A stretch of DNA of 64,000 nt from Nitrospira sp. KM1 (GTDB lineage: Bacteria > Nitrospirota > Nitrospiria > Nitrospirales > Nitrospiraceae), in the NCBI RefSeq assembly GCF_011405515.1, contig NZ_AP022671.1, positions 3,286,001 to 3,350,000 of the forward strand, in the 5' to 3' direction. Shown in pieces: positions 1-64,000 of the stretch. Numbering within the stretch: the first letter of the stretch is position 1; every line of letters begins with the position of its first letter. Under the pieces are notes generated by a model, which was not told the DNA's origin, ran no database searches, and saw only the letters and a list, made by a program, of their open reading frames with translations. The translations under genes and the position numbers were made by a program.

Positions 1-1
1 G

Positions 2-2167
2 CTTCTCTCTGCCCTATTTACTGATTATTTTTTGATAGAGCCAATGCGATCGTTTGCGATCGGTCAACCCTACCGGCTGGCCTTGGCTCTGTATGTCCTA
101 GAGGGGGTCCTGATCGGGTTTTTGAGCAGCCGGGCAAAATGGGCGTTAGATGCATTGCGAGAAAGCGAAGGGCGGTTTTCCAGGTTTATGCAGCACCTCC
201 CTGGTCTGGCATGGGTCAAAGATGAAGCCGGCCGGTATGTCTACGTCAATCCATCCGCCGAAGCCGCATTTGGTATGCCAAAGGAACACATCTATCTGAA
301 AACAGATGAAGACGTGTTTCCCATGGCAACAGCGCTCGAGTTTAAGACCAATGATGCAACCGTGAGAAACAGCGGCGTCGCTCTTCAAACGATTGAGAAA
401 ATGCAGCAGCACGATGGATATCATGAATCATTGGTCCATAAGTTTCCCATTCCAACCGATGCAGGCCATTCTCCGATGGTCGCGGGGATTGCCATTGATA
501 TCACGGCATACCGGCGCACTGAGTCCGCATTGGCGCACAGTGAACTGCGTTTCCGTATCATGGCAGATAGCGCGCCGGTATTGATCTGGATGGCCGATGT
601 GACACAGGCGTGCACGTGGGTGAATAAACCATGGTTGGATTTCACGGGCCGTTCAATGAACGAGGAATTGGGCGCCGGCTGGGCGGAGGGGATTCATCCG
701 GATGATCAAACAACGTGTCTGGGTATCTACAGGGAAGCCTTCGACGCCCGTCAACCGTTCACGCTGGAATACCGATTGCGCCGGCATGACGGCGTGTTCC
801 GTTGGATACTCGACAACGGGGTCCCCTGCTTTTTTGGAGACGGAACGTTTACCGGCTACATCGGTTCCTGTCTCGACATCACTGATCGGAAGGAACTTGA
901 ACTGTTCCTTGGCCAGAAGACCGAACGCCTGGAAGCCTTTTCGGCAAAACTCGAGCACCTCATCAACGAGCGCACAGCCGATCTCCGGCAATCCCAGATC
1001 CGCCTGCGCGCGCTCGCCACCGAGCTGAACCTTGCGGAGCAACGGGAACGCAAACGCTTAGCTGCGGAACTGCACGACGGTCTGGCGCAGATGTTGGTCG
1101 TCGCTCGCCTTCGACTGTCCGAGGTTCAAAAGTTATCCGGCGTGCAAACGGATTGCTCGGAACGTATCACGCAGGTTCAGCAGGAATTAGAGGGGTGTCT
1201 CAGCTATACGAAGACGCTCATCTCGAATTTGTATCCGCCGGTCTTACATGAGTTTGGACTAGCCTCTGCCCTGCGATGGCTTGCCGAACAGATGAAGCGA
1301 AGGAATCTTCTTGTCATGCTGGACCTCTGTGAGATTACCGATCTCAATATCCCGGAACATCAATCAGTCTTGCTCTACCAATCAGTACGAGAGCTGTTGA
1401 TCAATGTCACGAAATACGCGGGCGTCGATACTGCGTGGGTCCGAATGTATAGGAGTGAGTCCACCCTGTTCCTCGAAGTGCGCGACGCGGGCGTCGGCTT
1501 TACGGCCGAATCGCCTGATGGTTCTGCGACCACCAGCACATGGGCCGCCAAGTTTGGGTTGTTTAGCATTCGAGAGCGAATGAGGGCGTTGGGCGGTGCA
1601 CTCGCCATACAGTCGCAAGTAGGCCAAGGCACCGTGGCTACCATCAGCCTCCCGTTTAGCACCATGGCGATGCACGCATCGCCGGATTCTGTGGCTTCAG
1701 CTACTCTAGGGCCTCGACCACCCACCCCCCAGGGATTGTCGAAGCTTGTCGTCGATAAAATTCGTGTCATGCTCGTAGATGATCATGCAGTCATTCTCCA
1801 GGGACTTCGGAGTGTGCTCGAAACCTATCCGGACATTGAAGTCGTGGGAGAAGCGTCCGATGGACAGATCGCCATTACCAAGGCCGAGCAGTTACAACCG
1901 ACCGCCATTGTGATGGACATCAATATGCCCAACATGAATGGCATCGACGCCACCGCGCATATTACGAAGCGATTTCCTCAGATCGTGGTAATCGGCCTCT
2001 CGGTGAATGCGAATCAGCGAAATGAAGAACTGATGAAGGAAGCCGGTGCGGCAGTACTCATTCCGAAAGAAGCTGCTGTGGATAAGCTCTACCAGGCTAT
2101 TGAGCATTCGGTAAGAAGGAGCGCGTTCGACGACACTACACGCCACGTCAAACTTGATTTACCTTGA
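2..2167 (+). CDS. Hybrid PAS sensor histidine kinase with C-terminal receiver (5' end outside window)
   Basis: The frame is open from base 2, so the gene is cut by the left edge. The first ~45 visible residues (TDYF, then IEPMRSF and LEGVLIGFLSSR) resemble the end of a DUF4118/KdpD-like membrane sensor region; the TTG at 32 is probably internal. Counting from that TTG, two PAS domains follow (~45-160 and ~165-290), then a HisKA_3 domain with the phospho-accepting His in ELHDG (~348), a HATPase (N-box ELLINVTKYA, G-box FGLFSIRERM) and a NarL-type receiver with a normal Asp in VMDINMPNMNG (~629) and Lys in IPKEAA. No DNA-binding HTH follows. The layout is shared with the genes at 14531 and 46696. 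The input signal is unknown; phosphotransfer from His to the fused receiver is inferred from the family. Confidence 0.9.
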   Translation, partial: LLSALFTDYFLIEPMRSFAIGQPYRLALALYVLEGVLIGFLSSRAKWALDALRESEGRFSRFMQHLPGLAWVKDEAGRYVYVNPSAEAAFGMPKEHIYLKTDEDVFPMATALEFKTNDATVRNSGVALQTIEKMQQHDGYHESLVHKFPIPTDAGHSPMVAGIAIDITAYRRTESALAHSELRFRIMADSAPVLIWMADVTQACTWVNKPWLDFTGRSMNEELGAGWAEGIHPDDQTTCLGIYREAFDARQPFTLEYRLRRHDGVFRWILDNGVPCFFGDGTFTGYIGSCLDITDRKELELFLGQKTERLEAFSAKLEHLINERTADLRQSQIRLRALATELNLAEQRERKRLAAELHDGLAQMLVVARLRLSEVQKLSGVQTDCSERITQVQQELEGCLSYTKTLISNLYPPVLHEFGLASALRWLAEQMKRRNLLVMLDLCEITDLNIPEHQSVLLYQSVRELLINVTKYAGVDTAWVRMYRSESTLFLEVRDAGVGFTAESPDGSATTSTWAAKFGLFSIRERMRALGGALAIQSQVGQGTVATISLPFSTMAMHASPDSVASATLGPRPPTPQGLSKLVVDKIRVMLVDDHAVILQGLRSVLETYPDIEVVGEASDGQIAITKAEQLQPTAIVMDINMPNMNGIDATAHITKRFPQIVVIGLSVNANQRNEELMKEAGAAVLIPKEAAVDKLYQAIEHSVRRSAFDDTTRHVKLDLP

Positions 2168-2251
2168 GCCGCATGCCGGTGCACAGTTCCTCTATGCCTA
2201 CCGCTCGCATACTGGGTTTTCCGCGTGACCCAACCTCGTTGTCATCATCAC

Positions 2252-3436
2252 CTAGGTCAGGGTCGGCAGTGGGCTCAGAGGGTTTTTTTGTGCAGTGATA
2301 TCCTCCGCAATCCCGGCGATCCGATATACCAGGCCTGCCTGATCGCGAATCGGGAAAGCTCTATCCCAAATCCAGCGGATGGTCCCGTCTGGCCGAATGA
2401 TGCGGTACTCAACGTCGTAGGCTCCAGGGATCTGTTGCGTGAGCCTGGCTTGCCGGATGCGAGGTAGGTCATCGGGATGGATCGCGTCCAGCCAGGACTG
2501 CGGAGACGCATACAGGCTGCTGCAGGTGCGTCCCCAGATGTCCTCATAGGCAGGACTAATGTAAATCGTTTGCGTTTTTGCCGGATCGGTCATCCAAAAA
2601 ACCTCTCGAATGTGCTCGGTCAATTGCCTGAACAGCTCATGGCTTTCCCGCAATGTCTCTTCCGCGCGCCGGCGCTCGGTAATGTCCTGGGCCAACACCA
2701 GAACCCCCATGATCGTCCCTTGTCTATCACGGTAGGGCACTTTATCGGTTTGCACCCAGCGCTTCTCTCCCGAGGCCGTTTGATACAACTCGACGATGCC
2801 GAGTTTGGACTGGCCCGATGTAATCACCACCAGATCATCCTGGTAATATTGTTCCGCTTCCTCGGGATAGAGCGCATAGGTGGACTGGCCTTCGATTTCC
2901 GCCACCGTCTTGTTGATGGATTCTGCCGCTCGTCGATTCGCCCGCACGATGCAGTTGTGAGTGTCCTTGTACCACACCATGGCCGGAATCAAGTCCAACA
3001 ACGCCTGCTGTTCGATCTGAGACCGAAGCAGCCTTCGTTCCATGTGTTCCTCTCGGACCGCCGCGGCCGGACCGATCGCGCCGCGCAGCATCGCCTTGAG
3101 TTCCTCTCGGTCAAAGGGCTTATCAAGCCAGGCAAACGCGCCGAGCTGGATTGCCTGTGCTTTCCGCTCCTTGGTGGGGAGGGCTGATAGGATGAGGACA
3201 GGCACTCGTGGATCGGCTTTTTTCAAGACCGGGAGTATCGAGAGGCCATCTTGATCGGGCAATCCCACATCTAAGATTATGGTGTCAAAGTGCTGGTGCG
3301 TCGCTCTGGCAAGCGCCTCCACTCCGGTGGAAACGGACTGCACCAGGTAGCCCTCATGCTCCAAGAGATCCTGGACGGCCTGACAGATGTCCGGATTATC
3401 ATCCACAATGAGCACAGAGGGATTAACAGGGGCCAT
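2252..3436 (-). CDS. Receiver-PAS-PAS protein without kinase domain
   Basis: An N-terminal canonical receiver (VLIVDDNPD, phospho-acceptor Asp in IILDVGLPDQDG, Lys in WLDKPFD) occupies about residues 5-125. Two PAS domains follow (~145-260, ending AQDITERRRAEE, and ~265-385, ending AEDITAQK). The protein stops right after the second PAS domain, so there is no histidine kinase, GGDEF or EAL output. Start: ATG at 3436 has GAGG nine bases upstream; a GTG at 3451 is the alternative. It may act as an adaptor that senses through PAS and is gated by phosphorylation (inference). It converges with the hybrid kinase that ends at 2167. Confidence 0.82.
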   Translation of the reverse strand: MAPVNPSVLIVDDNPDICQAVQDLLEHEGYLVQSVSTGVEALARATHQHFDTIILDVGLPDQDGLSILPVLKKADPRVPVLILSALPTKERKAQAIQLGAFAWLDKPFDREELKAMLRGAIGPAAAVREEHMERRLLRSQIEQQALLDLIPAMVWYKDTHNCIVRANRRAAESINKTVAEIEGQSTYALYPEEAEQYYQDDLVVITSGQSKLGIVELYQTASGEKRWVQTDKVPYRDRQGTIMGVLVLAQDITERRRAEETLRESHELFRQLTEHIREVFWMTDPAKTQTIYISPAYEDIWGRTCSSLYASPQSWLDAIHPDDLPRIRQARLTQQIPGAYDVEYRIIRPDGTIRWIWDRAFPIRDQAGLVYRIAGIAEDITAQKNPLSPLPTLT

Positions 3437-3451
3437 AGAGCCCGACCTCAC

Positions 3452-4296
3452 GAAACTTGTCTTCCTTCTATCAAAACCACAACGTCATCCAGCCCATAGC
3501 GCACCGGCCGATCTCTTTCTCCCAGAGTGTATTCCTTTGACTTGTCATCAAGTGCACTCAAGACGGAGCATCACGACTTCTGCTTTTGGTAATACCCTAC
3601 TGCGTTCTGTTTTCCAGACCCTGTAGACTGCCGCCATGGAGCATCCTGGGCCGGATGCAATGCAAATAGATACTTGGCGAACGCGTGCACCGCAATCCTG
3701 ATGCCAGACTGCGTCCTCAGGCTTAGAGGATTGTTGAACCTTCAATAATTGCGGGTGGATATGCAGGAGCGGGCTTCTAACTGATTGTTTCCTATCACAG
3801 ATCAGAGACAGCGTTGCGAATCACATTCGATTCAAATTGAATCACAACAGATTCAAGCATTGCATAGAAGTGCTGCGAGACAGACAGCTGAACAAGAGGA
3901 AAGTTCAAGCCAGGGTTGCATAGCCAATCAAAGCTATTTTGCCTCCCAGATAACCCGCAATAGCGAAAACAGCGCAGCACTTGTGAATGAGGCGAAGATG
4001 ACGACGACCCACATGGAGATTCCTCCTTCGTTCGTTTCCGAAGCAGCTAGCGATTCAGTCATTTGAGGTGAAGGAGCCTGTTCATCGAGCATCTTGTAGA
4101 GCAATCCTGGTGCCGCAGCATCATCAGATGGAGAATTGCCATCACAGCAGTGATTTCAGAGGGATATACATTGAGTAGCTTTCCGTTGGAAGGTTCTTGT
4201 TTAAATGCGCGACCCGCCCAGTGAATTGAATAAGATTACGAACGAATCATTACCGATTCTGGAAAGGACGTAAAGCGAGCCCGGCTGCGACTAAGG
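3452..4296. other. Gene-poor stretch with one possible small peptide gene
   Basis: About 850 bases between two minus-strand genes. Base composition looks more A+T-rich than in the flanking genes. Apart from the 27-codon frame at 3934-4014, I see no frame with a convincing ribosome site and no clear terminator. Confidence 0.5.
3934..4014 (-). CDS. Possible 26-residue single-span membrane peptide
   Basis: A short frame with a near-perfect Shine-Dalgarno sequence (AAGGAGGA, six bases before the ATG at 4014). The translation begins MWVVVIFASF, continues with hydrophobic residues through about residue 22 and ends with the charged tail RVIWEAK, which is the pattern of a one-span inner-membrane peptide. 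It is too short for standard gene callers. No function can be assigned. Doubt remains because the stretch has no recognised homologue and the codon sample is tiny. Confidence 0.45.
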   Translation of the reverse strand: MWVVVIFASFTSAALFSLLRVIWEAK

Positions 4297-5880
4297 TTAC
4301 CCTGTCCGCTCTTGGGGTGGAGGGAGCCAAGAGGTCTTAGCTCCTCTGAGTCCGATCAGGACCGCATCGCCCGATTGAGCGACCAACCGACCGTTCGAGA
4401 GGAGAAATTGCTTGAATTCCTCTGACAGTTTGTATCCCCACAAATAATCATATTTGGAGAAAATCGTCCCCCAATTCACGTGATCAAAGGCGGTGTCCCG
4501 TTCGACTTGGACATAGTCGGTTTGGGCCGATCGCATGTGTAGAGGGTGGGCTTCGTCCCAGGCATAGAGAGTTGGAACGAATGCATGCCGGTAGATAGTC
4601 GCATAGTGGGGCGTAAAGAAGAAATGCATGTCCCAAAGCCAGCTTCGAGCCGCTGATTGATCATGCACAACCATTGGATACAACCGAGCGCCGTCCGGTA
4701 ACTGGTCAAGCATGCGGACCTGCGTCTGCACCTCCTGGCCGATACGGTCCCAATAGTGCCAAACCACTCCGACCCGCAGGACGGAAAGGCCCAACAACCC
4801 TATAATTACATAGCGTCCAATCTTCTTCGACGCATGGATATGGATTGCCAACAGCAGCAAGATGGCCGCGGGGAGGAGAAAACGCCGGTCCAAGTAACTC
4901 GAGCGGATGCCTCCGCTCATGGGCGAGACTACATAGAGAGCCAGTAAGATGGCGCCGATCCAAGATAGCTCCCAATTGACGAAGTGGATTGCCTTCGCTT
5001 TAACAGAGAGAAGCACTAACAACATGAAGACAGATGCGAGACCGAGGTCGATGACCAGGTTGTAGCTGAGAAATGGGTAGAGCAGCCCCGTGAGCTTCTT
5101 CTCGAGCAGGGGGTGCCACCATTCCATGGGCTCTTGGTGTTGGATTCCTAAACCATACAAGCAATAAGTCGCTGCCGGAGGGAATAGCGGCAGAAGACCT
5201 AACACATGCTCCAGCTTGAGAGATCCGGTCTTCATCATATGAATCCCTGTCAGAAATCCGAGAGCGATGAACAAGAACACGAACGCTGAGAGATGGGAGA
5301 CATAGCAGAGCACGGCAAGCATCGAGATGGTGAGGAGTCGGTGGACTGTCCAGCGTGAACAGAAGCGCATCCACATGGCGAGCGTGATAAAAAACAATCC
5401 CAGCCCGAACATGTAGTTCACAAATCCGTAGGAAAAAGAGAAATTGTACGTGAAGAACGTGGCGGCCAGGGCACTCCAGTGGGGGCGCCCATAGATGGCA
5501 AGTCCCAACACATGAAGTCCCAGATTGAACGCAAGAATAATAAGCGAAAGGAAGGCCTTGCTCGATGTCTCTATGCTCACGATATTTCTGAGTGCAGGTA
5601 CGATCAGATCAATGGCCAAATTGGGAATAGGTCGCCCGTCGCGCTCATACGTGGCCTGATACAATGTGTTCTCACTGTATTCATGCAGAATAGCGGCCCG
5701 AGCCAAATGATTGGGGTAGTCATGCATAGCGGGGTAGCGCGTGAACCAGATCGGGCAGAGCTGAAGCAGGAGCAGAACCGTGAAGATCAGGTAGTAGGGT
5801 CGCTGTTCGTCAAAGCGGTAACAAGATAAACGGCTCTGAGATTCGTGATTGGACATGAAAGGTTGTGGTGCGCGCGCCAC
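4297..5880 (-). CDS. Polytopic membrane protein, GT-C glycosyltransferase-like
   Basis: About 527 residues with roughly ten to twelve hydrophobic spans. The first loop after the first span carries PAMHDYPNHLARA, an acidic motif placed like the catalytic loop of GT-C glycosyltransferases such as PMT/ArnT relatives. A soluble C-terminal segment of ~120 residues follows (YPMVVHDQSAARSWLWDMH onward). The GTG at 5880 is supported by AAGGAG a few bases upstream; ATG at 5856 is an alternative without a good site. Transfer of a sugar from a lipid carrier outside the cytoplasmic membrane is inferred from topology and the motif only. No glycan gene cluster surrounds it. Confidence 0.72.
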   Translation of the reverse strand: MARAPQPFMSNHESQSRLSCYRFDEQRPYYLIFTVLLLLQLCPIWFTRYPAMHDYPNHLARAAILHEYSENTLYQATYERDGRPIPNLAIDLIVPALRNIVSIETSSKAFLSLIILAFNLGLHVLGLAIYGRPHWSALAATFFTYNFSFSYGFVNYMFGLGLFFITLAMWMRFCSRWTVHRLLTISMLAVLCYVSHLSAFVFLFIALGFLTGIHMMKTGSLKLEHVLGLLPLFPPAATYCLYGLGIQHQEPMEWWHPLLEKKLTGLLYPFLSYNLVIDLGLASVFMLLVLLSVKAKAIHFVNWELSWIGAILLALYVVSPMSGGIRSSYLDRRFLLPAAILLLLAIHIHASKKIGRYVIIGLLGLSVLRVGVVWHYWDRIGQEVQTQVRMLDQLPDGARLYPMVVHDQSAARSWLWDMHFFFTPHYATIYRHAFVPTLYAWDEAHPLHMRSAQTDYVQVERDTAFDHVNWGTIFSKYDYLWGYKLSEEFKQFLLSNGRLVAQSGDAVLIGLRGAKTSWLPPPQERTG

Positions 5881-6140
5881 GCGACTCCTTCATGATTAAA
5901 CGTATTCCATGCCCGGCTCTTGTGCACGTCTCACCTCTTACAATACGACGGCTTCCGCCCTTCGTAAACCCGTTTCATGCCTGCCTTTCAGTTAAGCAAT
6001 GACTCGTCCAACTGCTCAGCCCATGAAGGAACAGCGAGTCGGACCTTGATCGTCCTCTGATCAGCACTCCGGATCGTCGCTGTGATCCGCCTCACCTCCC
6101 TGCAAACTGGCTCCCAGCAAGGTTAGATTCCCGGTTGATC

Positions 6141-6638
6141 ATGGGAGACTCCGCGTCGAGAATTGTTTGCATGGATCCGGAAGGCTTGCTGAGCGTTCTC
6201 TTCGTGGACAGCGACGATGAAGCCCGGCAGTACTTCGCGGACAGGCTCAAACTATCTTCCCCGCATTACCACATTGTCCAAGCAATTAGCGGCCAACGCG
6301 GGAAAGAGATCTATCGGGCCGTTCCCCTTGATTGCGTGATTCTGGAATTAGATCTTGCTGACATGTCTGGATTTGAGCTGCTCATTCATTTGGTTCCCAT
6401 CGCCCGACATCCCCAAATTCCTGTGATTGTCCTGACCCGAGTTCTGAATCTTGATCTTATTGACCTTGCGATTGAGAACGGGGCTTTCGCCGGGCTGCGC
6501 AAGAGCGCGACGACGGGTGACATGCTGGACGTTATGGTGAGAAGAGGTGTGGCGACGATTGTGCCTGCTCGAAAGCAGTCCGGCTCCGATCGATGGCCAA
6601 CGAACCGGTTTGCCAAAGGCCAGGATAGGGATCACTGA
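6141..6638 (+). CDS. Atypical single-domain receiver with Glu at the phosphorylation site
   Basis: A stand-alone receiver fold of 165 residues. With the ATG at 6141, the pocket reads D23-S24 (FVDSDD), E69 in place of the phospho-acceptor Asp (VILELDLADMSG), T99 (VIVLT) and K121 (GLRKS). Spacings E-T 30 and T-K 22 equal those of CheY, so E69 aligns with CheY Asp57. One of the two Mg-binding acids is Ser. It belongs to the six-member paralogous set in this window and is closest in its N-terminus to the gene at 20653 (both have M[DE]PE[GS]L). Start uncertain: TTG 6135, ATG 6141 or ATG 6171; none has a strong ribosome site. There is no output domain. Confidence 0.8.
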   Translation: MGDSASRIVCMDPEGLLSVLFVDSDDEARQYFADRLKLSSPHYHIVQAISGQRGKEIYRAVPLDCVILELDLADMSGFELLIHLVPIARHPQIPVIVLTRVLNLDLIDLAIENGAFAGLRKSATTGDMLDVMVRRGVATIVPARKQSGSDRWPTNRFAKGQDRDH

Positions 6639-6894
6639 TCACTTTGGCGGTCGCCCGCCACAACACCTGCGCACAGATCTGATCCACCCACAGTCTGCTC
6701 ACTCCCCATTTGTCCCCGCGCCGCATTTCGGGTATAGAACACCATGTGATCAAACGGTGTGGTGGTGCCCTTGACGTTGGGGGGGTCTCAGAGAACCGAT
6801 CTCTACATGTCCATGGACTGGCGGTACTGCCTTGCCTGTAGTAACGATTCACGGTATCGTGACATTTTTAGTCAACACTTACATTGGTGCATCT

Positions 6895-7407
6895 ATGAAA
6901 AAAGTGCTGATCGCATTCACGTTCGTGTGCCTCAATTTCGGCTTCGCGCAGGCGGCAACTCCAATCCAGCGTGATTCGTTGCGCTACCTTCCTGGCGTTG
7001 CGGTCATCATTGAGGAAGTTCCCGCAGATGCTAAAGCGGATGGTTTATCGGAAGATCTGATTCGTGCCGCCGCAGACCGTTCGTTGCAATCAAGCCGGGT
7101 GACGGTTCTCACTCCGGCTGAACAGGCGAATACCCCGTCTAAACCTTCTTTGTACGTGCGAGTGAGCACGTACAGGATACGGTCAGGCCTCTATGCGTAT
7201 GCTGTCACGGTCGCACTCAAGCAATCAGTGATCTTGGCGCATCGGCCGCAGCGAACCATGGTGGCTACGACGTGGGAAGAAGGTGTGATTGGGACGCCTG
7301 GCCCTAACAATTTACATCAGGCTACCAAAGCGGTTGAAGATCTTGTAACGGTTTTTGTGAGGGATTTTCAGGCTGCCAATAACCAGGATGCCGTGCGAGA
7401 AGAATAG
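6895..7407 (+). CDS. Exported protein of unknown function
   Basis: Begins MKKVLIAFTFVCLNFGFAQA, a clear Sec signal peptide likely cut after AQA, which fixes the ATG at 6895 rather than an upstream frame extension. The mature ~150-residue part has alternating beta-like stretches (LYVRVSTYRI, YAYAVTVALKQSV) and no Cys. I do not recognise the family. It sits alone on this strand and converges with the RND pump gene. Probably periplasmic. The ribosome site is weak. Confidence 0.72.
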   Translation: MKKVLIAFTFVCLNFGFAQAATPIQRDSLRYLPGVAVIIEEVPADAKADGLSEDLIRAAADRSLQSSRVTVLTPAEQANTPSKPSLYVRVSTYRIRSGLYAYAVTVALKQSVILAHRPQRTMVATTWEEGVIGTPGPNNLHQATKAVEDLVTVFVRDFQAANNQDAVREE

Positions 7408-7472
7408 CAAACACACACCAACTCCCCATGAGCGGCCGTTGGCGTACTGGATCCGGCGACAGCTCAACGAAA

Positions 7473-10400
7473 TTATAGCGGCCGATCTTCAAGGGATTCC
7501 TCTTCGAGACCGGTCATGTCAGCTTCTGCGCGTGGTGGATCGAACCATGGAAACAGGGCTGGGATCACAAGCAGGGTGAGTGGTGTTGACGTGAGTAAGC
7601 CTCCGATGACGACAACGGCCAAAGGACGTTGAACTTCCGAGCCGATGCCATGCGCAAACGCCAATGGGATCAGTGCAAGCAGTGCCACCAAGGCTGTCAT
7701 GAGGACCGGACGAAAGCGAAGCAAACAACCATTGATGATGGCTTGATCGCTTGGCTCTCCGCCTTCGCGTAATTTGACGATGTAGGACACCAATACGATG
7801 CCATTGAGCACGGCAACGCCGAACAGGTTGATGAATCCCACAGAGGCTGGAACGCTCAGATATTCTCCCGTTATCCACAGAGCCAGAATGCCGCCGACCA
7901 TCGCAAAAGGGAGGTTGAGGATAATGAGCGCGGCGTACCGGATGGAGTTGAAGGAAATGTACAAAAGGAAAAAAATCAATCCAATCGTCAACGGCACGAT
8001 CACGCGTAACCGTGCCATGGCATGCTGCATGTTTTGGAAGGAGCCTCCCCAGGTGATGCTGTATCCCGGAGGCAGTCGAACTTGGTCCTGAATCTTCTTC
8101 GATGCTTCCGCAACGATGCCTTCAATGTCCCGGCCGAACGTGTTAAATCCGACATATATCCGGCGCTGCAACCCTTCACGACTGATCACTGAAGGTCCTT
8201 GACGTATTTCGATCTTCGCGACGTCACTCAACGGAACGATGGCGCCGTCAGGCGCTTTGAGCAGAATCTCCCGCAAGTCTTCGACGCTATCCCGGTATTG
8301 TTCGGCATAGCGCACGATGAGTTGAAACCGTCGTTGCCCTTCATATACTTCTGTGGCCGGCGTCTCGCCGATGGCGGTGCTGATGATGTCGCGAATCTCG
8401 GCAATATTGATGGCGTGCCTGGCGATGAGATCGCGGTTGATCTCGATCGTGACATATTCCTGACCGAACAACTGCTCCACGCGTGTATCCTTCACGCCGG
8501 GCGTCAACGCCAGAATGGCTTGGATCCCATGAGCCGTTTTTCTCAGCACATCCAAATCTTCCCCGATAATCTTGACGGTGGCTTCTGACCGCACCCCCGA
8601 CAGAAATTCATCCACCCGTTGCTGAATGGGTTGCGTAAGCAAGAAACTCGCGCCCCGGATTGTTTCGAGCCGGCGACGGATGGCGTCATCCAATTCCGAT
8701 TTGCGACTGGCCGTCGTCCAAGTCTCGATCGGTGAAAACGAGACGATAGGATCACTGACGTTCACTTCCTGCGGATCATTCCCGAGCTCAGAGCGTCCGA
8801 TCTTGGACACGACTCTGGTCACCTCGGGAAATTCCAGCAGCGTGCGATGCACCGTCTTTTCCACCTCGATCGACTGGTCCAGCGCAATGCTCGGAAGGCG
8901 TATGACCTGAGGAGTGAGCGCCCCTTCGTTGAGGATAGGGATGAATTCGCCGCCGAGGAATGGGAAGATCAGCACCGCAGCGAGAAGCAGAATCCCCACC
9001 ATGCTCAGCAGAATCGGACGGTGTCTCATCGCCCAGTGCAAGGCGGGCAGGTAGGCTCGCTTCCCCCATCGGACCAGGGGGCCTTCCTCATGACCGCCAC
9101 CCTTGAGCAAAACGAGGCACAGCACCGGCGAGAGTGTGAGAGACAACAGCAACGAAGCGAACAAGGCAATGATAATGGTCAGTGCCAAGGGGGAAAACAT
9201 CTTGCCTTCCATCCCTGCCAACGAAAGCAGTGGCAGGAACGTCAGGGCGATGATGAGCTCTCCGAACATGCTCGGCGCGCGCACTTCCAGAACAGCTCGA
9301 CGAACAATAGGCAGGCGCTGCAGGAGCGAGCGCACTTTATCGGTAGGGAGGGAGTTGAGATGGCGCTCGACATTTTCGACTTGAATGATGGCTGCATCCG
9401 CAATCATGCCAATCGAGATGGCCAAACCGCCGAGAGACATTAAATTAGCGGAAAGACCGGCAGTTTTCATGATGATAAACGTCATTAACGGAGCCACGAT
9501 GAGGACGAGAGCGACAGCGAGCGAACTTCGAAGATGACCGAGAAAGAGAAAGAGAATAATGACGACGAACGTCACGCCTTCCAGCAATGCTTTGTACACG
9601 GTTTTCAGGGCCGCGGTAATGAGCTCGATGCGATCATAGAACGGCACGATCCGAAGACCGTCGGGCAACAGACGTTTCTCATGTATCTCATCAATCTTAT
9701 GCTTGACCGATTCCACGACCTCCTTGGCATTGGCCCCACGAAGCATGAGGACCATGGCCGACACGACCTCCCGCTTCCCATCGACCACAGCCGCGCCATG
9801 GCGTACAGCGTGACCGATCTCTACGTCGGCGACATCATGCACGCGAATCGGAGTGCCATTAAACTCTTTGAGCACGATGTTTTCGATATCCTTGACGCTC
9901 GTGATGAGGCCGATGCCACGGACGATGTATTTCTCGCCGTGCTTCTCCATGAGACTGCCCGCGGCGTTGGCATTATTCCGCTCCACCGCTTGGAACACCT
10001 CATGCAAAGCCAAATCGTACTTTCTCAAGAGACCCGGGTTGATCAGGACTTGATACTGTTTGACGAATCCGCCCATGGAATTGACTTCCACCACGCCGGG
10101 CAAACCTTTCAGCAATGGCCGGATAACCCAGTCCTGCAGCGTGCGGCGCTCGGTGAGAACGGCTTCGGTCATCTCGCGGGTATCGTCGTTGGGGCCTTCG
10201 AGAAAGAACTGATAGACCTCGCCGAGCCCCGTGGTATTTGGAACGAGCGAGGTCGTGATGCCCTTAGGAAGAGATTCTTTGGCTTCGAGGACCCTCTCCA
10301 AGACGATCTGTCTCGCCAAATAGATATCAACATCGTCTTCGAACACGACATCGATCATGGAAAGGCCTACTTTTGAAAGTGATCGGATTTCCTTCAGTCC

Positions 10401-10631
10401 CGGGGCGCCGGTCAATTGGAGCTCGAGAGGGAAGGTCACAAAGCGTTCGACTTCAGCCGGCGAAAAACCGGAAGCTTTCGTCACCACTTGAACCAGGATG
10501 GGGGTGACGTCAGGGAAGGCGTCGATCGGCATTGTGCGGAAGGCATAGAGCCCCAGACCTGCAAACAATGCAGTGATGAAAAAAATGATGATGCGTTGAC
10601 GAAGTGACAACTCGATCAGGGCTGTAATCAT
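7473..10631 (-). CDS. Heavy-metal efflux RND transporter (CusA/CzcA family)
   Basis: A 1052-residue inner-membrane proton-driven exporter of the HME-RND class: a first span near the N-terminus (IIIFFITALFAGLG), porter domain (AFPDVTPILVQV, FPLELQLTG), a TM4 motif with charged residues (IGMIADAAIIQVENVERHL), a second large periplasmic loop and six C-terminal spans ending near PALFPWFDPP. Length matches CusA/CzcA. These pumps need a periplasmic adaptor and an outer-membrane channel, but neither gene is adjacent. The start ATG overlaps the stop of a short upstream tail (ATGA), and there is no good ribosome site, so translation may be coupled. The metal is not predictable from sequence alone; Cu/Ag or Co/Zn/Cd are the usual choices. 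Confidence 0.93.
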   Translation of the reverse strand: MITALIELSLRQRIIIFFITALFAGLGLYAFRTMPIDAFPDVTPILVQVVTKASGFSPAEVERFVTFPLELQLTGAPGLKEIRSLSKVGLSMIDVVFEDDVDIYLARQIVLERVLEAKESLPKGITTSLVPNTTGLGEVYQFFLEGPNDDTREMTEAVLTERRTLQDWVIRPLLKGLPGVVEVNSMGGFVKQYQVLINPGLLRKYDLALHEVFQAVERNNANAAGSLMEKHGEKYIVRGIGLITSVKDIENIVLKEFNGTPIRVHDVADVEIGHAVRHGAAVVDGKREVVSAMVLMLRGANAKEVVESVKHKIDEIHEKRLLPDGLRIVPFYDRIELITAALKTVYKALLEGVTFVVIILFLFLGHLRSSLAVALVLIVAPLMTFIIMKTAGLSANLMSLGGLAISIGMIADAAIIQVENVERHLNSLPTDKVRSLLQRLPIVRRAVLEVRAPSMFGELIIALTFLPLLSLAGMEGKMFSPLALTIIIALFASLLLSLTLSPVLCLVLLKGGGHEEGPLVRWGKRAYLPALHWAMRHRPILLSMVGILLLAAVLIFPFLGGEFIPILNEGALTPQVIRLPSIALDQSIEVEKTVHRTLLEFPEVTRVVSKIGRSELGNDPQEVNVSDPIVSFSPIETWTTASRKSELDDAIRRRLETIRGASFLLTQPIQQRVDEFLSGVRSEATVKIIGEDLDVLRKTAHGIQAILALTPGVKDTRVEQLFGQEYVTIEINRDLIARHAINIAEIRDIISTAIGETPATEVYEGQRRFQLIVRYAEQYRDSVEDLREILLKAPDGAIVPLSDVAKIEIRQGPSVISREGLQRRIYVGFNTFGRDIEGIVAEASKKIQDQVRLPPGYSITWGGSFQNMQHAMARLRVIVPLTIGLIFFLLYISFNSIRYAALIILNLPFAMVGGILALWITGEYLSVPASVGFINLFGVAVLNGIVLVSYIVKLREGGEPSDQAIINGCLLRFRPVLMTALVALLALIPLAFAHGIGSEVQRPLAVVVIGGLLTSTPLTLLVIPALFPWFDPPRAEADMTGLEEESLEDRPL

Positions 10632-10726
10632 CGTTCAACCGGTCGTGCAGGTTTGTACGCAATCAACTCGCGGCTCTGTTTGACGTAATCAGGAGGCTGG
10701 CCGCCTTCGTGGATCCTTGGCCGGGG
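10628..10726 (-). pseudogene. Possible 3' remnant of a gene once coupled to the RND pump
   Basis: A 32-codon open stretch without its own start ends GGQPPDYVKQSRELIAYKPA then RPVER and a TGA that overlaps the pump's ATG. Upstream, to 11001, frames are broken by stops: one neighbouring frame ends VTPAKDPRRRPAS at 10689. An overlap of this kind is typical of an adaptor gene preceding its RND pump, so a decayed adaptor is possible, but the tail is too short to identify. The rest of the gap 10632-11001 holds nothing else I can support. Confidence 0.3.
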
Positions 10727-11001
10727 TCACCGGGGTTGTTGATGCGACGATCAAGCGAAATGATGCATATACAGCACATGGCCGGTCGTTTTCAAATTGT
10801 GGAAGTATGAAATGAAAGGGGCTTAATGAGCGGTATTGGCCATATTGAGAGCAGGATGATGTGATTGCGGACTCATCGACATCCGGTGCTACATGAAGCG
10901 CAGTCTCAATCAGTTCAACGTCGGATGCATCCGTTGCCGAGTGCCAATGTGGAACATGACGTTGATGCCGGGAGGATTCTGCGCGCCGATATCCTGTGCT
11001 G

Positions 11002-11484
11002 TCAATGACCCCGAGGCGTTGACTGAGGCTTCGCCCGACTCTCACCACGAAGGACCGCCAAGTAGGCAAGCGTATCGATCAGTTCCCGATTGGTCAGGTT
11101 GGTTTCCGGAAACATCCCTGTACCCACTCGTCCCTCTCGAATCAATTTGGCTCTTTGCTCGTCGTTCTTGAGTCGAAGGCTCTTGGGTTTTCTCAAGTCC
11201 GCAGGCTGAGGGTCGAGCTGTGTGATTACCATTCCAGTATCCGATTCAAGCTGCGGCCGATTGTCGATGTTCCCGTCGGTCCCATGACAGTAGTAGCACA
11301 CGCCCTTCCCGTTAAAAATGATCCGTCCCGCTTCCGGATCTCCTTGTTTCTTTGCATGGGCTCCCGTTCCTCCAAGACTTTCCGAAACAATGGGTCCACT
11401 CACGACCAATCCCGAGGCGACAAGCAGGCACGGGAATGCACCGGCGACCCCTTTCCAGTTCCAATATCCAATCAGTCTGAGCAT
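11002..11484 (-). CDS. Exported monohaem cytochrome c
   Basis: From the ATG at 11484 the protein starts MLRLIGYWNWKG with a hydrophobic export segment (AGAFPCLLVASGLVVSG), then a class I cytochrome c fold with the haem motif CYYCH and a likely axial Met in GTGMFP about 60 residues later. The start is supported by GGAGGG eight bases upstream; a longer frame to 11676 has no good start. 160 residues. It would carry single electrons in the periplasm or at the membrane surface. No oxidase or other haem gene is adjacent, so its partner is unknown. Confidence 0.85.
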   Translation of the reverse strand: MLRLIGYWNWKGVAGAFPCLLVASGLVVSGPIVSESLGGTGAHAKKQGDPEAGRIIFNGKGVCYYCHGTDGNIDNRPQLESDTGMVITQLDPQPADLRKPKSLRLKNDEQRAKLIREGRVGTGMFPETNLTNRELIDTLAYLAVLRGESRAKPQSTPRGH

Positions 11485-11698
11485 GGCGCGTACCCTCCCT
11501 TCTTTCGTCGAGTGGATCCGAGCACCAATTCGCATTTCAAACGCTGTAGGGATGGAGTATATAGGAAACAGTAATTTCCGGCATAGGAATGTCGCCGCGA
11601 CAGGGGGATCAGATCGTGAGTTCCTTTGGTTGACTGCTCTCAGCGCCGGTGATACCGTGTCCCCCCCGGTAAGCATGCTTTAGATAAGGTTGATTCGT

Positions 11699-12595
11699 AT
11701 GCCCAGCCTGCAGTCGGTCCGACGTAAGATCGATTCAGTTAAGAAAACCCAGAAAATCACCCGGGCCATGAAGATGGTGGCAGCCGCGAAGCTCAAGCGC
11801 GTGCAGCAGCGTATTCTTGCGGCTCGTCCATACGCACTCAAAATGCGTGATACGATTCGTACCCTCAGCCGCCGTGTCAATCGCGAGTCCCACCCATTGC
11901 TCCGAAAGCGGGGAGAGAAACGCATTCTGGTCGCCGTTGTCACAAGCGATCGCGGGTTGTGCGGGGGATTCAACACCAACATTCTGCGCAATGCCACAGC
12001 GGCTCTTAAGAAATTTCAGTCAGACGGAGCAGAGGTCGAGGTCACGGTGATCGGCAAAAAAGGACGGGACTATCTCCGTCGGCGAGACTGGAAAGTGCGG
12101 CGTGAACTGGTCGATATGTTCGACAAACTCTCCTTCGAGCATGCGCTGCTGATCGAAACAGAAATCAGGGCGATCGAGGACTTCATCGCCAACCGCATCG
12201 ATGCCGTCTATGCCATCTATAATGAATTCAAGTCTGCAATGCAGCAACGCGTGGTGGTCGAGCGGCTCCTTCCCATCGATTGGAACGTCGAGGTCCCGGA
12301 TATCAACGCGCCCACTCCAGTCACGGAGTCTTTGCCAGGCGGATATCTGTACGAACCCAGTGAAGAGGAGCTACTGGACCAATTGCTCCGCCGCAATGTG
12401 CAGGTACAGGCGTATCGCATCTTGTTGGAGTCGTCCGCCGCCGAGCAAGGTGCGCGCATGACGGCCATGGAAGGGGCCACGAGGAATGCCGGCGAGCTCA
12501 TCAAAAAACTCACGGTCTATTACAACAAGACCAGACAGTCTGCCATCACGAAGGAATTGATGGATATTGTCGGCGGTGCGGAAGCATTGAAATAG
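11699..12595 (+). CDS. atpG: ATP synthase F1 gamma subunit, solitary
   Basis: Opens MPSLQSVRRKIDSVKKTQKI then TRAMKMVAAAKLKR, the hallmark N-terminal helix of the gamma shaft, contains SDRGLCGGFN and closes with GATRNAGELI and KELMDIVGGAEAL, the other hallmark helix. 298 residues, normal length. The ATG at 11699 (AAGG nine bases upstream) matches the family start; a TTG at 11690 is less likely. The gene stands alone: none of atpA, atpD, atpC, atpH, atpF, atpE or atpB is in the window, whereas gamma is normally inside the atp operon. It may be the sole copy displaced from the operon or an extra copy. Confidence 0.95.
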   Translation: MPSLQSVRRKIDSVKKTQKITRAMKMVAAAKLKRVQQRILAARPYALKMRDTIRTLSRRVNRESHPLLRKRGEKRILVAVVTSDRGLCGGFNTNILRNATAALKKFQSDGAEVEVTVIGKKGRDYLRRRDWKVRRELVDMFDKLSFEHALLIETEIRAIEDFIANRIDAVYAIYNEFKSAMQQRVVVERLLPIDWNVEVPDINAPTPVTESLPGGYLYEPSEEELLDQLLRRNVQVQAYRILLESSAAEQGARMTAMEGATRNAGELIKKLTVYYNKTRQSAITKELMDIVGGAEALK

Positions 12596-12803
12596 CTAGC
12601 TGCCCCATTTCACATCTCTCGTTTCGTCTCATCCCCAGCGAGGAATTTCGACGCTCGAATAGAGGGGATAGTCTCCATACCTGTCTATCAGGCTTGGAGG
12701 AGATGGATCGAGCGTAGGCAACATTTTCTGCTCGTTGAGGCTCCGGGTCACTCTTCGCACGCGATTGCCCAGTCAGTGGTTGATTCTGTTCGAACGAGCG
12801 CGG

Positions 12804-13619
12804 TCAGTATCCCTGAGGAATAAAGTGTCGTCCCTTCAAGGTCGCCTGATCGTCGTACTTATGCTTCTTCGATCGCTCAGGAAGCTGAAGCGCAGTTCTT
12901 TTCACCTTTTTGTAGGGAATGAGACTGAGCAGGTGATGAATACAGTTCAATCGCGCTCGCCGTTTGTCGTCTGAACGCACCACATACCAAGGCGCATGCT
13001 TCGTGTCCGTCGACTCCAGCATGAGATCCCGCGCCCGCGAATATTCATACCACTTCTCACGCGAGGGCAGATCGATGGGACTGAGTTTCCACTGGCGCAA
13101 GGGATCCTCGATACGGGCCTGAAAGCGCTTCTCCTGCTCCTTATTGCTGACTTCCAGCCAGTACTTGATGATCAGGATGCCCCCCTCGACGAGGATCTTT
13201 TCAATGGCCGGACACAGTTCGAGAAAGCGCCGGTGCTCCTCCTTGGTACAAAAGCCCATCACATACTCCACCCCGGCACGGTTGTACCAACTTCGATCGA
13301 AGATAACGATCTCGCCTGCAGCCGGGAAGTGTGCGAAGTAGCGTTGAATGTACATCTGCGTTTTTTCTCGATCCGAAGGGGCTGGCAACGCGACGACGCG
13401 AAACACGCGAGGACTGACACGCTCGGTGAGGGCGCGGATGGTGCCCCCTTTGCCGGCTCCGTCGCGCCCTTCAAACACCACGATCACCCGCAGGCCCTTG
13501 TGTTTCACCCAGGTTTGAAGGTGGCAAAGTTCGGCTTGAAGGCGACGCAACTCCTTTTCATACGCCTTCCGCTTCAATTTCGGTTGATCGTCGGCCTGCG
13601 TTTCCTCGGCATGTTTCAT
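12804..13619 (-). CDS. ppk2: Polyphosphate kinase 2
   Basis: PPK2-type P-loop kinase of 271 residues: Walker A EGRDGAGKGG, Walker B IVIFDRSWYNRAGVE, the lid region around KEQEKRFQARIEDPLRQWK, and a C-terminal basic tail (KVKRTALQLPERSKKHKYDD). It transfers phosphate between polyphosphate and nucleotides in the cytoplasm; enzymes of this shape usually make GTP or ATP from the diphosphate, though the preferred nucleotide cannot be read here. ATG at 13619 has AAGGA seven bases upstream and is preferred over TTG at 13634. Single gene, convergent with atpG. Confidence 0.93.
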   Translation of the reverse strand: MKHAEETQADDQPKLKRKAYEKELRRLQAELCHLQTWVKHKGLRVIVVFEGRDGAGKGGTIRALTERVSPRVFRVVALPAPSDREKTQMYIQRYFAHFPAAGEIVIFDRSWYNRAGVEYVMGFCTKEEHRRFLELCPAIEKILVEGGILIIKYWLEVSNKEQEKRFQARIEDPLRQWKLSPIDLPSREKWYEYSRARDLMLESTDTKHAPWYVVRSDDKRRARLNCIHHLLSLIPYKKVKRTALQLPERSKKHKYDDQATLKGRHFIPQGY

Positions 13620-13780
13620 AGCGTTGTCCTTCAACGTCAGTTTGGAAATGGATGGTACTCAGATCACGCTTGGCCGTACGCGAACAGTTGACGGCTGTCT
13701 GGCCCATTCAAACGACTCGAGCCGACAGCAGAAATGATTCGTATAGTTTCCCGGCATGATCGTTAAACCCGTAGCACTGG

Positions 13781-14143
13781 TTACTGCTTCAGCCACGTGA
13801 GAGCAGCCGTACGATCAGCGGCATTGAAGTGGCGAACTTCCGCCTTGATGAAATGTTTGGCAATTTGTGGGGCTATGGAGAGTACGGTGCTGTCGGAAAC
13901 CGCTGCGATTTTCTCAATGACTCGGTGATGGTCTCGAACGAAGCGCATATGTGAGATGAATGCGCCGAAGCTGTCCCAGCCGGGGAACGATTGTGCTTCG
14001 ATTAAGATCCCGTGCAGCTTTCCGTTCTTCTCGATATACGCGTCGACGACCCTCCCAACCGATGCAAAGTCTTCTGATTGAAGCGCTCCTTCGGGACGAA
14101 GCAGAAGGATGCCTTCGTCCCGCAAAAATTCATACGTTAGCAT
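13781..14143 (-). CDS. SpoIIAA-like (STAS-type) domain protein
   Basis: 120 residues from the ATG at 14143, which has GGAGG five bases upstream. Begins MLTYEFLRDEGILLLRPEG and shows the alternating beta-alpha pattern of the SpoIIAA-like family (PF11964): HGILIEAQSFPGWDSFGAF, then HHRVIEKIAAVSDS and KHFIKAEVRHF. Members bind membranes or nonpolar ligands, and their exact role is generally unknown. No kinase or anti-sigma partner is adjacent. A longer frame to 14257 lacks a good start. Confidence 0.8.
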   Translation of the reverse strand: MLTYEFLRDEGILLLRPEGALQSEDFASVGRVVDAYIEKNGKLHGILIEAQSFPGWDSFGAFISHMRFVRDHHRVIEKIAAVSDSTVLSIAPQIAKHFIKAEVRHFNAADRTAALTWLKQ

Positions 14144-14530
14144 GGGCTCCTCCCAATAGTGGTTCAGCGATCTCTTATCGGCTGGTCCGGCCCAAGGGCG
14201 GCATACTGTAACAAGCCGGCCATGGAGGCAGGAACTGGCAAAACTAACAGGTGTCACGAGCCCGACGTGTATGTCTGTTGGGAATCTCGGCGCCCGGCCT
14301 TCCCGACCAGTGCCGGTAAGGAGAACAGGTCCGCGAACATAGGAGGCAGGATCAAACTGTTAACGGGAGGCAAGCGTTTCTGTCTGTGGCCTGCCGCATC
14401 GATGGCTCCGCCAATTGAACGGAGAGACGCGTAGCGTCAGGGTCATTTCTTCATGGATAGTGGGCAAGAGTGAGTGTGGGAGATGGTCGGAACGCTGCAA
14501 CATCAAGGCAAGGGAAAGACCGTCTTTACA
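14144..14530. other. Gap without a supported gene
   Basis: About 390 bases between the end of the hybrid kinase and the start of the SpoIIAA-like gene. It contains the latter's ribosome site. An AGGAGG near 14340 on the plus strand is not followed by a start codon at useful distance. I see no other feature. Confidence 0.4.
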
Positions 14531-16891
14531 TCATCTCGAAACCGCTGGGATCTCGTCTCCCGTCAGTCCAGTGGTCACTATGTCGTTGATGGCCTGATAG
14601 AGTTCACCGGCTGCGGCTTCCTTGGTGAGAAGCACACGAGCGCCTGCGCGCTTCATGGCTTCCTGGTTCACTGCATCCACGTTGACGGAAAGACCGATCA
14701 CATGGATGTGGGGAAACTGCGCTTTGATTCTCGCGGTGGCCTCGATGCCGTTGCACTTCGGCATATTGATATCCATCACGACGACACGTGGCCGGAATTG
14801 TTGCACGAGCGTCAGCGCTTCATCTCCATTCCCGGCTTCACCGACGAGGTGTAACTCGGGATAGCTTTGTAACATCGCACGTAAACCTTCCCGAACCATG
14901 ACATGATCGTCGACAAGCAAGACACGGATGCGCTTATCTTGATCAGGCTGAGAAGCGTTCACAGGCGTGTCGGGAGGGGCAAATGGCGGAGTCGAGGTGG
15001 GAAGAGGAGTGTACCTCAACGGCAGGCGGAGCCTCGCGATGGTCCCCTTGCCTCGTTCCGAATCCAGGTCGAAACTCCCTCCAAGAGCCAACATGCGCTC
15101 GCGAATACTGAATAGGCCAAATTTGGTCGATGATTCATCAAGTGCATTATCTGTGAACAGGGTAGCGGGCTCGAATCCTTCCCCTTTGTCCTGGACCTCG
15201 ATCTTCAACATGTCATCCTGCCATGTCATGTGTACCGATGCGTGCCCCGTCCTGGCATGTTTGTAGCTGTTGAACAACAATTCGCGAACGGATTGAAAGA
15301 GCAAGCCTGCCTGATCTTCGGGAATGATCGGTTCATGCTCCGGCACTTCAACGGTCACCTGGAAGTCATATTTCCTCATATGGTCGGCCAGCCATTTGAC
15401 GGCGAGCGCAAGCCCGTGCTCCCTCAACACGGGTGGACTCAATTCGGCCACCAGGCCGCGTGTATACTTTAACGCGTCGCTGAGCACCTGATCGCTGCTT
15501 TCGATGATGTCCAGACAAGCGGGCATTCCCGGCGTCAGGCGCTTGAGTTGCGACATCTTGATCTTGGTCAGCACGAGCAGTTGCTGGAGATGATCATGCA
15601 ATTCGGTCGCAAGCCGATTCCGTTCTCGCTGCTCGGCAAGATCCAACTCTCTTCCCAGCGCCCGCAGGCGATCTTGCGAGGCCACGAGTTCTCGAGTGCG
15701 TTCCTGAACCAATAGTTCCAGTTGACCGGCCAGTGTACGCAGTTTGTCTTCGTACAGCTTGCGGTCGGTGATGTCGGTTCCGGTGGGAACAAGAAAGATC
15801 ACCTGCCCCTGATCATCTTTGACCGGCGCGATCAACAGATCCACCATGCGTTCGGATCCGTCCGCCAGAAAATAGCGTGACTCTCGCCTGAACAACGTTC
15901 CGGCTGCAGCCAGACGGATACCCTCCCGAACCATCTCCATGAGCGCGGGTGATCGATTCCACCAGCCGCAATCCCAAAACTTCTTGCCGACGACATCCTT
16001 ACGGGTGAAGCCGCAGGCCTCTAAAGAGAGACGGTTGGCCTCGAGCAGCGTACCGTCCAATTCCATGACACCGGCGAAATAGGAGCCCTGTTCGAAAAAT
16101 GTACGGAACTTGGCGTTGGTCACGGCCATGGCTCGCTGCTGAGCCGCGGTTTCATCTTGCTTGGTGATATCCCGTGCAATTTTGGAGGCTCCGATAATCG
16201 TTCCCGAGGCATCGAGCACGGGGGAGACCGTGATCGCAACTCTCACAAGGCTTCCGTCCTTCCGCCGCCGGACCGTTTCGTAGTGTTCCCATCGTTTGCC
16301 ACGTCTGATGGTCGCCAGGATGTCTTCCTCTTCGTGCCGACGATCCGAAGGGACCAGGCGTAGAATGGACTCACCGATTATTTCGTCGGCGGTGTAGCCA
16401 AAGAGCCGTTCCGCGGCTGCATTCCAACTCGAGATCGTGCCGTCCAACGTTTTGGCGATAATCGCGTCGTCGGAGGACGTCACGATGGCCGCGAGATACG
16501 CATTGGCTCGTGCGGATTGCTGATGTCTGGTCACGTCTCGAGCGATCTTTGAAGCGCCGATGATGCTTCCATCGGTACTCACGATCGGTGACACGGTCAG
16601 GGACACATCGATGCGAGACCCGTCTTTTCTGATTCTGATCGTCTGGTAATGCTCCAGACGCTCACCGCGTCGTATCGTGCTGAGGATCCGCTCCTCCTCG
16701 TGGAGACGCTCGGCGGGGATCAGCCGAACAATGGATTGCCCGATCATTTCCTCAGCGGTGTAGCCAAAGAGCCGTTCAGCGGCTGTATTCCACGTCAGCA
16801 CGACCCCTTGCAGCGTCTTGCTGATGATGGCGTCGTCGGATGATCCAACAATAGCTGCGAGAAAGGCGGTTTCGTTGCCTGATATCGTCAC
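14531..16891 (-). CDS. Soluble hybrid histidine kinase: three PAS domains, HisKA_3, HATPase, receiver
   Basis: 786 residues. PAS1 (~5-120) and PAS2 (~130-245) are near repeats of each other (SSDDAIISKTL versus SSDDAIIAKTL, both RLFGYTA), PAS3 (~255-375) differs (FFEQGSYFAGVMELDG). Then a coiled linker, HisKA_3 with ELHDHLQQLL, HATPase (ELLFNSYKHA, DKGEGF, FGLFSIRERM) and a receiver with intact Asp (VVVMDINMPKCNG). No transmembrane span and no HTH. The start is GTG at 16891 with no clear ribosome site. It is the second of three same-plan kinases in the window. The duplicated PAS pair suggests recent internal duplication. The ligand is unknown. Confidence 0.92.
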   Translation of the reverse strand: MTISGNETAFLAAIVGSSDDAIISKTLQGVVLTWNTAAERLFGYTAEEMIGQSIVRLIPAERLHEEERILSTIRRGERLEHYQTIRIRKDGSRIDVSLTVSPIVSTDGSIIGASKIARDVTRHQQSARANAYLAAIVTSSDDAIIAKTLDGTISSWNAAAERLFGYTADEIIGESILRLVPSDRRHEEEDILATIRRGKRWEHYETVRRRKDGSLVRVAITVSPVLDASGTIIGASKIARDITKQDETAAQQRAMAVTNAKFRTFFEQGSYFAGVMELDGTLLEANRLSLEACGFTRKDVVGKKFWDCGWWNRSPALMEMVREGIRLAAAGTLFRRESRYFLADGSERMVDLLIAPVKDDQGQVIFLVPTGTDITDRKLYEDKLRTLAGQLELLVQERTRELVASQDRLRALGRELDLAEQRERNRLATELHDHLQQLLVLTKIKMSQLKRLTPGMPACLDIIESSDQVLSDALKYTRGLVAELSPPVLREHGLALAVKWLADHMRKYDFQVTVEVPEHEPIIPEDQAGLLFQSVRELLFNSYKHARTGHASVHMTWQDDMLKIEVQDKGEGFEPATLFTDNALDESSTKFGLFSIRERMLALGGSFDLDSERGKGTIARLRLPLRYTPLPTSTPPFAPPDTPVNASQPDQDKRIRVLLVDDHVMVREGLRAMLQSYPELHLVGEAGNGDEALTLVQQFRPRVVVMDINMPKCNGIEATARIKAQFPHIHVIGLSVNVDAVNQEAMKRAGARVLLTKEAAAGELYQAINDIVTTGLTGDEIPAVSR

Positions 16892-17181
16892 GGTGTGAAT
16901 GGTCTTGTCGGCCTATGGTGAGTGAATGTATCCGTACCTATGGCGTGACGCTTTGATTAGGGTACAGTGATTCCAGCCCTTGAACAACCTTCACAAGGTG
17001 GGCATATGGCTTGTCCCGACGTGATGGGTGATCTTCTCTTTGGCGCCATGTGGATCAGGCAACGGATCTCTCCCTCGCGGCTGGGGAAATTGTATAACGT
17101 GCCTTCTCGTTCTACAGTATGGACAGCGTCATACGTGAGCCGATCGCACTTCGCCGTATTTGCCAGGGAAGGGGACATCGT

Positions 17182-17331
17182 ATGCCCAGTGAGACATGTG
17201 CGCACGCATCATGTTCCTGCAAAGTGGAGGGCAGTCCTTTTTGTAGCGACGAATGTCAAAACGCAGCAAAAGTCGGCGGGCCATGTCCCTGTGGACATCC
17301 TGGATGCAAAGTGGACGGTAGCAAAAAATAA
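17182..17331 (+). CDS. Bacterial metallothionein (SmtA/BmtA type)
   Basis: 49 residues, starting MPSETCAHASCSCKVEG. Eight Cys in the arrangement CAHxxCxC, FCSxxC and CPCGHxxC, which matches bacterial zinc/cadmium metallothioneins; the two His (CAH and CGH) are also typical ligands. Start ATG at 17182 has AGGGAAGGGG seven bases upstream. It would bind Zn, Cd or Cu in the cytoplasm. Eight Cys is one fewer than the nine of cyanobacterial SmtA. No SmtB-like regulator is adjacent. Together with the RND pump it points to metal exposure. Confidence 0.9.
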   Translation: MPSETCAHASCSCKVEGSPFCSDECQNAAKVGGPCPCGHPGCKVDGSKK

Positions 17332-17442
17332 TCGGTTCGTTACCTCGAAACCTGGTTCGACCTACTGACTCTCGACCTGCCCTGAATGAGACGGCCCGTT
17401 TTGGTGTTTATCCTGAGGCCGTGACCAACTGTTGCGTGACCG

Positions 17443-17766
17443 TTAGTCCTGCGTCGTAAAGGCAGGGAGCCGGGCGGGCGCATATCCTTGCCGGCTTTCC
17501 TCGTCGATTTGTTTGAGTGCGTTGAGTTGAAACGTGAGTTCTTCAATCTGCCGGTCTCGCTCTTTCAACTGACGCTGCAAGCCACGTATCTGGTCCATTT
17601 GCGAGGGAAGGACTTTGCAGGCCGATTTCGGGGGCTCTGGCCTCTGTTGCTCGGGTGCCGGACGTGCGACCGGTTCCTGCGGGACATTTTGCGTAGACGG
17701 GACCGTCTGACATCCGGCCATAATTGTAAAAAGGAGGATCGTCCTGATGCGCATTGTGTCTCTCAT
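17443..17766 (-). CDS. Small lipoprotein with coiled coil
   Basis: The N-terminus MRIRTILLFTIMAGC contains a lipobox (IMAGC), so the Cys should be lipidated after export. A Pro-rich spacer follows (VPQEPVARPAPEQQRPEPP) and then a heptad-like helix (QMDQIRGLQRQLKERDRQIE onward). About 100 residues. Start at 17766 or 17754; neither site is strong, and the second gives a tighter signal peptide. Probably anchored in the inner or outer membrane; a spacer or scaffold role is a guess from shape. Confidence 0.72.
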   Translation of the reverse strand: MRDTMRIRTILLFTIMAGCQTVPSTQNVPQEPVARPAPEQQRPEPPKSACKVLPSQMDQIRGLQRQLKERDRQIEELTFQLNALKQIDEESRQGYAPARLPAFTTQD

Positions 17767-17866
17767 TAGGTCACCCAGCCTTTCCTACACTGTAGGCGTA
17801 GTTCCTTTCGGTCTCTTCGATTGAGACCTTGAGTGCTATAGTTCTACTGTAACCAGCGGAGGGAAA

Positions 17867-18244
17867 ATGGCAAAGCGGATTCGTCCCAGGGTAGGTGTCC
17901 ATCGGCAGGTGAGCTATCGATATGCCAAAGGAGAAGGCAAGGGCGTCTTGGCGGACCTCTCCGCCGGCGGCTGTCGAATCCGCGGGCTGATCAAGTTCGC
18001 TCCTGGCATGCGCGTGCGTCTCCAATTGTGGCTCCCGGATCAGGCCGAACCGATGTCGATCGAGCAAGCCACCGTTCCATGGATTCGAGGTGAATACTTT
18101 GGCGTCAGCTTTCCGGTTCTGCATGAGAATCAGAGGAGTCGGTTGGCCAACCTGGTAAAACTCTTACATGCCGCTCAGGAAGATGAGGTCGCGGCAATCC
18201 CTGCCTCAGTATTTGGAACGGCTCGAACACGGTCATCACCGTGA
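17867..18244 (+). CDS. PilZ-domain protein
   Basis: 125 residues made almost entirely of a PilZ domain: the N-terminal arginine cluster KRIRPRVGVHRQVSY (RxxxR-like) and the DLSAGGCRIRG motif, followed by the barrel strands RVRLQLWLP and YFGVSF. These motifs bind cyclic di-GMP in the family. It is a stand-alone single-domain receptor that probably acts by contacting another protein. The ATG has GGAGGG immediately upstream. No diguanylate cyclase lies in the window. Confidence 0.88.
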   Translation: MAKRIRPRVGVHRQVSYRYAKGEGKGVLADLSAGGCRIRGLIKFAPGMRVRLQLWLPDQAEPMSIEQATVPWIRGEYFGVSFPVLHENQRSRLANLVKLLHAAQEDEVAAIPASVFGTARTRSSP

Positions 18245-18520
18245 GCGGAGATTGCCGTGCCCGGTTGAGATCCACGGCATCCCAGTCCAGACTTCAATCC
18301 GTCAGCTCGTAGAATGAGTTCGTCTGCTTTGTTCGGCCTCACGATCGTTCGTACTATCCGATGCATTGGGGACGGTTATAGGTGCTCAGCAGATGAGTGC
18401 AAGCAAGCCATTGGCAGGGATGGCACCGGCATGACTAAGGCCGGATGGCCTGAGGAGTTTGCCGAGGCTCAATGAAAGGATGAACCGGTTCCGCAAACAG
18501 GAGGCGGGACATAGAGAGAG

Positions 18521-18733
18521 TTAATAGACAAAGGTGACTTGGTTGCCGCCGAGAGTGGCGATCTCGCGCAGCCGATCGTATGAAATGATGAAGCCGATGG
18601 TGATATGCGCGCCCGATACTTTGGCGATTGCCAGCAGGTCCATCAGCTGATCGTAACTCACCGGCGTATTGAGTGTGAGATTAGCCCCGAGGGTTGCAAG
18701 GTCTTTCATCAGTTCGTAGTTGAGAGTGTCCAC
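18521..18733 (-). CDS. Small protein of three internal repeats, function unknown
   Basis: 70 residues with a GTG start at 18733 and GGAG nine bases upstream. The sequence is three diverged units of about 22 residues: YELMKDLATLGANLTL, YDQLMDLLAIAKVSGAHITI and YDRLREIATLGGNQVTF. Each has an amphipathic helix beginning Y[DE]xL followed by a short strand, suggesting a solenoid or a stacked helix-strand fold. No Cys, no signal peptide, no membrane span. I do not recognise the family. Confidence 0.6.
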   Translation of the reverse strand: MDTLNYELMKDLATLGANLTLNTPVSYDQLMDLLAIAKVSGAHITIGFIISYDRLREIATLGGNQVTFVY

Positions 18734-19116
18734 TCGGCTCGGCTCCGCACAAACCGGCTCGATTCTACGAGCGCCCGCAGAGATTCACAAGAGAGCCAAA
18801 AAGCCCAATTGCACGTAAACCGTTCTAGGGCCGTTCGGCTAGGCTCTCTGTTACCCACGTGACAATTAAAAGGCGTTACCACCGATCTCCTACAGTGAAA
18901 CACTAAGATCGCCAACCCGGTGATTGTGCTGACGCGTGTTCCGAACCAGATGTGTGAGAGCTTGCCGTCAAGAATGGAGTTTAGCGAGTCTCCAAAAGTC
19001 CCGCTGCCATAGATTAAGGGAGCGATGGGGTATAAAATTTCTATGCAACTTAAACACACTGCCGACGGCCTCTAAAGGCCTGACCGCCGACATTGTGAGA
19101 AAGGCGGTCACTCCCA
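18734..19116. other. Gap without a supported gene
   Basis: About 380 bases between a divergent pair (the repeat protein leftward, the degenerate receiver rightward), so promoters for both should lie here. I could not place them with confidence. Confidence 0.4.
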
Positions 19117-19773
19117 TTGGCTCACACGGTCGCTTCAACTTCGTCTTATCAAGAGTCCGGCAGCATCCTCTTCATCATGGATGAGCCTCCACTCGCCCAG
19201 TTGTTGGGGATTGTCGTTCACGACATTGTGCCGGACATCCAAGTAGAAATTTGCCATTCGCAGGAAGATGCCATGTATAGCCTGGAACGCTCCTCGTATT
19301 TGCTTGCGATCACGAGCGCCGAGTGTGCCACTACGAACGACTTCCGGCTTCTCCATCAGGCACGGAATTACCAATCCAGCATGCCGCTGATTGCGGCGGT
19401 GCCGGAGACCGAGCGATGTGACGTTTGGAAAATGGTCCATCACGGTGTCTTCGATCTGCTCCCCAATCCTCCGAGTCAGTTACAAGTCATGAAATCTATT
19501 CACCGGGCACTCTCCCACAACGAATTGCTTTGCAATCTCGCCTCGACACACAGGGCGATCGAACAAATTATGCAATACGAGGATACGGTTCGCACCAGAA
19601 TGAACAATGGCAGTCATGATGCTCAACGCATTATGCAAGAACTGGCTCTTCGCTTCGAAGCGACCAAGGCCCGTTTGACGGAAAGTGCGGACCGTTTGTC
19701 TCGCCATGTCGAAGAAATCAGAACGGAAACTCAATGCCGTGCTGTAAGAACCTTGAGTACCCGCCGAATCTGA
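19117..19773 (+). CDS. Degenerate receiver-like domain with helical C-terminal tail
   Basis: About 218 residues. Residues ~15-135 follow a receiver alternation (SILFIMDEPPL; IQVEICHSQEDAM; LAITSAECA; MPLIAAVPE; HGVFDLLPNPPS; LQVMKSIHRAL), but the phospho-acceptor position has no Asp and the Lys of the active site is replaced by Asn. The remaining ~80 residues are a long polar helix (ELALRFEATKARLTESADRL). It is thus a pseudo-receiver with a possible coiled-coil partner surface. The start is unclear: TTG at 19117 or ATG at 19174, neither with a good ribosome site. Confidence 0.62.
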   Translation: MAHTVASTSSYQESGSILFIMDEPPLAQLLGIVVHDIVPDIQVEICHSQEDAMYSLERSSYLLAITSAECATTNDFRLLHQARNYQSSMPLIAAVPETERCDVWKMVHHGVFDLLPNPPSQLQVMKSIHRALSHNELLCNLASTHRAIEQIMQYEDTVRTRMNNGSHDAQRIMQELALRFEATKARLTESADRLSRHVEEIRTETQCRAVRTLSTRRI

Positions 19774-19890
19774 ACTACCCCAGAGAGTCACGACTCCTAT
19801 CCGAACGTTTCAAATCATAGATTCTGCTTCAGCGGCCCCGAGTCTCCCGATCACCTTGCGCAGATCTGTACCGACTTCTAGGATAGAACG

Positions 19891-20541
19891 ATGCAACGAT
19901 TTCAAGATCGCAGGGAAGCTGGAAGGATTCTTGCCCGGCATCTCTACGGTGAGACGTTTGGACTTCATCCAGTCGTGTTGGCTTTGCCGCGGGGAGGTGT
20001 GCCGGTGGCCTTCGAAATCGCTCATGCCTTGCAATCGCCTCTCGACGTGCTGATCGTCAGGAAGCTCGGTGTGCCGGGACAGGACGAACTGGCCATGGGA
20101 GCGATCGCCAGCGGCGGCATTCGGATTTTGCACGACAGGATCATCCGGCAGTTGGGTCTTCCCGCCAGCGTGATCGCCGAGGTGACTCGACGGGAGGAGC
20201 GCGAGTTGTTCAGGCGAGAGCGAGTCTATCGGGGGAAGCGACTGCCCGTTCCTATCGGGGGACGGGCGGTCATTGTCATCGACGATGGCCTGGCCACCGG
20301 GGCCACGATGCGAGCGGCCGTCGCGGCTCTCCGCCAACGGAGTCCGGCGCGCATCATCGTTGCAGTGCCGGTCGCGCCAAGAGAGTCCTGCGAAGAACTC
20401 AAGCAGGAGGCGGATGACGTCTTCTGTGTCCTCACTCCGGAACCGTTTTGGGGAGTCGGACAATGGTATGAAGATTTCTCCCAGACCTCGGATGAGGAGG
20501 TTCGTGAGCTGTTACAGCAAACGGCTGAAAGCAGCCTGTGA
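19891..20541 (+). CDS. Phosphoribosyltransferase-family protein
   Basis: 216 residues with the PRPP-binding loop VIVIDDGLATGATM and the N-terminal ALPRGGVPVA segment typical of the predicted phosphoribosyltransferases often found beside stress genes. A helical insert (VTRREERELFRRERVYR) sits between them, as usual for this subfamily. ATG start with AGGATAG upstream. Substrate unknown: the family can act on purine or pyrimidine bases, but members of this branch are not well characterised. Not in an obvious operon. Confidence 0.88.
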   Translation: MQRFQDRREAGRILARHLYGETFGLHPVVLALPRGGVPVAFEIAHALQSPLDVLIVRKLGVPGQDELAMGAIASGGIRILHDRIIRQLGLPASVIAEVTRREERELFRRERVYRGKRLPVPIGGRAVIVIDDGLATGATMRAAVAALRQRSPARIIVAVPVAPRESCEELKQEADDVFCVLTPEPFWGVGQWYEDFSQTSDEEVRELLQQTAESSL

Positions 20542-20652
20542 TCCTCAATCCGGCTTGGGCTTCCGAATCGTCCGTTCGTACCACCCGCGGCCATTCCCAT
20601 GATGGTCTCTGTACCTGTCGAGCCGCCTAAGAGCTGCACTGTCCAATGAAGA

Positions 20653-21123
20653 TTACTTCGATGCGTCTCGGGGGTGGCTCAGCCCGCCACGATGAACGTG
20701 AGAGGAGAGACCTGGTTCCTCCCGCAAGAGACCTGGGACATGCAGGGCTCGCCGAATGGCCTGTTCAAGTTGCTCTCTCGACGTATGAGGTTTCCATAAG
20801 TACGCGTGAGCGCCGTTTGCCAGTGCCAAGTCAGACAAACCCCGATGGCGGAGACGCGTGAGCACGATGACGGCCGTTTTAGGATATCGAACGAATGGGA
20901 TGATGCGAATGAGGAGTTCGAAACCAGATCCATCCGAAAGATCCAACTCGAGCACAACACAGTCGATGTGTCCTTTTGCGAGGATGTATTCGGCTTCCCT
21001 GACTGTCTTGGCCGCATCGATGCGATAGTCAGTCCTCAGATATCGCAGCCGAAGCGCGAAGTACTCGAGATCCTCCCTGTTGGAATCAACAAACAAGATA
21101 TGCCTAAGTGATTCGGGTTCCAT
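20653..21123 (-). CDS. Atypical single-domain receiver with Glu at the phosphorylation site
   Basis: From ATG 21123 the pocket is D13-S14 (FVDSN), E59 for the phospho-acceptor (VVLELDLSDGSG), T89 and K111 (LWKPHT), with E-T spacing 30 and T-K 22 as in canonical receivers. This paralogue alone keeps the KP pair. A C-terminal extension (EEPGLSSHVHRGGLSHPRD) has no recognisable domain. The frame extends upstream to 21150 (MSFASIICTMEPE), and the 6141 gene has similar residues there (SASRIVCMDPE), so the start may be 21150. No good ribosome site is visible for any choice. Confidence 0.78.
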   Translation of the reverse strand: MEPESLRHILFVDSNREDLEYFALRLRYLRTDYRIDAAKTVREAEYILAKGHIDCVVLELDLSDGSGFELLIRIIPFVRYPKTAVIVLTRLRHRGLSDLALANGAHAYLWKPHTSREQLEQAIRRALHVPGLLREEPGLSSHVHRGGLSHPRDASK

Positions 21124-21401
21124 AGTACAGATTATTGAAGCAAATGACATGCCGAAATCCAACGATTCGAGAAGGGAAGAGATTGAAGAAACACCAGGAA
21201 TATGCGGCAAGAAGAAAAGACAGTGTACTGTCGCAATTTTGATTCAGTGAAAAACTGAAGTCCGAACCGTACACCGTATGTTCCTACCTCTGCCTCAGGA
21301 CGGCTTTCTGCGGCTATGAGTCGCCAAGGTTTCGGTGACCGTGGATGTATAGATAGGTACAAACGGACATAGGAGGGCGGGCTGGTATGCAGCGTAAGGC
21401 T

Positions 21402-21869
21402 TTACAAAGCCATCTCATCGTCGGCTTGCTGGAGATTTCTATAGCGGTCCTTGCCATGCGACACGATTTTCGCCATAGCTCTGATGACCACGTCATGAAG
21501 TCTTTCACCGGAGGTACGCCCTTTGATCAATCCTTCAAACGCTCCATTTTTTACTGCAAGCACCAGAATGTCAGGATTCGGCAATCTCGTCAGCACGATG
21601 ACAGGGATTTCCGGACGACGAGCAACCGGCACCAGCTTGATCAAGATCTCAAAGCCGGACATATCCGGCAGGTCAAGCTCTAAGATCACGCAGTCGATAC
21701 GCTGTGATTCACAGGCCGACAATCCCATCTCGCCACTGGCGACTTCGATGATGGCATAGTCAGGACAATGATCTCTGAGGCCGTCGGCATAGTGTGACCG
21801 GTCCTGATCGTTTCCATCTATGATCAAGACAGATTTTTTTGAAACCGGGGGCGGAGGTGGAGCTGTCAT
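21402..21869 (-). CDS. Atypical single-domain receiver with Glu at the phosphorylation site
   Basis: Starting at ATG 21869 (MTAPPPPPVSKKSVLIIDGN): a proline run, then a receiver with D18-G19, E64 at the phospho-acceptor position (VILELDLPDMSG), T94 and K116 (LIKGRTS). Spacings 30 and 22 are canonical. The proline-rich N-terminus is unique within the set. It follows the 20653 paralogue on the same strand after about 280 bases, suggesting tandem duplication. A longer frame to 21935 exists. No output domain. Confidence 0.8.
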   Translation of the reverse strand: MTAPPPPPVSKKSVLIIDGNDQDRSHYADGLRDHCPDYAIIEVASGEMGLSACESQRIDCVILELDLPDMSGFEILIKLVPVARRPEIPVIVLTRLPNPDILVLAVKNGAFEGLIKGRTSGERLHDVVIRAMAKIVSHGKDRYRNLQQADDEMAL

Positions 21870-22077
21870 GGATGACCTGCGATCATTCGTCCGATGGGTA
21901 GGTCGTCCGGCATGATGAGCGTAGGCTACGCTCAATGAGAAAGTGGTTCAAGAGGAGCTGAACGAACGTCACCCAGATGATAGGCGGGACATTCGTTTAA
22001 GGGAGGGTGGCGACAGTGAATGGCTGCAAAAGATTGATGAATTTGGCCGATTGAGGTCGGCAACGAGACGCACAATG

Positions 22078-22695
22078 CTATTCAGTGTGGCGGGCCAGCG
22101 TTCCTTCTGCTGCTCTTCCCATGGCTAAATCCAAGAGGAGCGGCGGCAGATCGGCTAAGGATACGACATAGTCGACGCTATCCTCCAAAATACCATTGAC
22201 CGGCATGCTTGGATCAATCGCTTCTTCGGGATCTTGCACGATGGATTTCCCACCGTGTTCTTTGATCGCGATCAGCCCGTGCGCACCATCCGATCCGCCT
22301 CCTGTGAGAATCACCCCAGCCACCCGCTCTCCAAACGATGCGGCCGCCGACAAAAACAGGGCGTCGGCAGCCGGTCTGGTGAAGCTCATCTTCGGTCCTC
22401 GCGTGAGCCGTACGCCGTCGAGTTGAAACTGCATATGATGGTCTGAAGGGGCAAAGTAGGCCGTTCCTTCCTCGAGCACATCGCCCATTTTAGCTTCACG
22501 CACGCGGATGCGATCTCGTTTCCCGTAGATGGCTTCGATGTTGCTGACGTAAAAGGGACTTCGGTGAATCACCACGCCGACGACGGCGGGGAATGAACGT
22601 GGAAGCATACGGCAAAGGTATTGAAGCGCTTGAACCCCACCGCTCGATGCCCCGATCACAATGACATTGCGCCTGATCGCGGTCACTACTTTCAT
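22078..22695 (-). CDS. CheB-type methylesterase domain protein, no receiver
   Basis: About 205 residues, only the CheB catalytic domain: the Ser in VIGASSGGVQAL, His in VVIHRSPF and Asp in LTGGGSDGAHGL form the expected triad. No regulatory receiver precedes it. The start ATG (22695) overlaps the stop of the zinc-ribbon gene upstream (ATGA), so the two are translationally coupled. In chemotaxis CheB removes methyl groups from receptor glutamates, but no receptor gene is in the window, so the target may differ. Confidence 0.88.
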   Translation of the reverse strand: MKVVTAIRRNVIVIGASSGGVQALQYLCRMLPRSFPAVVGVVIHRSPFYVSNIEAIYGKRDRIRVREAKMGDVLEEGTAYFAPSDHHMQFQLDGVRLTRGPKMSFTRPAADALFLSAAASFGERVAGVILTGGGSDGAHGLIAIKEHGGKSIVQDPEEAIDPSMPVNGILEDSVDYVVSLADLPPLLLDLAMGRAAEGTLARHTE

Positions 22696-23057
22696 TGCCC
22701 GGTCTTCTCTTTTGAGGATGGGCTCATGAGAACGACCTGCGTGTCTTGAATTATCCTTTCCAACGAAACAATCTGATCCTCGATCTGCATGGCCCGCTCC
22801 TGGAACCTCACGGCTATGGAAGGATCGGAGGGCACGGGCGCGTCCTGCATCATGGCCAACAGCATTTGGAGATGCTTGAGAATGGCGACCACAGACCACT
22901 GTGTGTATTCCAACTCATCTTCCTTGGCCCTATATGCGTCAGGGAGAGAGAAGGTATGTCCGACACTGCACCGCAATTGGACGTGCCCGTGCGGACCGCG
23001 GACGAGTTCCAGTCCGCCTGCGCATGCAGGGCATCCGATCATGGTTGGCTGAGACAC
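22692..23057 (-). CDS. Zinc-ribbon/helical partner of CheB, encoded separately
   Basis: 121 residues. The N-terminus has CPAC, a strand, then LRCSVGHTFS and a helical part (DELEYTQWSVVAILKHL). This matches the C-terminal tail that many CheB-like proteins carry (a CPxC ribbon, then a RCHVGHAYS-like segment and an LExALW-like helix). Here it is an independent gene directly upstream of CheB with an ATGA overlap. GTG start with AAGG five bases upstream. Likely binds one metal through two Cys plus the Cys/His of the CSVGH segment, and docks on CheB (inference). Confidence 0.75.
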   Translation of the reverse strand: MSQPTMIGCPACAGGLELVRGPHGHVQLRCSVGHTFSLPDAYRAKEDELEYTQWSVVAILKHLQMLLAMMQDAPVPSDPSIAVRFQERAMQIEDQIVSLERIIQDTQVVLMSPSSKEKTGQ

Positions 23058-23194
23058 GTGACCTTATCCTGTCAGTGGATGCGTACCCTCTCCCTATTGT
23101 CGGTGTGGGATGAGATCTGCGCAAGAAGAAAAGCCGCTGGACTAGGAGGTGAGGCACACCGGATGAACTTGCATACGCGAAACGGGAAGGAGAC

Positions 23195-26100
23195 TTATCG
23201 CCTCTTGATGATTGCACCGATATGGACGGGGCTATCCTGTCCGCTCCGGACGAGGAAGAGTTTGAAGGTGACGGGAAGACGTGTGCCGTCCTTTTTCATA
23301 AAGTCTTGTTCCAACTCCACTTGGCGGCCGTTCTTCAGCAACCCGTCGATGGCCCGTTCGAGGATCGGCCGCATGTCCGGACTCACGAAATCCGCTACGT
23401 GACTGTGCCCCGAAATGTCGTGCCGAGAGGCCGAGGCCATCGTGGCAAACGCTTCATTCACATTGAGGATGCAACCTTTGTTGTCGGCAAACGCCGTGGC
23501 TTCTGTCGAGGAGAGGAAAATACCCGACAACTGCTCCTCCGCATGTTTTCTGGCGGTGTGGCTGGTTGCCGGATTCGAGACATCCACGGCAATCGCCCAT
23601 TCTTCCCATCCGCGGACCTGAAAGTATTTCGAAATGCTCGACCAGGCGAGTGTCTTGATCGAGCCGTCGGCACAGGCGGTTCGCACCTCCCAATCGGTAT
23701 AATTGCCGTCAAGGCGCCGCTGTTCTGCCAAGACTTTTTCCCGATATGTCAGATCAGGATACAACTGAGACAATGCGTCCGGATTGCCGAGCATCTTGAA
23801 TGCGGGGTGACCCGTCACCCGCTCGCATTCCCTGTTCCAGGCGACAAGAACATTGCCCGGTCCCCAGGCGGCCAGCATCACGGGCATGGTGTCCAGGACC
23901 CGCCTGATCATATCCTCGCGTTCGTCCAAGGACTGTTCCAAATGTTTGACGGCCGTAATGTCCGTGAAGGTGAGCACCGCACCGTCGATCACATTCTCGA
24001 GGGTTCGATACGGAGAAATTCGCATGAGATACCAGTTCCGTCCCTTGGTCTCGACTTGAACTTCTTTCGATCCCAACGTCTCCAAGACTTCCTTCACATC
24101 CTCCGACAGCCGGTCATATCGAAGGTTCGTGGCGATATCGGTGATCGGCCGGCCGATATCCGTGTGGATGAGGTTGATGACTTTGGCGGTCTGCGGAGTA
24201 AAGCGTTTGATGTGGAGGCCGTTCTCCACGAAGACTGTGGCAATATCCGTACTGTTCAACAGATTTTTCATGTCGCTGTTGGATTCGGACAAATCTTCGA
24301 TCTTCTGCTGCAGCTCGGAATTGACGGTCACCAATTCCTCATTCAACGACTGCATCTCCTCCTTCGATGTCGTGAGCTCTTCGTTGGTACTCTGCAGCTC
24401 TTCGTTGGTGCTCTGCAGTTCTTCGTTGGCGGATTTGAGCTCTTCTTGGGAAGTTTCCATCTCTTCGACGGTTGTCTGCAATTGCTCGCGGGTGTACTTC
24501 AATTCCTGTTTCAGTTCATCGATCAATTTGCCGGACTTGGGCAATGTCTTGCTGGAGGATTTGTCGCGGGTCTGTTTCGCTTCCGGCGCCTGTTCGAAGG
24601 CGATCAACGCCAGGCCCCGATATCCCGGCTGCCCTTTCAAGGGACGCACGGTGACGGTGACGAGCGAATAGCCGCCGTTGGTCTGTACGCGGAGCCCCGA
24701 GACGGTGATATCCTTCTGTTGCAGAAGAGCTTTTCGAATCATGCCGCCTAATTCCAGGCGCAAACCCTCACGGGCCATGGCGAAGACGTTCATCGTGGCT
24801 TCTCCGGAAGCCGGCTCGAGAAACTTTCCGGTTTTCCCATGGATAAACAGAATTTCTCCGGTTTCATTGACCAGGACGGCCGGAGGGGCAAATCGTTCCA
24901 GCAGCAGCTCCCGCGAGATATCCGGCAACGGCTGGTCCAACTGAGGCCGGCCCTTCCTTGTGAGCTGTCCCTTGCCGGAGCGGGGGAACAGCGGGGAGGG
25001 GATTTCGACTTTGGCCAGCTGGCCGACCGTCGATTCACGTCGCTGGAAGAGCTTCCACTTATTGTCGATCGTCGAGAACAGATCGTGGAACCCTCCGATG
25101 GTCTCGGACGACCCGAGGAACAGAATGCCGGAAGGCGCGAGGGCATAATGAAACAGCGGCAGAAGCTTTTTCTGAAGCTCCGCAGTGAAGTAGATCAGAA
25201 CATTGCGACAGGCAAGGAGATCCAATTTGGTGAACGGCGGGTCCATAATCATATTCTGAGGCGCAAAGACCACCATTTCTCGTATCTGTTTGTGGATCCT
25301 GTACCCTCCGTCTTCTCTCGCAAAAAACCGCTGCAGACGATCGTGGGACACATTCGCATCGATATCGTGCCCGTAATATCCCTGCCGGGCCCGATCGACC
25401 GCCTCTTTATCGATATCCGTGGCAAAAATCTGGACCTTGAAATGTCCTTCTAGCTTCAATTCCTCCAGACATTCCCGGATGGCAATGGCAAGGGAATAGG
25501 CTTCTTCCCCGGTCGAGCACCCCGGCACCCATACTCGAAATCCCGATCCTTTGGATCTGCCTTTGAAAAGCGGTGGGAGCACCTTTTCCCGCAGGACATG
25601 AAAGGCCTCGGGGTCCCGAAAAAACCCGGTCACGCCGATCAGCAATTCCTTGAACAGAACATCGATCTCCTGCGGGTGTTCATGGAGATACTGGGCGTAC
25701 TTCCCGATGCTGCTGATTTGGTGCACATTCATCCGCCGCTCGATACGGCGGTGGATCGTATTCTTCTTGTAAAAGGAAAAGTCGTGATCCGTGTGGGATC
25801 GCAAGAGGGAGAAGATTCGAGTCAATCCGTTGTGCGCCGACCGTTCAGGCGGGCCGCCCATCTTTTTCTTGATCGTATGCGCCATGTAGGCGACCAACTT
25901 GGCGGGCAACTCTGCCGGAGTGGCGACATAGTCCACCGTGCCTGTCTGTATCGCCGATTTCGGCATACTGTCGTATTTCGATGTTTTTGGCTCTTGCACC
26001 AGCACAAGTCCCAAGTGCTCCTTGATGGCTTTCACGCCGACGGTTCCGTCGTTCCCCATGCCGGACATGATCACGGCCACGGCATGGTCCTCCTGATCTA

Positions 26101-26521
26101 AGGCCAAGTGACGAAAGAAGAAGTCGATGGGATTTCGCATGCCGCGCGGAGTGGTAAATTCACTGAGAGTGAGCATCCCGTCAGTGATGCGCAATTCTTT
26201 GTTCGATGGCACCACATAAATGACGTTCGGACGTACGGCCATGCCGTTCGACACCTCGAGTACCGGCATATGCGATGAACGCCCGAGGAGTTCGGGCATC
26301 ATGCCCTTGTGGGTCGGATCGAGATGAGGAACCAAGACGAAGGCCGCACCGGTATCCGCCGGCATATGTGAAAAGAAGGACTCGAATGCTTCAAGCGCTC
26401 CGGCAGACCCTCCCATTCCGACAACGTAGGCGGGTTTTCGCGACGGCTGCGATGGATGCCCGACCTTGTTCCGAAGAGCGTTCGTCCCGAGGGAAGGACG
26501 GCGTTTAGATTTTCGAGCCAT
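23195..26521 (-). CDS. CheB-CheR-PAS fusion protein
   Basis: About 1108 residues. CheB domain (~30-215; [33 protein letters not shown] keep Ser, His and Asp), then a CheR methyltransferase (~235-500; [14 protein letters not shown] binds [12 protein letters not shown]), a long coiled coil (~600-720) with repeats of [17 protein letters not shown], and PAS-type domains to the end ([36 protein letters not shown]). No kinase or other output follows. Soluble. ATG at 26521 precedes MARKSKRR; the longer frame to 26629 is less likely. It could couple methylation chemistry to PAS sensing, with an unknown protein target. Confidence 0.9.
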
Positions 26522-26721
26522 AGTAAGAAGGTCCCAAAGTGAGTCGAGCCGAGGTTGAACCGTCAAAGGGAGCCGTTTGTGATCCGTCGTGACCGATCGA
26601 ATTCTAAGCTGGGGTTGGTGCTGAAACAAGAGGGAACTAGTCTCCGCCGTGATGGTCGTCGCAGCGGTTCGGGCACATTATAAATGTTTCGCAGTCGTCG
26701 GGCGGACGCTAGAGTGTCGAA

Positions 26722-26958
26722 ATGGATATTTCCAGAGCTGTGCAAGAATTCGTCGTCAACGGTCAGGATCTCTATCGGCGTCTGAGGGGGGAGGGCGAGG
26801 CGTTGAGTTCACTGGATTTGCACATACTTCATGTCCAAATTCGAATTCTTGAAATTGAAGTTATCGGGTTGAAGGTCCTGAAGGCCAAGTATCATGAGCC
26901 GGGTGAGCCTGAGATGTTAAGGGGGTTCGCAACTGGAGACGTATCAGCTCAGAGATAA
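26722..26958 (+). CDS. Small helical protein, function unknown
   Basis: 78 residues starting MDISRAVQEFVVNGQDLYRR, followed by LSSLDLHILHVQIRILEIEV and GLKVLKAKYHE: mostly amphipathic helix, no Cys, no signal peptide. The residue pattern looks protein-like rather than random. The ribosome site is weak (GAGTG). I do not recognise a characterised family. Confidence 0.55.
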   Translation: MDISRAVQEFVVNGQDLYRRLRGEGEALSSLDLHILHVQIRILEIEVIGLKVLKAKYHEPGEPEMLRGFATGDVSAQR

Positions 26959-27502
26959 TGCGACGGAGAGATTGAGGGCACAGTTCGCGCACAGATCCGA
27001 GATTTGAGTTTAAGAATGCCGTCCCGTGCGTGCACAAAGAGAACGGCTGATCATATCTCCGCCGCCCGGACTCCAGTGCGACCCATCCCAGATCTCAACT
27101 CTACCAGACCCGTCATCAAGTTCCACGACTCGCAACACAAGCCCCTGGACATCGATGGGGCCGACTATAATTGATTCTCGTTCGAACATCGTCCAGGTAT
27201 CCTCTATAGGGTCAGTACAGCGTTTCGATGTTTCAAAGCCCAGCTTGAATTCTCAGTGTTTCAGTGAATCGCTTTGTAATCAACGCGTAATATTACCTGT
27301 CGATGAATTTCGGACTGTATAACCGGAAAACTTGGCGAAATTGTCATTAGAGTTCGGACAATATGTCTGCAGGGACAAGTTTTCCATGTGCATTATCCTT
27401 TCCAGCAAAAGTATTTTCCACGAAATAGACCACTTAGATTTCTAAAGAAAAGGTGTGCTCTTTGCACCTCTTGCGGCCTCAACACCTTGAGAGGAACAGA
27501 TA
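26959..27502. other. Gene-free stretch
   Basis: About 540 bases upstream of the small membrane protein at 27503. No frame with a credible ribosome site. A small stem (AGGTGTG paired with TGCACCT) lies around 27450-27470, just before the shared leader motif. Confidence 0.4.
27479..27495 (+). promoter_or_regulatory. 17-base leader motif shared with the gene at 31641
   Basis: TCAACACCTTGAGAGGA ends exactly seven bases before the ATG at 27503. The same 17 bases end seven bases before the ATG of the SRPBCC gene (31649-31665, minus strand). The GAGAGGA part includes the ribosome-binding site; the upstream AACACCTT does not need to be conserved for that. Confidence 0.5.
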
Positions 27503-27760
27503 ATGACTGCCAGGGCTTGGCTTCACGGCCGATCCGGCTTTAAAACTGCACTAAAAAGTGACCACGAAGCAGCTACCGGCGAAGCGGTACTTCGGACGTC
27601 CGCTGTGAAAATATTTATGGGAGGCATGCTGATCATTTTTCTCATTGCCGCGGCAATTGTGGGGATTCATCGATTCATGGTGGCTTCGGAAAAATCAACC
27701 GTCAAGCCTGTTCTCGAGGATTGCCATACCGTTCGGGAGTGCGCGGCCTTGATGAAATAG
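27503..27760 (+). CDS. Small single-span membrane protein
   Basis: 85 residues: a cytoplasmic-type N-terminal part (MTARAWLHGRSGFKTALKSD), one strong membrane span (MGGMLIIFLIAAAIVGI) and a short tail with two Cys (EDCHTVRECAALMK) that could form a disulphide on the outer face. AGAGGAA precedes the ATG. Function unknown. It lies upstream of hsp20 but about 220 bases away, and it carries the leader motif shared with a second envelope protein gene. Confidence 0.65.
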   Translation: MTARAWLHGRSGFKTALKSDHEAATGEAVLRTSAVKIFMGGMLIIFLIAAAIVGIHRFMVASEKSTVKPVLEDCHTVRECAALMK

Positions 27761-27979
27761 CTTTCTCAAGCCCCGATTAACTTCTTCTCATCCTCCTCTA
27801 TTTCCACCGACTCATCACCGCAGTGTTCATCCAAGTCCCCTTGCAAGCCCCCTTGACTCCAGGCAAGCGAAGATTATCTGGCAACTGTCGCTGATATCAG
27901 CCGTCAGTTCGAAGTGGAGACAGAAAAAATCTTGCGACCCTTTGCTATTGTCTGAACAGAGGACACAAGGAGGATAACT

Positions 27980-28387
27980 ATGACCGGTTACATTCCAGCG
28001 GTATTGAACGGACAAATCGACCAGATTCTCGACGAAGCGCTCCGTGGTTTCACCCGCGAATCCACATGGTCCCCTGCCAGCAACGTCTGGGAGGACGACA
28101 AGGGATTCTACGTGCAGCTCGCGCTGCCGGGCTGGGAACCGAAGGATGTTTCATTGGAAGTCGAGAAGCAAGTATTGACCGTCAAAGGAGCTCACAAGAC
28201 GGAAGCTGATTCCACAAGAAAGGTTTACCAGTGGGAAACGGCTGCCGCACAGTTCTCCAAGCGGTATCGGCTCCCGGATTTTGCCAATCAGGAGCAGGCA
28301 TCGGCTGTCCATAAGAACGGTATGCTGACGGTCTCGTTCCCGAAACGCGAGGAAGCCAAGCCTCGCCGGATTGAGATCCAGGGCTAA
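27980..28387 (+). CDS. Hsp20 family small heat-shock protein
   Basis: 135 residues: an alpha-crystallin domain (FYVQLALPGWEPKDVSLEVE through GMLTVSFPKREEAKPRRIEI) with the AxxxNGMLTV-like motif and a short C-terminal tail. It is an ATP-independent chaperone that holds unfolded proteins in the cytoplasm. A strong AAGGAGG precedes the ATG. No heat-shock promoter or ROSE-type thermometer could be placed in the ~150 bases upstream. A GC-rich hairpin follows the stop. Confidence 0.93.
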   Translation: MTGYIPAVLNGQIDQILDEALRGFTRESTWSPASNVWEDDKGFYVQLALPGWEPKDVSLEVEKQVLTVKGAHKTEADSTRKVYQWETAAAQFSKRYRLPDFANQEQASAVHKNGMLTVSFPKREEAKPRRIEIQG

Positions 28388-28397
28388 CATGAGCCTA

Positions 28398-28426
28398 GCG
28401 GCCTCGTCCTCGCAGGATGGGGCCGC
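28398..28426 (+). terminator. Strong hairpin after hsp20
   Basis: Twelve paired bases (GCGGCCTCGTCC against GGATGGGGCCGC, two of them G-U) around a five-base loop TCGCA, eleven bases after the hsp20 stop. There is no T-run after it, so it could be a processing or stabilising hairpin rather than a classic intrinsic terminator. Confidence 0.5.
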
Positions 28427-28684
28427 CCGCCTTACGTGGAGGTTGTCTTTCCTGCCTCTATTTGCTTCAACGAGAGTTCCGGAATCTTCCCGTCGATGGA
28501 TATTCTGTCCGAATATCACCCCGATCTTTGAGTAACCGGGCTTCCTATGCATGGGATCTCTTCACAAAACTAGAGGAAGTGCATCATTGCGGAAAAGCTT
28601 CCGGCTGGGATGATAGCATTGGGCCCGAATATTGCTCCATTCGATTTGACGACAATGTAATCGTGATCAATAGAGGAGATGGAG

Positions 28685-29194
28685 ATGATGGCTATGACAG
28701 GTCTCGATATTGCCGCCCTGGTCGCTGCGGTCGCCTTCGCTGCATTGGTCGGATTTCTCATTCCCGTACTCATCCGGCTGAAAAATACGGTGGCCGAATC
28801 CGAGCGGGTCATCGTGAAACTGAATGCTGATTTACCATTCATCCTCGGGGATTTGCGGGAAGTGACCGCACATGTGAGCGATATGACTGGCCAAGCCCGT
28901 GATGGTGTCGAGCACATGTCGCAGTTACTGCATAAAGCCGGTAGGGTCGGGGAGATGATCCAACAGGCGAATCGGGCTGTTGAAAATACTTCCAACCGCT
29001 TATTAAGTAATGCTGCCGGCATTATGGCAGGAGTCAGAGCAGGATTGACTGTCGTACGGCGGAGGATGTTTCTGGAAAGACTTGCTCATCCGCCGCTTCC
29101 ATCGTTCGAGGTGCGCTCGACCCGCCCGCCAGCCGTTCCGACCGTTGTAGCGCCGACGCCCGTTGCTGATGTCCGTCCAGGAGCCCTTCAATAA
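28685..29194 (+). CDS. DUF948-type membrane-anchored protein
   Basis: About 169 residues: one N-terminal span (IAALVAAVAFAALVGFLIPV) followed by a long helical stretch (RLKNTVAESERVIVKLNADL, then GDLREVTAHVSDMTGQARDG) and a Pro-rich C-terminus. This matches the DUF948 family, whose role is unknown. The GAGGAG site is six bases before the ATG at 28685; the ATG at 28679 abuts it and is unlikely to be used. Confidence 0.78.
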   Translation: MMAMTGLDIAALVAAVAFAALVGFLIPVLIRLKNTVAESERVIVKLNADLPFILGDLREVTAHVSDMTGQARDGVEHMSQLLHKAGRVGEMIQQANRAVENTSNRLLSNAAGIMAGVRAGLTVVRRRMFLERLAHPPLPSFEVRSTRPPAVPTVVAPTPVADVRPGALQ

Positions 29195-29383
29195 TATTAA
29201 TAGGTTCGCAAAGCAGACTTCTGCAGACTCTTATCGGGAAGTGCTTCACCTCAAAGATTCTTTGCGGGACTCCCCGCTTATTCGGCAACGTGTCCGTTAG
29301 ACGACACATTGCCCTTTAGTCCAACGAGGAGGGTGCATCGCTCTCCGTAATTGAGTGAACACGTCCAGATTGTTATCACCGGC

Positions 29384-30550
29384 CTATGGCGTCATCACGA
29401 TCTTAATGCAGCCATCCTGTTTCTGAGCAAAGGTATCGAATCCTTTGGCGGCTTCATCGAGTTTCAATCGGTGGGTCACGACGAAACTGGGATCGATTTC
29501 GCCTTGAACGATTCGATCGAGCAGGGGACCAAAATACCGTTGCGTGTGTGTCTGCCCCGCCTTGATTGTCAAGGCCTTGTTCATCACTGCTCCCATGGGC
29601 ATTTTATCGATGAATCCGCCATATACACCCGGCACCGAGACTGTTCCTCCGCTGCGGCAGACCATGACGGCCTGTCGCAGCGCCATCGGGCGGTCTGACT
29701 CAGACATCAAGGCCTGCTTCATCCGATCGTAGTAATACTCAAGGCCGGGTACATGGGCTTCCGAGCCGACCGCATCTATGCATGAATCCGGCCCTCGTCC
29801 GCCGGTCATTTGCATCAGCATGTCGAAGACGTCCGTCTCTTCATAGTTGATTGTATGGGCACGGCCATCGCTCGCCATGCGCAAGCGTTCCGGGATACGG
29901 TCGATGGCAATGACACGTTCCGCTCCAAGCAAAAATGCGCTCCGGATGGCGAATTGGCCCACTGGTCCGCAGCCCCAGACGGCGACGGTATCGCCGGGTG
30001 TGATCTGACAGTTTTCCGCCGCCATGTAGCCCGTCGGAAAGATGTCCGAGAGAAAAAGGACTTGCTCGTCTGCAAGGCCGTCAGGGATCTTCACCGTTCC
30101 GACATCGGCAAACGGCACTCGTGCGTACTCGGCTTGTCCCCCGGCAAAGCCGCCGGTTAAGTGTGAGTATCCGAAAATGCCGGCGGGAGAATGGCCGAAC
30201 AATTTCTCGGCCATCCAGGCGTTCGGATTGGAATTCTCACAAAGCGAATACAGTTCCTTTTTGCAAAAGAAACACTTGCCGCATGAAATAGGAAACGCGA
30301 CGACGACACGGTCTCCGACCCGTCGTTGCCGAACTTCGCTTCCCACTTCTACGATTTCACCCATGAACTCGTGCCCCATGATGTCGCCCTTTTCCATGGT
30401 CGGAATAAATCCGTTATACAGATGCAGATCGGATCCACAAATCGCCGTGGAGGTAATTCTGACAATCGCGTCACGGTCATTGAGAATCTGGGGATCAGGC
30501 ACATCAACGACCTGGACGTTTCGTTTCCCATACCAGCAATTGGCTTTCAT
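29384..30550 (-). CDS. Zinc-dependent alcohol dehydrogenase (formaldehyde-dehydrogenase-like branch)
   Basis: 388 residues of the medium-chain dehydrogenase family: catalytic zinc ligands in CGSDLHLY and [12 protein letters not shown], structural zinc Cys in [15 protein letters not shown], and the NAD(P)-binding [13 protein letters not shown]. Length and the insert after the structural zinc fit the branch that contains glutathione-independent formaldehyde dehydrogenase and related enzymes. It would oxidise an alcohol or aldehyde in the cytoplasm; the substrate cannot be read. GGAGAGG precedes the ATG. It lies 74 bases downstream of the SRPBCC membrane gene on the same strand, so the two may be co-transcribed. 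Confidence 0.9.
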
Positions 30551-30624
30551 GGGCCTCTCCGTTAATGACCGGGTTTACTGGGGTTATGTAAATCTGTGTC
30601 TGTCGAGCTATGTTGTCAGTCAGG

Positions 30625-31641
30625 CTAACGTCCATATGCCAGCAGTTGGCCATGACCCGACGGTTGGCCATCCGTGGTGATGATTTCTCCGGCTTCCATC
30701 ACCTGTTTGAATCGTCGCACATCGTCTTTCACGGTTTGAGCGGGTTCTTCCCCGAACAGGGCGGCGACACCCGCTCCCAGCGTTCCGGCAGGCGGACGGT
30801 ACTCCATTTCAACCGAAACAAACGTTCCGCGACCGGCCGGCGCTTCATCGAAGCGGACACATCCTGAATGATCGACGTCCGCATTCTTCAACGTGCGCCA
30901 GGTAATCTGCCGGTCGGGACTGTCCTCCACGATTTCGGCGTCCCATTCGACTGTCGTGCCGGCAGGCCCGGCGACGGTCCAATGCGAGCGGTTTTCTCCG
31001 ATCGACTTCACAGATTTGAGGTGCGACATGAAAAGGGGAAGATTTTCGAGATTGCGCCAGAAACGGTACAGATCTGCCGGCGACCGGTCGATAGCCGTGC
31101 TCACGCGAACTTGCACGACTCCGTCCTGCGTCGTGGATCCCCTCGACAGTTGCAGGGCGCACAGCACATCGAGAACCGTGGTCCCGACGACGGCCGTCGT
31201 CGCTGCCAGGACCTTGGCCCGGTCCGCACGGGGAGCAACGAGTGCCGCACTGAGACATGCCAGATCGACAGCGTCTCCGGTTACTCGAGACCACATGCCG
31301 ACCTTGGGATCACCCTGGGTCAGAATTCCTATTCCGCTGATAATTTCCCGGAGCCCAAACGATCGGATCAGCATGCGATGATCAGGCCGAATTCCGATCA
31401 GCTTTGCAATGCCCCGCGGCCAAAGGAGTTCGGCCGTTCCGAGAGCAATGCCAAAGTATCCAAGTCCGTAGGCCAGTTGCTGTTCCTGACTCGCGCCTCG
31501 GCGGCTACCACGCTGTCGAGCCGAGATACACCTCTTATGAGCCGCGCGTGCGCTTTTATTTCCCGAGGCTCTCCCCTCCCTTTGACGAGGGTGTTCACTG
31601 TTTCCCTGGCCCGGGCCCTGTTGGACGTCTTCCATTGGCAT
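30625..31641 (-). CDS. Membrane protein with C-terminal SRPBCC (cyclase/dehydrase) domain
   Basis: 338 residues. The first ~50 are basic and probably disordered, residues ~55-165 contain about four hydrophobic stretches (LAYGLGYFGIALGTAELLW; IISGIGILTQG; VDLACLSAALVAP; VLAATTAVVGTTVLDVLCAL), and ~175-320 form an SRPBCC helix-grip domain (VRVSTAIDRSPADLYRFWRN, WRTLKNADVDHSGCVRF). SRPBCC domains bind hydrophobic ligands. The start ATG has AGGAG six bases upstream and follows the shared 17-base leader. Probably heads a two-gene unit with the alcohol dehydrogenase. Function unknown. Confidence 0.82.
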   Translation of the reverse strand: MPMEDVQQGPGQGNSEHPRQREGRASGNKSARAAHKRCISARQRGSRRGASQEQQLAYGLGYFGIALGTAELLWPRGIAKLIGIRPDHRMLIRSFGLREIISGIGILTQGDPKVGMWSRVTGDAVDLACLSAALVAPRADRAKVLAATTAVVGTTVLDVLCALQLSRGSTTQDGVVQVRVSTAIDRSPADLYRFWRNLENLPLFMSHLKSVKSIGENRSHWTVAGPAGTTVEWDAEIVEDSPDRQITWRTLKNADVDHSGCVRFDEAPAGRGTFVSVEMEYRPPAGTLGAGVAALFGEEPAQTVKDDVRRFKQVMEAGEIITTDGQPSGHGQLLAYGR

Positions 31642-31648
31642 TGTCTTC

Positions 31649-31665
31649 TCCTCTCAAGGTGTTGA
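31649..31665 (-). promoter_or_regulatory. 17-base leader motif, second copy
   Basis: On the minus strand the sequence is TCAACACCTTGAGAGGA, identical to 27479-27495 and at the same seven-base distance from the start codon. A diverged form (AACACCTT, five extra bases, GAGAGGAG) precedes the FAD-Rieske gene at 56843. Confidence 0.5.
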
Positions 31666-32115
31666 ACGTGTGTCTGCGATGTGCGGTACTTTGTGTGCGT
31701 TGGATCCGCACAACGGAACACTTGCATAACCGACGAAACGTATTATGGAGCAATAAACAGACCGAGAGGCCATTCAAGGGATGGAAGGTGCGAGGTTGTA
31801 GCGGCGAGCCTGTAAAGCGCCGTTTTACATGTCTTGATTAACAAGAAACGTTGCAACAAATGTCGACGACGTTTTGTCAGGCAGCGCAGGTTGTCTCTGG
31901 ATAGCAGACAGAGGACAGATTGTCGTTGAGTGAAATCCTCCCACTGCAAAGTAAACAAGCGTCTCTCAGCTTATTGCCTGGGTAATTACGGTAGGTATGC
32001 GACGAGTCGACCGGAGCCGACGCTCTGTGCCAGGGCCTTTGATTTGCACGAGGACAATTAGCACGCAATGGTGAAGCGGACGACAAACCGGCTGCCGCCT
32101 CACTATCTCGGCGGA

Positions 32116-32155
32116 GTTCACAGGCGTGCCGTGCCTTATTCGGCACGGCGTGAAC
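32116..32155. other. Two-part hairpin in the noncoding region
   Basis: An inner perfect 8-bp stem GCCGTGCC-TTATTC-GGCACGGC (32128-32149) is flanked by an outer 6-bp stem GTTCAC (32116-32121) with GTGAAC (32150-32155), leaving a six-base bulge on one side. No T-run on either side, so it is not an ordinary intrinsic terminator. Confidence 0.45.
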
Positions 32156-32420
32156 CTCAGAGGCTCAGCGTACGGCCCGGGCAAACGCCTGTTCTGACAG
32201 GCAGTGGGGTAGGTGGGTGGAAACAGAGAGTACGATTTGCCTCTTCGTTCGCTGCGGCCACGCCCGTGGAAGGGCGCGTCTTGGCGCGTAGGTTGGGGGG
32301 TGAGAACAGCAGCCTTTTTGAACATCCTGTGAGTTCTTGCGATCCGATCAGCGATCATTTCCGGCTCTGTGTTTCCCGGGGTCCAAAACAGTTTTTCAAC
32401 GGCCTGCTAAGCGTGATCGG

Positions 32421-32828
32421 ATGAATGTCTTATTGATCGATGGCAATGACTATGATCGCGAATATTTCAGGCATCGCCTGCTGCAATCGTCGTCTGAGTA
32501 TGTGGTCACCGAAGCCAAAAGCGGTCATTACGGCCTGAAAGCCTTTGAAGAGGGACGGTTCGACTGCGTGGTCTTGGAATTGGAACTCCCGGATCGTTCA
32601 GGTTTTGAGGTGCTCGTCAAGCTGATTCCTGTCGCGAGACAACCTGCCGTCGCCGTCGTCGTTCTCACTCACATGGCATTTCATGCATTGAATGAGCTTG
32701 CCATGAACAATGGGGCGCAGTATTGCCTCGTCAAGGCGAGAACATCCGGAGATGAGTTGGATCGTGCGATCCGAAAGGCGGTGGCGGCGGTTGGTCCTCG
32801 AAACAAGCGGAAAGTGAGACGCGAATAA
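32421..32828 (+). CDS. Atypical single-domain receiver with Glu at the phosphorylation site
   Basis: 135 residues from the ATG at 32421 (MNVLLIDGNDYDREYF). Pocket: D7-G8, E53 at the phospho-acceptor position (VVLELELPDRSG), T83, K105 (CLVKARTS), with spacings 30 and 22. The short basic tail (PRNKRKVRRE) is its only extension. It ends 4 bases from the convergent DUF6328 gene. Close to the 33841 paralogue in having ELELPDRSGFEVL. Ribosome site weak. Confidence 0.82.
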   Translation: MNVLLIDGNDYDREYFRHRLLQSSSEYVVTEAKSGHYGLKAFEEGRFDCVVLELELPDRSGFEVLVKLIPVARQPAVAVVVLTHMAFHALNELAMNNGAQYCLVKARTSGDELDRAIRKAVAAVGPRNKRKVRRE

Positions 32829-32832
32829 TCCA

Positions 32833-33336
32833 TCAGTTGGAGCGGCCCGACCAGGCCATCCAGCGCTGAAAGACAGAACTCCTCGGCAACACGATCCAGA
32901 ATAATGTGAATACCGCGAACAGCATGGCGGTAAGCATGAAGCTGATCGATGCGCTCTGCACCAACAACTTTCCGACGAGATAGAAATCCAGCAAGATTCC
33001 TCCCATCAACGGAAACATGGACCACGTCAACAACCGGGTGGAAATGAGCAAGAAGTCCTTTGATACAGCAGACGGAGTGGCTTGGCGGTGATAGGCGGCC
33101 GGAGCCATGACAAAGACGACCGAGAGGGTCACAAGGGAAATAGCAATGTAATGGACCAGTTGCTCATCCGAATTGAGCGCAGTCCAGAACGTCGCATTAA
33201 AGACGGCCACGAGTTGGAATCCGAAGAGCGCTTGAATGCCGGGCAACACCATTCGGCACTCTTCGAGCATATGACTGATGCTGCGGGAAAGACTCTCGGG
33301 GGTCTCGGTACGGTGCGTTGGATGGCGGGCTTGCAT
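32833..33336 (-). CDS. DUF6328-family membrane protein
   Basis: 167 residues with four hydrophobic spans. The ECRMVLPGIQALFGFQLVAV segment and APAAYHRQ are characteristic of DUF6328 proteins, whose role is unknown. It starts 18 bases after the end of the iron-permease-like gene and is probably last in a three-gene unit with it and the receiver at 33841. ATG at 33336 has no good ribosome site; an internal ATG before LEECRMV is possible. Confidence 0.78.
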   Translation of the reverse strand: MQARHPTHRTETPESLSRSISHMLEECRMVLPGIQALFGFQLVAVFNATFWTALNSDEQLVHYIAISLVTLSVVFVMAPAAYHRQATPSAVSKDFLLISTRLLTWSMFPLMGGILLDFYLVGKLLVQSASISFMLTAMLFAVFTLFWIVLPRSSVFQRWMAWSGRSN

Positions 33337-33354
33337 CGGTGCACAGTGGCCGGC

Positions 33355-33828
33355 CTATGAACGGGGGACGTCCGGGGTCCCGGTATCTTCAGATCCGGTC
33401 GGCATGGTCGTATCGGCTCTCTTCGAGATGGTTTTGTAGAGTCTCGTAAATGTGTCCAGATCCTTCTGCGTCAATTCTTCGACTCCGATCAGCGCATTGT
33501 GGGCTCCTTGCTTCGAGCGAATCAATTCGTCGAGTTTCAACTGGATGGCGCAACTGTCACGATTCTGGGAATTCTGAATAATGAATACCATCAAGAACGT
33601 CACGATGGTCGTGCCGGTATTGATGACCAGCTGCCACGTGTCGCTGAACCCGAACAGCGGACCGCTCAGCGCCCATACGGCGATCGTGACGCAGGCAAGA
33701 GCGAAGGCGGCCGGATGGCCGACGGCTGATGCCGTTCGCTTTGCGATGGTTGAAAAGGACAAGGCGTGGTCAGAATCCGACGGCTGTGCCGGGCGTTCGA
33801 AGTCGGTATGGTTCGCCCCGCCGTCCAT
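33355..33828 (-). CDS. Low-affinity iron permease family protein
   Basis: 157 residues: two or three spans (GHPAAFALACVTIAVWALSG; LVINTGTTIVTFLMVFIIQN) and the motif NSQNRDSCAIQLKLDELI that defines the low-affinity Fe/Cu permease family (PF04120). Bacterial members are poorly characterised and transport is not proven. It sits between an atypical receiver (12 bases upstream) and DUF6328 (18 bases downstream), all on one strand, which argues for an operon. Confidence 0.82.
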   Translation of the reverse strand: MDGGANHTDFERPAQPSDSDHALSFSTIAKRTASAVGHPAAFALACVTIAVWALSGPLFGFSDTWQLVINTGTTIVTFLMVFIIQNSQNRDSCAIQLKLDELIRSKQGAHNALIGVEELTQKDLDTFTRLYKTISKRADTTMPTGSEDTGTPDVPRS

Positions 33829-33840
33829 CTTGGGCCCTGC

Positions 33841-34287
33841 TCAGCTTGCAATGTGCAGCGAGGACCGCGAAACGGGCGGGATCTTATGAGAGTGGACAGG
33901 GGCGAGAGCCTGACGGATGGCCCGATGGAGATCTTCCGGCCGGGTATCGGATTTCACCAGACAAGCCCGGGCGCCATTTTTAAGGGCAAGATCCCGCAAA
34001 GCTTTGCCGGTGAGTTGAGTCAGCACGATCACGGGTATCGCCGGCTGCTGGGGAGATGGGATGAGATGCATCAACACTTCGAATCCCGACCGGTCCGGGA
34101 GCTCGAGTTCTTGGACGACGCAATCGAACGTTTCATTCTTGTACCGTCGCAATCCCGTGTAGCCGCCGGTGGCCTGATGGAGCGCGTAATCCGATGCGCA
34201 GGCTTGCAGACCGGAAATGTAACGCTGCCGATCTGATTCTTCGCCGTCGATAAAGAGCACTTTGATGGCCCGATTTTTGTGTTGCAT
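33841..34287 (-). CDS. Atypical single-domain receiver with Glu at the phosphorylation site
   Basis: 148 residues from the ATG at 34287, which has GGGAG about nine bases upstream. Pocket: D14-G15, E60 (VVQELELPDRSG), T90, K112 (LVKSDT), canonical 30 and 22 spacings. First gene of a tight unit with the iron-permease-like and DUF6328 genes, giving the only operon context among the six paralogues and suggesting a link to membrane transport (inference). No output domain. Confidence 0.82.
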   Translation of the reverse strand: MQHKNRAIKVLFIDGEESDRQRYISGLQACASDYALHQATGGYTGLRRYKNETFDCVVQELELPDRSGFEVLMHLIPSPQQPAIPVIVLTQLTGKALRDLALKNGARACLVKSDTRPEDLHRAIRQALAPVHSHKIPPVSRSSLHIAS

Positions 34288-34378
34288 ACAAGAAGTCTCC
34301 CACGCGGGCCACCGTTGTTCAATGACTAAATCGGTCAACGCGATTTGGCGCTCGACTGTCCCAAGGTCTCCGAGTTAC

Positions 34379-35338
34379 CTACGAAGACTTCGCTCGCGAA
34401 GATGATAATGAAGAGCGGCGTGGAAAATATCGCGTCGCATACCCGCGCCCACTCCCGGGCTTGGCGATCTGATAGCGTCCGCTTTTGCATGCGTATACTT
34501 TAGTCAATTCGACTCCGTACAAAAGAATCTGCGCGGAGTAATACACCCAGACGAGTACGATCACCAGTGAGCCGGCAGCGCCGTATGCCGAGCCGACCTC
34601 GGTCTTCCCAATGTACATTCCAATGGCGAATTTGCCGATGCTGAATAAACCTGCGCTGATCATGGCGCCGAGCCACACGTCGCGCCAGGCCAATGTGGTA
34701 TCGGGCAAAATTTTGAAGATCAAGGCGAAGAGGAACGTAATAACGGAAAATGACAGGAGGAGATTGAACGTCTCAAGGAGAAATTCTGGAAATGGCAGGA
34801 GGTGACCGAACCATTTTCCCAGTGCCGCCACTGCCACGCTGAGTATGAGCGACACGAGGAGGAGAAAACCGCTGCCGATCACGGTGAGAAACGAAAAGAA
34901 GCGGTCACGGATCAGCCCCCATAGCCCTCCTCCCTCTTTGGGAGGAATCCGCCAGATCGTATTCAACGAGTCCTGCAGCTCGCCGAATAATCCCGAGGCC
35001 CCAACGAGCAGCGCGCCTACCGAAAGGATCGTGGACAGAATTCCCGACGAGGGCTGATCAGCCCGGCGCAACATGTCTTTGATCGCCGCCGTACTTTGAG
35101 CTCCGATAAGCTGGCTCACGTGATCAAGGATCATTCCCTCCGATGCCTCGCGGCCGAACACCATGCCGGTGATGGCGATGGCAATCAGCAAGAGCGGCAC
35201 CATGGCAAAGGTCGTGTAGTAGGCGAGCGCGGCTCCCATACGTGGAGCCCGGTCCAGACTCCATTCTCCTGCCGCGTCGATCATCAATTCTCGTAGGTGC
35301 CTATAATTGAGCGGTATGCCGTACCAGTTGTCGGACAT
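34379..35338 (-). CDS. YihY/BrkB-family inner-membrane protein
   Basis: 319 residues with about six spans. Family landmarks: AALAYYTTFAMVPLLLIAIA, LNTIWRIPPKEGG and AAGSLVIVLVWVYYSAQILL then GVELTKVYA. The start ATG at 35338 (MSDNWYGIPLN) follows GGGG; the longer frame to 35515 would overlap the next gene by about 80 bases. The family was once called ribonuclease BN, a misassignment; its role is unknown. A ~95-base gap separates it from the oxidoreductase upstream. Confidence 0.88.
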   Translation of the reverse strand: MSDNWYGIPLNYRHLRELMIDAAGEWSLDRAPRMGAALAYYTTFAMVPLLLIAIAITGMVFGREASEGMILDHVSQLIGAQSTAAIKDMLRRADQPSSGILSTILSVGALLVGASGLFGELQDSLNTIWRIPPKEGGGLWGLIRDRFFSFLTVIGSGFLLLVSLILSVAVAALGKWFGHLLPFPEFLLETFNLLLSFSVITFLFALIFKILPDTTLAWRDVWLGAMISAGLFSIGKFAIGMYIGKTEVGSAYGAAGSLVIVLVWVYYSAQILLYGVELTKVYACKSGRYQIAKPGSGRGYATRYFPRRSSLSSSRAKSS

Positions 35339-35433
35339 ATGCGTTGCCCCATTTTGGAAACACTGAATCAGTAAGGAGCAAGTACGCTGCCAGAGGTGCC
35401 GGCAAGGCATGTGTTGCGGATCGGCTCCTGCGG

Positions 35434-36564
35434 CTACAATGACGGTGATTGCGTTTTGACCAGCTTCGGCTTCGGCACCGGGGGGCGGTGAATGATCTGA
35501 CGTGAGGTGGGCCACTGACGTTTGGAGGGCAGCTTCAGGGTGACAGGCCGTTTCGTGGCTGCGGAGCGGTAGAGGGCCTCGATGATCTGCACGTCGATCA
35601 AACCCTCCAGTCCGGAGGGTTCGGGTTCCGCATTCCGGTGGATGCAGTCCGAGAAGTACAGGAGTTCGGATGCGAATTGATCGCCGGCCGGGAATCGTTT
35701 CGTCTGCGGCTCTTCTCCGAGTGTGAGGCGATGTGTGAGACGGCCGACGTATTCGTACGCAGGGTCGAGCTGCAGGCGACCTTTCGTCCCGACGATTTCA
35801 TACGAGGAAACGTCCGCTGCGCCAAAGCTGCACATAAAGCTTGCAAGCTTGCCGTCCGGAAACCGCAGAACGGCCCCAGACATTTCATCGACTTCCCGAA
35901 AGCGCCGGTCGGTTCCTTTTACCGAGAAGGCCGACACTTCAACCGGATTTTCCTGGAAGACGTTGCGGGCCGCATTGATGCAGTAGATACCGATGTCATA
36001 CAGAGAGCCGCCTCCCATTTTTCGTCGGACACGGATATCGCCTGGCCGCACCTGCAATGAGAAGACCGAATTGAACATGCGGATCTTTCCCAGCCTGCCG
36101 GACTGAGCCATCTCGATGGCCCGCACAGTCGCTTCTTCGAAGTGGAGCCGATATGCGATCATGAGTTTCGTCCGACTCTTCCTGGCGGCCGTCATCATGC
36201 TGTGGCATTCCCGCTCGGTCACAGCCATCGGTTTTTCGCAGAGGACGTGGATGCCGGCTTCGGCCGCCCGCACGGCAAAGTTACAATGCATATTATTCGG
36301 CAGCGCGATATACACCGCGTCGATATGTTCGTCGTGTAGACAGCGATCGTATTCCCGATAGGAATAGGTATAGGGGACCTTGTAGCGCGCGCCGAGCGTG
36401 GAAAGCTTTTTGGGATCGTTCGATATGAGCGCCGTGAGTTGCGAATTTGCCGAGGCATGGGCGAAAGCCGGGAGAACGGCCGCCTGAGAAATATGGCCTA
36501 AGCCGACCACTGCATAGCGGATCTTCCGATCGCTTCGCTCGCGGGACACCCGATTGACTGACAT
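35434..36564 (-). CDS. Gfo/Idh/MocA-family oxidoreductase
   Basis: 376 residues: N-terminal Rossmann domain (YAVVGLGHISQAAVLPAF), the EKPMAVTERE motif of the active-site loop, GGSLYDIGIYCINAAR, and a C-terminal beta-sheet domain. Closest in plan to glucose-fructose oxidoreductase-type enzymes. It uses NAD(P) to oxidise or reduce a sugar or related alcohol; the substrate is not evident. ATG at 36564 has AAGGAG seven bases upstream. No signal peptide, unlike periplasmic glucose-fructose oxidoreductase. Confidence 0.9.
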   Translation of the reverse strand: MSVNRVSRERSDRKIRYAVVGLGHISQAAVLPAFAHASANSQLTALISNDPKKLSTLGARYKVPYTYSYREYDRCLHDEHIDAVYIALPNNMHCNFAVRAAEAGIHVLCEKPMAVTERECHSMMTAARKSRTKLMIAYRLHFEEATVRAIEMAQSGRLGKIRMFNSVFSLQVRPGDIRVRRKMGGGSLYDIGIYCINAARNVFQENPVEVSAFSVKGTDRRFREVDEMSGAVLRFPDGKLASFMCSFGAADVSSYEIVGTKGRLQLDPAYEYVGRLTHRLTLGEEPQTKRFPAGDQFASELLYFSDCIHRNAEPEPSGLEGLIDVQIIEALYRSAATKRPVTLKLPSKRQWPTSRQIIHRPPVPKPKLVKTQSPSL

Positions 36565-36894
36565 CACGCCGCTCCTTGACCTTTTATAGCCCAAGCCTGT
36601 CGCAGGCCTGCTGTGACTTTTTTACGTTAGCCTGCAGGTGTCCCGTGCACAATATGTTTTTTGGATAAACGGTGCCGGTTCGCGGGTGAGGCGTCAACGA
36701 GAAGCGACAGAATGTCCGGGCTAGACAGTCTGTCCGGTTGAATGAACGAGGAAAAGTCTTCCATCCAGGTCTAGGATTTTGAACAACCCTGATCATTCCT
36801 CGTTTATTGTGGTTGAACGGTCTCTGGCCTTGCGATTGCAGAAGTCCCGCTTTGCACAATCGCATTTCACCGCCATTATCCTTTGGAGGTCATC
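36565..36894. other. Gap between divergent genes
   Basis: About 330 bases holding the upstream regions of the oxidoreductase (leftward) and the secreted protein (rightward). I see the ribosome sites of both and nothing else of note. Confidence 0.4.
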
Positions 36895-37221
36895 ATGAAG
36901 AGCTGGCGTCGGATATTTTTGGGAGCTGTGTCGGGGGCCATTGTGGTTGCATTGCCGGCCGGTCCACTGTTCATCGGTATGGATCAGGCCTTTGCCGAAC
37001 AACAGAAACAGTCGCAAGGTCAGTCCAGCAAGGGTAGCGGTTCGGCGACTGGTGGACAGGGGCAATCACAAGGGCAAGATAAGGGGAAAAGCGCCACAGG
37101 CGAGCCTTCTGCAGGCGGGCCGCAGGGAGAAGAAAAGGCCGGCGGCAGCGGGCCGAGCGGACCCCAGTCGTTGTCTCCAGGGGGCGCTCCTCAATTTGAA
37201 GGCGCAAAAAAGAATAAATAG
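36895..37221 (+). CDS. Secreted low-complexity protein
   Basis: 108 residues: a signal peptide (MKSWRRIFLGAVSGAIVVAL, likely cut after QAFA) followed by ~70 residues almost wholly of Gly, Gln, Ser, Lys, Pro and Ala (QSQGQSSKGSGSATGGQGQS). No Cys, no aromatic residues after the signal. Disordered in appearance. GGAGG precedes the ATG. Function unknown; such proteins are sometimes desiccation or surface-matrix components. Confidence 0.72.
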   Translation: MKSWRRIFLGAVSGAIVVALPAGPLFIGMDQAFAEQQKQSQGQSSKGSGSATGGQGQSQGQDKGKSATGEPSAGGPQGEEKAGGSGPSGPQSLSPGGAPQFEGAKKNK

Positions 37222-37282
37222 CGCAAGGCACTGATTTCCGTATCGACCATGATGGTCGCACTGGTTAAGTAATGGAGAGCGT

Positions 37283-37594
37283 ATGGCCTACCTGAGTGAG
37301 GACATTGCGATGTTGAAAGGGTATCGTCCCAACAGGAGGCAGCTCACCCGCCTACGGGACGAGGTGGCCGCTGGAAGCGGCCAGAACGTGGGGGACACAG
37401 AGCGGATCGCGTCTGCGATGCTCGCCAGCGGAATGTTCATGGCGAGCATCGCTCGGCTAACGAGACCGACCGGAAAAATTGCCGTATTGATTGGAGCAGC
37501 ATTGGCGTATCGGGCGTTGACCGGAGATTGCCCACTGTATCGAACGCTGGGCCTTACCTCAAAGAAGGGCGGCGTGGAATCATACCTGACGTAG
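37283..37594 (+). CDS. DUF2892/YgaP-like small membrane protein
   Basis: 103 residues: GDTERIASAMLASGMFMASI and IGAALAYRALTGDCPLYRTL give the two-helix hairpin and the TGxCPLY motif of the DUF2892 family. The N-terminal ~35 residues are polar. A GGAGAG site precedes the ATG. It follows the secreted protein by ~60 bases, with a small stem (CGACCA-TGA-TGGTCG, 37246-37260) between them. Role unknown. Confidence 0.8.
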   Translation: MAYLSEDIAMLKGYRPNRRQLTRLRDEVAAGSGQNVGDTERIASAMLASGMFMASIARLTRPTGKIAVLIGAALAYRALTGDCPLYRTLGLTSKKGGVESYLT

Positions 37595-37639
37595 CATTGA
37601 TTCGGTTGGCGTTCTGTGCGGCGGCCGGGCGTTATCCGG

Positions 37640-38140
37640 TCATCCCTCGTCGGCCAATTTGGCGATCACCCGGCGCAAACGTTCCCATTCGGTCTCCTTT
37701 AACTTCACAAAGCCCAGTCCATACTCCTTGTTTTTTACCCACTGTACCGTCGCCTCATCGATCATCAAGGGCCAGTCGAGATCCGGGACATGAATCCGAA
37801 GTTCAATCGATGCATCCCGAACCATCGCGACCGGTGTTTCCACGCGGCAACCGCCGATGGACAGATCCAGCACGGTGCCCTGCCCTTCCTGCGAGGCGCG
37901 TCCTCCCAGGACGGTTCTGAATTGGACGCGGAAACGGGGCGCCATTCGACGTTCTGCCGACCGCTGCTCCGGCGGGTGCGTCGACGCGAGGTGCAGTGCT
38001 GTTCCGCATACGGTGCAGAGGTAGGCTTCCGTAAACGTTCCGGCAAAACCCGTTTCTCGGCTCAATGAGAGGTGTGGACAGTCCGGATTGCCCTTTTCTC
38101 TCCATGCATCGCGCAGCATCATACCCAAGGCGTCTTTCAT
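37640..38140 (-). CDS. PilZ-domain protein with N-terminal zinc-binding-like segment
   Basis: 166 residues. The first ~55 contain CPHLSL and YLCTVCGTALH, four Cys/His pairs that could hold one zinc. The rest is PilZ: ERRMAPRFRVQFR (RxxxR) and VLDLSIGGCRVETP, with barrel strands IELRIHVPD and YGLGFVKL. It should bind cyclic di-GMP. ATG at 38140 has GGAGAG upstream. Convergent with the DUF2892 gene. The zinc module on a PilZ protein is not a common pairing. Confidence 0.85.
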   Translation of the reverse strand: MKDALGMMLRDAWREKGNPDCPHLSLSRETGFAGTFTEAYLCTVCGTALHLASTHPPEQRSAERRMAPRFRVQFRTVLGGRASQEGQGTVLDLSIGGCRVETPVAMVRDASIELRIHVPDLDWPLMIDEATVQWVKNKEYGLGFVKLKETEWERLRRVIAKLADEG

Positions 38141-38327
38141 GCGCTCTCCATAGTATCGAGTTGATTAGTAATGAGTTGATCGGCCGCAATGTCCCATGGC
38201 GGTGACATGCTCCGACGGAAGGGATAGGCGAATTAATTTGTTGTATCGGAGAGCCGTTCGAAGAGCAATGTTGAAGTCCGATTCGGCGATTGAATGATTC
38301 GTATCCCTCTGCGGCGAACGTGCCGCA

Positions 38328-40934
38328 CTAGCCGCGCAGCAGTTTCGCATTGAGTGTGGCGACCTGGCGGATCATTGCCGGTGTGAGGGACTGGCGGGTC
38401 GTCGCGAATCCTTCCCAGGGGTCCGACTTCCCGCCGGCCAGCCGGCTGGGAACCGTATTCAAATTGAATGACGTGAAATCCAGTTTTGGCGCCAACTCTT
38501 TCCACCGCAGCGGAGCCGATACCGTTGCGCCGGCTCTCGCCCTCGTCGAATAGGCTGCCACGCTGGTGGCCCCATATCCGTTGCGCAGGTAATCGACAAA
38601 TATCTTCCCGGCTCTTCTGGATTTCGCCATGACGTCGATGTACCGCTTGGGATCGTGCGAGGCCAATGATCCCGCAATCTGCTTCGCAAACTGCTTGAGT
38701 TCATCCCAGGAGACGCGGGGTGTGAGGGGGACGACCACGTGCAATCCCTTGCCGCCGGTCGTCTTCACGAAACTTGTTAGCTCGATGGCCTCCAAGAGAT
38801 CCCTGACCAATTGCGCCGCCTCAATCAGATGATTCAGAGGCACGTCGGGGGCGGGATCCAGGTCGAACACGAGGCGGTCCGGCTTATTCAACGAGTCTTC
38901 TGTACACCCCCAGGGATGGATTTCCAGCACGCCCAATTGCACCAGGCCGGTCAAGCCATCGAGATCATCGATCACCAGGGTCGTCATGGATCCGTGCTTT
39001 TCTTTGACACGAACGCCTCTGATCGAAGGCGGAAGACCTTCCATGACATGTTTCTGATAGAAACATTGTTTGTCATATCCGTGAGGACATCGCACGATCG
39101 TTAATGGCCGGCGCACGATATGCGGCAGGATCCACGATGCCATGGTCTGATAATACTGCGCCAGCATGAGTTTCGTGATTCCTTGCTCCGGATAGAGGAT
39201 GCGTTCTGAATTGGTCAATTTGAAGGGGGAGGGTAAAGCGGCCGCCGGTTCCTTCCTCCTCGAACGGCCTTTTGGGGGAGATGCTGCGGCTGCCTCGGAC
39301 ATCGGCTTGGGCGCTTCACGGATGACCTCGTGCGGGGACTTGTCCGCCCGAAGGCCGAGAAAGGCCGGATGCCGCAAGACATTATCAGAGGTCCACTCCG
39401 TAAAACGGATTTCGGCCACCAATTCGGGGTTTACCCAATGCACGCCGCGGCGGGAGATATCCTTTGGAAAATCCTTGAACGGCATGGTCGAGGTTTCACG
39501 CGCGCGAAGTTGCTTCATCACATTGCCCAATAATTCCTGAGAAAATCCCGTCCCCACGCGACCGGTATACCGAAGGTGCCGGCCGCCTTCATACACGCCG
39601 ATCAGCAGGGCTCCGAAGCCCGTGCGCGCGCCGCCGGGGTCCGTGTACCCGCCGATCACGAATTCCTGCTGCTGGGTGCATTTGATTTTCAACCATTGCG
39701 GAGAGCGGCGTTGGCTGTAATGGCTGGATACGTCCTTCGAGATCATCCCTTCGGCTTTGAGGCTGCACGCGTGATTGTGAAAGTCCTCGCCGTGTCCCAG
39801 CACATGATCCGAGTACCGGATCACGGAGTGCGTGTCGACGTGAGGGGACAACAGTTGATTCAGTATCTCTTTGCGCTCGAGCAGAGGCACCTGAGTCAGG
39901 TCATATCCTTCACCGTACGGCACATCGAAAATATAATAATGGAGAGGAACGGCAGACTTGTTCTGCAGCATGCCTTGCAGAGCTTGAAAGTCGGTCGTGC
40001 CGTCGGCCCGGATCACGACGACTTCTCCATCGAGCATGCCTTCCTGGACCGGCAGGCCGGCCAACGCTTCGACGAGGGTGGGGAATTTGGCCGTCCAGTC
40101 CAGGCCGTTGCGGGTCATGAGCGTGGCGCGGCCGTTTCGAATGAACGCCAGCAGCCGGTAGCCGTCCAGTTTGATTTCATGCAGCCAGCCGTCGCCGGCC
40201 GGCGGCCGATCGACCAGAGTCGCCAGCTGAGGACGGAACGCCTTCGGCAGTGCGGTCTTACGGGCGCCGGGGGCGGATGCAAACAGTTGCCGAGACGCGG
40301 CGCTTCCGATACGTTTCAGTGGCGAAGGGGCTCGGAGTTCTTTCTTTCGGTGTGACGACCAGACCGCGTTGCGTTGAGAGGCGATTTCCTCCATCGTCCG
40401 TCCGGACACGACGCTTTCGCTTCCCTCGTCATCCGAGTCCTCGGATCGGCTGGAGTACCCGTCGGTTTCCTTGATCAACAGCCATGGATCGCCGTGTTCA
40501 GTCTTCCGTGCTTTCATCCGAGCGAGCATCCACCCGCCTTTGAGTCGCTCTCCGTCGAGCACGAACTTGAGTTTTCCGGCTCTGTACGATGCCGAAGGAT
40601 CTCCCACCGGTTGCCAGGTGCCCTTGTCCCATAGCATGACGGTGCCCCCGCCGTACTCACCCTTCGGGATGATGCCTTCGAATGATCCATATTCGACCGG
40701 GTGATCTTCGACATGCATGGCAAGGCGTTTGACGGCGGGGTCAAGGCTCGGTCCTTTGGGAACCGCCCAGCTTTTCAATACGCCGTCCAATTCAAGGCGG
40801 AAATCGTAATGCAATCGGCTGGCGGCATGCTTTTGTATGACGTACAGATGCCCTTGTGCCGATGCGGCCTTCCTGCCCTTCGGCTCTGGCGTCCGCCTGA
40901 AACGTCGTTTTTGGTGATAACGCTTGAGGCTCAC
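38328..40934 (-). CDS. ligD: ATP-dependent DNA ligase D (phosphoesterase-ligase-polymerase)
   Basis: 868 residues with all three LigD modules: 3'-phosphoesterase (~25-190; SRLHYDFRLELDGVLKSWAV, HPVEYGSFEGIIPKGEYG), ATP-dependent ligase (~225-540; nucleotide-accepting Lys in HEIKLDGYRLLAF, DGEVVVIRADG) and primase-polymerase (~570-860; ILYPEQGITK, metal-binding LVFDLDPAPD). Order PE-LIG-POL. It repairs double-strand breaks with Ku by end processing, gap filling and sealing. GTG start with a weak site. Divergent from ku across 284 bases. Confidence 0.95.
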   Translation of the reverse strand: MSLKRYHQKRRFRRTPEPKGRKAASAQGHLYVIQKHAASRLHYDFRLELDGVLKSWAVPKGPSLDPAVKRLAMHVEDHPVEYGSFEGIIPKGEYGGGTVMLWDKGTWQPVGDPSASYRAGKLKFVLDGERLKGGWMLARMKARKTEHGDPWLLIKETDGYSSRSEDSDDEGSESVVSGRTMEEIASQRNAVWSSHRKKELRAPSPLKRIGSAASRQLFASAPGARKTALPKAFRPQLATLVDRPPAGDGWLHEIKLDGYRLLAFIRNGRATLMTRNGLDWTAKFPTLVEALAGLPVQEGMLDGEVVVIRADGTTDFQALQGMLQNKSAVPLHYYIFDVPYGEGYDLTQVPLLERKEILNQLLSPHVDTHSVIRYSDHVLGHGEDFHNHACSLKAEGMISKDVSSHYSQRRSPQWLKIKCTQQQEFVIGGYTDPGGARTGFGALLIGVYEGGRHLRYTGRVGTGFSQELLGNVMKQLRARETSTMPFKDFPKDISRRGVHWVNPELVAEIRFTEWTSDNVLRHPAFLGLRADKSPHEVIREAPKPMSEAAAASPPKGRSRRKEPAAALPSPFKLTNSERILYPEQGITKLMLAQYYQTMASWILPHIVRRPLTIVRCPHGYDKQCFYQKHVMEGLPPSIRGVRVKEKHGSMTTLVIDDLDGLTGLVQLGVLEIHPWGCTEDSLNKPDRLVFDLDPAPDVPLNHLIEAAQLVRDLLEAIELTSFVKTTGGKGLHVVVPLTPRVSWDELKQFAKQIAGSLASHDPKRYIDVMAKSRRAGKIFVDYLRNGYGATSVAAYSTRARAGATVSAPLRWKELAPKLDFTSFNLNTVPSRLAGGKSDPWEGFATTRQSLTPAMIRQVATLNAKLLRG

Positions 40935-41068
40935 GATCCGTGGTTCCGTGACGATCCCGCTTTCTTATCAGCGAGTATAGCTCGGTCGGGGCGGTTAGTC
41001 CTCCGCTGAATGCGGCGGGAGGATGGCTCATCGGGCCGTTGACCGGTCGATCGGTTTGCCGGGATCCC

Positions 41069-41099
41069 TTGCCTAGGACTCCTTCGAAGCTGTTATACT
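41069..41099 (+). promoter_or_regulatory. Possible sigma70-type promoter of ku
   Basis: TTGCCT and TATACT are separated by 19 bases, about 120 bases before the ku start. The spacer is longer than the preferred 17, so this is a weak prediction. Confidence 0.3.
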
Positions 41100-41218
41100 T
41101 GAACCCCGGGTCAGTCTCTTGACCCATGTGACAGGGAGTTTTATCCAGTCTGTTGCGTTGTTTGATTGCACTGCACGCCATGGCGATGACGCAAATGGCG
41201 AACCGAGAGGATTGAACC

Positions 41219-42037
41219 ATGCCGCGCATGCTTCGTGAAGGCAGCATCTCGTTCGGACTGGTCAACGTTCCTGTGCGGCTATACACCGCCGCGCGTTCGG
41301 AAAGCATTTCGTTCAATCTCATCCATGCGAAGTGCGGCTCGCGCATCAAACAGCAAATCTATTGTCCGAAATGCGAACTCGTGATCGAGCGCTCGGATCT
41401 CGTGAAAGGGTACGAGGCCGAGAAGGATCAGTATGTGCTGTTTACGGAAGCCGAGCTGGACGAACTGGAGGCGGACGCATCGGACAGCATGCAGATCATG
41501 GAATTCATTCCGCTTTCGTCCGTCGATCCGCTGTACTACGAAAAGACCTATTTCCTCGGCCCCGGCAAGGGGGGGGAGAAAACCTATCAGCTCCTGGCTC
41601 AAGCCATGGACAAGACCCAGCAGGGTGCGATCGCGCAGTACGTCATGTATGGAAAAGAGAATCTCGTGTTGATCCGCGCGATGCAAGGCGGGCTCGTGTT
41701 GCACGTGATGTACTATGCAGACGAGGTGCGAGACTTCAAGGAAATCGATAAAGGGAAACAAACAGAAACGCGCGCCGATGAAATGAATCTCGCGATCCGC
41801 CTCATCGACGGTCTCAAGAAAAACCGGTTTCGCCCCGACGAGTATCAGGACGCCTACCGCGAACGCGTCATGGAGTTGATCGAGAAAAAGCAGAGCGGAC
41901 AGACCCGGAAAGCACGCGGAGGATCCAAGCCGACGCCCGTCATCGACCTCATGTCCGCCTTGAAGGCCAGTTTGGAACGCAATGCTCCCGCCAAGCGGCC
42001 GGTCAAAACCGCAGCGCGCGGTAAAAAAGTCGGGTGA
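41219..42037 (+). CDS. ku: Ku DNA end-binding protein
   Basis: 272 residues: starts MPRMLREGSISFGLVNVPVR, contains YCPKCELVIERSDLVKGYE, PLYYEKTYFLGPGKGGEKTY and the basic C-terminus KRPVKTAARGKKVG, all typical of bacterial Ku. Forms a homodimeric ring on DNA ends and recruits LigD. Its TGA overlaps the ATG of the MerR-TPR gene. The Cys pair CPKC is present but bacterial Ku is not known to need zinc. Confidence 0.95.
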   Translation: MPRMLREGSISFGLVNVPVRLYTAARSESISFNLIHAKCGSRIKQQIYCPKCELVIERSDLVKGYEAEKDQYVLFTEAELDELEADASDSMQIMEFIPLSSVDPLYYEKTYFLGPGKGGEKTYQLLAQAMDKTQQGAIAQYVMYGKENLVLIRAMQGGLVLHVMYYADEVRDFKEIDKGKQTETRADEMNLAIRLIDGLKKNRFRPDEYQDAYRERVMELIEKKQSGQTRKARGGSKPTPVIDLMSALKASLERNAPAKRPVKTAARGKKVG

Positions 42038-42846
42038 TGCCCTCGGTCTATTCAGCGGCGGACATCAGCCGTATTTTGAGTCTGCCGCTCTCGGGCGTCC
42101 GGCGTTGTGTCCGGGCCGCGCTTCTGCCTGCGCCCCGCAGTACCTCGGGCTATAGCTTTCAGGACCTCATCCTCATCCGTACCTGCCGCAGTCTGATCGG
42201 CGCCAGGATCCCGGTGACCCGCATCAGACGCCTGCTGCAGTCTCTCAAGAATCAAATTCCACAGGAGCGGCACCTCTCCACGATCCGTATTTATGCCGAT
42301 GGCCGGAGGATCGTCGTCTGGGACGGAACAGCCCATTGGCAGCCGGACTCAGGACAATTTCTTTTTGCCTTCGACGCGGCTGAGTTTCCTGGCCCCGCCG
42401 GAGAACCGAAAGCCCTGCAACGGACGCCGAAGCGCACCGCCGCCCAGTGGTATCTCCTCGGCAAACAGTTGGACGAGACGTCGGGAGAAGAGGCGAGGAA
42501 GGCCTATGAGGAAGCGCTACGTATCGATCCGGCCTATCGGCCGGCGCTGATCCAACTGGGGTCGATCTATTGTGCCGAAGGTCGCTGGCGCGAGGCCGAG
42601 CAATCTTTCCGCGAGGCCAGCCGGAGCGACCCCCGTGATGCGCACGCGCTCTACAGTCTCGGTCACGTTCTGGAGCAGCTCAAGAAACCGCGCGGGGCCG
42701 TGAAAGCCTATCGCCAAGCCATCATATGCAGCCCCCGGTTCTACGAAGCGCACTATCGTCTCGGATTGCTGTACGAGTCGCTTGGAAAGAAAACCGACGC
42801 CATCCGGCACTTCAACATCGCCCGCCGCCTGAGAAAACAAACATAG
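42037..42846 (+). CDS. MerR-like HTH protein with TPR repeats, coupled to ku
   Basis: About 269 residues. An N-terminal MerR-type winged helix (YSAADISRILSLPLSGVRRC to RIRRLLQSLKNQIP) is followed by a short beta region (STIRIYADGRRIVVWDG) and three to four TPR units (EEARKAYEEALRIDPAYRPA, GRWREAEQSFREASRSDPRD, GAVKAYRQAIICSPRF, KTDAIRHFNIARR). The ATG at 42037 shares its A with the ku stop (TGATG), so it is translated with Ku. Likely a regulator or scaffold of the end-joining system (inference). Confidence 0.85.
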   Translation: MPSVYSAADISRILSLPLSGVRRCVRAALLPAPRSTSGYSFQDLILIRTCRSLIGARIPVTRIRRLLQSLKNQIPQERHLSTIRIYADGRRIVVWDGTAHWQPDSGQFLFAFDAAEFPGPAGEPKALQRTPKRTAAQWYLLGKQLDETSGEEARKAYEEALRIDPAYRPALIQLGSIYCAEGRWREAEQSFREASRSDPRDAHALYSLGHVLEQLKKPRGAVKAYRQAIICSPRFYEAHYRLGLLYESLGKKTDAIRHFNIARRLRKQT

Positions 42847-42867
42847 GTCGTGTGTCGCGCGTTGTGC

Positions 42868-43335
42868 TCAATGGGATGTCTGAACGGCAGGCCCGGTCTG
42901 TTCCGACGAAGGCTCCGAGACCGTCGTCAGCGCTTCGTGCGTTCTTGTGGCGGAGACATTCGAACGGTGAAAGACGTCCGCGGTGGAGACGACGCCTTCC
43001 AGTTCCCCCGCTCCATTCAGGACGAGAATGCGCCGCACTTGGTGGTCGCGCATGAGTTGCACGGCTTTATCGATGTCATCCGACGGATCGGCGGCGATGA
43101 TGTTGGTACTCATGCATTGCCCCAACTTCACGGTCTTCGGGTGCACATCCGCTGCAATGACCGCCATACAGAGGTCCCGATCGGTGACGACGCCCAGCAC
43201 TCTTCTATTTGAAGCAGAGGCTACGACCGGGACGATTCCGGCGTTCATTTGTCTCATGAGGCGCGCCGCCTGGGCGGATGAATCCTCCGGCACGCAATAA
43301 CTCGGATCCGTGGTCATGATATCCCTAATCAGCAT
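42868..43335 (-). CDS. CBS-domain pair protein
   Basis: 155 residues with two CBS domains: MLIRDIMTTDPSYCVPEDSS to VTDRDLCMAVIAAD, then CMSTNIIAADPSDDIDKAVQ to VVSTADVFHR. CBS pairs sense adenosine nucleotides. GAGGAG five bases before the ATG. It is a close paralogue of the gene at 54817 (shared TDRDLCMAV), and its intact N-terminus is the reference that exposes the frameshift there. It converges with the MerR-TPR gene. Confidence 0.9.
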   Translation of the reverse strand: MLIRDIMTTDPSYCVPEDSSAQAARLMRQMNAGIVPVVASASNRRVLGVVTDRDLCMAVIAADVHPKTVKLGQCMSTNIIAADPSDDIDKAVQLMRDHQVRRILVLNGAGELEGVVSTADVFHRSNVSATRTHEALTTVSEPSSEQTGPAVQTSH

Positions 43336-43514
43336 GGCGTCTCCTCAGGGGGCATACTCGAGTTGTGTCATGTCAGGCTGTCCCTTCAGCTGTATCGTCC
43401 GCCATTGGCATGGACAAGACAAGATGAGTCACGGTGATACCGATGTCATCGTTGATACTACAGTCGGGCAGGAGTTGCTTCTGGACATGCCATCTGGCAG
43501 AACACTTCCCTGAA

Positions 43515-43832
43515 ATGATGATCGTGAAACGTTTGAGGCAGGCTTTCTCCCTCCCCTTGGGTCGCATGCCGCGCGTCACATTCTGCTGCGCCATCCATCT
43601 GCTTTGCGTCGGTGTCATGCTGACCATGCTGGGCACGACCATCTCATTCTGGAATCTCGACGAGCCGGACGACTTATTCGGCAAGTCGGTACTCGAAGGA
43701 TTCGCCGTCGTTCCGGATTCCCGCGTGCTGATCGCGTTCGTCGATGCGGAGCCTGCCGTGGCTCCTCCGGTGCCGCCGTACCGCTACCTTCAGCCATCCC
43801 GGGTCTTCCATCCTCCCGTGTCATCTCTCTGA
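43515..43832 (+). CDS. Possible membrane protein, function unknown
   Basis: A frame of about 105 residues with one hydrophobic span (VTFCCAIHLLCVGVMLTMLG) and a Pro-rich C-terminus (PAVAPPVPPYRYLQPS). No ribosome site is evident for any start (43434, 43515 or 43566), and an antisense frame overlaps it. Included because the hydrophobic segment and acidic mid-section look protein-like. Confidence 0.33.
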   Translation: MMIVKRLRQAFSLPLGRMPRVTFCCAIHLLCVGVMLTMLGTTISFWNLDEPDDLFGKSVLEGFAVVPDSRVLIAFVDAEPAVAPPVPPYRYLQPSRVFHPPVSSL

Positions 43833-43908
43833 CGGTGTCTGCCGGCGCACGCGTCTGCGACACAGACCGATAATCCTGTACTCGATGTATCCGTCATGAG
43901 GAGAACCG

Positions 43909-44112
43909 ATGACCAAACAATTCCCGGAATTGGCTGATTTTCAGAAGTGCACCCGCGCGCTGGCGAAATTGCTCGATGGCGATCCGCATCTCCAGGTCGA
44001 TGATCAGCTCTCGATTGAAAACCATTTGCAGATCATGCAGCTGGCCTACGGCGCCTGGTTGAGCCGGTACATCTCGCGATCCAGGAAAGGCGTCGACCAG
44101 GAGGCAAAATGA
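43909..44112 (+). CDS. Small cytoplasmic protein, function unknown
   Basis: 67 residues starting MTKQFPELADFQKCTRALAK, then a helix (DQLSIENHLQIMQLAYGAWL) and a basic tail (SRYISRSRKGVDQEAK). A GAGGAG site sits six bases before the ATG. No known family. It precedes the receiver at 44222 by about 110 bases on the same strand. Confidence 0.65.
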   Translation: MTKQFPELADFQKCTRALAKLLDGDPHLQVDDQLSIENHLQIMQLAYGAWLSRYISRSRKGVDQEAK

Positions 44113-44221
44113 ATTCCGCCGGTTCGCGAAAATCAGAAACCTGTCTGATCACGGCAAATCGTTGCCGGGCGTCATGTTTCAGCCTCTTGCGCAAGCAGGT
44201 CTATGAGCGGATGATAATCGC

Positions 44222-44686
44222 ATGATCTCGGACGGCTTATCGGTTCTGTTCATCGACGGACATGATCGTGATCGTCGAGCCTTCACCGATCTTCTCAGGC
44301 TCTGTTCTCCAGTCTACCGAATCTCGGAAGCGACGGACGGGCAGAGTGGACTCGATTTCTTCTATACCCGTCCGATCGACTGCGTGGTTTTGGAGTTGGA
44401 CTTGCCGGATGGATCCGGGTTCGAGGTGCTCAAGACCCTGTTGCCGGACGCATCCAATCAAGATGTCGCCGTCGTTGTGTTGACTCATCTGATGAGTGAG
44501 CCGCTTTTCGAATCCGCGTTGAAACTGGGCGCCCAAGAGGCGCTGCTCAAGCGGCGCACTTCCGCCAACATCCTCGACAGGGCCGTGGCGAAGGCCATTG
44601 CCAACACGTTGTCTGCTCCGCACGCATGGACCGGACATATCTGCGGTCCAGCTCAATCCCATCGGTCACGCGTCTCGACGACATAG
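44222..44686 (+). CDS. Atypical single-domain receiver with Glu at the phosphorylation site
   Basis: 154 residues, ATG at 44222. Pocket: D12-G13 (FIDGHD), E58 at the phospho-acceptor position (VVLELDLPDGSG), T88 and K110 (LLKRRT), canonical spacings 30 and 22. The C-terminal 40 residues (SAPHAWTGHICGPAQSHRSR) have no recognised domain. It lies between the small protein at 43909 and the PolX-like gene. Ribosome site weak. Confidence 0.82.
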   Translation: MISDGLSVLFIDGHDRDRRAFTDLLRLCSPVYRISEATDGQSGLDFFYTRPIDCVVLELDLPDGSGFEVLKTLLPDASNQDVAVVVLTHLMSEPLFESALKLGAQEALLKRRTSANILDRAVAKAIANTLSAPHAWTGHICGPAQSHRSRVSTT

Positions 44687-44880
44687 TCGCTCCCGCGGTC
44701 ATCCGCCGCCAGTCCAATCGTGGCAAACGAATGCCATCGTTTCAACGACATGGCGGTACCGCCGGCCCGCTCCCGTAACCTCCCTTGCCATGCTCTGCTC
44801 CCCATAGCGGTCAGGGCGTTTGGTACCATGGCAGGTAGAATCTCTTTCATGCCGGCAATGAACACATCGGGAGGATCGGT

Positions 44881-46611
44881 ATGACCAAGCAGGACATCGC
44901 TCGCGTTCTCCGGGAGATCGCGTTCTTTCTCCGGTTCAACGGCGACAACCCGTTCAAGGCGCGGGCGTATGAAAGGGCCGCCTCTTCGCTGCTCCTCAGT
45001 ACGGAAGAGTTGAGTTGTCTGGTGAAGGGAGAAGGGCTGATGCGGCTTGTGGATGTCGGTCCCGGGACCGCATCGGTCATACGGGACTTGGCCACGACCG
45101 GATGGTCACAGCTGCATCGGACCGTGCAAGGAGCCTATCCCTCGTCGCTGGCAGAGCTCGGCGAGGTTCCGGGGCTCAGGTTCAAACAGATTCGGAAGCT
45201 CTATGAGCGCGCGGGGATCAGCACCCTTGCCGGGCTGCAGGAGGCCTGTCGGGCGAATCGTCTGCTGTCTGTAAAGGGCATCGGACCGAAAATCCAGCAG
45301 AGGATGATGTCGGCCCTCGGGGAGTACCAGCGCGGCCGCGGGTACCGGTTGCTGGCCGATGTTTTGGAGGAAGCCGCGAGTCTGGAACGCGCTCTCAGCG
45401 CCGGTCGGGGGGTCCGGTCAGTGACGGCGGCAGGAGGACTGCGTCGTAAAATGGAGGTGATCGATGAATTCGTTTTCGTCGTCGAATGCCGACAGGGAGA
45501 TGGGATTGCAAGAGTTGCCCGGCAATTCAACGCCGTTCCCTATCTGACCGCTGTGACTGCGAGTGCCGACCGATTGACCGCACACACCGTGAGCGGCATG
45601 CCCGTACAGGTCGTTTTTCCCCTGCCCGATCATCTCGGCGTTCGCCTTCTTCAATCGACCGGTGCACAGGAGCATGTGGACGAGCTATTGGATAGGTTTG
45701 CTGCCGTGGGCTTGCCGTCTTGGCGCGATGTGGAGAACCGATTCAGCGGAGCCGGGGAGGAAGAACTCTACAGAGCGTTAGACCTTCCATGTATCCCCCC
45801 CGAGGTGCGAGAAGGACGAGAGGATTTGGATGCGCTCAAAGGCCGAAAAACTTGCAGCCTCGTCGAAGCGGCCGACCTGCAGGGGTGTTTTCATTTTCAC
45901 ACAGACTACTCAGATGGGGAGGACACGGTCGATGCCATGGTGGCCGCAGCCCGCGCGCGAGGCTATCGCTATGTCGGCATTTCGGACCACAGCCGGTCGG
46001 CGTTTTACGCCAATGGATTGAAGGAGCCTCGGATCCGCCGCCAGTGGGAGGAGATAGAAGCCGTTCAAGGCAAGCATCGCGATATCCATATTTTCAGAGG
46101 CATCGAAGCGGATATTCTGCCTGATGGGTCAATGGATTACGCCGACGAACTGCTGGCAGAGTTTGATTTCGTGATCGCATCCGTTCACAGCCGCTTCAAT
46201 CTCCCGGAGGCCGACCAGACCGCTCGAATTTGTCGTGCGCTGGCGAATCCGTATGTGACGATGCTCGGCCATCCGACGGGCCGCCTTCTCCTCTCGAGAC
46301 CCGGTTATCGCGTGGACATGGGACGGATTTTCGCTGCAGCAGCCGCGCACCGAAAAATTATTGAAATCAACGGAAGCCGGCACCGCCTGGACATGGATTG
46401 GCGATGGGGCCGTGCCGGGAAGGCGCAGGGCGTGAGATTCTGTATCAATCCGGATGCGCATGCGATCGATGAGTTCAGAAATGTCGACTACGGCGTGAAC
46501 GTGGCGAGAAAAGCCGGGCTGCTCAAAGCGGATGTCGTGAACACGTTGCCGCTTGCGGGTCTGCAAGGGCTCTTGAAGGATATGCGGCCGTCGGAATCGT
46601 CCGTGCAGTAG
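44881..46611 (+). CDS. polX: PolX-like protein: degenerate family-X polymerase plus intact PHP nuclease
   Basis: 576 residues in the PolX layout: helix-hairpin-helix 8-kDa region (MTKQDIARVLREIAFFLRFN), palm (~150-310) and PHP phosphoesterase (~330-570). In the palm, the usual AGSxRR and GDxD catalytic motif reads AAGGLRRKMEVIDEFVFVV, so both metal-binding Asp of GDxD are lost, and the third Asp (DLRVV in the family) is Pro (MPVQVV). The PHP metal ligands remain: FHFHTDYSDG, GISDHSRS, GIEADIL, ASVHSRF, LGHPTGR and NPDAHAID. It is probably a 3'-5' exonuclease or DNA end phosphatase, not a polymerase. GGGAGGA precedes the ATG. Confidence 0.88.
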   Translation: MTKQDIARVLREIAFFLRFNGDNPFKARAYERAASSLLLSTEELSCLVKGEGLMRLVDVGPGTASVIRDLATTGWSQLHRTVQGAYPSSLAELGEVPGLRFKQIRKLYERAGISTLAGLQEACRANRLLSVKGIGPKIQQRMMSALGEYQRGRGYRLLADVLEEAASLERALSAGRGVRSVTAAGGLRRKMEVIDEFVFVVECRQGDGIARVARQFNAVPYLTAVTASADRLTAHTVSGMPVQVVFPLPDHLGVRLLQSTGAQEHVDELLDRFAAVGLPSWRDVENRFSGAGEEELYRALDLPCIPPEVREGREDLDALKGRKTCSLVEAADLQGCFHFHTDYSDGEDTVDAMVAAARARGYRYVGISDHSRSAFYANGLKEPRIRRQWEEIEAVQGKHRDIHIFRGIEADILPDGSMDYADELLAEFDFVIASVHSRFNLPEADQTARICRALANPYVTMLGHPTGRLLLSRPGYRVDMGRIFAAAAAHRKIIEINGSRHRLDMDWRWGRAGKAQGVRFCINPDAHAIDEFRNVDYGVNVARKAGLLKADVVNTLPLAGLQGLLKDMRPSESSVQ

Positions 46612-46667
46612 AAACGGCACCGACGCTTCGGCGTTCCGAACCGCTCGCTGTCAGGAGGATTTCTATC

Positions 46668-46723
46668 TCATCCTGGGCGGGGATCACGCCCTTGCTCATC
46701 CCTGGGCGGGAATCACACCCTTG
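46668..46723. repeat. Imperfect 27/28-base tandem duplication at a gene end
   Basis: 46668-46694 and 46696-46723 are near-identical copies (TCATCCTGGGCGGGGATCAC versus TCATCCCTGGGCGGGAATCA at their starts). The second copy encodes the last residues KGVIPAQG and stop of the hybrid kinase; the first lies just past the stop and would encode the same residues. Confidence 0.7.
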
Positions 46724-48759
46724 ACCGCCTGATACAATTGATCGACTGCCGCCTCTTTGGTCAGGAGGGTCGCTGCACCTGCCCTGGTCATGGCGCGAAT
46801 GTTTTCTTCTTCGGCGTTGACGGACAGACCGATCACCCGGACGCAGGGGTGACGGGACGTAATGCGCGCCGTCGCCTCAATCCCATTGAGCTTCGGCATG
46901 TTAATATCCATCACGACGACGGACGGCTGCAGAACATCCACCGCGGAGACCGCTTCTTCTCCATTGCCGGCCTCCCCGACCACCTCGACGTCCGGGTAAT
47001 TTTCGAGAATGGTCCGGAGTCCATGGCGCATCATGGCGTGATCGTCAACGAGCAGGACTCGGATGGAATCCGTTGCGCCGGCCACTTCTTCCAGATTCTC
47101 GGCCACAGCCTCGACAGGCTCAGTGCGAGGAGATGAAACTTCGGCTGCGTCTTGCCCGGCCACCGGCAGCATGAGGGTGGCGGTCGTGCCTTGCCCCGGA
47201 GCCGACTCCAGTCTGAATTCGCCCCCGAGTGCTTTCATGCGCTCCCGGATGCTGAACAGGCCGAATTTCGACGAAGGGCCGGTATGGGGCTCACCGGATG
47301 ATTCTGCCGTCGTGTCGAACCCCTTCCCGCGGTCCTGAACCGTCAGGCATAACTCGCCGTTCCGTTCTGCCAGCGTCACATCAGCTTCCGACGTGCCGGC
47401 ATGCTTCCAGGCATTCATCAGCAATTCCCGCGCCGATTGAAAGAGCAGCACCGCCTGGTCCTCTGGGAGTTGGTGAGAGAGTGAGTCGGGTATGGTGACC
47501 GTGACGCGGACGTCGTGCCGCTTCATGTATTCACCCAACCACTTGAGCGCCTGCGGCAGTCCCAGATTGTGCAGAACCGGTGGGCTCAGGTCCGTGACGA
47601 GCGTGCGTGTATATCTGAGCGACTCCTCCAGCACCTCTTCCAAACCTTGAATAAGGTCGGCCGGAGGCAGCTCTGGCCCTCGGATGTTCTTGATCTGTGA
47701 CAGGCGCCATCGCCCTAATGCCAGCATCTGAGCGAGATGGTCATGCAGCTCGTTCGCCAGGCGCTTCCGTTCCCGCTGTTCCGTGATAGTCAGCTCTTTG
47801 GCGAGCGCTCTCAATCGCTGTTGGGATCGTCCAAGCTGCTGGGTGCGTGCGCTCACCTCACATTCGAGTTCATGATTCCATTGGCGCAACCGTTCCTCCA
47901 GCCGCTTACGATCCGTCACGTCGAAACTCACTCCAATCATGCGGGCTGGCTGTCCTGTCTCCTCATGGAGGACGGCTCCTTTCCGCATCAACCAACGGAC
48001 CGAACCATCAGGCCGCACGACTCGGAATTCATGATCCAATCCACCACCGCTTTGAATGGCGCGTTGCACGGCGAGCCGAAGTGCCGCGGCGTCATCGGGA
48101 TGCACCATCTGATACCATCGAGTCATCGAGGGGTTGTCTTCAATAGGAGACAGCCCCAGCAGCTCGAACTCCTTGGCGTCTGACGTGACCGTGTCCGTGG
48201 CCAGATTCATATCCCATGAGCCCATTGCTCCGGCGGTCATGGCCAGTCGCACGCGCTCGTCGCTTTCACGCCGCGAAGCCTCCGCGCGATTACGAGCCTC
48301 CAGCAGCTGGGATTTCTCCTCCAGGAGCCGATGCAATTCATCCCGCTGGCAGATGATTTCCTGCCGGTGCCGATACAAGTCCACGAAGACCTGGGTTTTG
48401 CTGCGAAGGATCTCCGCCTCGATCGGCTTGTAGAGAAAATCCACCGCTCCCGTTTCGTAGCCTCGAAACCGCCGCTCGACATCTTGTGCGCTGGCGGTGA
48501 TGAAGATGATGGGGACGCGCCGGGTGCGTTCGACACCCCGCATGAGCTCCGCCAGTTCGAAGCCGTCCATGTCGGGCATCTGCAGGTCGATCAGCGCCAG
48601 CGCCACGTCGTGAACGAGCAACGATTCCAAGGCGTCGCGGCCCGAGCGGGCCTGCAGAATTGTCAGGTCGTCCTGGCGGAGCACCGCGCATAATGCGATC
48701 AGGTTGGCCTCGATGTCGTCGACAATGAGGATCGTCGGGGAAGGAAGCGATTCGGTCAT
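46696..48759 (-). CDS. Hybrid kinase: receiver, PAS, HisKA_3, HATPase, receiver
   Basis: 687 residues. N-terminal receiver (ILIVDDIEAN, Asp in ALIDLQMPDMDG, FLYKPIE), coiled linker, PAS (~165-300; AGAMGSWDMNL to FDVTDRKRLEE), HisKA_3 (ELHDHLAQML), HATPase (ELLMNAWKHA, DRGKGF, FGLFSIRERM) and a C-terminal NarL-type receiver (VVVMDINMPKLNG) without HTH. Last gene of a four-gene unit; its ATG overlaps the CheB stop (ATGA). Same plan as the kinases at 2 and 14531 with an added front receiver, which may take phosphate from the membrane kinase upstream (inference). Confidence 0.93.
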   Translation of the reverse strand: MTESLPSPTILIVDDIEANLIALCAVLRQDDLTILQARSGRDALESLLVHDVALALIDLQMPDMDGFELAELMRGVERTRRVPIIFITASAQDVERRFRGYETGAVDFLYKPIEAEILRSKTQVFVDLYRHRQEIICQRDELHRLLEEKSQLLEARNRAEASRRESDERVRLAMTAGAMGSWDMNLATDTVTSDAKEFELLGLSPIEDNPSMTRWYQMVHPDDAAALRLAVQRAIQSGGGLDHEFRVVRPDGSVRWLMRKGAVLHEETGQPARMIGVSFDVTDRKRLEERLRQWNHELECEVSARTQQLGRSQQRLRALAKELTITEQRERKRLANELHDHLAQMLALGRWRLSQIKNIRGPELPPADLIQGLEEVLEESLRYTRTLVTDLSPPVLHNLGLPQALKWLGEYMKRHDVRVTVTIPDSLSHQLPEDQAVLLFQSARELLMNAWKHAGTSEADVTLAERNGELCLTVQDRGKGFDTTAESSGEPHTGPSSKFGLFSIRERMKALGGEFRLESAPGQGTTATLMLPVAGQDAAEVSSPRTEPVEAVAENLEEVAGATDSIRVLLVDDHAMMRHGLRTILENYPDVEVVGEAGNGEEAVSAVDVLQPSVVVMDINMPKLNGIEATARITSRHPCVRVIGLSVNAEEENIRAMTRAGAATLLTKEAAVDQLYQAVKGVIPAQG

Positions 48760-49358
48760 CGTCGTCCCATTCCTTGCGTCAGCAGCTCAGTCATCGAGCC
48801 CAGACCGAGCGCCCTGGCTCTGGCGGAAGCCGCCAGCGCCGCATCCGGCATAGACCTGGCCTCAGCCGTATCCGGTGCCTGAACCCACATCGCGCCGCCC
48901 GCCTCGGATACCGCCGTGATCCCTTTTGACCCGTCTTGGTTGGCGCCCGAGAGCACGATGGCCAAGAGATTCGAGCCATAGGCGTCTGCCGCGGATGTGA
49001 AGAGGAGATCGATCGACGGGCGGGAAAAATTGACCGCCTCTTCATTCGAAAGGGACAGGACGCGAGTGCGTTCCACCAGCAAGTGATAATCCGGGGCGGC
49101 AAAATAGACGGTGGAGGGCGCAATCGGCTCCTTGTCCTCCGCCTCTTTGACCGTGATCCGACACCGTTCGCGGAACAGTGCCACCAGACTGCCGGTATCT
49201 CGCGGCGAGATGTGCACCGCAATCAGGATTGGAAGAGGATAGCCGCCGGGTAGCGGAGGCAGCAAGTGTGTGAGTGCGGAGACCGCGCCGGCGGACGCTC
49301 CGATGACGATCAGTTCGACGGATTGCATGCATCCGTCCATCTGCTCCCGTCCGCTCAT
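48756..49358 (-). CDS. CheB-type methylesterase domain protein
   Basis: 200 residues, catalytic domain only: Ser in VIGASAGAVSAL, His in IAVHISPRDTG, Asp in VLSGANQDGSKG. The ATG at 49358 overlaps the CheR stop and its own stop overlaps the next ATG. It lacks the zinc-ribbon tail and a receiver. Works with CheR on an unidentified methyl-accepting partner, possibly the neighbouring kinases. Confidence 0.9.
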   Translation of the reverse strand: MSGREQMDGCMQSVELIVIGASAGAVSALTHLLPPLPGGYPLPILIAVHISPRDTGSLVALFRERCRITVKEAEDKEPIAPSTVYFAAPDYHLLVERTRVLSLSNEEAVNFSRPSIDLLFTSAADAYGSNLLAIVLSGANQDGSKGITAVSEAGGAMWVQAPDTAEARSMPDAALAASARARALGLGSMTELLTQGMGRR

Positions 49359-50185
49359 TCGTTCCCTCGTTTCTGAAACCACTTGGCCGATCCGGCGATC
49401 TCGGCGAAGTCTTCATAATGCGCATTGAAGCGCAGGTTCTCTCTGGAACCCAATCCGAGAAAGCCCCGGCGGACGAGCGCGTCCTTCAGGAGACCGACAG
49501 CTCGGTCTTGGAGCGACCGATCGAAGTAGATCAAGACATTGCGGCAGGAGATCACGTGCACTTCCGCAAAGACGGCATCGGAGACCAGGCTGTGATCGGA
49601 AAAGACAGTGCGACGTCGCAACGTCTTGTCGAACACGGCTGCCTGGTACCCGGCGGTATAGTAGTCGCTGAGAGAACCGGTTCCCCCCGATGCGCGATGG
49701 TTGTCCGAAAATCTGGCGATGCGATCGAGGTGATAGATGCCCGCTTCCGCCTTGCTGAGCGAGTCGCTATTGATGTCAGTGGCGTAAAAAAGCGTACGGG
49801 CTTCGAGACCTTCTTCACGGAACAGGATGGCCATCGAATACAGCTCTTCGCCCGTACTGCATCCGGCGATCCAGACCTTGAGGGAGGGATACGTCTTGAG
49901 GTGCGGAACCACATGTTGGCGCATCGCCAGAAAGTATTCGGGATCCCGGAATAGATCACTGACCTGGACCGTGAGATATCCGAGCAGCTGAGGCAGCAGC
50001 GACGGCTCCTGCATCACCCTGTCTTGTAAGAGAGACAGACTCCGGCACCCAAACCGCTCCTGGGCCTGAAGGACCCGGCGCTTGATCGACGCGCGGGCGT
50101 AACCGCGAAAATCGTAGTCGTATGTCCGGTAAATGGCTTCGAGCAGCAGATCCAGCTCGATGTCCTGGGCCGTCGCGTCACGCAT
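49355..50185 (-). CDS. CheR-type protein methyltransferase
   Basis: 276 residues: an N-terminal helical domain (YRTYDYDFRGYARASIKRRV), then the SAM-binding region (VWIAGCSTGEELYSMAILF), LFYATDINSDSLSKAEAG and [14 protein letters not shown]. Methylates Glu side chains using SAM. Starts six bases after the membrane kinase stop and overlaps CheB. Full length for CheR. Confidence 0.92.
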   Translation of the reverse strand: MRDATAQDIELDLLLEAIYRTYDYDFRGYARASIKRRVLQAQERFGCRSLSLLQDRVMQEPSLLPQLLGYLTVQVSDLFRDPEYFLAMRQHVVPHLKTYPSLKVWIAGCSTGEELYSMAILFREEGLEARTLFYATDINSDSLSKAEAGIYHLDRIARFSDNHRASGGTGSLSDYYTAGYQAAVFDKTLRRRTVFSDHSLVSDAVFAEVHVISCRNVLIYFDRSLQDRAVGLLKDALVRRGFLGLGSRENLRFNAHYEDFAEIAGSAKWFQKRGNE

Positions 50186-50191
50186 ACATGT

Positions 50192-53100
50192 TTACCGCGG
50201 CATCCAGACCCGAATCAGGGAAAAGAGCCTGTCTACGTCCAACGGTTTTGCCATATAGTCGTTGGCCCCCGCCTGGAGCGTATGCTCTTGATCACTCCTC
50301 AGCGCTTTGGCCGTCAGGGCGATGATCGGAAGTTTTTTCCATTCTTCCCGCCTGCGGATTTCGCGTATGGCTGTCAGGCCGTCCATTTCGGGCATCATAA
50401 TGTCCATCAATACCAGATCGATCTTGGTCTGTTGGTGCTGCGCCGATTGCTCCAGCGCTTCCAAGGCTTCGCGGCCGTTTCGGGCAACGTGAATCGCCAG
50501 GCCGCTGGGTTCCAGCACGCTTCGCAGCGCAAAAATATTACGGATATCATCCTCCACGATCAAGATCCGGCGCCCCGACAGCGTGGCATCCCGCCGGCGC
50601 GCCTGTTCCAGCAGAATCTGTTGCTCCGATGGAAGGTCTGCGACGACCCGATGCAGAAACAACGTCACTTCGTCGAGCAAGCGTTCCGGCGACTTGGCTC
50701 CCTTGATGATGATCGATCGGGAGTAGACCCGGAGACGTTCCTCCTCATCCGCCTTCAGTTCCCGCCCGGTATAGACAATCACGGGAGGGAAGGCGTACCG
50801 CTCTTCACGACTGAGCGTATCGAGGAGCGAAAACCCCGTGGCGTCCGGAAGATTCAGATCCAAGACCATGCAATCGAATGTGGCGCGCGAGAGCTGCTCC
50901 AGACAGGCGGCGGCGGTATTCACGTCGATGATTTCCACGGCAGGGGAGCTCAACAGGAGCCGAAGGCTCTCCCGTTGGGCCGCATTGTCCTCCACGATCA
51001 GAATGCGGCGGACATGTTTCGCGAGCTGCATCGACAAGCGTTCGAACGCTTCGATGAGTTGCTCGCGTTTCACTGGTTTGAGCGCGTAGCCCACCGCGCC
51101 GAGGGACAGCGCCGTTTGCGAATAGTCGTGAGCGGATACGACATGGACCGGGATGTGACGGGTGCGGGTATCCAACTTCAGTTGATTGAGCACCGAGAGT
51201 CCGCTGTGGTCGGGAAGCCCCACATCCAGGACGATCGCGCTCGGCACGTACCGGGCCGCCAGGTCCATGGCCTCGGCGGACATTCTGGCCAGAAGCGTAT
51301 CGAAGTTGAGTTCGTGCGCCAGGTCGGACAAGATACCGGCGAAGGCCGGATCGTCCTCCACGATGAGAATGACGCGGCGGTCTCCGCTGAGACGCTCGCG
51401 ATCGTCGGCCACCGGTTCTGACGCCTGTTTGGCGGAGGCAGGCGGATTCTTCGGCGCGCGCGTCTGCACAGTCGGTTTCGTCTGCGACACCGGTTCCGGA
51501 GCGGAGTGTTCGTTGGCAGGGACATAGTGTCGCGGCAAGAGAACCGTGAACGTACTCCCGACCCCGAGCGCGCTCGAGAGGCGGATTTCGCCGCCGAGAA
51601 GCCGTGTCAACTGCCGGCAAATGGAGAGACCGAGGCCTGTCCCGCCGTATGCGCGGTTGGTCGTCCCGTCCGCCTGACGGAACGGTTCAAAAATCATGTG
51701 GTGCTGGTGCTCGGCGATCCCGATGCCGGTGTCGCGGACCGCGAATGCGATCCGGCCGTCCGGTCTCAGCGTGACGTGCAACGCCACGTCGCCGTGCTCG
51801 GTGAACTTCAATGCATTCGACATCAGATTTCTCAGCACTTGTTCGAGCCGCTGGGGGTCGGTGCTGATGCTGGAGGGCACATCGGGAGCGATCTGAAAAT
51901 CGAGACTCAGCCCCTTCTGGCCGGCGATGGGAACGAATATGCCGCGAAGGCTGTCCAGCAGGCGGGAGACGTCAACGGTTTGCGGGCGCACGTCCATGTG
52001 TCCCGCTTCGACCTTGGCGAGGTCGAGTACGTCGTTGATCAGCATGAGCAGGTCCTTGCCGGCCGATTCGATCGTGCGGGCGTGGGTGACTTGCGCCGCC
52101 GTCAAATTGCCTTCACGGTTGTCAGCGAGCTGCTTGGCCAGAATGAGGGACGCATTGAGCGGCGTACGCAACTCATGCGACATGTTCGCCAGGAATTCCG
52201 ATTTGTACCGGCTGGCCTGCCGGAGCTCCACAGCTTGGGATTCCAATGTCCGCTTGGCCCCGGCCAGATCTTCCTTTTGCATTTCGAGCAGGCTCGACTG
52301 CTGTTCAAGTTGTGCGTTCGTCTCCTCCAGTTCGGTTTGTTGCAGTTCAAGTCGCGTATTGGATTCTTTCAGCGCTCGGCTTCCTTCCTCCAGTTCTTCG
52401 TTGTTGACGCGTAACTCCTCGCTTTGCATCTGGAGTTCCTCGGCCTGGCGCTGCGTTTCTTCCAGCAGCACATGCAACCGCTGCCGGTACTGAGCGGATC
52501 GCGCCGCAATGGCAATGGACTCGGATACCCTGGCCAGCAGCGTGGAAGCCTCGTCATCGGGCTGCTGGAAGAACCCGAATTCCAGGACAGTGTTGACGAT
52601 TCCGTTGACGGCAAGAGGGGCGATGAGCAAATGACGTGGCGTACTGCGTCCGAGGCCGGAGCCGGCCGTCAAATATCCCTCGGGCACGCCATGGACCGAG
52701 ATGATTCGTTTGTCCTGCATCGCCTGGCCGAGCAACCCGTCGCCGGCTTGAATCGACTCGGCAATGACGGCGTCAGCCGGCACGCCGTAGGTCGCCACGC
52801 GAGGGAGCTTCGCGTCGTGTTGCACGAACATCGCGCCCGCCTGCGCGTCGAGATACTCGGCCAGGATCTTGAGCACGTGGCGCCCCAGCATCTCGACCGG
52901 CAGTTCCCCCGCCATGCCTTCGCTCAGTTTCGTCTGGCCGGCCTGCAGCCATTGTTCCCGGCGAACTTCGAGTTTCACCCGAATGAACTGGTGCCCCATT
53001 CCGCCCAGCACGATGACCGTTATGAGGCCGAAGCTACGGTTCATGATACTGAACCGAGGGTCGATTCCCGGGTGACTGAGGAAAAAGCCTATTGCCACCA

Positions 53101-53296
53101 GTATGAGGATCATTCCGGCGACCATCACGGGCACAAGCGGACGCCAGACGTAAAAGGACAGCACCGCGGGTACAAAGTAAAAGACCCAGATGGTCACACC
53201 GAGTGGCGTAAACAGATCGGCGATGGCGATCGCGATCAGAGAAAAGACGATTCCTACGTAGACGAGAGGGGTCGGCGTCCGTTCGAAACGACTCAC
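50192..53296 (-). CDS. Membrane hybrid histidine kinase with GAF and three receivers
   Basis: 1034 residues from the GTG at 53296 (AAAGGG upstream; a TTG at 53350 is less likely). About four N-terminal spans (LVYVGIVFSLIAIAIADLF; VFYFVPAVLSFYVW; VAGMILILVAIGFFL; FGLITVIVLGGMG), a GAF domain (~120-265), a coiled coil (~270-350), HisKA (ANMSHELRTPLNA), HATPase (LMSNALKFTE, GGTGLGLSICRQL) and three canonical receivers with Asp in AIVLDVGLPDHSG, MVLDLNLPDATG and LVLMDIMMPEMDG. First gene of a four-gene unit with CheR, CheB and a second hybrid kinase. The second receiver shares the DC(V/M)VL.L.LPD wording of the Glu-receivers but keeps Asp; its Lys is in IIIKGAK. Confidence 0.93.
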   Translation of the reverse strand: MSRFERTPTPLVYVGIVFSLIAIAIADLFTPLGVTIWVFYFVPAVLSFYVWRPLVPVMVAGMILILVAIGFFLSHPGIDPRFSIMNRSFGLITVIVLGGMGHQFIRVKLEVRREQWLQAGQTKLSEGMAGELPVEMLGRHVLKILAEYLDAQAGAMFVQHDAKLPRVATYGVPADAVIAESIQAGDGLLGQAMQDKRIISVHGVPEGYLTAGSGLGRSTPRHLLIAPLAVNGIVNTVLEFGFFQQPDDEASTLLARVSESIAIAARSAQYRQRLHVLLEETQRQAEELQMQSEELRVNNEELEEGSRALKESNTRLELQQTELEETNAQLEQQSSLLEMQKEDLAGAKRTLESQAVELRQASRYKSEFLANMSHELRTPLNASLILAKQLADNREGNLTAAQVTHARTIESAGKDLLMLINDVLDLAKVEAGHMDVRPQTVDVSRLLDSLRGIFVPIAGQKGLSLDFQIAPDVPSSISTDPQRLEQVLRNLMSNALKFTEHGDVALHVTLRPDGRIAFAVRDTGIGIAEHQHHMIFEPFRQADGTTNRAYGGTGLGLSICRQLTRLLGGEIRLSSALGVGSTFTVLLPRHYVPANEHSAPEPVSQTKPTVQTRAPKNPPASAKQASEPVADDRERLSGDRRVILIVEDDPAFAGILSDLAHELNFDTLLARMSAEAMDLAARYVPSAIVLDVGLPDHSGLSVLNQLKLDTRTRHIPVHVVSAHDYSQTALSLGAVGYALKPVKREQLIEAFERLSMQLAKHVRRILIVEDNAAQRESLRLLLSSPAVEIIDVNTAAACLEQLSRATFDCMVLDLNLPDATGFSLLDTLSREERYAFPPVIVYTGRELKADEEERLRVYSRSIIIKGAKSPERLLDEVTLFLHRVVADLPSEQQILLEQARRRDATLSGRRILIVEDDIRNIFALRSVLEPSGLAIHVARNGREALEALEQSAQHQQTKIDLVLMDIMMPEMDGLTAIREIRRREEWKKLPIIALTAKALRSDQEHTLQAGANDYMAKPLDVDRLFSLIRVWMPR

Positions 53297-53636
53297 GCAG
53301 CACCCTTTCCAGCGAGGATACGTGGGCAAGGGTGATGGAAGAAGATCCAACCGGTGGGAGCCGGAAGTTTCAATGCAGCGGTGTAGAATGGAACAAGGTG
53401 TACGGAGGACATTCTCAATCCACGATATTTCTCAGCACCGCATTTGCTTAGATGGGGGATTGTCATCGGGCAAACCCCCCGATAGCACAATAAGCCAAGA
53501 GTCCACGGTTGCCTGGATCAAGAGCGATCGGCGATCATGGATTATGGCTGGGGAAAGAGGCTATGACAAGCCGTATCATTCGGATGGAGCAAAAAATGCA
53601 GACCATGGCACGACGGCGTCGGAGCTCGATGCCGAA
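53297..53636. other. Gap without a supported gene
   Basis: About 340 bases carrying the promoter side of the four-gene signalling operon and the 3' end of the CorC-like gene. I see no frame with a ribosome site and no clear terminator. Confidence 0.4.
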
Positions 53637-54734
53637 TTAGGATCCGGTTCGGTTCATCCCCACCGTGCGCGGGGATGTGCTGAGCACTTTGCGGAGCATC
53701 CCGTCGTCGTCTTCGTCATAGATCTCGCCGACGATCTCTTCAAGAATGTCCTCCATCGTGACGATACCCAGCAGCGACCGCTCGGCATAGACGATCGCCA
53801 TATGCATCCGCCGTTCCTGCAGCAGCCGTAAGGCCGGCAGGAGAGGCATCGAACTTTGAAACCTGATTGCCGTGCGGATGAGGGAAGTCCAATTGTCGCG
53901 TCCTGCACCACGGAGGGCGATGAATTCCTTGGTATTGAGGATTCCCACCACTTCATTGTCTTTCACCACGGGAATGCGGGTGTGTCCGGAGGACAGGACC
54001 AGATGCTCGATGTCGCCGATCTCCTGCCGGCATTCGACGTGCACGACGTGTTTCCATGGCAGATGGATCTGTCGCAGCGTCTTCCGTTCAAGACTGACGA
54101 CGTTCATGACATACTCCCGGTGCTGGGCGGACAGCACATCCAACATGATCGTTGTCTCTTCCCCGTTAGGCGACGAACCGGGGAGGTCCGCCTGGGAAGG
54201 TGCGGGCGTCGGCTGCTTCCGGATGCGGAACCAGGCAAGTAAGGTCAGCACCTGCTTCGTCGACCACTCGAACACCGTCACGATCGGACCAAACAATTTG
54301 TCGAACAGCGACAACCACGGAGCGGCACGTAGTGCAAACTTTTCCGCATGTCGAAGCGCAAGAGATTTGGGCACCAGTTCACCGATGACGACTGTCAAAT
54401 ACGTAAGCGGCAGGACCACGACGCCGATGGCGATCGTGTCTGCCGTCGAATCCGCAACCCCAAACAGGCGCTCGAACGAGGGGCTGAGCAGCTCTTCGGC
54501 GCCGGCGCCGCCGACGGCGCCGGCAAGCGCTCCCACCAGGGTAATTCCGATCTGGACCACGGACAGCGTGCGCTCGGGATTCTCACGCAGGTGCAGCAGC
54601 AATTGGGCCCGTTTATGGCCCTGCCGCACGAGCTCGCGCAGATATGGCTTGTTTACCGCGACGAATGCGATCTCGGCCCCCGCAAGCAGCGCATTCACGA
54701 ACAAACATCCCATGATGATCAGCAGGTCGACCAT
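53637..54734 (-). CDS. CNNM/CorC-family membrane protein with CBS pair
   Basis: About 365 residues: DUF21 transmembrane domain (~1-175; MVDLLIIMGCLFVNALLAGA, LVGALAGAVGGAGAEELL, VVIGELVPKSLALR) then two CBS domains (HVECRQEIGDIEHLVLSSGH to VVGILNTKEF; PALRLLQERRMHMAIVYAER to LGIVTMEDILEEIVGEI). The usual C-terminal CorC/HlyC transporter-associated domain is absent: the protein ends about 30 residues after EDILEEIVGEIYDE. Family members handle Mg/Co or stress resistance. The ATG at 54734 has no ribosome site, but TATAAT lies nine bases before it, so the transcript may be nearly leaderless; GTG 54812 is the alternative. Confidence 0.85.
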   Translation of the reverse strand: MVDLLIIMGCLFVNALLAGAEIAFVAVNKPYLRELVRQGHKRAQLLLHLRENPERTLSVVQIGITLVGALAGAVGGAGAEELLSPSFERLFGVADSTADTIAIGVVVLPLTYLTVVIGELVPKSLALRHAEKFALRAAPWLSLFDKLFGPIVTVFEWSTKQVLTLLAWFRIRKQPTPAPSQADLPGSSPNGEETTIMLDVLSAQHREYVMNVVSLERKTLRQIHLPWKHVVHVECRQEIGDIEHLVLSSGHTRIPVVKDNEVVGILNTKEFIALRGAGRDNWTSLIRTAIRFQSSMPLLPALRLLQERRMHMAIVYAERSLLGIVTMEDILEEIVGEIYDEDDDGMLRKVLSTSPRTVGMNRTGS

Positions 54735-54816
54735 GGCGGGTGGATTATAAACCACATGGGGTTCGCTTCGTAGGACGGATTTCCAGTAAGAGACCGTGAA
54801 TGAATAATTCACGGCA

Positions 54817-55239
54817 TCAGGGATGAGCCGAATGATGAGACATGGCGGCCCGCGGCCCGCTGGATTGAGAGGTTGGAATGGATGCCATCACGAGGATGTC
54901 GGCAATGTGCTCCTTCGGCAAGTCTCCGCGTTGAAAAAGATCCCCGATTGCAATGACCCCCTGAGGAGACCCCTCTCCGTCGATGATGACGAGCCGGCGG
55001 ATCTGGTTGTCTTTCATGAGCGCGGCCACGTGCTCGAGGTGGTCATCCGGTTTGGCGGTGATCAGTTCCGTCGTCATGCAATCCCGGACGGTGACGGAAT
55101 CAGGACTGACGCCCGCGGCGACGACAGCCATGCAAAGATCGCGATCCGTCACGATCCCAACGAGCATCGTGTTGAATAACGACTCGATAACAGGCACCAT
55201 ATCAGCGTCGCTTTCCTGCATGATGCGGGCGGCATCCAT
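54817..55239 (-). CDS. CBS-domain protein whose N-terminus is displaced by an apparent frameshift
   Basis: The intact frame from ATG 55239 gives 140 residues: most of CBS1 (MDAARIMQESDADMVPVIES to TDRDLCMAVVAAG) and all of CBS2 (CMTTELITAKPDDHLEHVAA to GVIAIGDLFQRG). It lacks the first ~20 residues seen in the paralogue at 42868. Those residues are present upstream in another frame (see 55240-55298). As it stands the protein would start inside a CBS domain and may be unstable. Confidence 0.78.
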   Translation of the reverse strand: MDAARIMQESDADMVPVIESLFNTMLVGIVTDRDLCMAVVAAGVSPDSVTVRDCMTTELITAKPDDHLEHVAALMKDNQIRRLVIIDGEGSPQGVIAIGDLFQRGDLPKEHIADILVMASIPTSQSSGPRAAMSHHSAHP

Positions 55240-55298
55240 GCAGGAATCGGCGGGGGTGCAACAGGTTGGTCTCGGGTCATCACCTCACGAACGAGCAT
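55240..55298 (-). other. Displaced 5' end of the CBS gene (one-base frameshift)
   Basis: ATG at 55298 preceded by AAAGGA opens MLVREVMTRD, matching MLIRDIMTTD of the paralogue. The next expected residues PTCCTPADSCMDAARIM continue only in the other frame, beginning with CCA at 55269. Loss of a single base near 55268-55271 explains this. Either a real mutation or a sequence error. Confidence 0.65.
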
Positions 55299-55325
55299 TT
55301 ATCCTTTCTTTCTTCAGCTCTCGAA

Positions 55326-56843
55326 TCAATCCGCGGCACTCAAATCCGCATTCGCCGGCCCGTTCAGCACCTTCCCGTACGGATCGAAGCGCGATCCGTG
55401 GCAGGGGCAATCCCACGTCTTTTCGGTGCCATTCCATTGGACGATACAACCGAGATGCGGGCACACCGCCGAGCATCGATGTAACGTCCCGTGGCTATCG
55501 CGGTAGACGGCCACCTTTTTCAATCCCCGCCGGATCAAGGCGCCCGAGCCGCGCAGAAGTTCGCGCGTTTGATCGATGTCGCCCGGGGTGCCGTACGATC
55601 CGAATTGGGCTATGACATTGAGATTTTCCTTGGCAAAATCTCCGGCGGCCATGAGAGAGATGCGCGACGGATCGTAGAGGGTGGCCCATTGATTGGGACG
55701 GCCCATAATCAGATCGGTCAGTAATATGCTCGCAATCGTGCCGTGCGTCATGCCATTACCTGAATCCCCGGTCGCCACGTAGATATTCTGTTCTCCGGGA
55801 CTATGCCCGATATAAGAAAGACCGTCGACCGGCTCCATCACCTGGCCGGACCACTGAAAGACGATCGATTCTGCGGCAGGGAACCGCTCCCGCATCCAAG
55901 CTTCCAAGCGATCGAAACGCTCCTCCGTGTTGTCGGCCTGCCCCGTCTTATGATCTTCCCCTCCGATGATCACGATCGCATGGTCGTCCATCCCGCAGAT
56001 ACGCACATAATGATACGGTGATTCCGTGTCCCAGTAGAGTGCTTTGGTGGCCGCCTGTTGAGGGATGCGGGCGCCGATGACATAAGTGCGGTATGCGGCC
56101 TGCTTCGTGTGGATGGCCACCCAGGTGTTCACGGGAGTGTTGGTCGCCACGATCACCGCATTCGCCGTCACGCTTGGCCCTTCAGACGTGCCCACGCGGC
56201 ATCGTTCTCCGCATTCGATGGCGTTTGCGTGGCTATTGTTGAAAATTTTCCCCCCTCTCGCTTCGATGGCGCCGGCCAATCCCTGGATATATTTGAGCGG
56301 ATGGAATTGTCCCTGACGAGGAAATTCGAGGCACTGCCCCGTCTCAAACCTGTCGAGCGGGGCTCGCTCGACGAAACGTACCGGCTGCAAACCGGCCCGG
56401 TGGGCTGCTTTCAATTCCTCTTCGAGCACATCGGGGGGATCTCCCGGAGGTACGATCAGGTAGCCGTTTACACGCTCGAAATCGCACTCGATGTTCTCTC
56501 GATGCACATTGGCTTCAATGCAATCGATGGCGGCCGAATGGCTCTCCGCGGCGATCCTTGCTCCCTGCTCGCCATGCATGCGCTCGAGTTCCGTATAGCG
56601 GGTGTCGAGAGCTGTGACCAGATGCGCGGTGGTTCGTGACGATTCCCCTCCGGCAATGGGACCGTCGTCGAGAACGACGACGGATCGACCCTCCAGTTCC
56701 AGCATATATGCCGTCGATATGCCGGCGATTCCAGCCCCGATGACACAGACATCTGCCGTGACGTCCGTAGTCAAAGCAGGTCTTGACGGGATGCCGCCCC
56801 TGCTCATCCACACCGACGTTGTTGATCCGGATCCCCTCTTCAT
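55326..56843 (-). CDS. FAD-dependent oxidoreductase with C-terminal Rieske domain
   Basis: 505 residues: DAO-type FAD-binding fold (VCVIGAGIAGISTAYMLELE, AGGESSRTTAHLV), then a Rieske [2Fe-2S] domain at ~410-495 with ligands in CSAVCPHLGC and CPCHGSRFD (CxH...CxxH). Such fusions pass electrons from an amine- or amino-acid-like donor to the cluster; the substrate is unknown. Start ATG has GAGAGGAG seven bases upstream and a diverged copy of the AACACCTT leader element. No signal peptide, so cytoplasmic. Confidence 0.92.
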   Translation of the reverse strand: MKRGSGSTTSVWMSRGGIPSRPALTTDVTADVCVIGAGIAGISTAYMLELEGRSVVVLDDGPIAGGESSRTTAHLVTALDTRYTELERMHGEQGARIAAESHSAAIDCIEANVHRENIECDFERVNGYLIVPPGDPPDVLEEELKAAHRAGLQPVRFVERAPLDRFETGQCLEFPRQGQFHPLKYIQGLAGAIEARGGKIFNNSHANAIECGERCRVGTSEGPSVTANAVIVATNTPVNTWVAIHTKQAAYRTYVIGARIPQQAATKALYWDTESPYHYVRICGMDDHAIVIIGGEDHKTGQADNTEERFDRLEAWMRERFPAAESIVFQWSGQVMEPVDGLSYIGHSPGEQNIYVATGDSGNGMTHGTIASILLTDLIMGRPNQWATLYDPSRISLMAAGDFAKENLNVIAQFGSYGTPGDIDQTRELLRGSGALIRRGLKKVAVYRDSHGTLHRCSAVCPHLGCIVQWNGTEKTWDCPCHGSRFDPYGKVLNGPANADLSAAD

Positions 56844-56928
56844 GCCGGCACTCCTCTCACTGGAAGGTGTTGGTCATCGAACCCCTGTGCACCCACGTCC
56901 CGGCATGCCCCTTGGCGAGCGTCCGGAC

Positions 56929-57162
56929 TTAATAAATGCTGTTAATCACCACTACACGCGATCTGTGTTTGTGGCTGAGCCTGGACCAGCGCCGCCCTAT
57001 CAGTAAGAGCGCGATCATTCCCATGGCTGCCAACCCGAATACGGCGATTGAGGCTCTCTGTCCGGCTCCGGAGGAAAAGATGCCGGCTCCGAAGAGCGAG
57101 ACAGCGACCGCGGATATGAGCAATACACACAGCATGATGAAGACACTCATGAGCCGGGACAT
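56929..57162 (-). CDS. Small two-span membrane protein
   Basis: 77 residues: two hydrophobic spans (VFIMLCVLLISAVAVSLFGA and SIAVFGLAAMGMIALLLIG) and a basic C-terminal tail (RRWSRLSHKHRSRVVV). ATG at 57162 with AGAGG six bases upstream, the site lying in the loop of a small perfect hairpin. Function unknown. Confidence 0.65.
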   Translation of the reverse strand: MSRLMSVFIMLCVLLISAVAVSLFGAGIFSSGAGQRASIAVFGLAAMGMIALLLIGRRWSRLSHKHRSRVVVINSIY

Positions 57163-57178
57163 ACATAACCTCTTATGT
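57163..57178 (-). promoter_or_regulatory. Perfect inverted repeat with the ribosome site in its loop
   Basis: ACATAAGAGGTTATGT abuts the start codon of the gene at 57162: six A/U-rich pairs around the loop GAGG, which is the Shine-Dalgarno core. It could act as a temperature-sensitive RNA element or, as DNA, as an operator. Confidence 0.4.
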
Positions 57179-57194
57179 TATGTGTTGAGCCGAT

Positions 57195-57245
57195 AAAAAA
57201 GGGGAGACTCTTACTCCCTGTCGCCAGGAAATCTGCCTCCCCTTT
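57195..57245 (-). terminator. Probable intrinsic terminator for leftward transcription
   Basis: On the minus strand AAAGGGGAG (57237-57245) pairs with CTCCCCTTT (57198-57206), with an inner CCTG/CAGG pairing in the loop, and is followed by a run of T (complement of the A-run starting at 57195). Confidence 0.55.
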
Positions 57246-57532
57246 CCGACCATCGTAGGTCCTTCCGGACCATTGTGGTCTCTATGGATGGATGTAATTC
57301 TGCATCATATGTTGTGCAATCTCTGCACCAAGCGTTTCACCGGCTGGCATTCCAAGAAATCCGCAGCATTTATCTTACGGTTTAGCGTCGGCACCGAACG
57401 TCCAAAGACTGTTTGTCGTTCTGAAAAGGAAATACCAAGATTTTTCACATGAATTAACACGGGACAATAAGTCGCTGGCGGACAAGTTGCCCGCATCGGG
57501 AAATCTGGCACGGCTATAGGAAGGGGGTTTGA
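57246..57532. other. Stretch between a gene and its likely terminator
   Basis: Nearly 290 bases between the stop at 57533 and the terminator. A 68-residue minus-strand frame here has no ribosome site. An untranslated RNA or a long 3' leader is possible. Confidence 0.35.
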
Positions 57533-57868
57533 CTAAGATGCAGGACTAGGAGGATCCTCGACAGCTTCAAGCAGGCGTGAACAGGGGAGACTGTCATGAA
57601 GAGGCAGATGCGCGTCGTCAGGCGGCCATCCCTTGGCATCTCGAAATCTTCGCAGTTCCTGTTCGTCGAACAGGTCATTCTTCCAAAATCTCGACCAATA
57701 GGTGTTCTCTTCACAGTGCTCAGCCCGACAGGTCGCATGGCGAAGCCATGTCTCATATGTGCCGGTCGGTCGGACCGACGCAATGCCAAGCCGCCTCCCA
57801 AAGAAGTAATAGGAACCTATGACCCAGCCGTCGCGGGTCAGATGATACTCCGCCTCGTAGTCGTCCAT
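57533..57868 (-). CDS. Hypothetical protein rich in aromatic and acidic residues
   Basis: About 111 residues from MDDYEAEYHLTRDGWVIGSY, continuing TYETWLRHATCRAEHCEENT and DLFDEQELRRFRDAKGWPP. Many Trp/Tyr/Asp/Glu and three Cys; no signal peptide or span. The composition argues for a real protein. The start is uncertain (57868 or 57883) because no ribosome site is clear. Family unknown. Confidence 0.5.
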   Translation of the reverse strand: MDDYEAEYHLTRDGWVIGSYYFFGRRLGIASVRPTGTYETWLRHATCRAEHCEENTYWSRFWKNDLFDEQELRRFRDAKGWPPDDAHLPLHDSLPCSRLLEAVEDPPSPAS

Positions 57869-57994
57869 GGACGCTGTCATCACGCACCCGGTCTCTTTGG
57901 GGGCTGGGGATCAGTGCTGCAATGAAACTCCCGGTGGGCCGATGGCTCTCTCAATATGTTGAATCGGGTGAGCCATCGGCCCAATGCACAAGCA

Positions 57995-58447
57995 TCAGTG
58001 CTTCACGGTTCCTCTCCATGCCCCGGTTTCCTGACCACGGCTTTCAATGTAGCTCTTAAACCGCTCGAGGTCGCCTTCGATTCGGCGCGTGACGACCCCC
58101 ACGGCATCTCCGGCCTGTTCCACGATGCCCTGCGGCTCGTACTCGAGCTGCAGCATCACCTTCGATTTCAAATCCGACAGGCGATGGAACGTCACCACGC
58201 CGGCGTTGGACGCCCCTCCCTGACTCTTCCAGGCAATCCGTTTATCCGGCACTTGTTCGGTGATGTTGGCTTGCCATTCCTGTTCTTTCCCTCCTATATC
58301 GGCCTTCCAATAGAGATGCGTGTCATCGATTTGCTTGACCTGTTTCACACCCTCCATAAATCTGGGGAATTCTTCGAATTGGGTCCACTGGTTGTAGGCG
58401 GTCTGCACCGGTACGTTCACCTCAATGGACTTTTCAATCGTTGACAT
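57995..58447 (-). CDS. SRPBCC-family protein (polyketide cyclase/dehydrase type)
   Basis: 150 residues: MSTIEKSIEVNVPVQTAYNQ, WTQFEEFPRFMEGVKQVKQI and a long C-terminal helix (DLERFKSYIES), which make a complete helix-grip fold. The ATG at 58447 has AAAGGAGG upstream, much better than the longer frame to 58549. Soluble relative of the SRPBCC part of the 30625 protein. Ligand unknown. Confidence 0.88.
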   Translation of the reverse strand: MSTIEKSIEVNVPVQTAYNQWTQFEEFPRFMEGVKQVKQIDDTHLYWKADIGGKEQEWQANITEQVPDKRIAWKSQGGASNAGVVTFHRLSDLKSKVMLQLEYEPQGIVEQAGDAVGVVTRRIEGDLERFKSYIESRGQETGAWRGTVKH

Positions 58448-58688
58448 GGATGGTCCTCCTTTATTGCGTCCATACATGAATGAATCGGTTTCACTGTACA
58501 CTTGTCTCGACAGGCGAGTTTGAAGGCCTGTTTGCCAAGCGTTCTTCATGTGCGTTTTGGAAAATGCTTAATGGTCTGACCCTCTTTGCTGCGACCGCTG
58601 CCTTTCCTATATTGCGACGTGCTGCGGCACGCTGCTTTGGCGTTGCCACTCGATATGCCTCCGAATGTCGGCAAATGCCGCGTTAGAA

Positions 58689-59315
58689 TCAATGGTGCAT
58701 GGCGCTCGCGACGTACTTGAGAGTGGTGACGCGCCCCATATCGTCCACTTCCGCTTTTATGCGATCCCCCTGCTTGAAGTCGCATGAGCCGATCTTGAAC
58801 CCGGAACCGCGCGCGGTTTCGTCGTTCCGCTGCCCTTGAGCCATTTGGCTGCCGCTCGTGGCTCCTTGCTTATCCATGGGCACTCGATCACTTGAAAGTG
58901 TATCGGATTGTTTGCGATCGCCGGACCGTGGGGATTTCGCACAGTCCATATTCGTGTCCTGATTTACAACTACGCGCACCCGGTCTCCAGCCGGATCGGT
59001 TTTGATATCGAAATTTTGTCCATCGACGGTGAGAATTTCACCTTCAAGCGTCCCTTGGGCTCCCCCTACGGTTACTTGACGATTCGAATCAGGCGACTGG
59101 GCCTTGTTGGGATCACGTTTTTTCCTCGTGTCTTCAGTGTCACCGCTTTGCTGGGGAATCGGAATACCCAATTCCTTTTCCTGCTGTGATTTTGATCCTC
59201 CCGTAGGAGTCGTCGAGTCCGCGGAAAGTGTCGGCAGTCCCGTCAGACATGTCAGGCCTGCCGATAGCAACACCGTTGATCCCATTGTTGCGGTTCTGTG
59301 TAGATTGAATTTCAT
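58689..59315 (-). CDS. Exported protein of unknown function
   Basis: 208 residues from MKFNLHRTATMGSTVLLSAG: a signal peptide likely cut after LSA. A polar linker (GGSKSQQEKELGIPIPQQSG) is followed by a beta-rich core (GGAQGTLEGEILTVDGQNFD, RVRVVVNQDTNMDC) and a final strand pair (GDRIKAEVDDMGRVTTLKYV). Two Cys could pair in the periplasm. AAGGAGG precedes the ATG. The TVDGQNFDIK-type core resembles small DUF5666/OB-like exported domains, but I would not assign one. Confidence 0.72.
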   Translation of the reverse strand: MKFNLHRTATMGSTVLLSAGLTCLTGLPTLSADSTTPTGGSKSQQEKELGIPIPQQSGDTEDTRKKRDPNKAQSPDSNRQVTVGGAQGTLEGEILTVDGQNFDIKTDPAGDRVRVVVNQDTNMDCAKSPRSGDRKQSDTLSSDRVPMDKQGATSGSQMAQGQRNDETARGSGFKIGSCDFKQGDRIKAEVDDMGRVTTLKYVASAMHH

Positions 59316-59664
59316 GAGAGACGCTCCTCCTTGAAAATAGTTGAGAATGTGTTTCGCGACCGTGTTCATGTCGAGGATTCGGCCACGCAGTGCCGATGAG
59401 AAGCAGCAAAACGGGTACCGTTGGGAGTCTCGCGACGTAACGGCACGGAAACCTGCGAATCAGGCGGCCCGTACAGGCGTAAACCGGCTGGACAGTTCGT
59501 CTTGCATGGATAAGGTGTCCGTGCATCTGATGGATTTTCGATTGCAACTGTTTGGAGTAATCCGATTGGAGTAACCCGGTTCCCTTCCCGACATCCTGTC
59601 CGACACAGACAATTTGTCAGGCAGTTTACGAGTCGTCGCACCGGGTATCATCGAGTAAGTATTT
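59316..59664. other. Divergent upstream region
   Basis: About 350 bases between the exported protein (leftward) and the methyltransferase (rightward). It contains a short tandem repeat around 59550-59580 (TTGGAGTAATCCG then TTGGAGTAACCCG) of unknown meaning. No gene seen. Confidence 0.4.
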
Positions 59665-60927
59665 GTGATTGTGAAACTTGCTGATGAACAACTGTCGGCC
59701 TTGCCTTTGCAACAGCCAGAACGCGCGCTTGGATCTGTCGCATCAGCGATAGCAGTTTTTGTGAAAGCTGTCTTTACGTGTAATCGATCAATGGACACTT
59801 GCGTGAACTCGTCAGCCGAGCAAGAGACTGAAGAGGCCGTCGTATCCCGGCAAGCGGTGGGTCTCAGTCCGCCATCTGCACCAGAGGGCGGCCGCAGCGG
59901 GTGTTTGTTCTGCGATGAGTTGGGAAAGCGGGTGGTGTGCTCGATCGAAGCCATGGTGGACCAAAAGGATTTTCTTGAACGGTTCTACCGTGAGCGGTGG
60001 CGCGTACAGGATGAAGCGAGCGCTTCCGATAGGCTGTCCTTTACGCACAAACCGGCCTGGGAAATCAGGGCCTGCGTGAGCTGTGGACTCCTGAGCAGGG
60101 TACCCGAGCCGGACTATGAATCGGTCACGAATGCCTATATCAATGAAACGTACGATCAGTCCTATTTGCGGAGTGAATTGGCCACCCAGCGCCTCTGGTT
60201 TCGATCCAAAGTCCCCACATTAATGCGATATCTCCTCCCAGTGTCACGACGCCGGATTCCAAGAGTCTTGGAAGTCGGCAGTTTTGTCGGGGGATTTCTC
60301 GCAGAAGGCTTGGCCGCTGGATGGGACATGCTGGGCGTGGACCCAGGCCGCGACGTCGTATCGTTCTGCCGAGCGCAGGGGCTGCCGGTTCTGAGAGGGA
60401 CCATCCCCGAAGCAAAGCTCGCCGTCGAGTTTGACGCCGCTGCCATATGGAATACGTTCGATCAGGTGGCGAGTCCTGATGAGTTGTTGGGTTATGTGGC
60501 GCCCCTGCTGCGGCCCGGCGGAATCTTGGTGATTCGAATTCCGAACGGTTCATGTTTCGATTGTGCCATGAATGTGCGAATGACGGCATCCAAAGTGAAG
60601 CGTTCTGTCATTGATGTGGCATTGGCGTGGAATAATTTGTTGACTTTCCCATATCTGTACGGCTACTCGGTCGAACACATCGTCGGTTTGACCCGCCGCC
60701 ACGGGTTTAGGTTGAAATCGTTTCATCCCGACACATTGGCATCCGCCCCTCAGGGTCATTTGAAGCGTTGGGCTGCGGTTGAAGAGGCGACCGTGCAATG
60801 GTTGGTCCGGCTGCTCACATCGTCCAGCGGGGCGACAAGGATGGCGCCTTGGCTTGATTTGTACTTTGAAAGGGATGCGTTGATCGGCCACGGACCCAAG
60901 CAGCTTCCGCTGGAGCCACGATGGTGA
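59665..60927 (+). CDS. SAM-dependent methyltransferase with N-terminal Cys motifs
   Basis: Up to 420 residues. The core has the class I SAM site VLEVGSFVGGFLAEGLAAGW and LGVDPGRDVV, then FDAAAIWNTFDQVASPDELL and LLRPGGILVIRIPNG. Before it are two Cys pairs (CLFCDE and CVSCGLL) of the kind that bind zinc in C-methyltransferases acting on sugars or lipids. The start is uncertain: GTG 59665 without a strong site, or an ATG near 59791. Substrate unknown. Confidence 0.8.
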   Translation: MIVKLADEQLSALPLQQPERALGSVASAIAVFVKAVFTCNRSMDTCVNSSAEQETEEAVVSRQAVGLSPPSAPEGGRSGCLFCDELGKRVVCSIEAMVDQKDFLERFYRERWRVQDEASASDRLSFTHKPAWEIRACVSCGLLSRVPEPDYESVTNAYINETYDQSYLRSELATQRLWFRSKVPTLMRYLLPVSRRRIPRVLEVGSFVGGFLAEGLAAGWDMLGVDPGRDVVSFCRAQGLPVLRGTIPEAKLAVEFDAAAIWNTFDQVASPDELLGYVAPLLRPGGILVIRIPNGSCFDCAMNVRMTASKVKRSVIDVALAWNNLLTFPYLYGYSVEHIVGLTRRHGFRLKSFHPDTLASAPQGHLKRWAAVEEATVQWLVRLLTSSSGATRMAPWLDLYFERDALIGHGPKQLPLEPRW

Positions 60928-61035
60928 CGGTCAACTCGCCGTAGGCTTTGATGTGGGCGTGAAGTTGTCGATGCACCGACGATCTTGTGAGTAGAGCGAT
61001 GAACAGCTTTCTTCACCGTAGAAAGGAGAGCGATC

Positions 61036-61221
61036 ATGAGACGAACTAAAAAGAGTTCCGGGCGATCGGTCAAACGTGCCGCGTCGGCAAAAGGGAAAAA
61101 GCCCGCCGGCGCCGGTCGTGCAGGGCGCGGACGGATGAGCGTGGGCAGAAAGCGAACGACCGGCAGAAGTGGATCGAAGGGGAAGCGCAATCAATCGGGT
61201 ATGGAAGCTGAACAAGAGTAA
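61036..61221 (+). CDS. Small highly basic protein
   Basis: 61 residues, about 40% Lys/Arg plus Gly, Ser and Ala (RRTKKSSGRSVKRAASAKGK, then RAGRGRMSVGRKRTTGRSGS), with an acidic end EAEQE. Resembles the basic tails of bacterial histone-like proteins, so nucleic-acid binding is plausible. AAAGGAG precedes the ATG. No folded domain is visible. Confidence 0.65.
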   Translation: MRRTKKSSGRSVKRAASAKGKKPAGAGRAGRGRMSVGRKRTTGRSGSKGKRNQSGMEAEQE

Positions 61222-61361
61222 GCGACATATCTGAGAGGAAGCTTCCGATGCCCACGTGGTTTCCTCAGGTGCCGATTGATTCGCACCATCTTGAACGAGC
61301 TTCAGCTCCTCTCGTACCGCCAGGTACCTGCAATCTTTTATTGTGAATCTCTGAAGACGTT

Positions 61362-62927
61362 ATGAAGCGACATCCATATCTGGCGCTGGCGATTGCCGTC
61401 CTGGCATTTCTGATCATCATCGTGGGAGCCGGCGTCTGGTTGGGGAAAGAACCTCTTCGCCGGTCGCTGGAGTCCAGATTGAATGATCAGGTCGAAGGAT
61501 ATCGGTTCGTCATTGGGGGACTCGACCTGCATCCTATCCCGTTCTCCGTGCGATTGAGGGATATCGCCGTCAAGTTGTCTGAACAACCGGAGCTTTCTGT
61601 GGCGGTGGTCCCGTCCATGGTCATCGGTGTCAACGTGCTACCGTTGTTGACCGGAACCATTGAGGCACAGGTCGAGCTGGATAGCCCGGTGTTGTCGCTG
61701 ACTCGCGAGCAAATCAAAGCGATTGAAAGAAACAGCTCGAAGGAGGATCTGAAGGAGGAGACACAGGCGTGGCAAGACCGAGTCAGGAATGCGACGGGTT
61801 TTAAGGTCGCCCTTCTCGTCACAAACGGACGGGTCACGTATGAGGGAACGCCCTCACCAATTCGTGTACAGCACGCCGACTTGAAGGTGGAGAATATCAC
61901 GAATCGTCCATCGGATGGCCAGTCCCGTCCGTCGTCGATTCGCCTCTCCGCCAAGGTGTTCGACAGGGCGCGGCTGGAGGTGGAGGGAGATGCGGATTTC
62001 CTGGCGGTTCCTCTTCCTCATGTCGAGGCCCGGGTCGATCTGAAGCAACTGCAATTGGACGATCTCAAGCCCAATCTGGAGAAGTATCACGTTCGAGTCC
62101 ACGGGGGCATACTATCTGTCAACGGACGAATGCAGTATGCGGGTCAGGACGTGCTGTTGGCAGCGGAACAATTTCATGTCGAAAACACCAAGATTGATTA
62201 TCTTCATGCCTCAGCGGCTGAGGCGCAGGAAAAGCGTCAGCTGAAACGGGTGGCCGAAGAGGCAAAAGAAATCCATCAAAGCCATACCATAATTGTAAAA
62301 ATTCAACAGGGCAGCATTACGCAGAGCGAGATAGGTTTCACGAATCACGGAGCCGAGCCTCAATATCGTTCCACCTTGACCAATATGGATGTCGAGATCA
62401 ACAACATGACGAATCGTCCGGAGGAAGGTATCGGAGACGTCAGCATTAAGGGAAACTTCATGGGAAGCGGACCGACGGTGATCAAGGCGTCGTTTCGGCC
62501 GGAGAAACCGCGGCCGGATTTTGCCCTTACCGTGAAAATCACCAAGACCGATGTGACGAAGCTCAATCCATTGCTGCGGGCATACGGTCGCGTCGATGTG
62601 ACCAAGGGGACCTTCGCCTTCTTCAGTCAGATCGAAGTGAAGAATAATGAGATTCGAGGATACGTGAAACCCTTCTTGAAAGACGTCGAGGTTTACGATC
62701 CCATGCAGGACAAGGACAAGGCTCTCGGTCAGAGACTGTATGAAGCGGTCGTGGGTGAAATCGTGAATCTCTTGAAGAATGTTCCTCGAGAGCAGGTGGC
62801 CACCAAGACCGACGTATCGGGTCCGGTCGGAAATCCGAGGGCAAACACCTGGGATATCATCGAAAATCTTGTACAGAACGCCTTCTTCAAGGCCATTCTC
62901 CCAGGATTTGAGAAGAGCGTGACGTAA
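61362..62927 (+). CDS. DUF748 (AsmA-like) envelope protein
   Basis: 521 residues: one N-terminal span (LALAIAVLAFLIIIVGAGVW) then a long repetitive beta domain (RFVIGGLDLHPIPFSVRLRD, VELDSPVLSLTREQIKAIER, KGNFMGSGPTVIKASFRPEK) and a C-terminal amphipathic region. This is the DUF748/AsmA-like family, which forms long grooves between the two membranes and is linked to lipid movement or envelope assembly. It is short for the family. Ribosome site weak. Confidence 0.85.
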   Translation: MKRHPYLALAIAVLAFLIIIVGAGVWLGKEPLRRSLESRLNDQVEGYRFVIGGLDLHPIPFSVRLRDIAVKLSEQPELSVAVVPSMVIGVNVLPLLTGTIEAQVELDSPVLSLTREQIKAIERNSSKEDLKEETQAWQDRVRNATGFKVALLVTNGRVTYEGTPSPIRVQHADLKVENITNRPSDGQSRPSSIRLSAKVFDRARLEVEGDADFLAVPLPHVEARVDLKQLQLDDLKPNLEKYHVRVHGGILSVNGRMQYAGQDVLLAAEQFHVENTKIDYLHASAAEAQEKRQLKRVAEEAKEIHQSHTIIVKIQQGSITQSEIGFTNHGAEPQYRSTLTNMDVEINNMTNRPEEGIGDVSIKGNFMGSGPTVIKASFRPEKPRPDFALTVKITKTDVTKLNPLLRAYGRVDVTKGTFAFFSQIEVKNNEIRGYVKPFLKDVEVYDPMQDKDKALGQRLYEAVVGEIVNLLKNVPREQVATKTDVSGPVGNPRANTWDIIENLVQNAFFKAILPGFEKSVT

Positions 62928-63014
62928 CAGGCAGGAGATCGGGTTGATCAAGCAAGGTCAACGGGTGAGTATGGATATAGCAGATTCAATCCTGAGACTC
63001 AGCGGAGGAATGGC

Positions 63015-63248
63015 ATGGAGAGTGACATCAAGAAGCAGCGAGAGCTTCAACACCAGGTGCTCAGGTACCTCAGCGAGGAGGGGCCAATTCACTATAATAA
63101 TCTGTATCTTCAATTCGATACCGATCAGACCGGCGCTATCGGGGCAGTACTGCAGGATTTAATGGAATGGAAATGCGTGGATTTGGTGTACTACGACCAG
63201 GTCAGTATTACACCCATCGGTATACAGCTGTTGGAAAGGGTTGACTGA
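63015..63248 (+). CDS. Small winged-helix-like protein
   Basis: 77 residues: RELQHQVLRYLSEEGPIHYN, LQFDTDQTGAIGAVLQDLME and WKCVDLVYYDQVSITPIGIQ fit a small winged helix (H1, H2, recognition helix, wing). GGAGG precedes the ATG. It could bind DNA or another protein. It is not strongly like any named family. Confidence 0.68.
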   Translation: MESDIKKQRELQHQVLRYLSEEGPIHYNNLYLQFDTDQTGAIGAVLQDLMEWKCVDLVYYDQVSITPIGIQLLERVD

Positions 63249-63549
63249 CAGGATTGATGCATCGCTTCACGGTTCCCTTCCTCGACCAACGACTAAAAAG
63301 CATTCCTATCTGTGTGGTTCTGATTTCTTCCTCCATGTGTCCGCATGAGAGGCGAAGAATGTCTCGGTTCTGACGATATTTCCTTTCCTGAGCAGGGGCC
63401 ACTTGTCTGGAATATTAGGCAAAATGACCCCAGGACGATACCGCCGAAACAGTTCACTTCCTCCAAATGGAATTCTGCTATCGTTGGCCAAGACTCGGTG
63501 GGTGACGAGAAACTCCGGTACGAAGGCGGAGTTGCCGAGAGTATGCACC
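63249..63549. other. Gap before the last receiver gene
   Basis: About 300 bases. Frames extending the receiver upstream to 63403 have no ribosome site and a composition unlike a domain. No other feature seen. Confidence 0.4.
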
Positions 63550-63960
63550 ATGCCCACGATCTTGGTTATCGATGACGAGGCTCCGGTCCGCACATTGTTG
63601 CGGACGGTATTGGAAAGGCTCGGATACGACGTCAGGGAGGCCTCGAACGGCCGGGCTGCGTTGGCCCTCTGCCGGGTGCAAGCGATCGATCTCGTCATTA
63701 CCGACATTTTCATGCCGGACCTGAACGGGTTGGAAACAATCAGCCGATTAACCCACGAGTTCCTCAATGTAAAGGTGATTGCCATCACCGGTGCGCAAGG
63801 CGACCCCCACATGCTTGAACAGGCGAGGCTTCTAGGTGCCCGCCATACTTTGGTCAAGCCGTTCAGTTTGCCGCAACTCGTCAGCACCGTCAGCTATGAG
63901 CTGGCTCTCACAGATTCCCTCCTGCCCGGCGACCTCCTGCACGATACAACCTGCGAGTGA
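63550..63960 (+). CDS. Single-domain response regulator, canonical
   Basis: 136 residues from MPTILVIDDEAPVRTLLRTV. All receiver residues are present: the Asp pair in VIDDEAP, phospho-acceptor Asp in VITDIFMPDLNG, Thr in VIAITGA and Lys in LVKPFS. CheY/Spo0F-like single receiver with a short acidic tail. It contrasts with the six Glu-type receivers of the window. GAGAG lies about nine bases before the ATG. Confidence 0.88.
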   Translation: MPTILVIDDEAPVRTLLRTVLERLGYDVREASNGRAALALCRVQAIDLVITDIFMPDLNGLETISRLTHEFLNVKVIAITGAQGDPHMLEQARLLGARHTLVKPFSLPQLVSTVSYELALTDSLLPGDLLHDTTCE

Positions 63961-64000
63961 TCAGGCATCTCTCCATCAATCCATGGGGTTACTGCATTCA

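Follow-up and report, generated by a model that had tools for sequence, protein, structure and literature searches.

A Noncanonical PolX in Nitrospira sp. KM1 with an Altered Polymerase Site and a Retained PHP Nuclease Site

The PolX Locus and Its Setting

The window, a stretch of 64,000 nucleotides from the chromosome of Nitrospira sp. KM1 (contig NZ_AP022671.1, positions 3,286,001 to 3,350,000), carries a polX-like gene that is uninterrupted from ATG to stop (Table 1). Its product shows the 8-kDa, thumb, palm, fingers, and PHP order of noncanonical PolX; HHH_8, HHH_5, and PHP were matched by Pfam, with DNA_pol_B_thumb under its cut-off, and the NCBIfam PolX model NF006375 aligned to residues 1–566 with 396 bits, below its cut-off of 426. 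The protein aligns over nearly its full length with the PolX of Thermus thermophilus (Tth; 3AU2, E 3.6e-90) and of Deinococcus radiodurans (2W9M, E 3.6e-76), and the open reading frame is a full-length bacterial PolX. The AlphaFold model, built from a two-row alignment, is weak (mean pLDDT 61), and its first seven Foldseek matches are chains of the Tth and D. radiodurans enzymes. The genome consists of one contig of 4,509,223 bases, in which one PolX was found. A second PolX was rejected, as the other match is a protein of 164 aa that spans the N-terminal domains and nothing else. A separate scan of the genome_contigs collection with one query sequence returned one relative.

The order of genes in the window is LigD, Ku, a TPR protein, a CBS protein, a response regulator, and PolX, with LigD and the CBS protein encoded on the opposite strand, so that an opposite-strand gene separates PolX from Ku. 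The closeness to ligD and ku claimed in the sequence-only reading is real, both genes lying within 6.6 kb. The GTG start of the TPR protein gene lies in a 4-base overlap with the end of Ku, and the two are possibly co-translated; the N-terminus of the TPR protein gives a weak MerR-type match (20.4 bits against a cut-off of 21.6). A second Ku gene is present in the genome (G000:C1:2922092-2922607), and two Ku matches also occur in six relatives.

Table 1. Features of the PolX locus and an associated gene elsewhere in the genome. Positions are those of the window unless a contig is named.
Feature	Position	Strand	Description
LigD	38328..40934	−	Phosphoesterase, ligase, and Prim-Pol; PF13298, PF01068, PF04679, PF21686
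Ku, possible NHEJ partner	41219..42037	+	PF02735, E 4.8e-47; 2.8 kb upstream of PolX
TPR protein	42034..42846		GTG start
polX-like gene	44881..46611	+	576 aa; 8-kDa, HhH thumb, palm, fingers, C-terminal PHP
Val66	45076..45078	+	Position of the dRP-lyase Lys (Pol beta K72/Tth K68); codon from residue number
Glu196-Phe197-Val198	45466..45474	+	Aligned to Tth Asp198-x-Asp200; GDxD replaced by DEFV
Gln243	45607..45609	+	Third catalytic Asp position (Tth Asp243, 3AU2 chain numbering)
PHP nuclease site	45892..46461	+	Nine ligands: H338, H340, H370, E409, H436, H464, E495, D525, H527
Free-standing 8-kDa and thumb protein	G000:C1:1519396-1519887 (L002:1486-1977)		164 aa; outside the window, same genome

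The Polymerase Triad and the dNTP Pocket

The triad was mapped by MAFFT alignment with the Tth PolX, whose D198, D200, and D243 (the last numbered by our count on the 3AU2 chain) correspond to E196, V198, and Q243 of the window protein. The D-x-D plus D required in canonical family X is therefore missing, and two of the three catalytic positions are nonacidic (E/V/Q). The replacement of GDxD by DEFV proposed from the sequence alone agrees with the alignment, in which Tth G197-D198-L199-D200 faces D195-E196-F197-V198. The accompanying statement that none of the three metal-binding Asp is left holds for Asp itself, with the qualification that Glu196 at the first site is still acidic, and the assignment of the third Asp to the Pro of MPVQVV (Pro241) has to be replaced by Gln243. 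Other Asp residues do not take the catalytic positions, since no shift by one residue gives D-x-D and the stretch MPVQVVF contains no acid; a register slip concealing acids was rejected because none is possible in the alignment.

The dNTP pocket is altered as well. The position of Pol beta N279 is V266 in the window protein; it holds N in 28 of the 30 canonical rows and V or L in all 18 altered rows. Moreover, K263 is changed to Q, the steric-gate Tyr/His258 to Gln, and GS to GA. Since the palm lacks residues for the two catalytic metals and the dNTP, the protein most likely performs no polymerisation. A rearranged but active family-X nucleotidyltransferase, in which Asp195/Glu196 together with other acids bind metal and polymerise slowly, is very improbable: both of these residues are acidic, and two palm strands carrying V198 and Q243 (197–203 and 241–245) are predicted at the low confidence of the weak model, but the second and third positions hold no acid and the pocket has changed too.

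Three palm-motif residues, Arg188, Arg189, and Glu192, do not vary across the 18 clade rows. Drift in the palm is thus not unrestrained, and the domain may have some function, for which a structural or DNA-binding one would fit. The truncation of the palm found as an optional trait in many noncanonical PolX is absent: 104 residues lie between the columns used, against 102 in Tth and 77–90 in the altered rows of D. radiodurans and Alphaproteobacteria. The fingers comprise 51 residues against 55 in Tth, which would fall under the limit of <55 given in the available part of PMC9226535, but domain borders are drawn differently there.

Relatives Sharing the Triad Loss

PolX is patchy across the 61 genomes of the genus, family, and order, and a full-length match occurs in two of the six other same-genus genomes. 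A check for the same loss in homologues, suggested by the sequence-only reading, gave a uniform answer: among the 61 genomes, the triad is lost in each of the 20 loci that are at least 44% identical to the window protein and in which it can be read (L003-L021 and L026). The window protein and these relatives make 21 loci with 21 different triads, including EVQ (window), AHR, ATT, NTF, SVV, GAV, and RAS; only the first Asp is lost in the partial locus L026 (SDD). These residues are unrelated and show no replacement acidic site shared among the relatives, which further argues against the active nucleotidyltransferase. Because the 20 readable relatives have lost the triad too, its loss is not an isolated error, and a sequencing or frameshift artefact was rejected on this ground and on that of the uninterrupted frame.

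A second type of PolX in the family, with 35–36% identity (L022-L025), is canonical, and in the genome G016 a canonical (L091) and an altered (L016) PolX occur together. The survey of the phylum, whose totals fall short of the whole phylum as G063 and G141 among the listed matches were not fetched, gave at least 132 DDD and at least 26 non-DDD loci. The 26 comprise the 21 loci just described, four from family f7 (DDN, GDR, GES, and QDS), and L051 (NNE); labels of this kind for orders and families are codes of the search tool, in which the family of the window is f1. Further partial or full triad losses are thus seen in the same class in L073, L075, L076, and L180 (f7) and in L051 (f6), and the SDD, DDN, and NNE triads are apparent intermediates of polymerase loss. 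L078 (a 19-aa piece), L117 (unread triad bases), and L188 (the same gene as L019) were not scored as losses. L019, L021, and L026, each shorter than 500 aa, were dropped from the first alignment and restored later.

One Loss or Several

The palm and fingers columns were removed before tree building to keep the trait from driving the topology; L019 is in none of the trees. The clade of the window protein is supported at 100/99 with 18 rows and at 95/85 with 19 rows in a second tree, where the partial L026 is the sister of the 19-row clade (91/91) on a long branch. The clade is nested in mostly canonical PolX of its own phylum and a Caldithrix MAG (100/99 and 98/97). The main monophyletic cluster described in the accessible text of PMC9226535 holds most, not all, noncanonical PolX; the altered rows placed in the trees, namely D. 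radiodurans and three from Alphaproteobacteria, with Bacteroidetes rows not among them, fall outside the wider group of the window protein in free trees. Approximately unbiased (AU) tests of a union with the alphaproteobacterial rows, or with those and D. radiodurans, gave p values of 0.11 and 0.073, and 0.025 in the second set. Given this range of 0.025–0.11, a triad loss independent of the known altered cluster is favoured, not proven. Within the phylum, a single loss in common with the f7 rows L075, L076, and L180 was rejected (AU p 0.0013), as was one in common with L051 (AU p 8e-27); L073 (DDN), grouped by the tree with the canonical L052, was left out of the f7 test.

The PHP Domain and Selective Constraint

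All nine PHP ligands are kept as HHHEHHEDH, as the sequence-only reading had stated. Six residues of Bacillus subtilis PolX are described as required for nuclease activity in the consulted portion of PMC6616362, and their counterparts along the DNA path of the PHP domain, F439, R468, R473, N497, R502, and K544, are all present in the window protein, as assigned from a uniform numbering offset of one and from motifs rather than from an alignment with the Bacillus sequence. These six residues are invariant among the clade rows that reach them.

Conservation is distributed unevenly along the protein. Among the 18 clade rows, pairwise identity averages 37% for the palm and 75% for the PHP domain, which suggests that selection was relaxed on the palm while the nuclease was kept; the corresponding values among 20 canonical rows from the phylum, a set that includes the Caldithrix MAG, are 55% and 63%. 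Between the window protein and two same-genus relatives, identity is 68–71% in the PHP domain and 31–32% in the palm. This imbalance, together with the intact frame and the retention of every PHP ligand and DNA-path residue, makes it hardly credible that the gene is a functionless, decaying, pseudogene-like remnant, a view in whose favour one can cite the apparent loss of two activities (triad and lyase Lys) and the patchy distribution of PolX in the genus.

The dRP-Lyase Lysine and a Free-Standing 8-kDa/Thumb Protein

Lys72 of Pol beta is the dRP-lyase nucleophile, and PolX without this activity lack the Lys, according to the part of PMC5537341 at hand. The position, placed through alignment with Tth K68, is occupied by Val66 in the window protein, which does not have the Lys expected of a lyase-competent enzyme. 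Within the clade, the Lys is present in none of the eight members of the window's subclade and in 11 of 11 of the sister subclade; it is found in 137 of 139 DDD rows and is absent from D. radiodurans and the three altered alphaproteobacterial rows. Judged by this residue, dRP-lyase activity seems to be gone from the window protein besides the polymerase. The portion of PMC9226535 available reports no specific lyase-domain alterations in noncanonical PolX, so the loss of the Lys here refines that picture.

The lyase Lys is retained in the free-standing 164-aa protein of the same genome, as it is in all 35 sampled loci of this protein. Of the 37 genomes in the family, 34 have the free-standing form, and the other three are assemblies no more than 76% complete. 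It is found even in genomes without PolX and could possibly be a stand-alone dRP lyase or a DNA-end binder. The gene next to it on the opposite strand presumably encodes an S41-type protease. Among the papers listed by literature searches, none deals with PolX from this order or with an 8-kDa PolX protein standing on its own.

These lysines bear on an alternative in which the window protein would act on DNA in base excision repair, as a bound phosphatase or an AP-endonuclease, with its nearness to Ku incidental and without a role at double-strand breaks. AP-endonuclease, 3'-phosphatase, and 3'-phosphodiesterase activities are attributed to the PolX PHP domain in the parts of PMC6616362 and PMC9226535 consulted, and the Lys of the sister subclade and of the widespread free-standing protein would suit such a pathway, but the window protein itself does not have the lyase Lys.

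Ku, LigD, and the NHEJ Question

The distribution of Ku also speaks for base excision repair, as no Ku was found in 16 of the 21 genomes with this PolX, some of these assemblies being incomplete. Against it stands the closeness of Ku and LigD in the window, where a random site would lie within 3 kb of either Ku gene with a chance of about 0.3% (the distance having been picked after the observation), and a cluster in the same-genus genome G005 (L064:6199-9860), in which 4 bases separate PolX from a stand-alone LigD-type polymerase, itself followed by a stand-alone ATP ligase whose frame overlaps that of the polymerase if the first ATG is used. On balance, the base excision repair reading is a minority one, to be taken seriously. 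The G005 cluster resembles a LigD split into its parts, with PolX as the nuclease; adjoining matches to a stand-alone LigD-type polymerase and a ligase also occur away from PolX in G008 (C260) and G040 (C10).

At E 1e-10, neither Ku nor LigD was found in the other nine PolX neighbourhoods fetched, that of G004 included. Across the 61 genomes, 5 of the 21 that carry this PolX have Ku, as do 6 of the 40 that lack it (Fisher p 0.49); among those at least 90% complete, the counts are 3 of 11 and 5 of 33 (p 0.39). The LigD-type polymerase occurs in 5 of the 21 and in 7 of the 40. A general dependence of this PolX on NHEJ was rejected, since Ku is not enriched. The sequence-only reading further proposed LigD as the source of the polymerase, which is plausible but only partly supported: the nearby Ku and LigD and the G005 cluster argue for it, whereas the counts of Ku and of the LigD-type polymerase, the nine neighbourhoods with neither Ku nor LigD, and the phosphoesterase that LigD itself carries argue against it. 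For an NHEJ partnership of the window PolX, the considerations for and against are about evenly balanced.

Comparison with Known PolX Systems

The closest known counterpart is the noncanonical PolX class of Prostova et al. 2022, described in the accessible text of PMC9226535 as exonucleases without polymerase activity that are often co-encoded with NHEJ genes; the biochemistry given there covers two Deinococcus proteins, which showed exonuclease and no polymerase activity. With this class, whose D. radiodurans member (2W9M) has the triad AEE, the window protein shares the five-domain plan, the lost triad, the changed pocket, the intact HHHEHHEDH site, and the co-encoded Ku and LigD; it differs in its untruncated palm, in the missing lyase Lys, and in its place outside the sampled altered rows in free trees. 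By its residues and domains, it is a further member of the class. The string 'Nitrospir' is absent from the main text of PMC9226535. Canonical PolX, represented by those of T. thermophilus (3AU2) and B. subtilis, has the same fold, N-terminal domains, PHP domain with its DNA path, and two Arg of GSxRR, but its D-x-D plus D, its GS/N dNTP pocket, and its lyase Lys have no intact equivalent in the window protein. Actinobacterial PolX-like PHP proteins have likewise kept the PHP nuclease while polymerase function is gone; they lack the polymerase region, to judge from the available part of PMC12926913, whereas the window protein keeps palm and fingers.

A Proposed Role and Its Meaning

The best explanation, held with good confidence, is a noncanonical PolX that most likely performs no DNA polymerisation and has been kept for its PHP domain. 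The sequence-only reading had already proposed a polymerase-dead PolX acting as a PHP nuclease; its core is upheld by the intact PHP site and DNA path, by the stronger conservation of the PHP domain over the palm, and by the biochemistry of the class, while its reading of individual residues had to be corrected twice. From these features we infer all the catalytic activities of the window PolX, which would most likely be those of a Mn2+-dependent 3'-5' exonuclease, a 3'-phosphatase/phosphodiesterase, and an AP-endonuclease. Such an enzyme would clean 3' ends, after which another enzyme would fill and seal, and the 8-kDa and thumb HhH domains with the remnant palm would probably serve as a DNA-binding scaffold. 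In this genome, its likely partners would be Ku and LigD, acting in NHEJ. No Ku was seen in most relatives that carry this PolX, so the enzyme is probably active outside NHEJ too.

A broader and rather doubtful view is that PolX has been dismantled stepwise in this order, the polymerase site going first, independently of the known altered cluster, and the lyase Lys disappearing later in the window's subclade. What remains would be a nuclease that only processes ends through its PHP domain, carried on a scaffold that binds DNA. The partner activities would reside in separate proteins, namely the Lys-bearing 8-kDa/thumb protein and the LigD-type polymerase and ligase, the latter two being clustered with the altered PolX in G005.

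The preferred reading, that of a noncanonical PolX kept for its nuclease, extends the class described in 2022 to another bacterial order and provides a comparison of canonical and altered PolX within one phylum, with apparent intermediates (SDD, DDN, and NNE). The G005 cluster of PolX, LigD-type polymerase, and ligase makes the end-processing role directly testable. Moreover, the findings suggest that selection on PolX preserves the PHP nuclease rather than synthesis, and that separate proteins can take over the lyase and polymerase functions.
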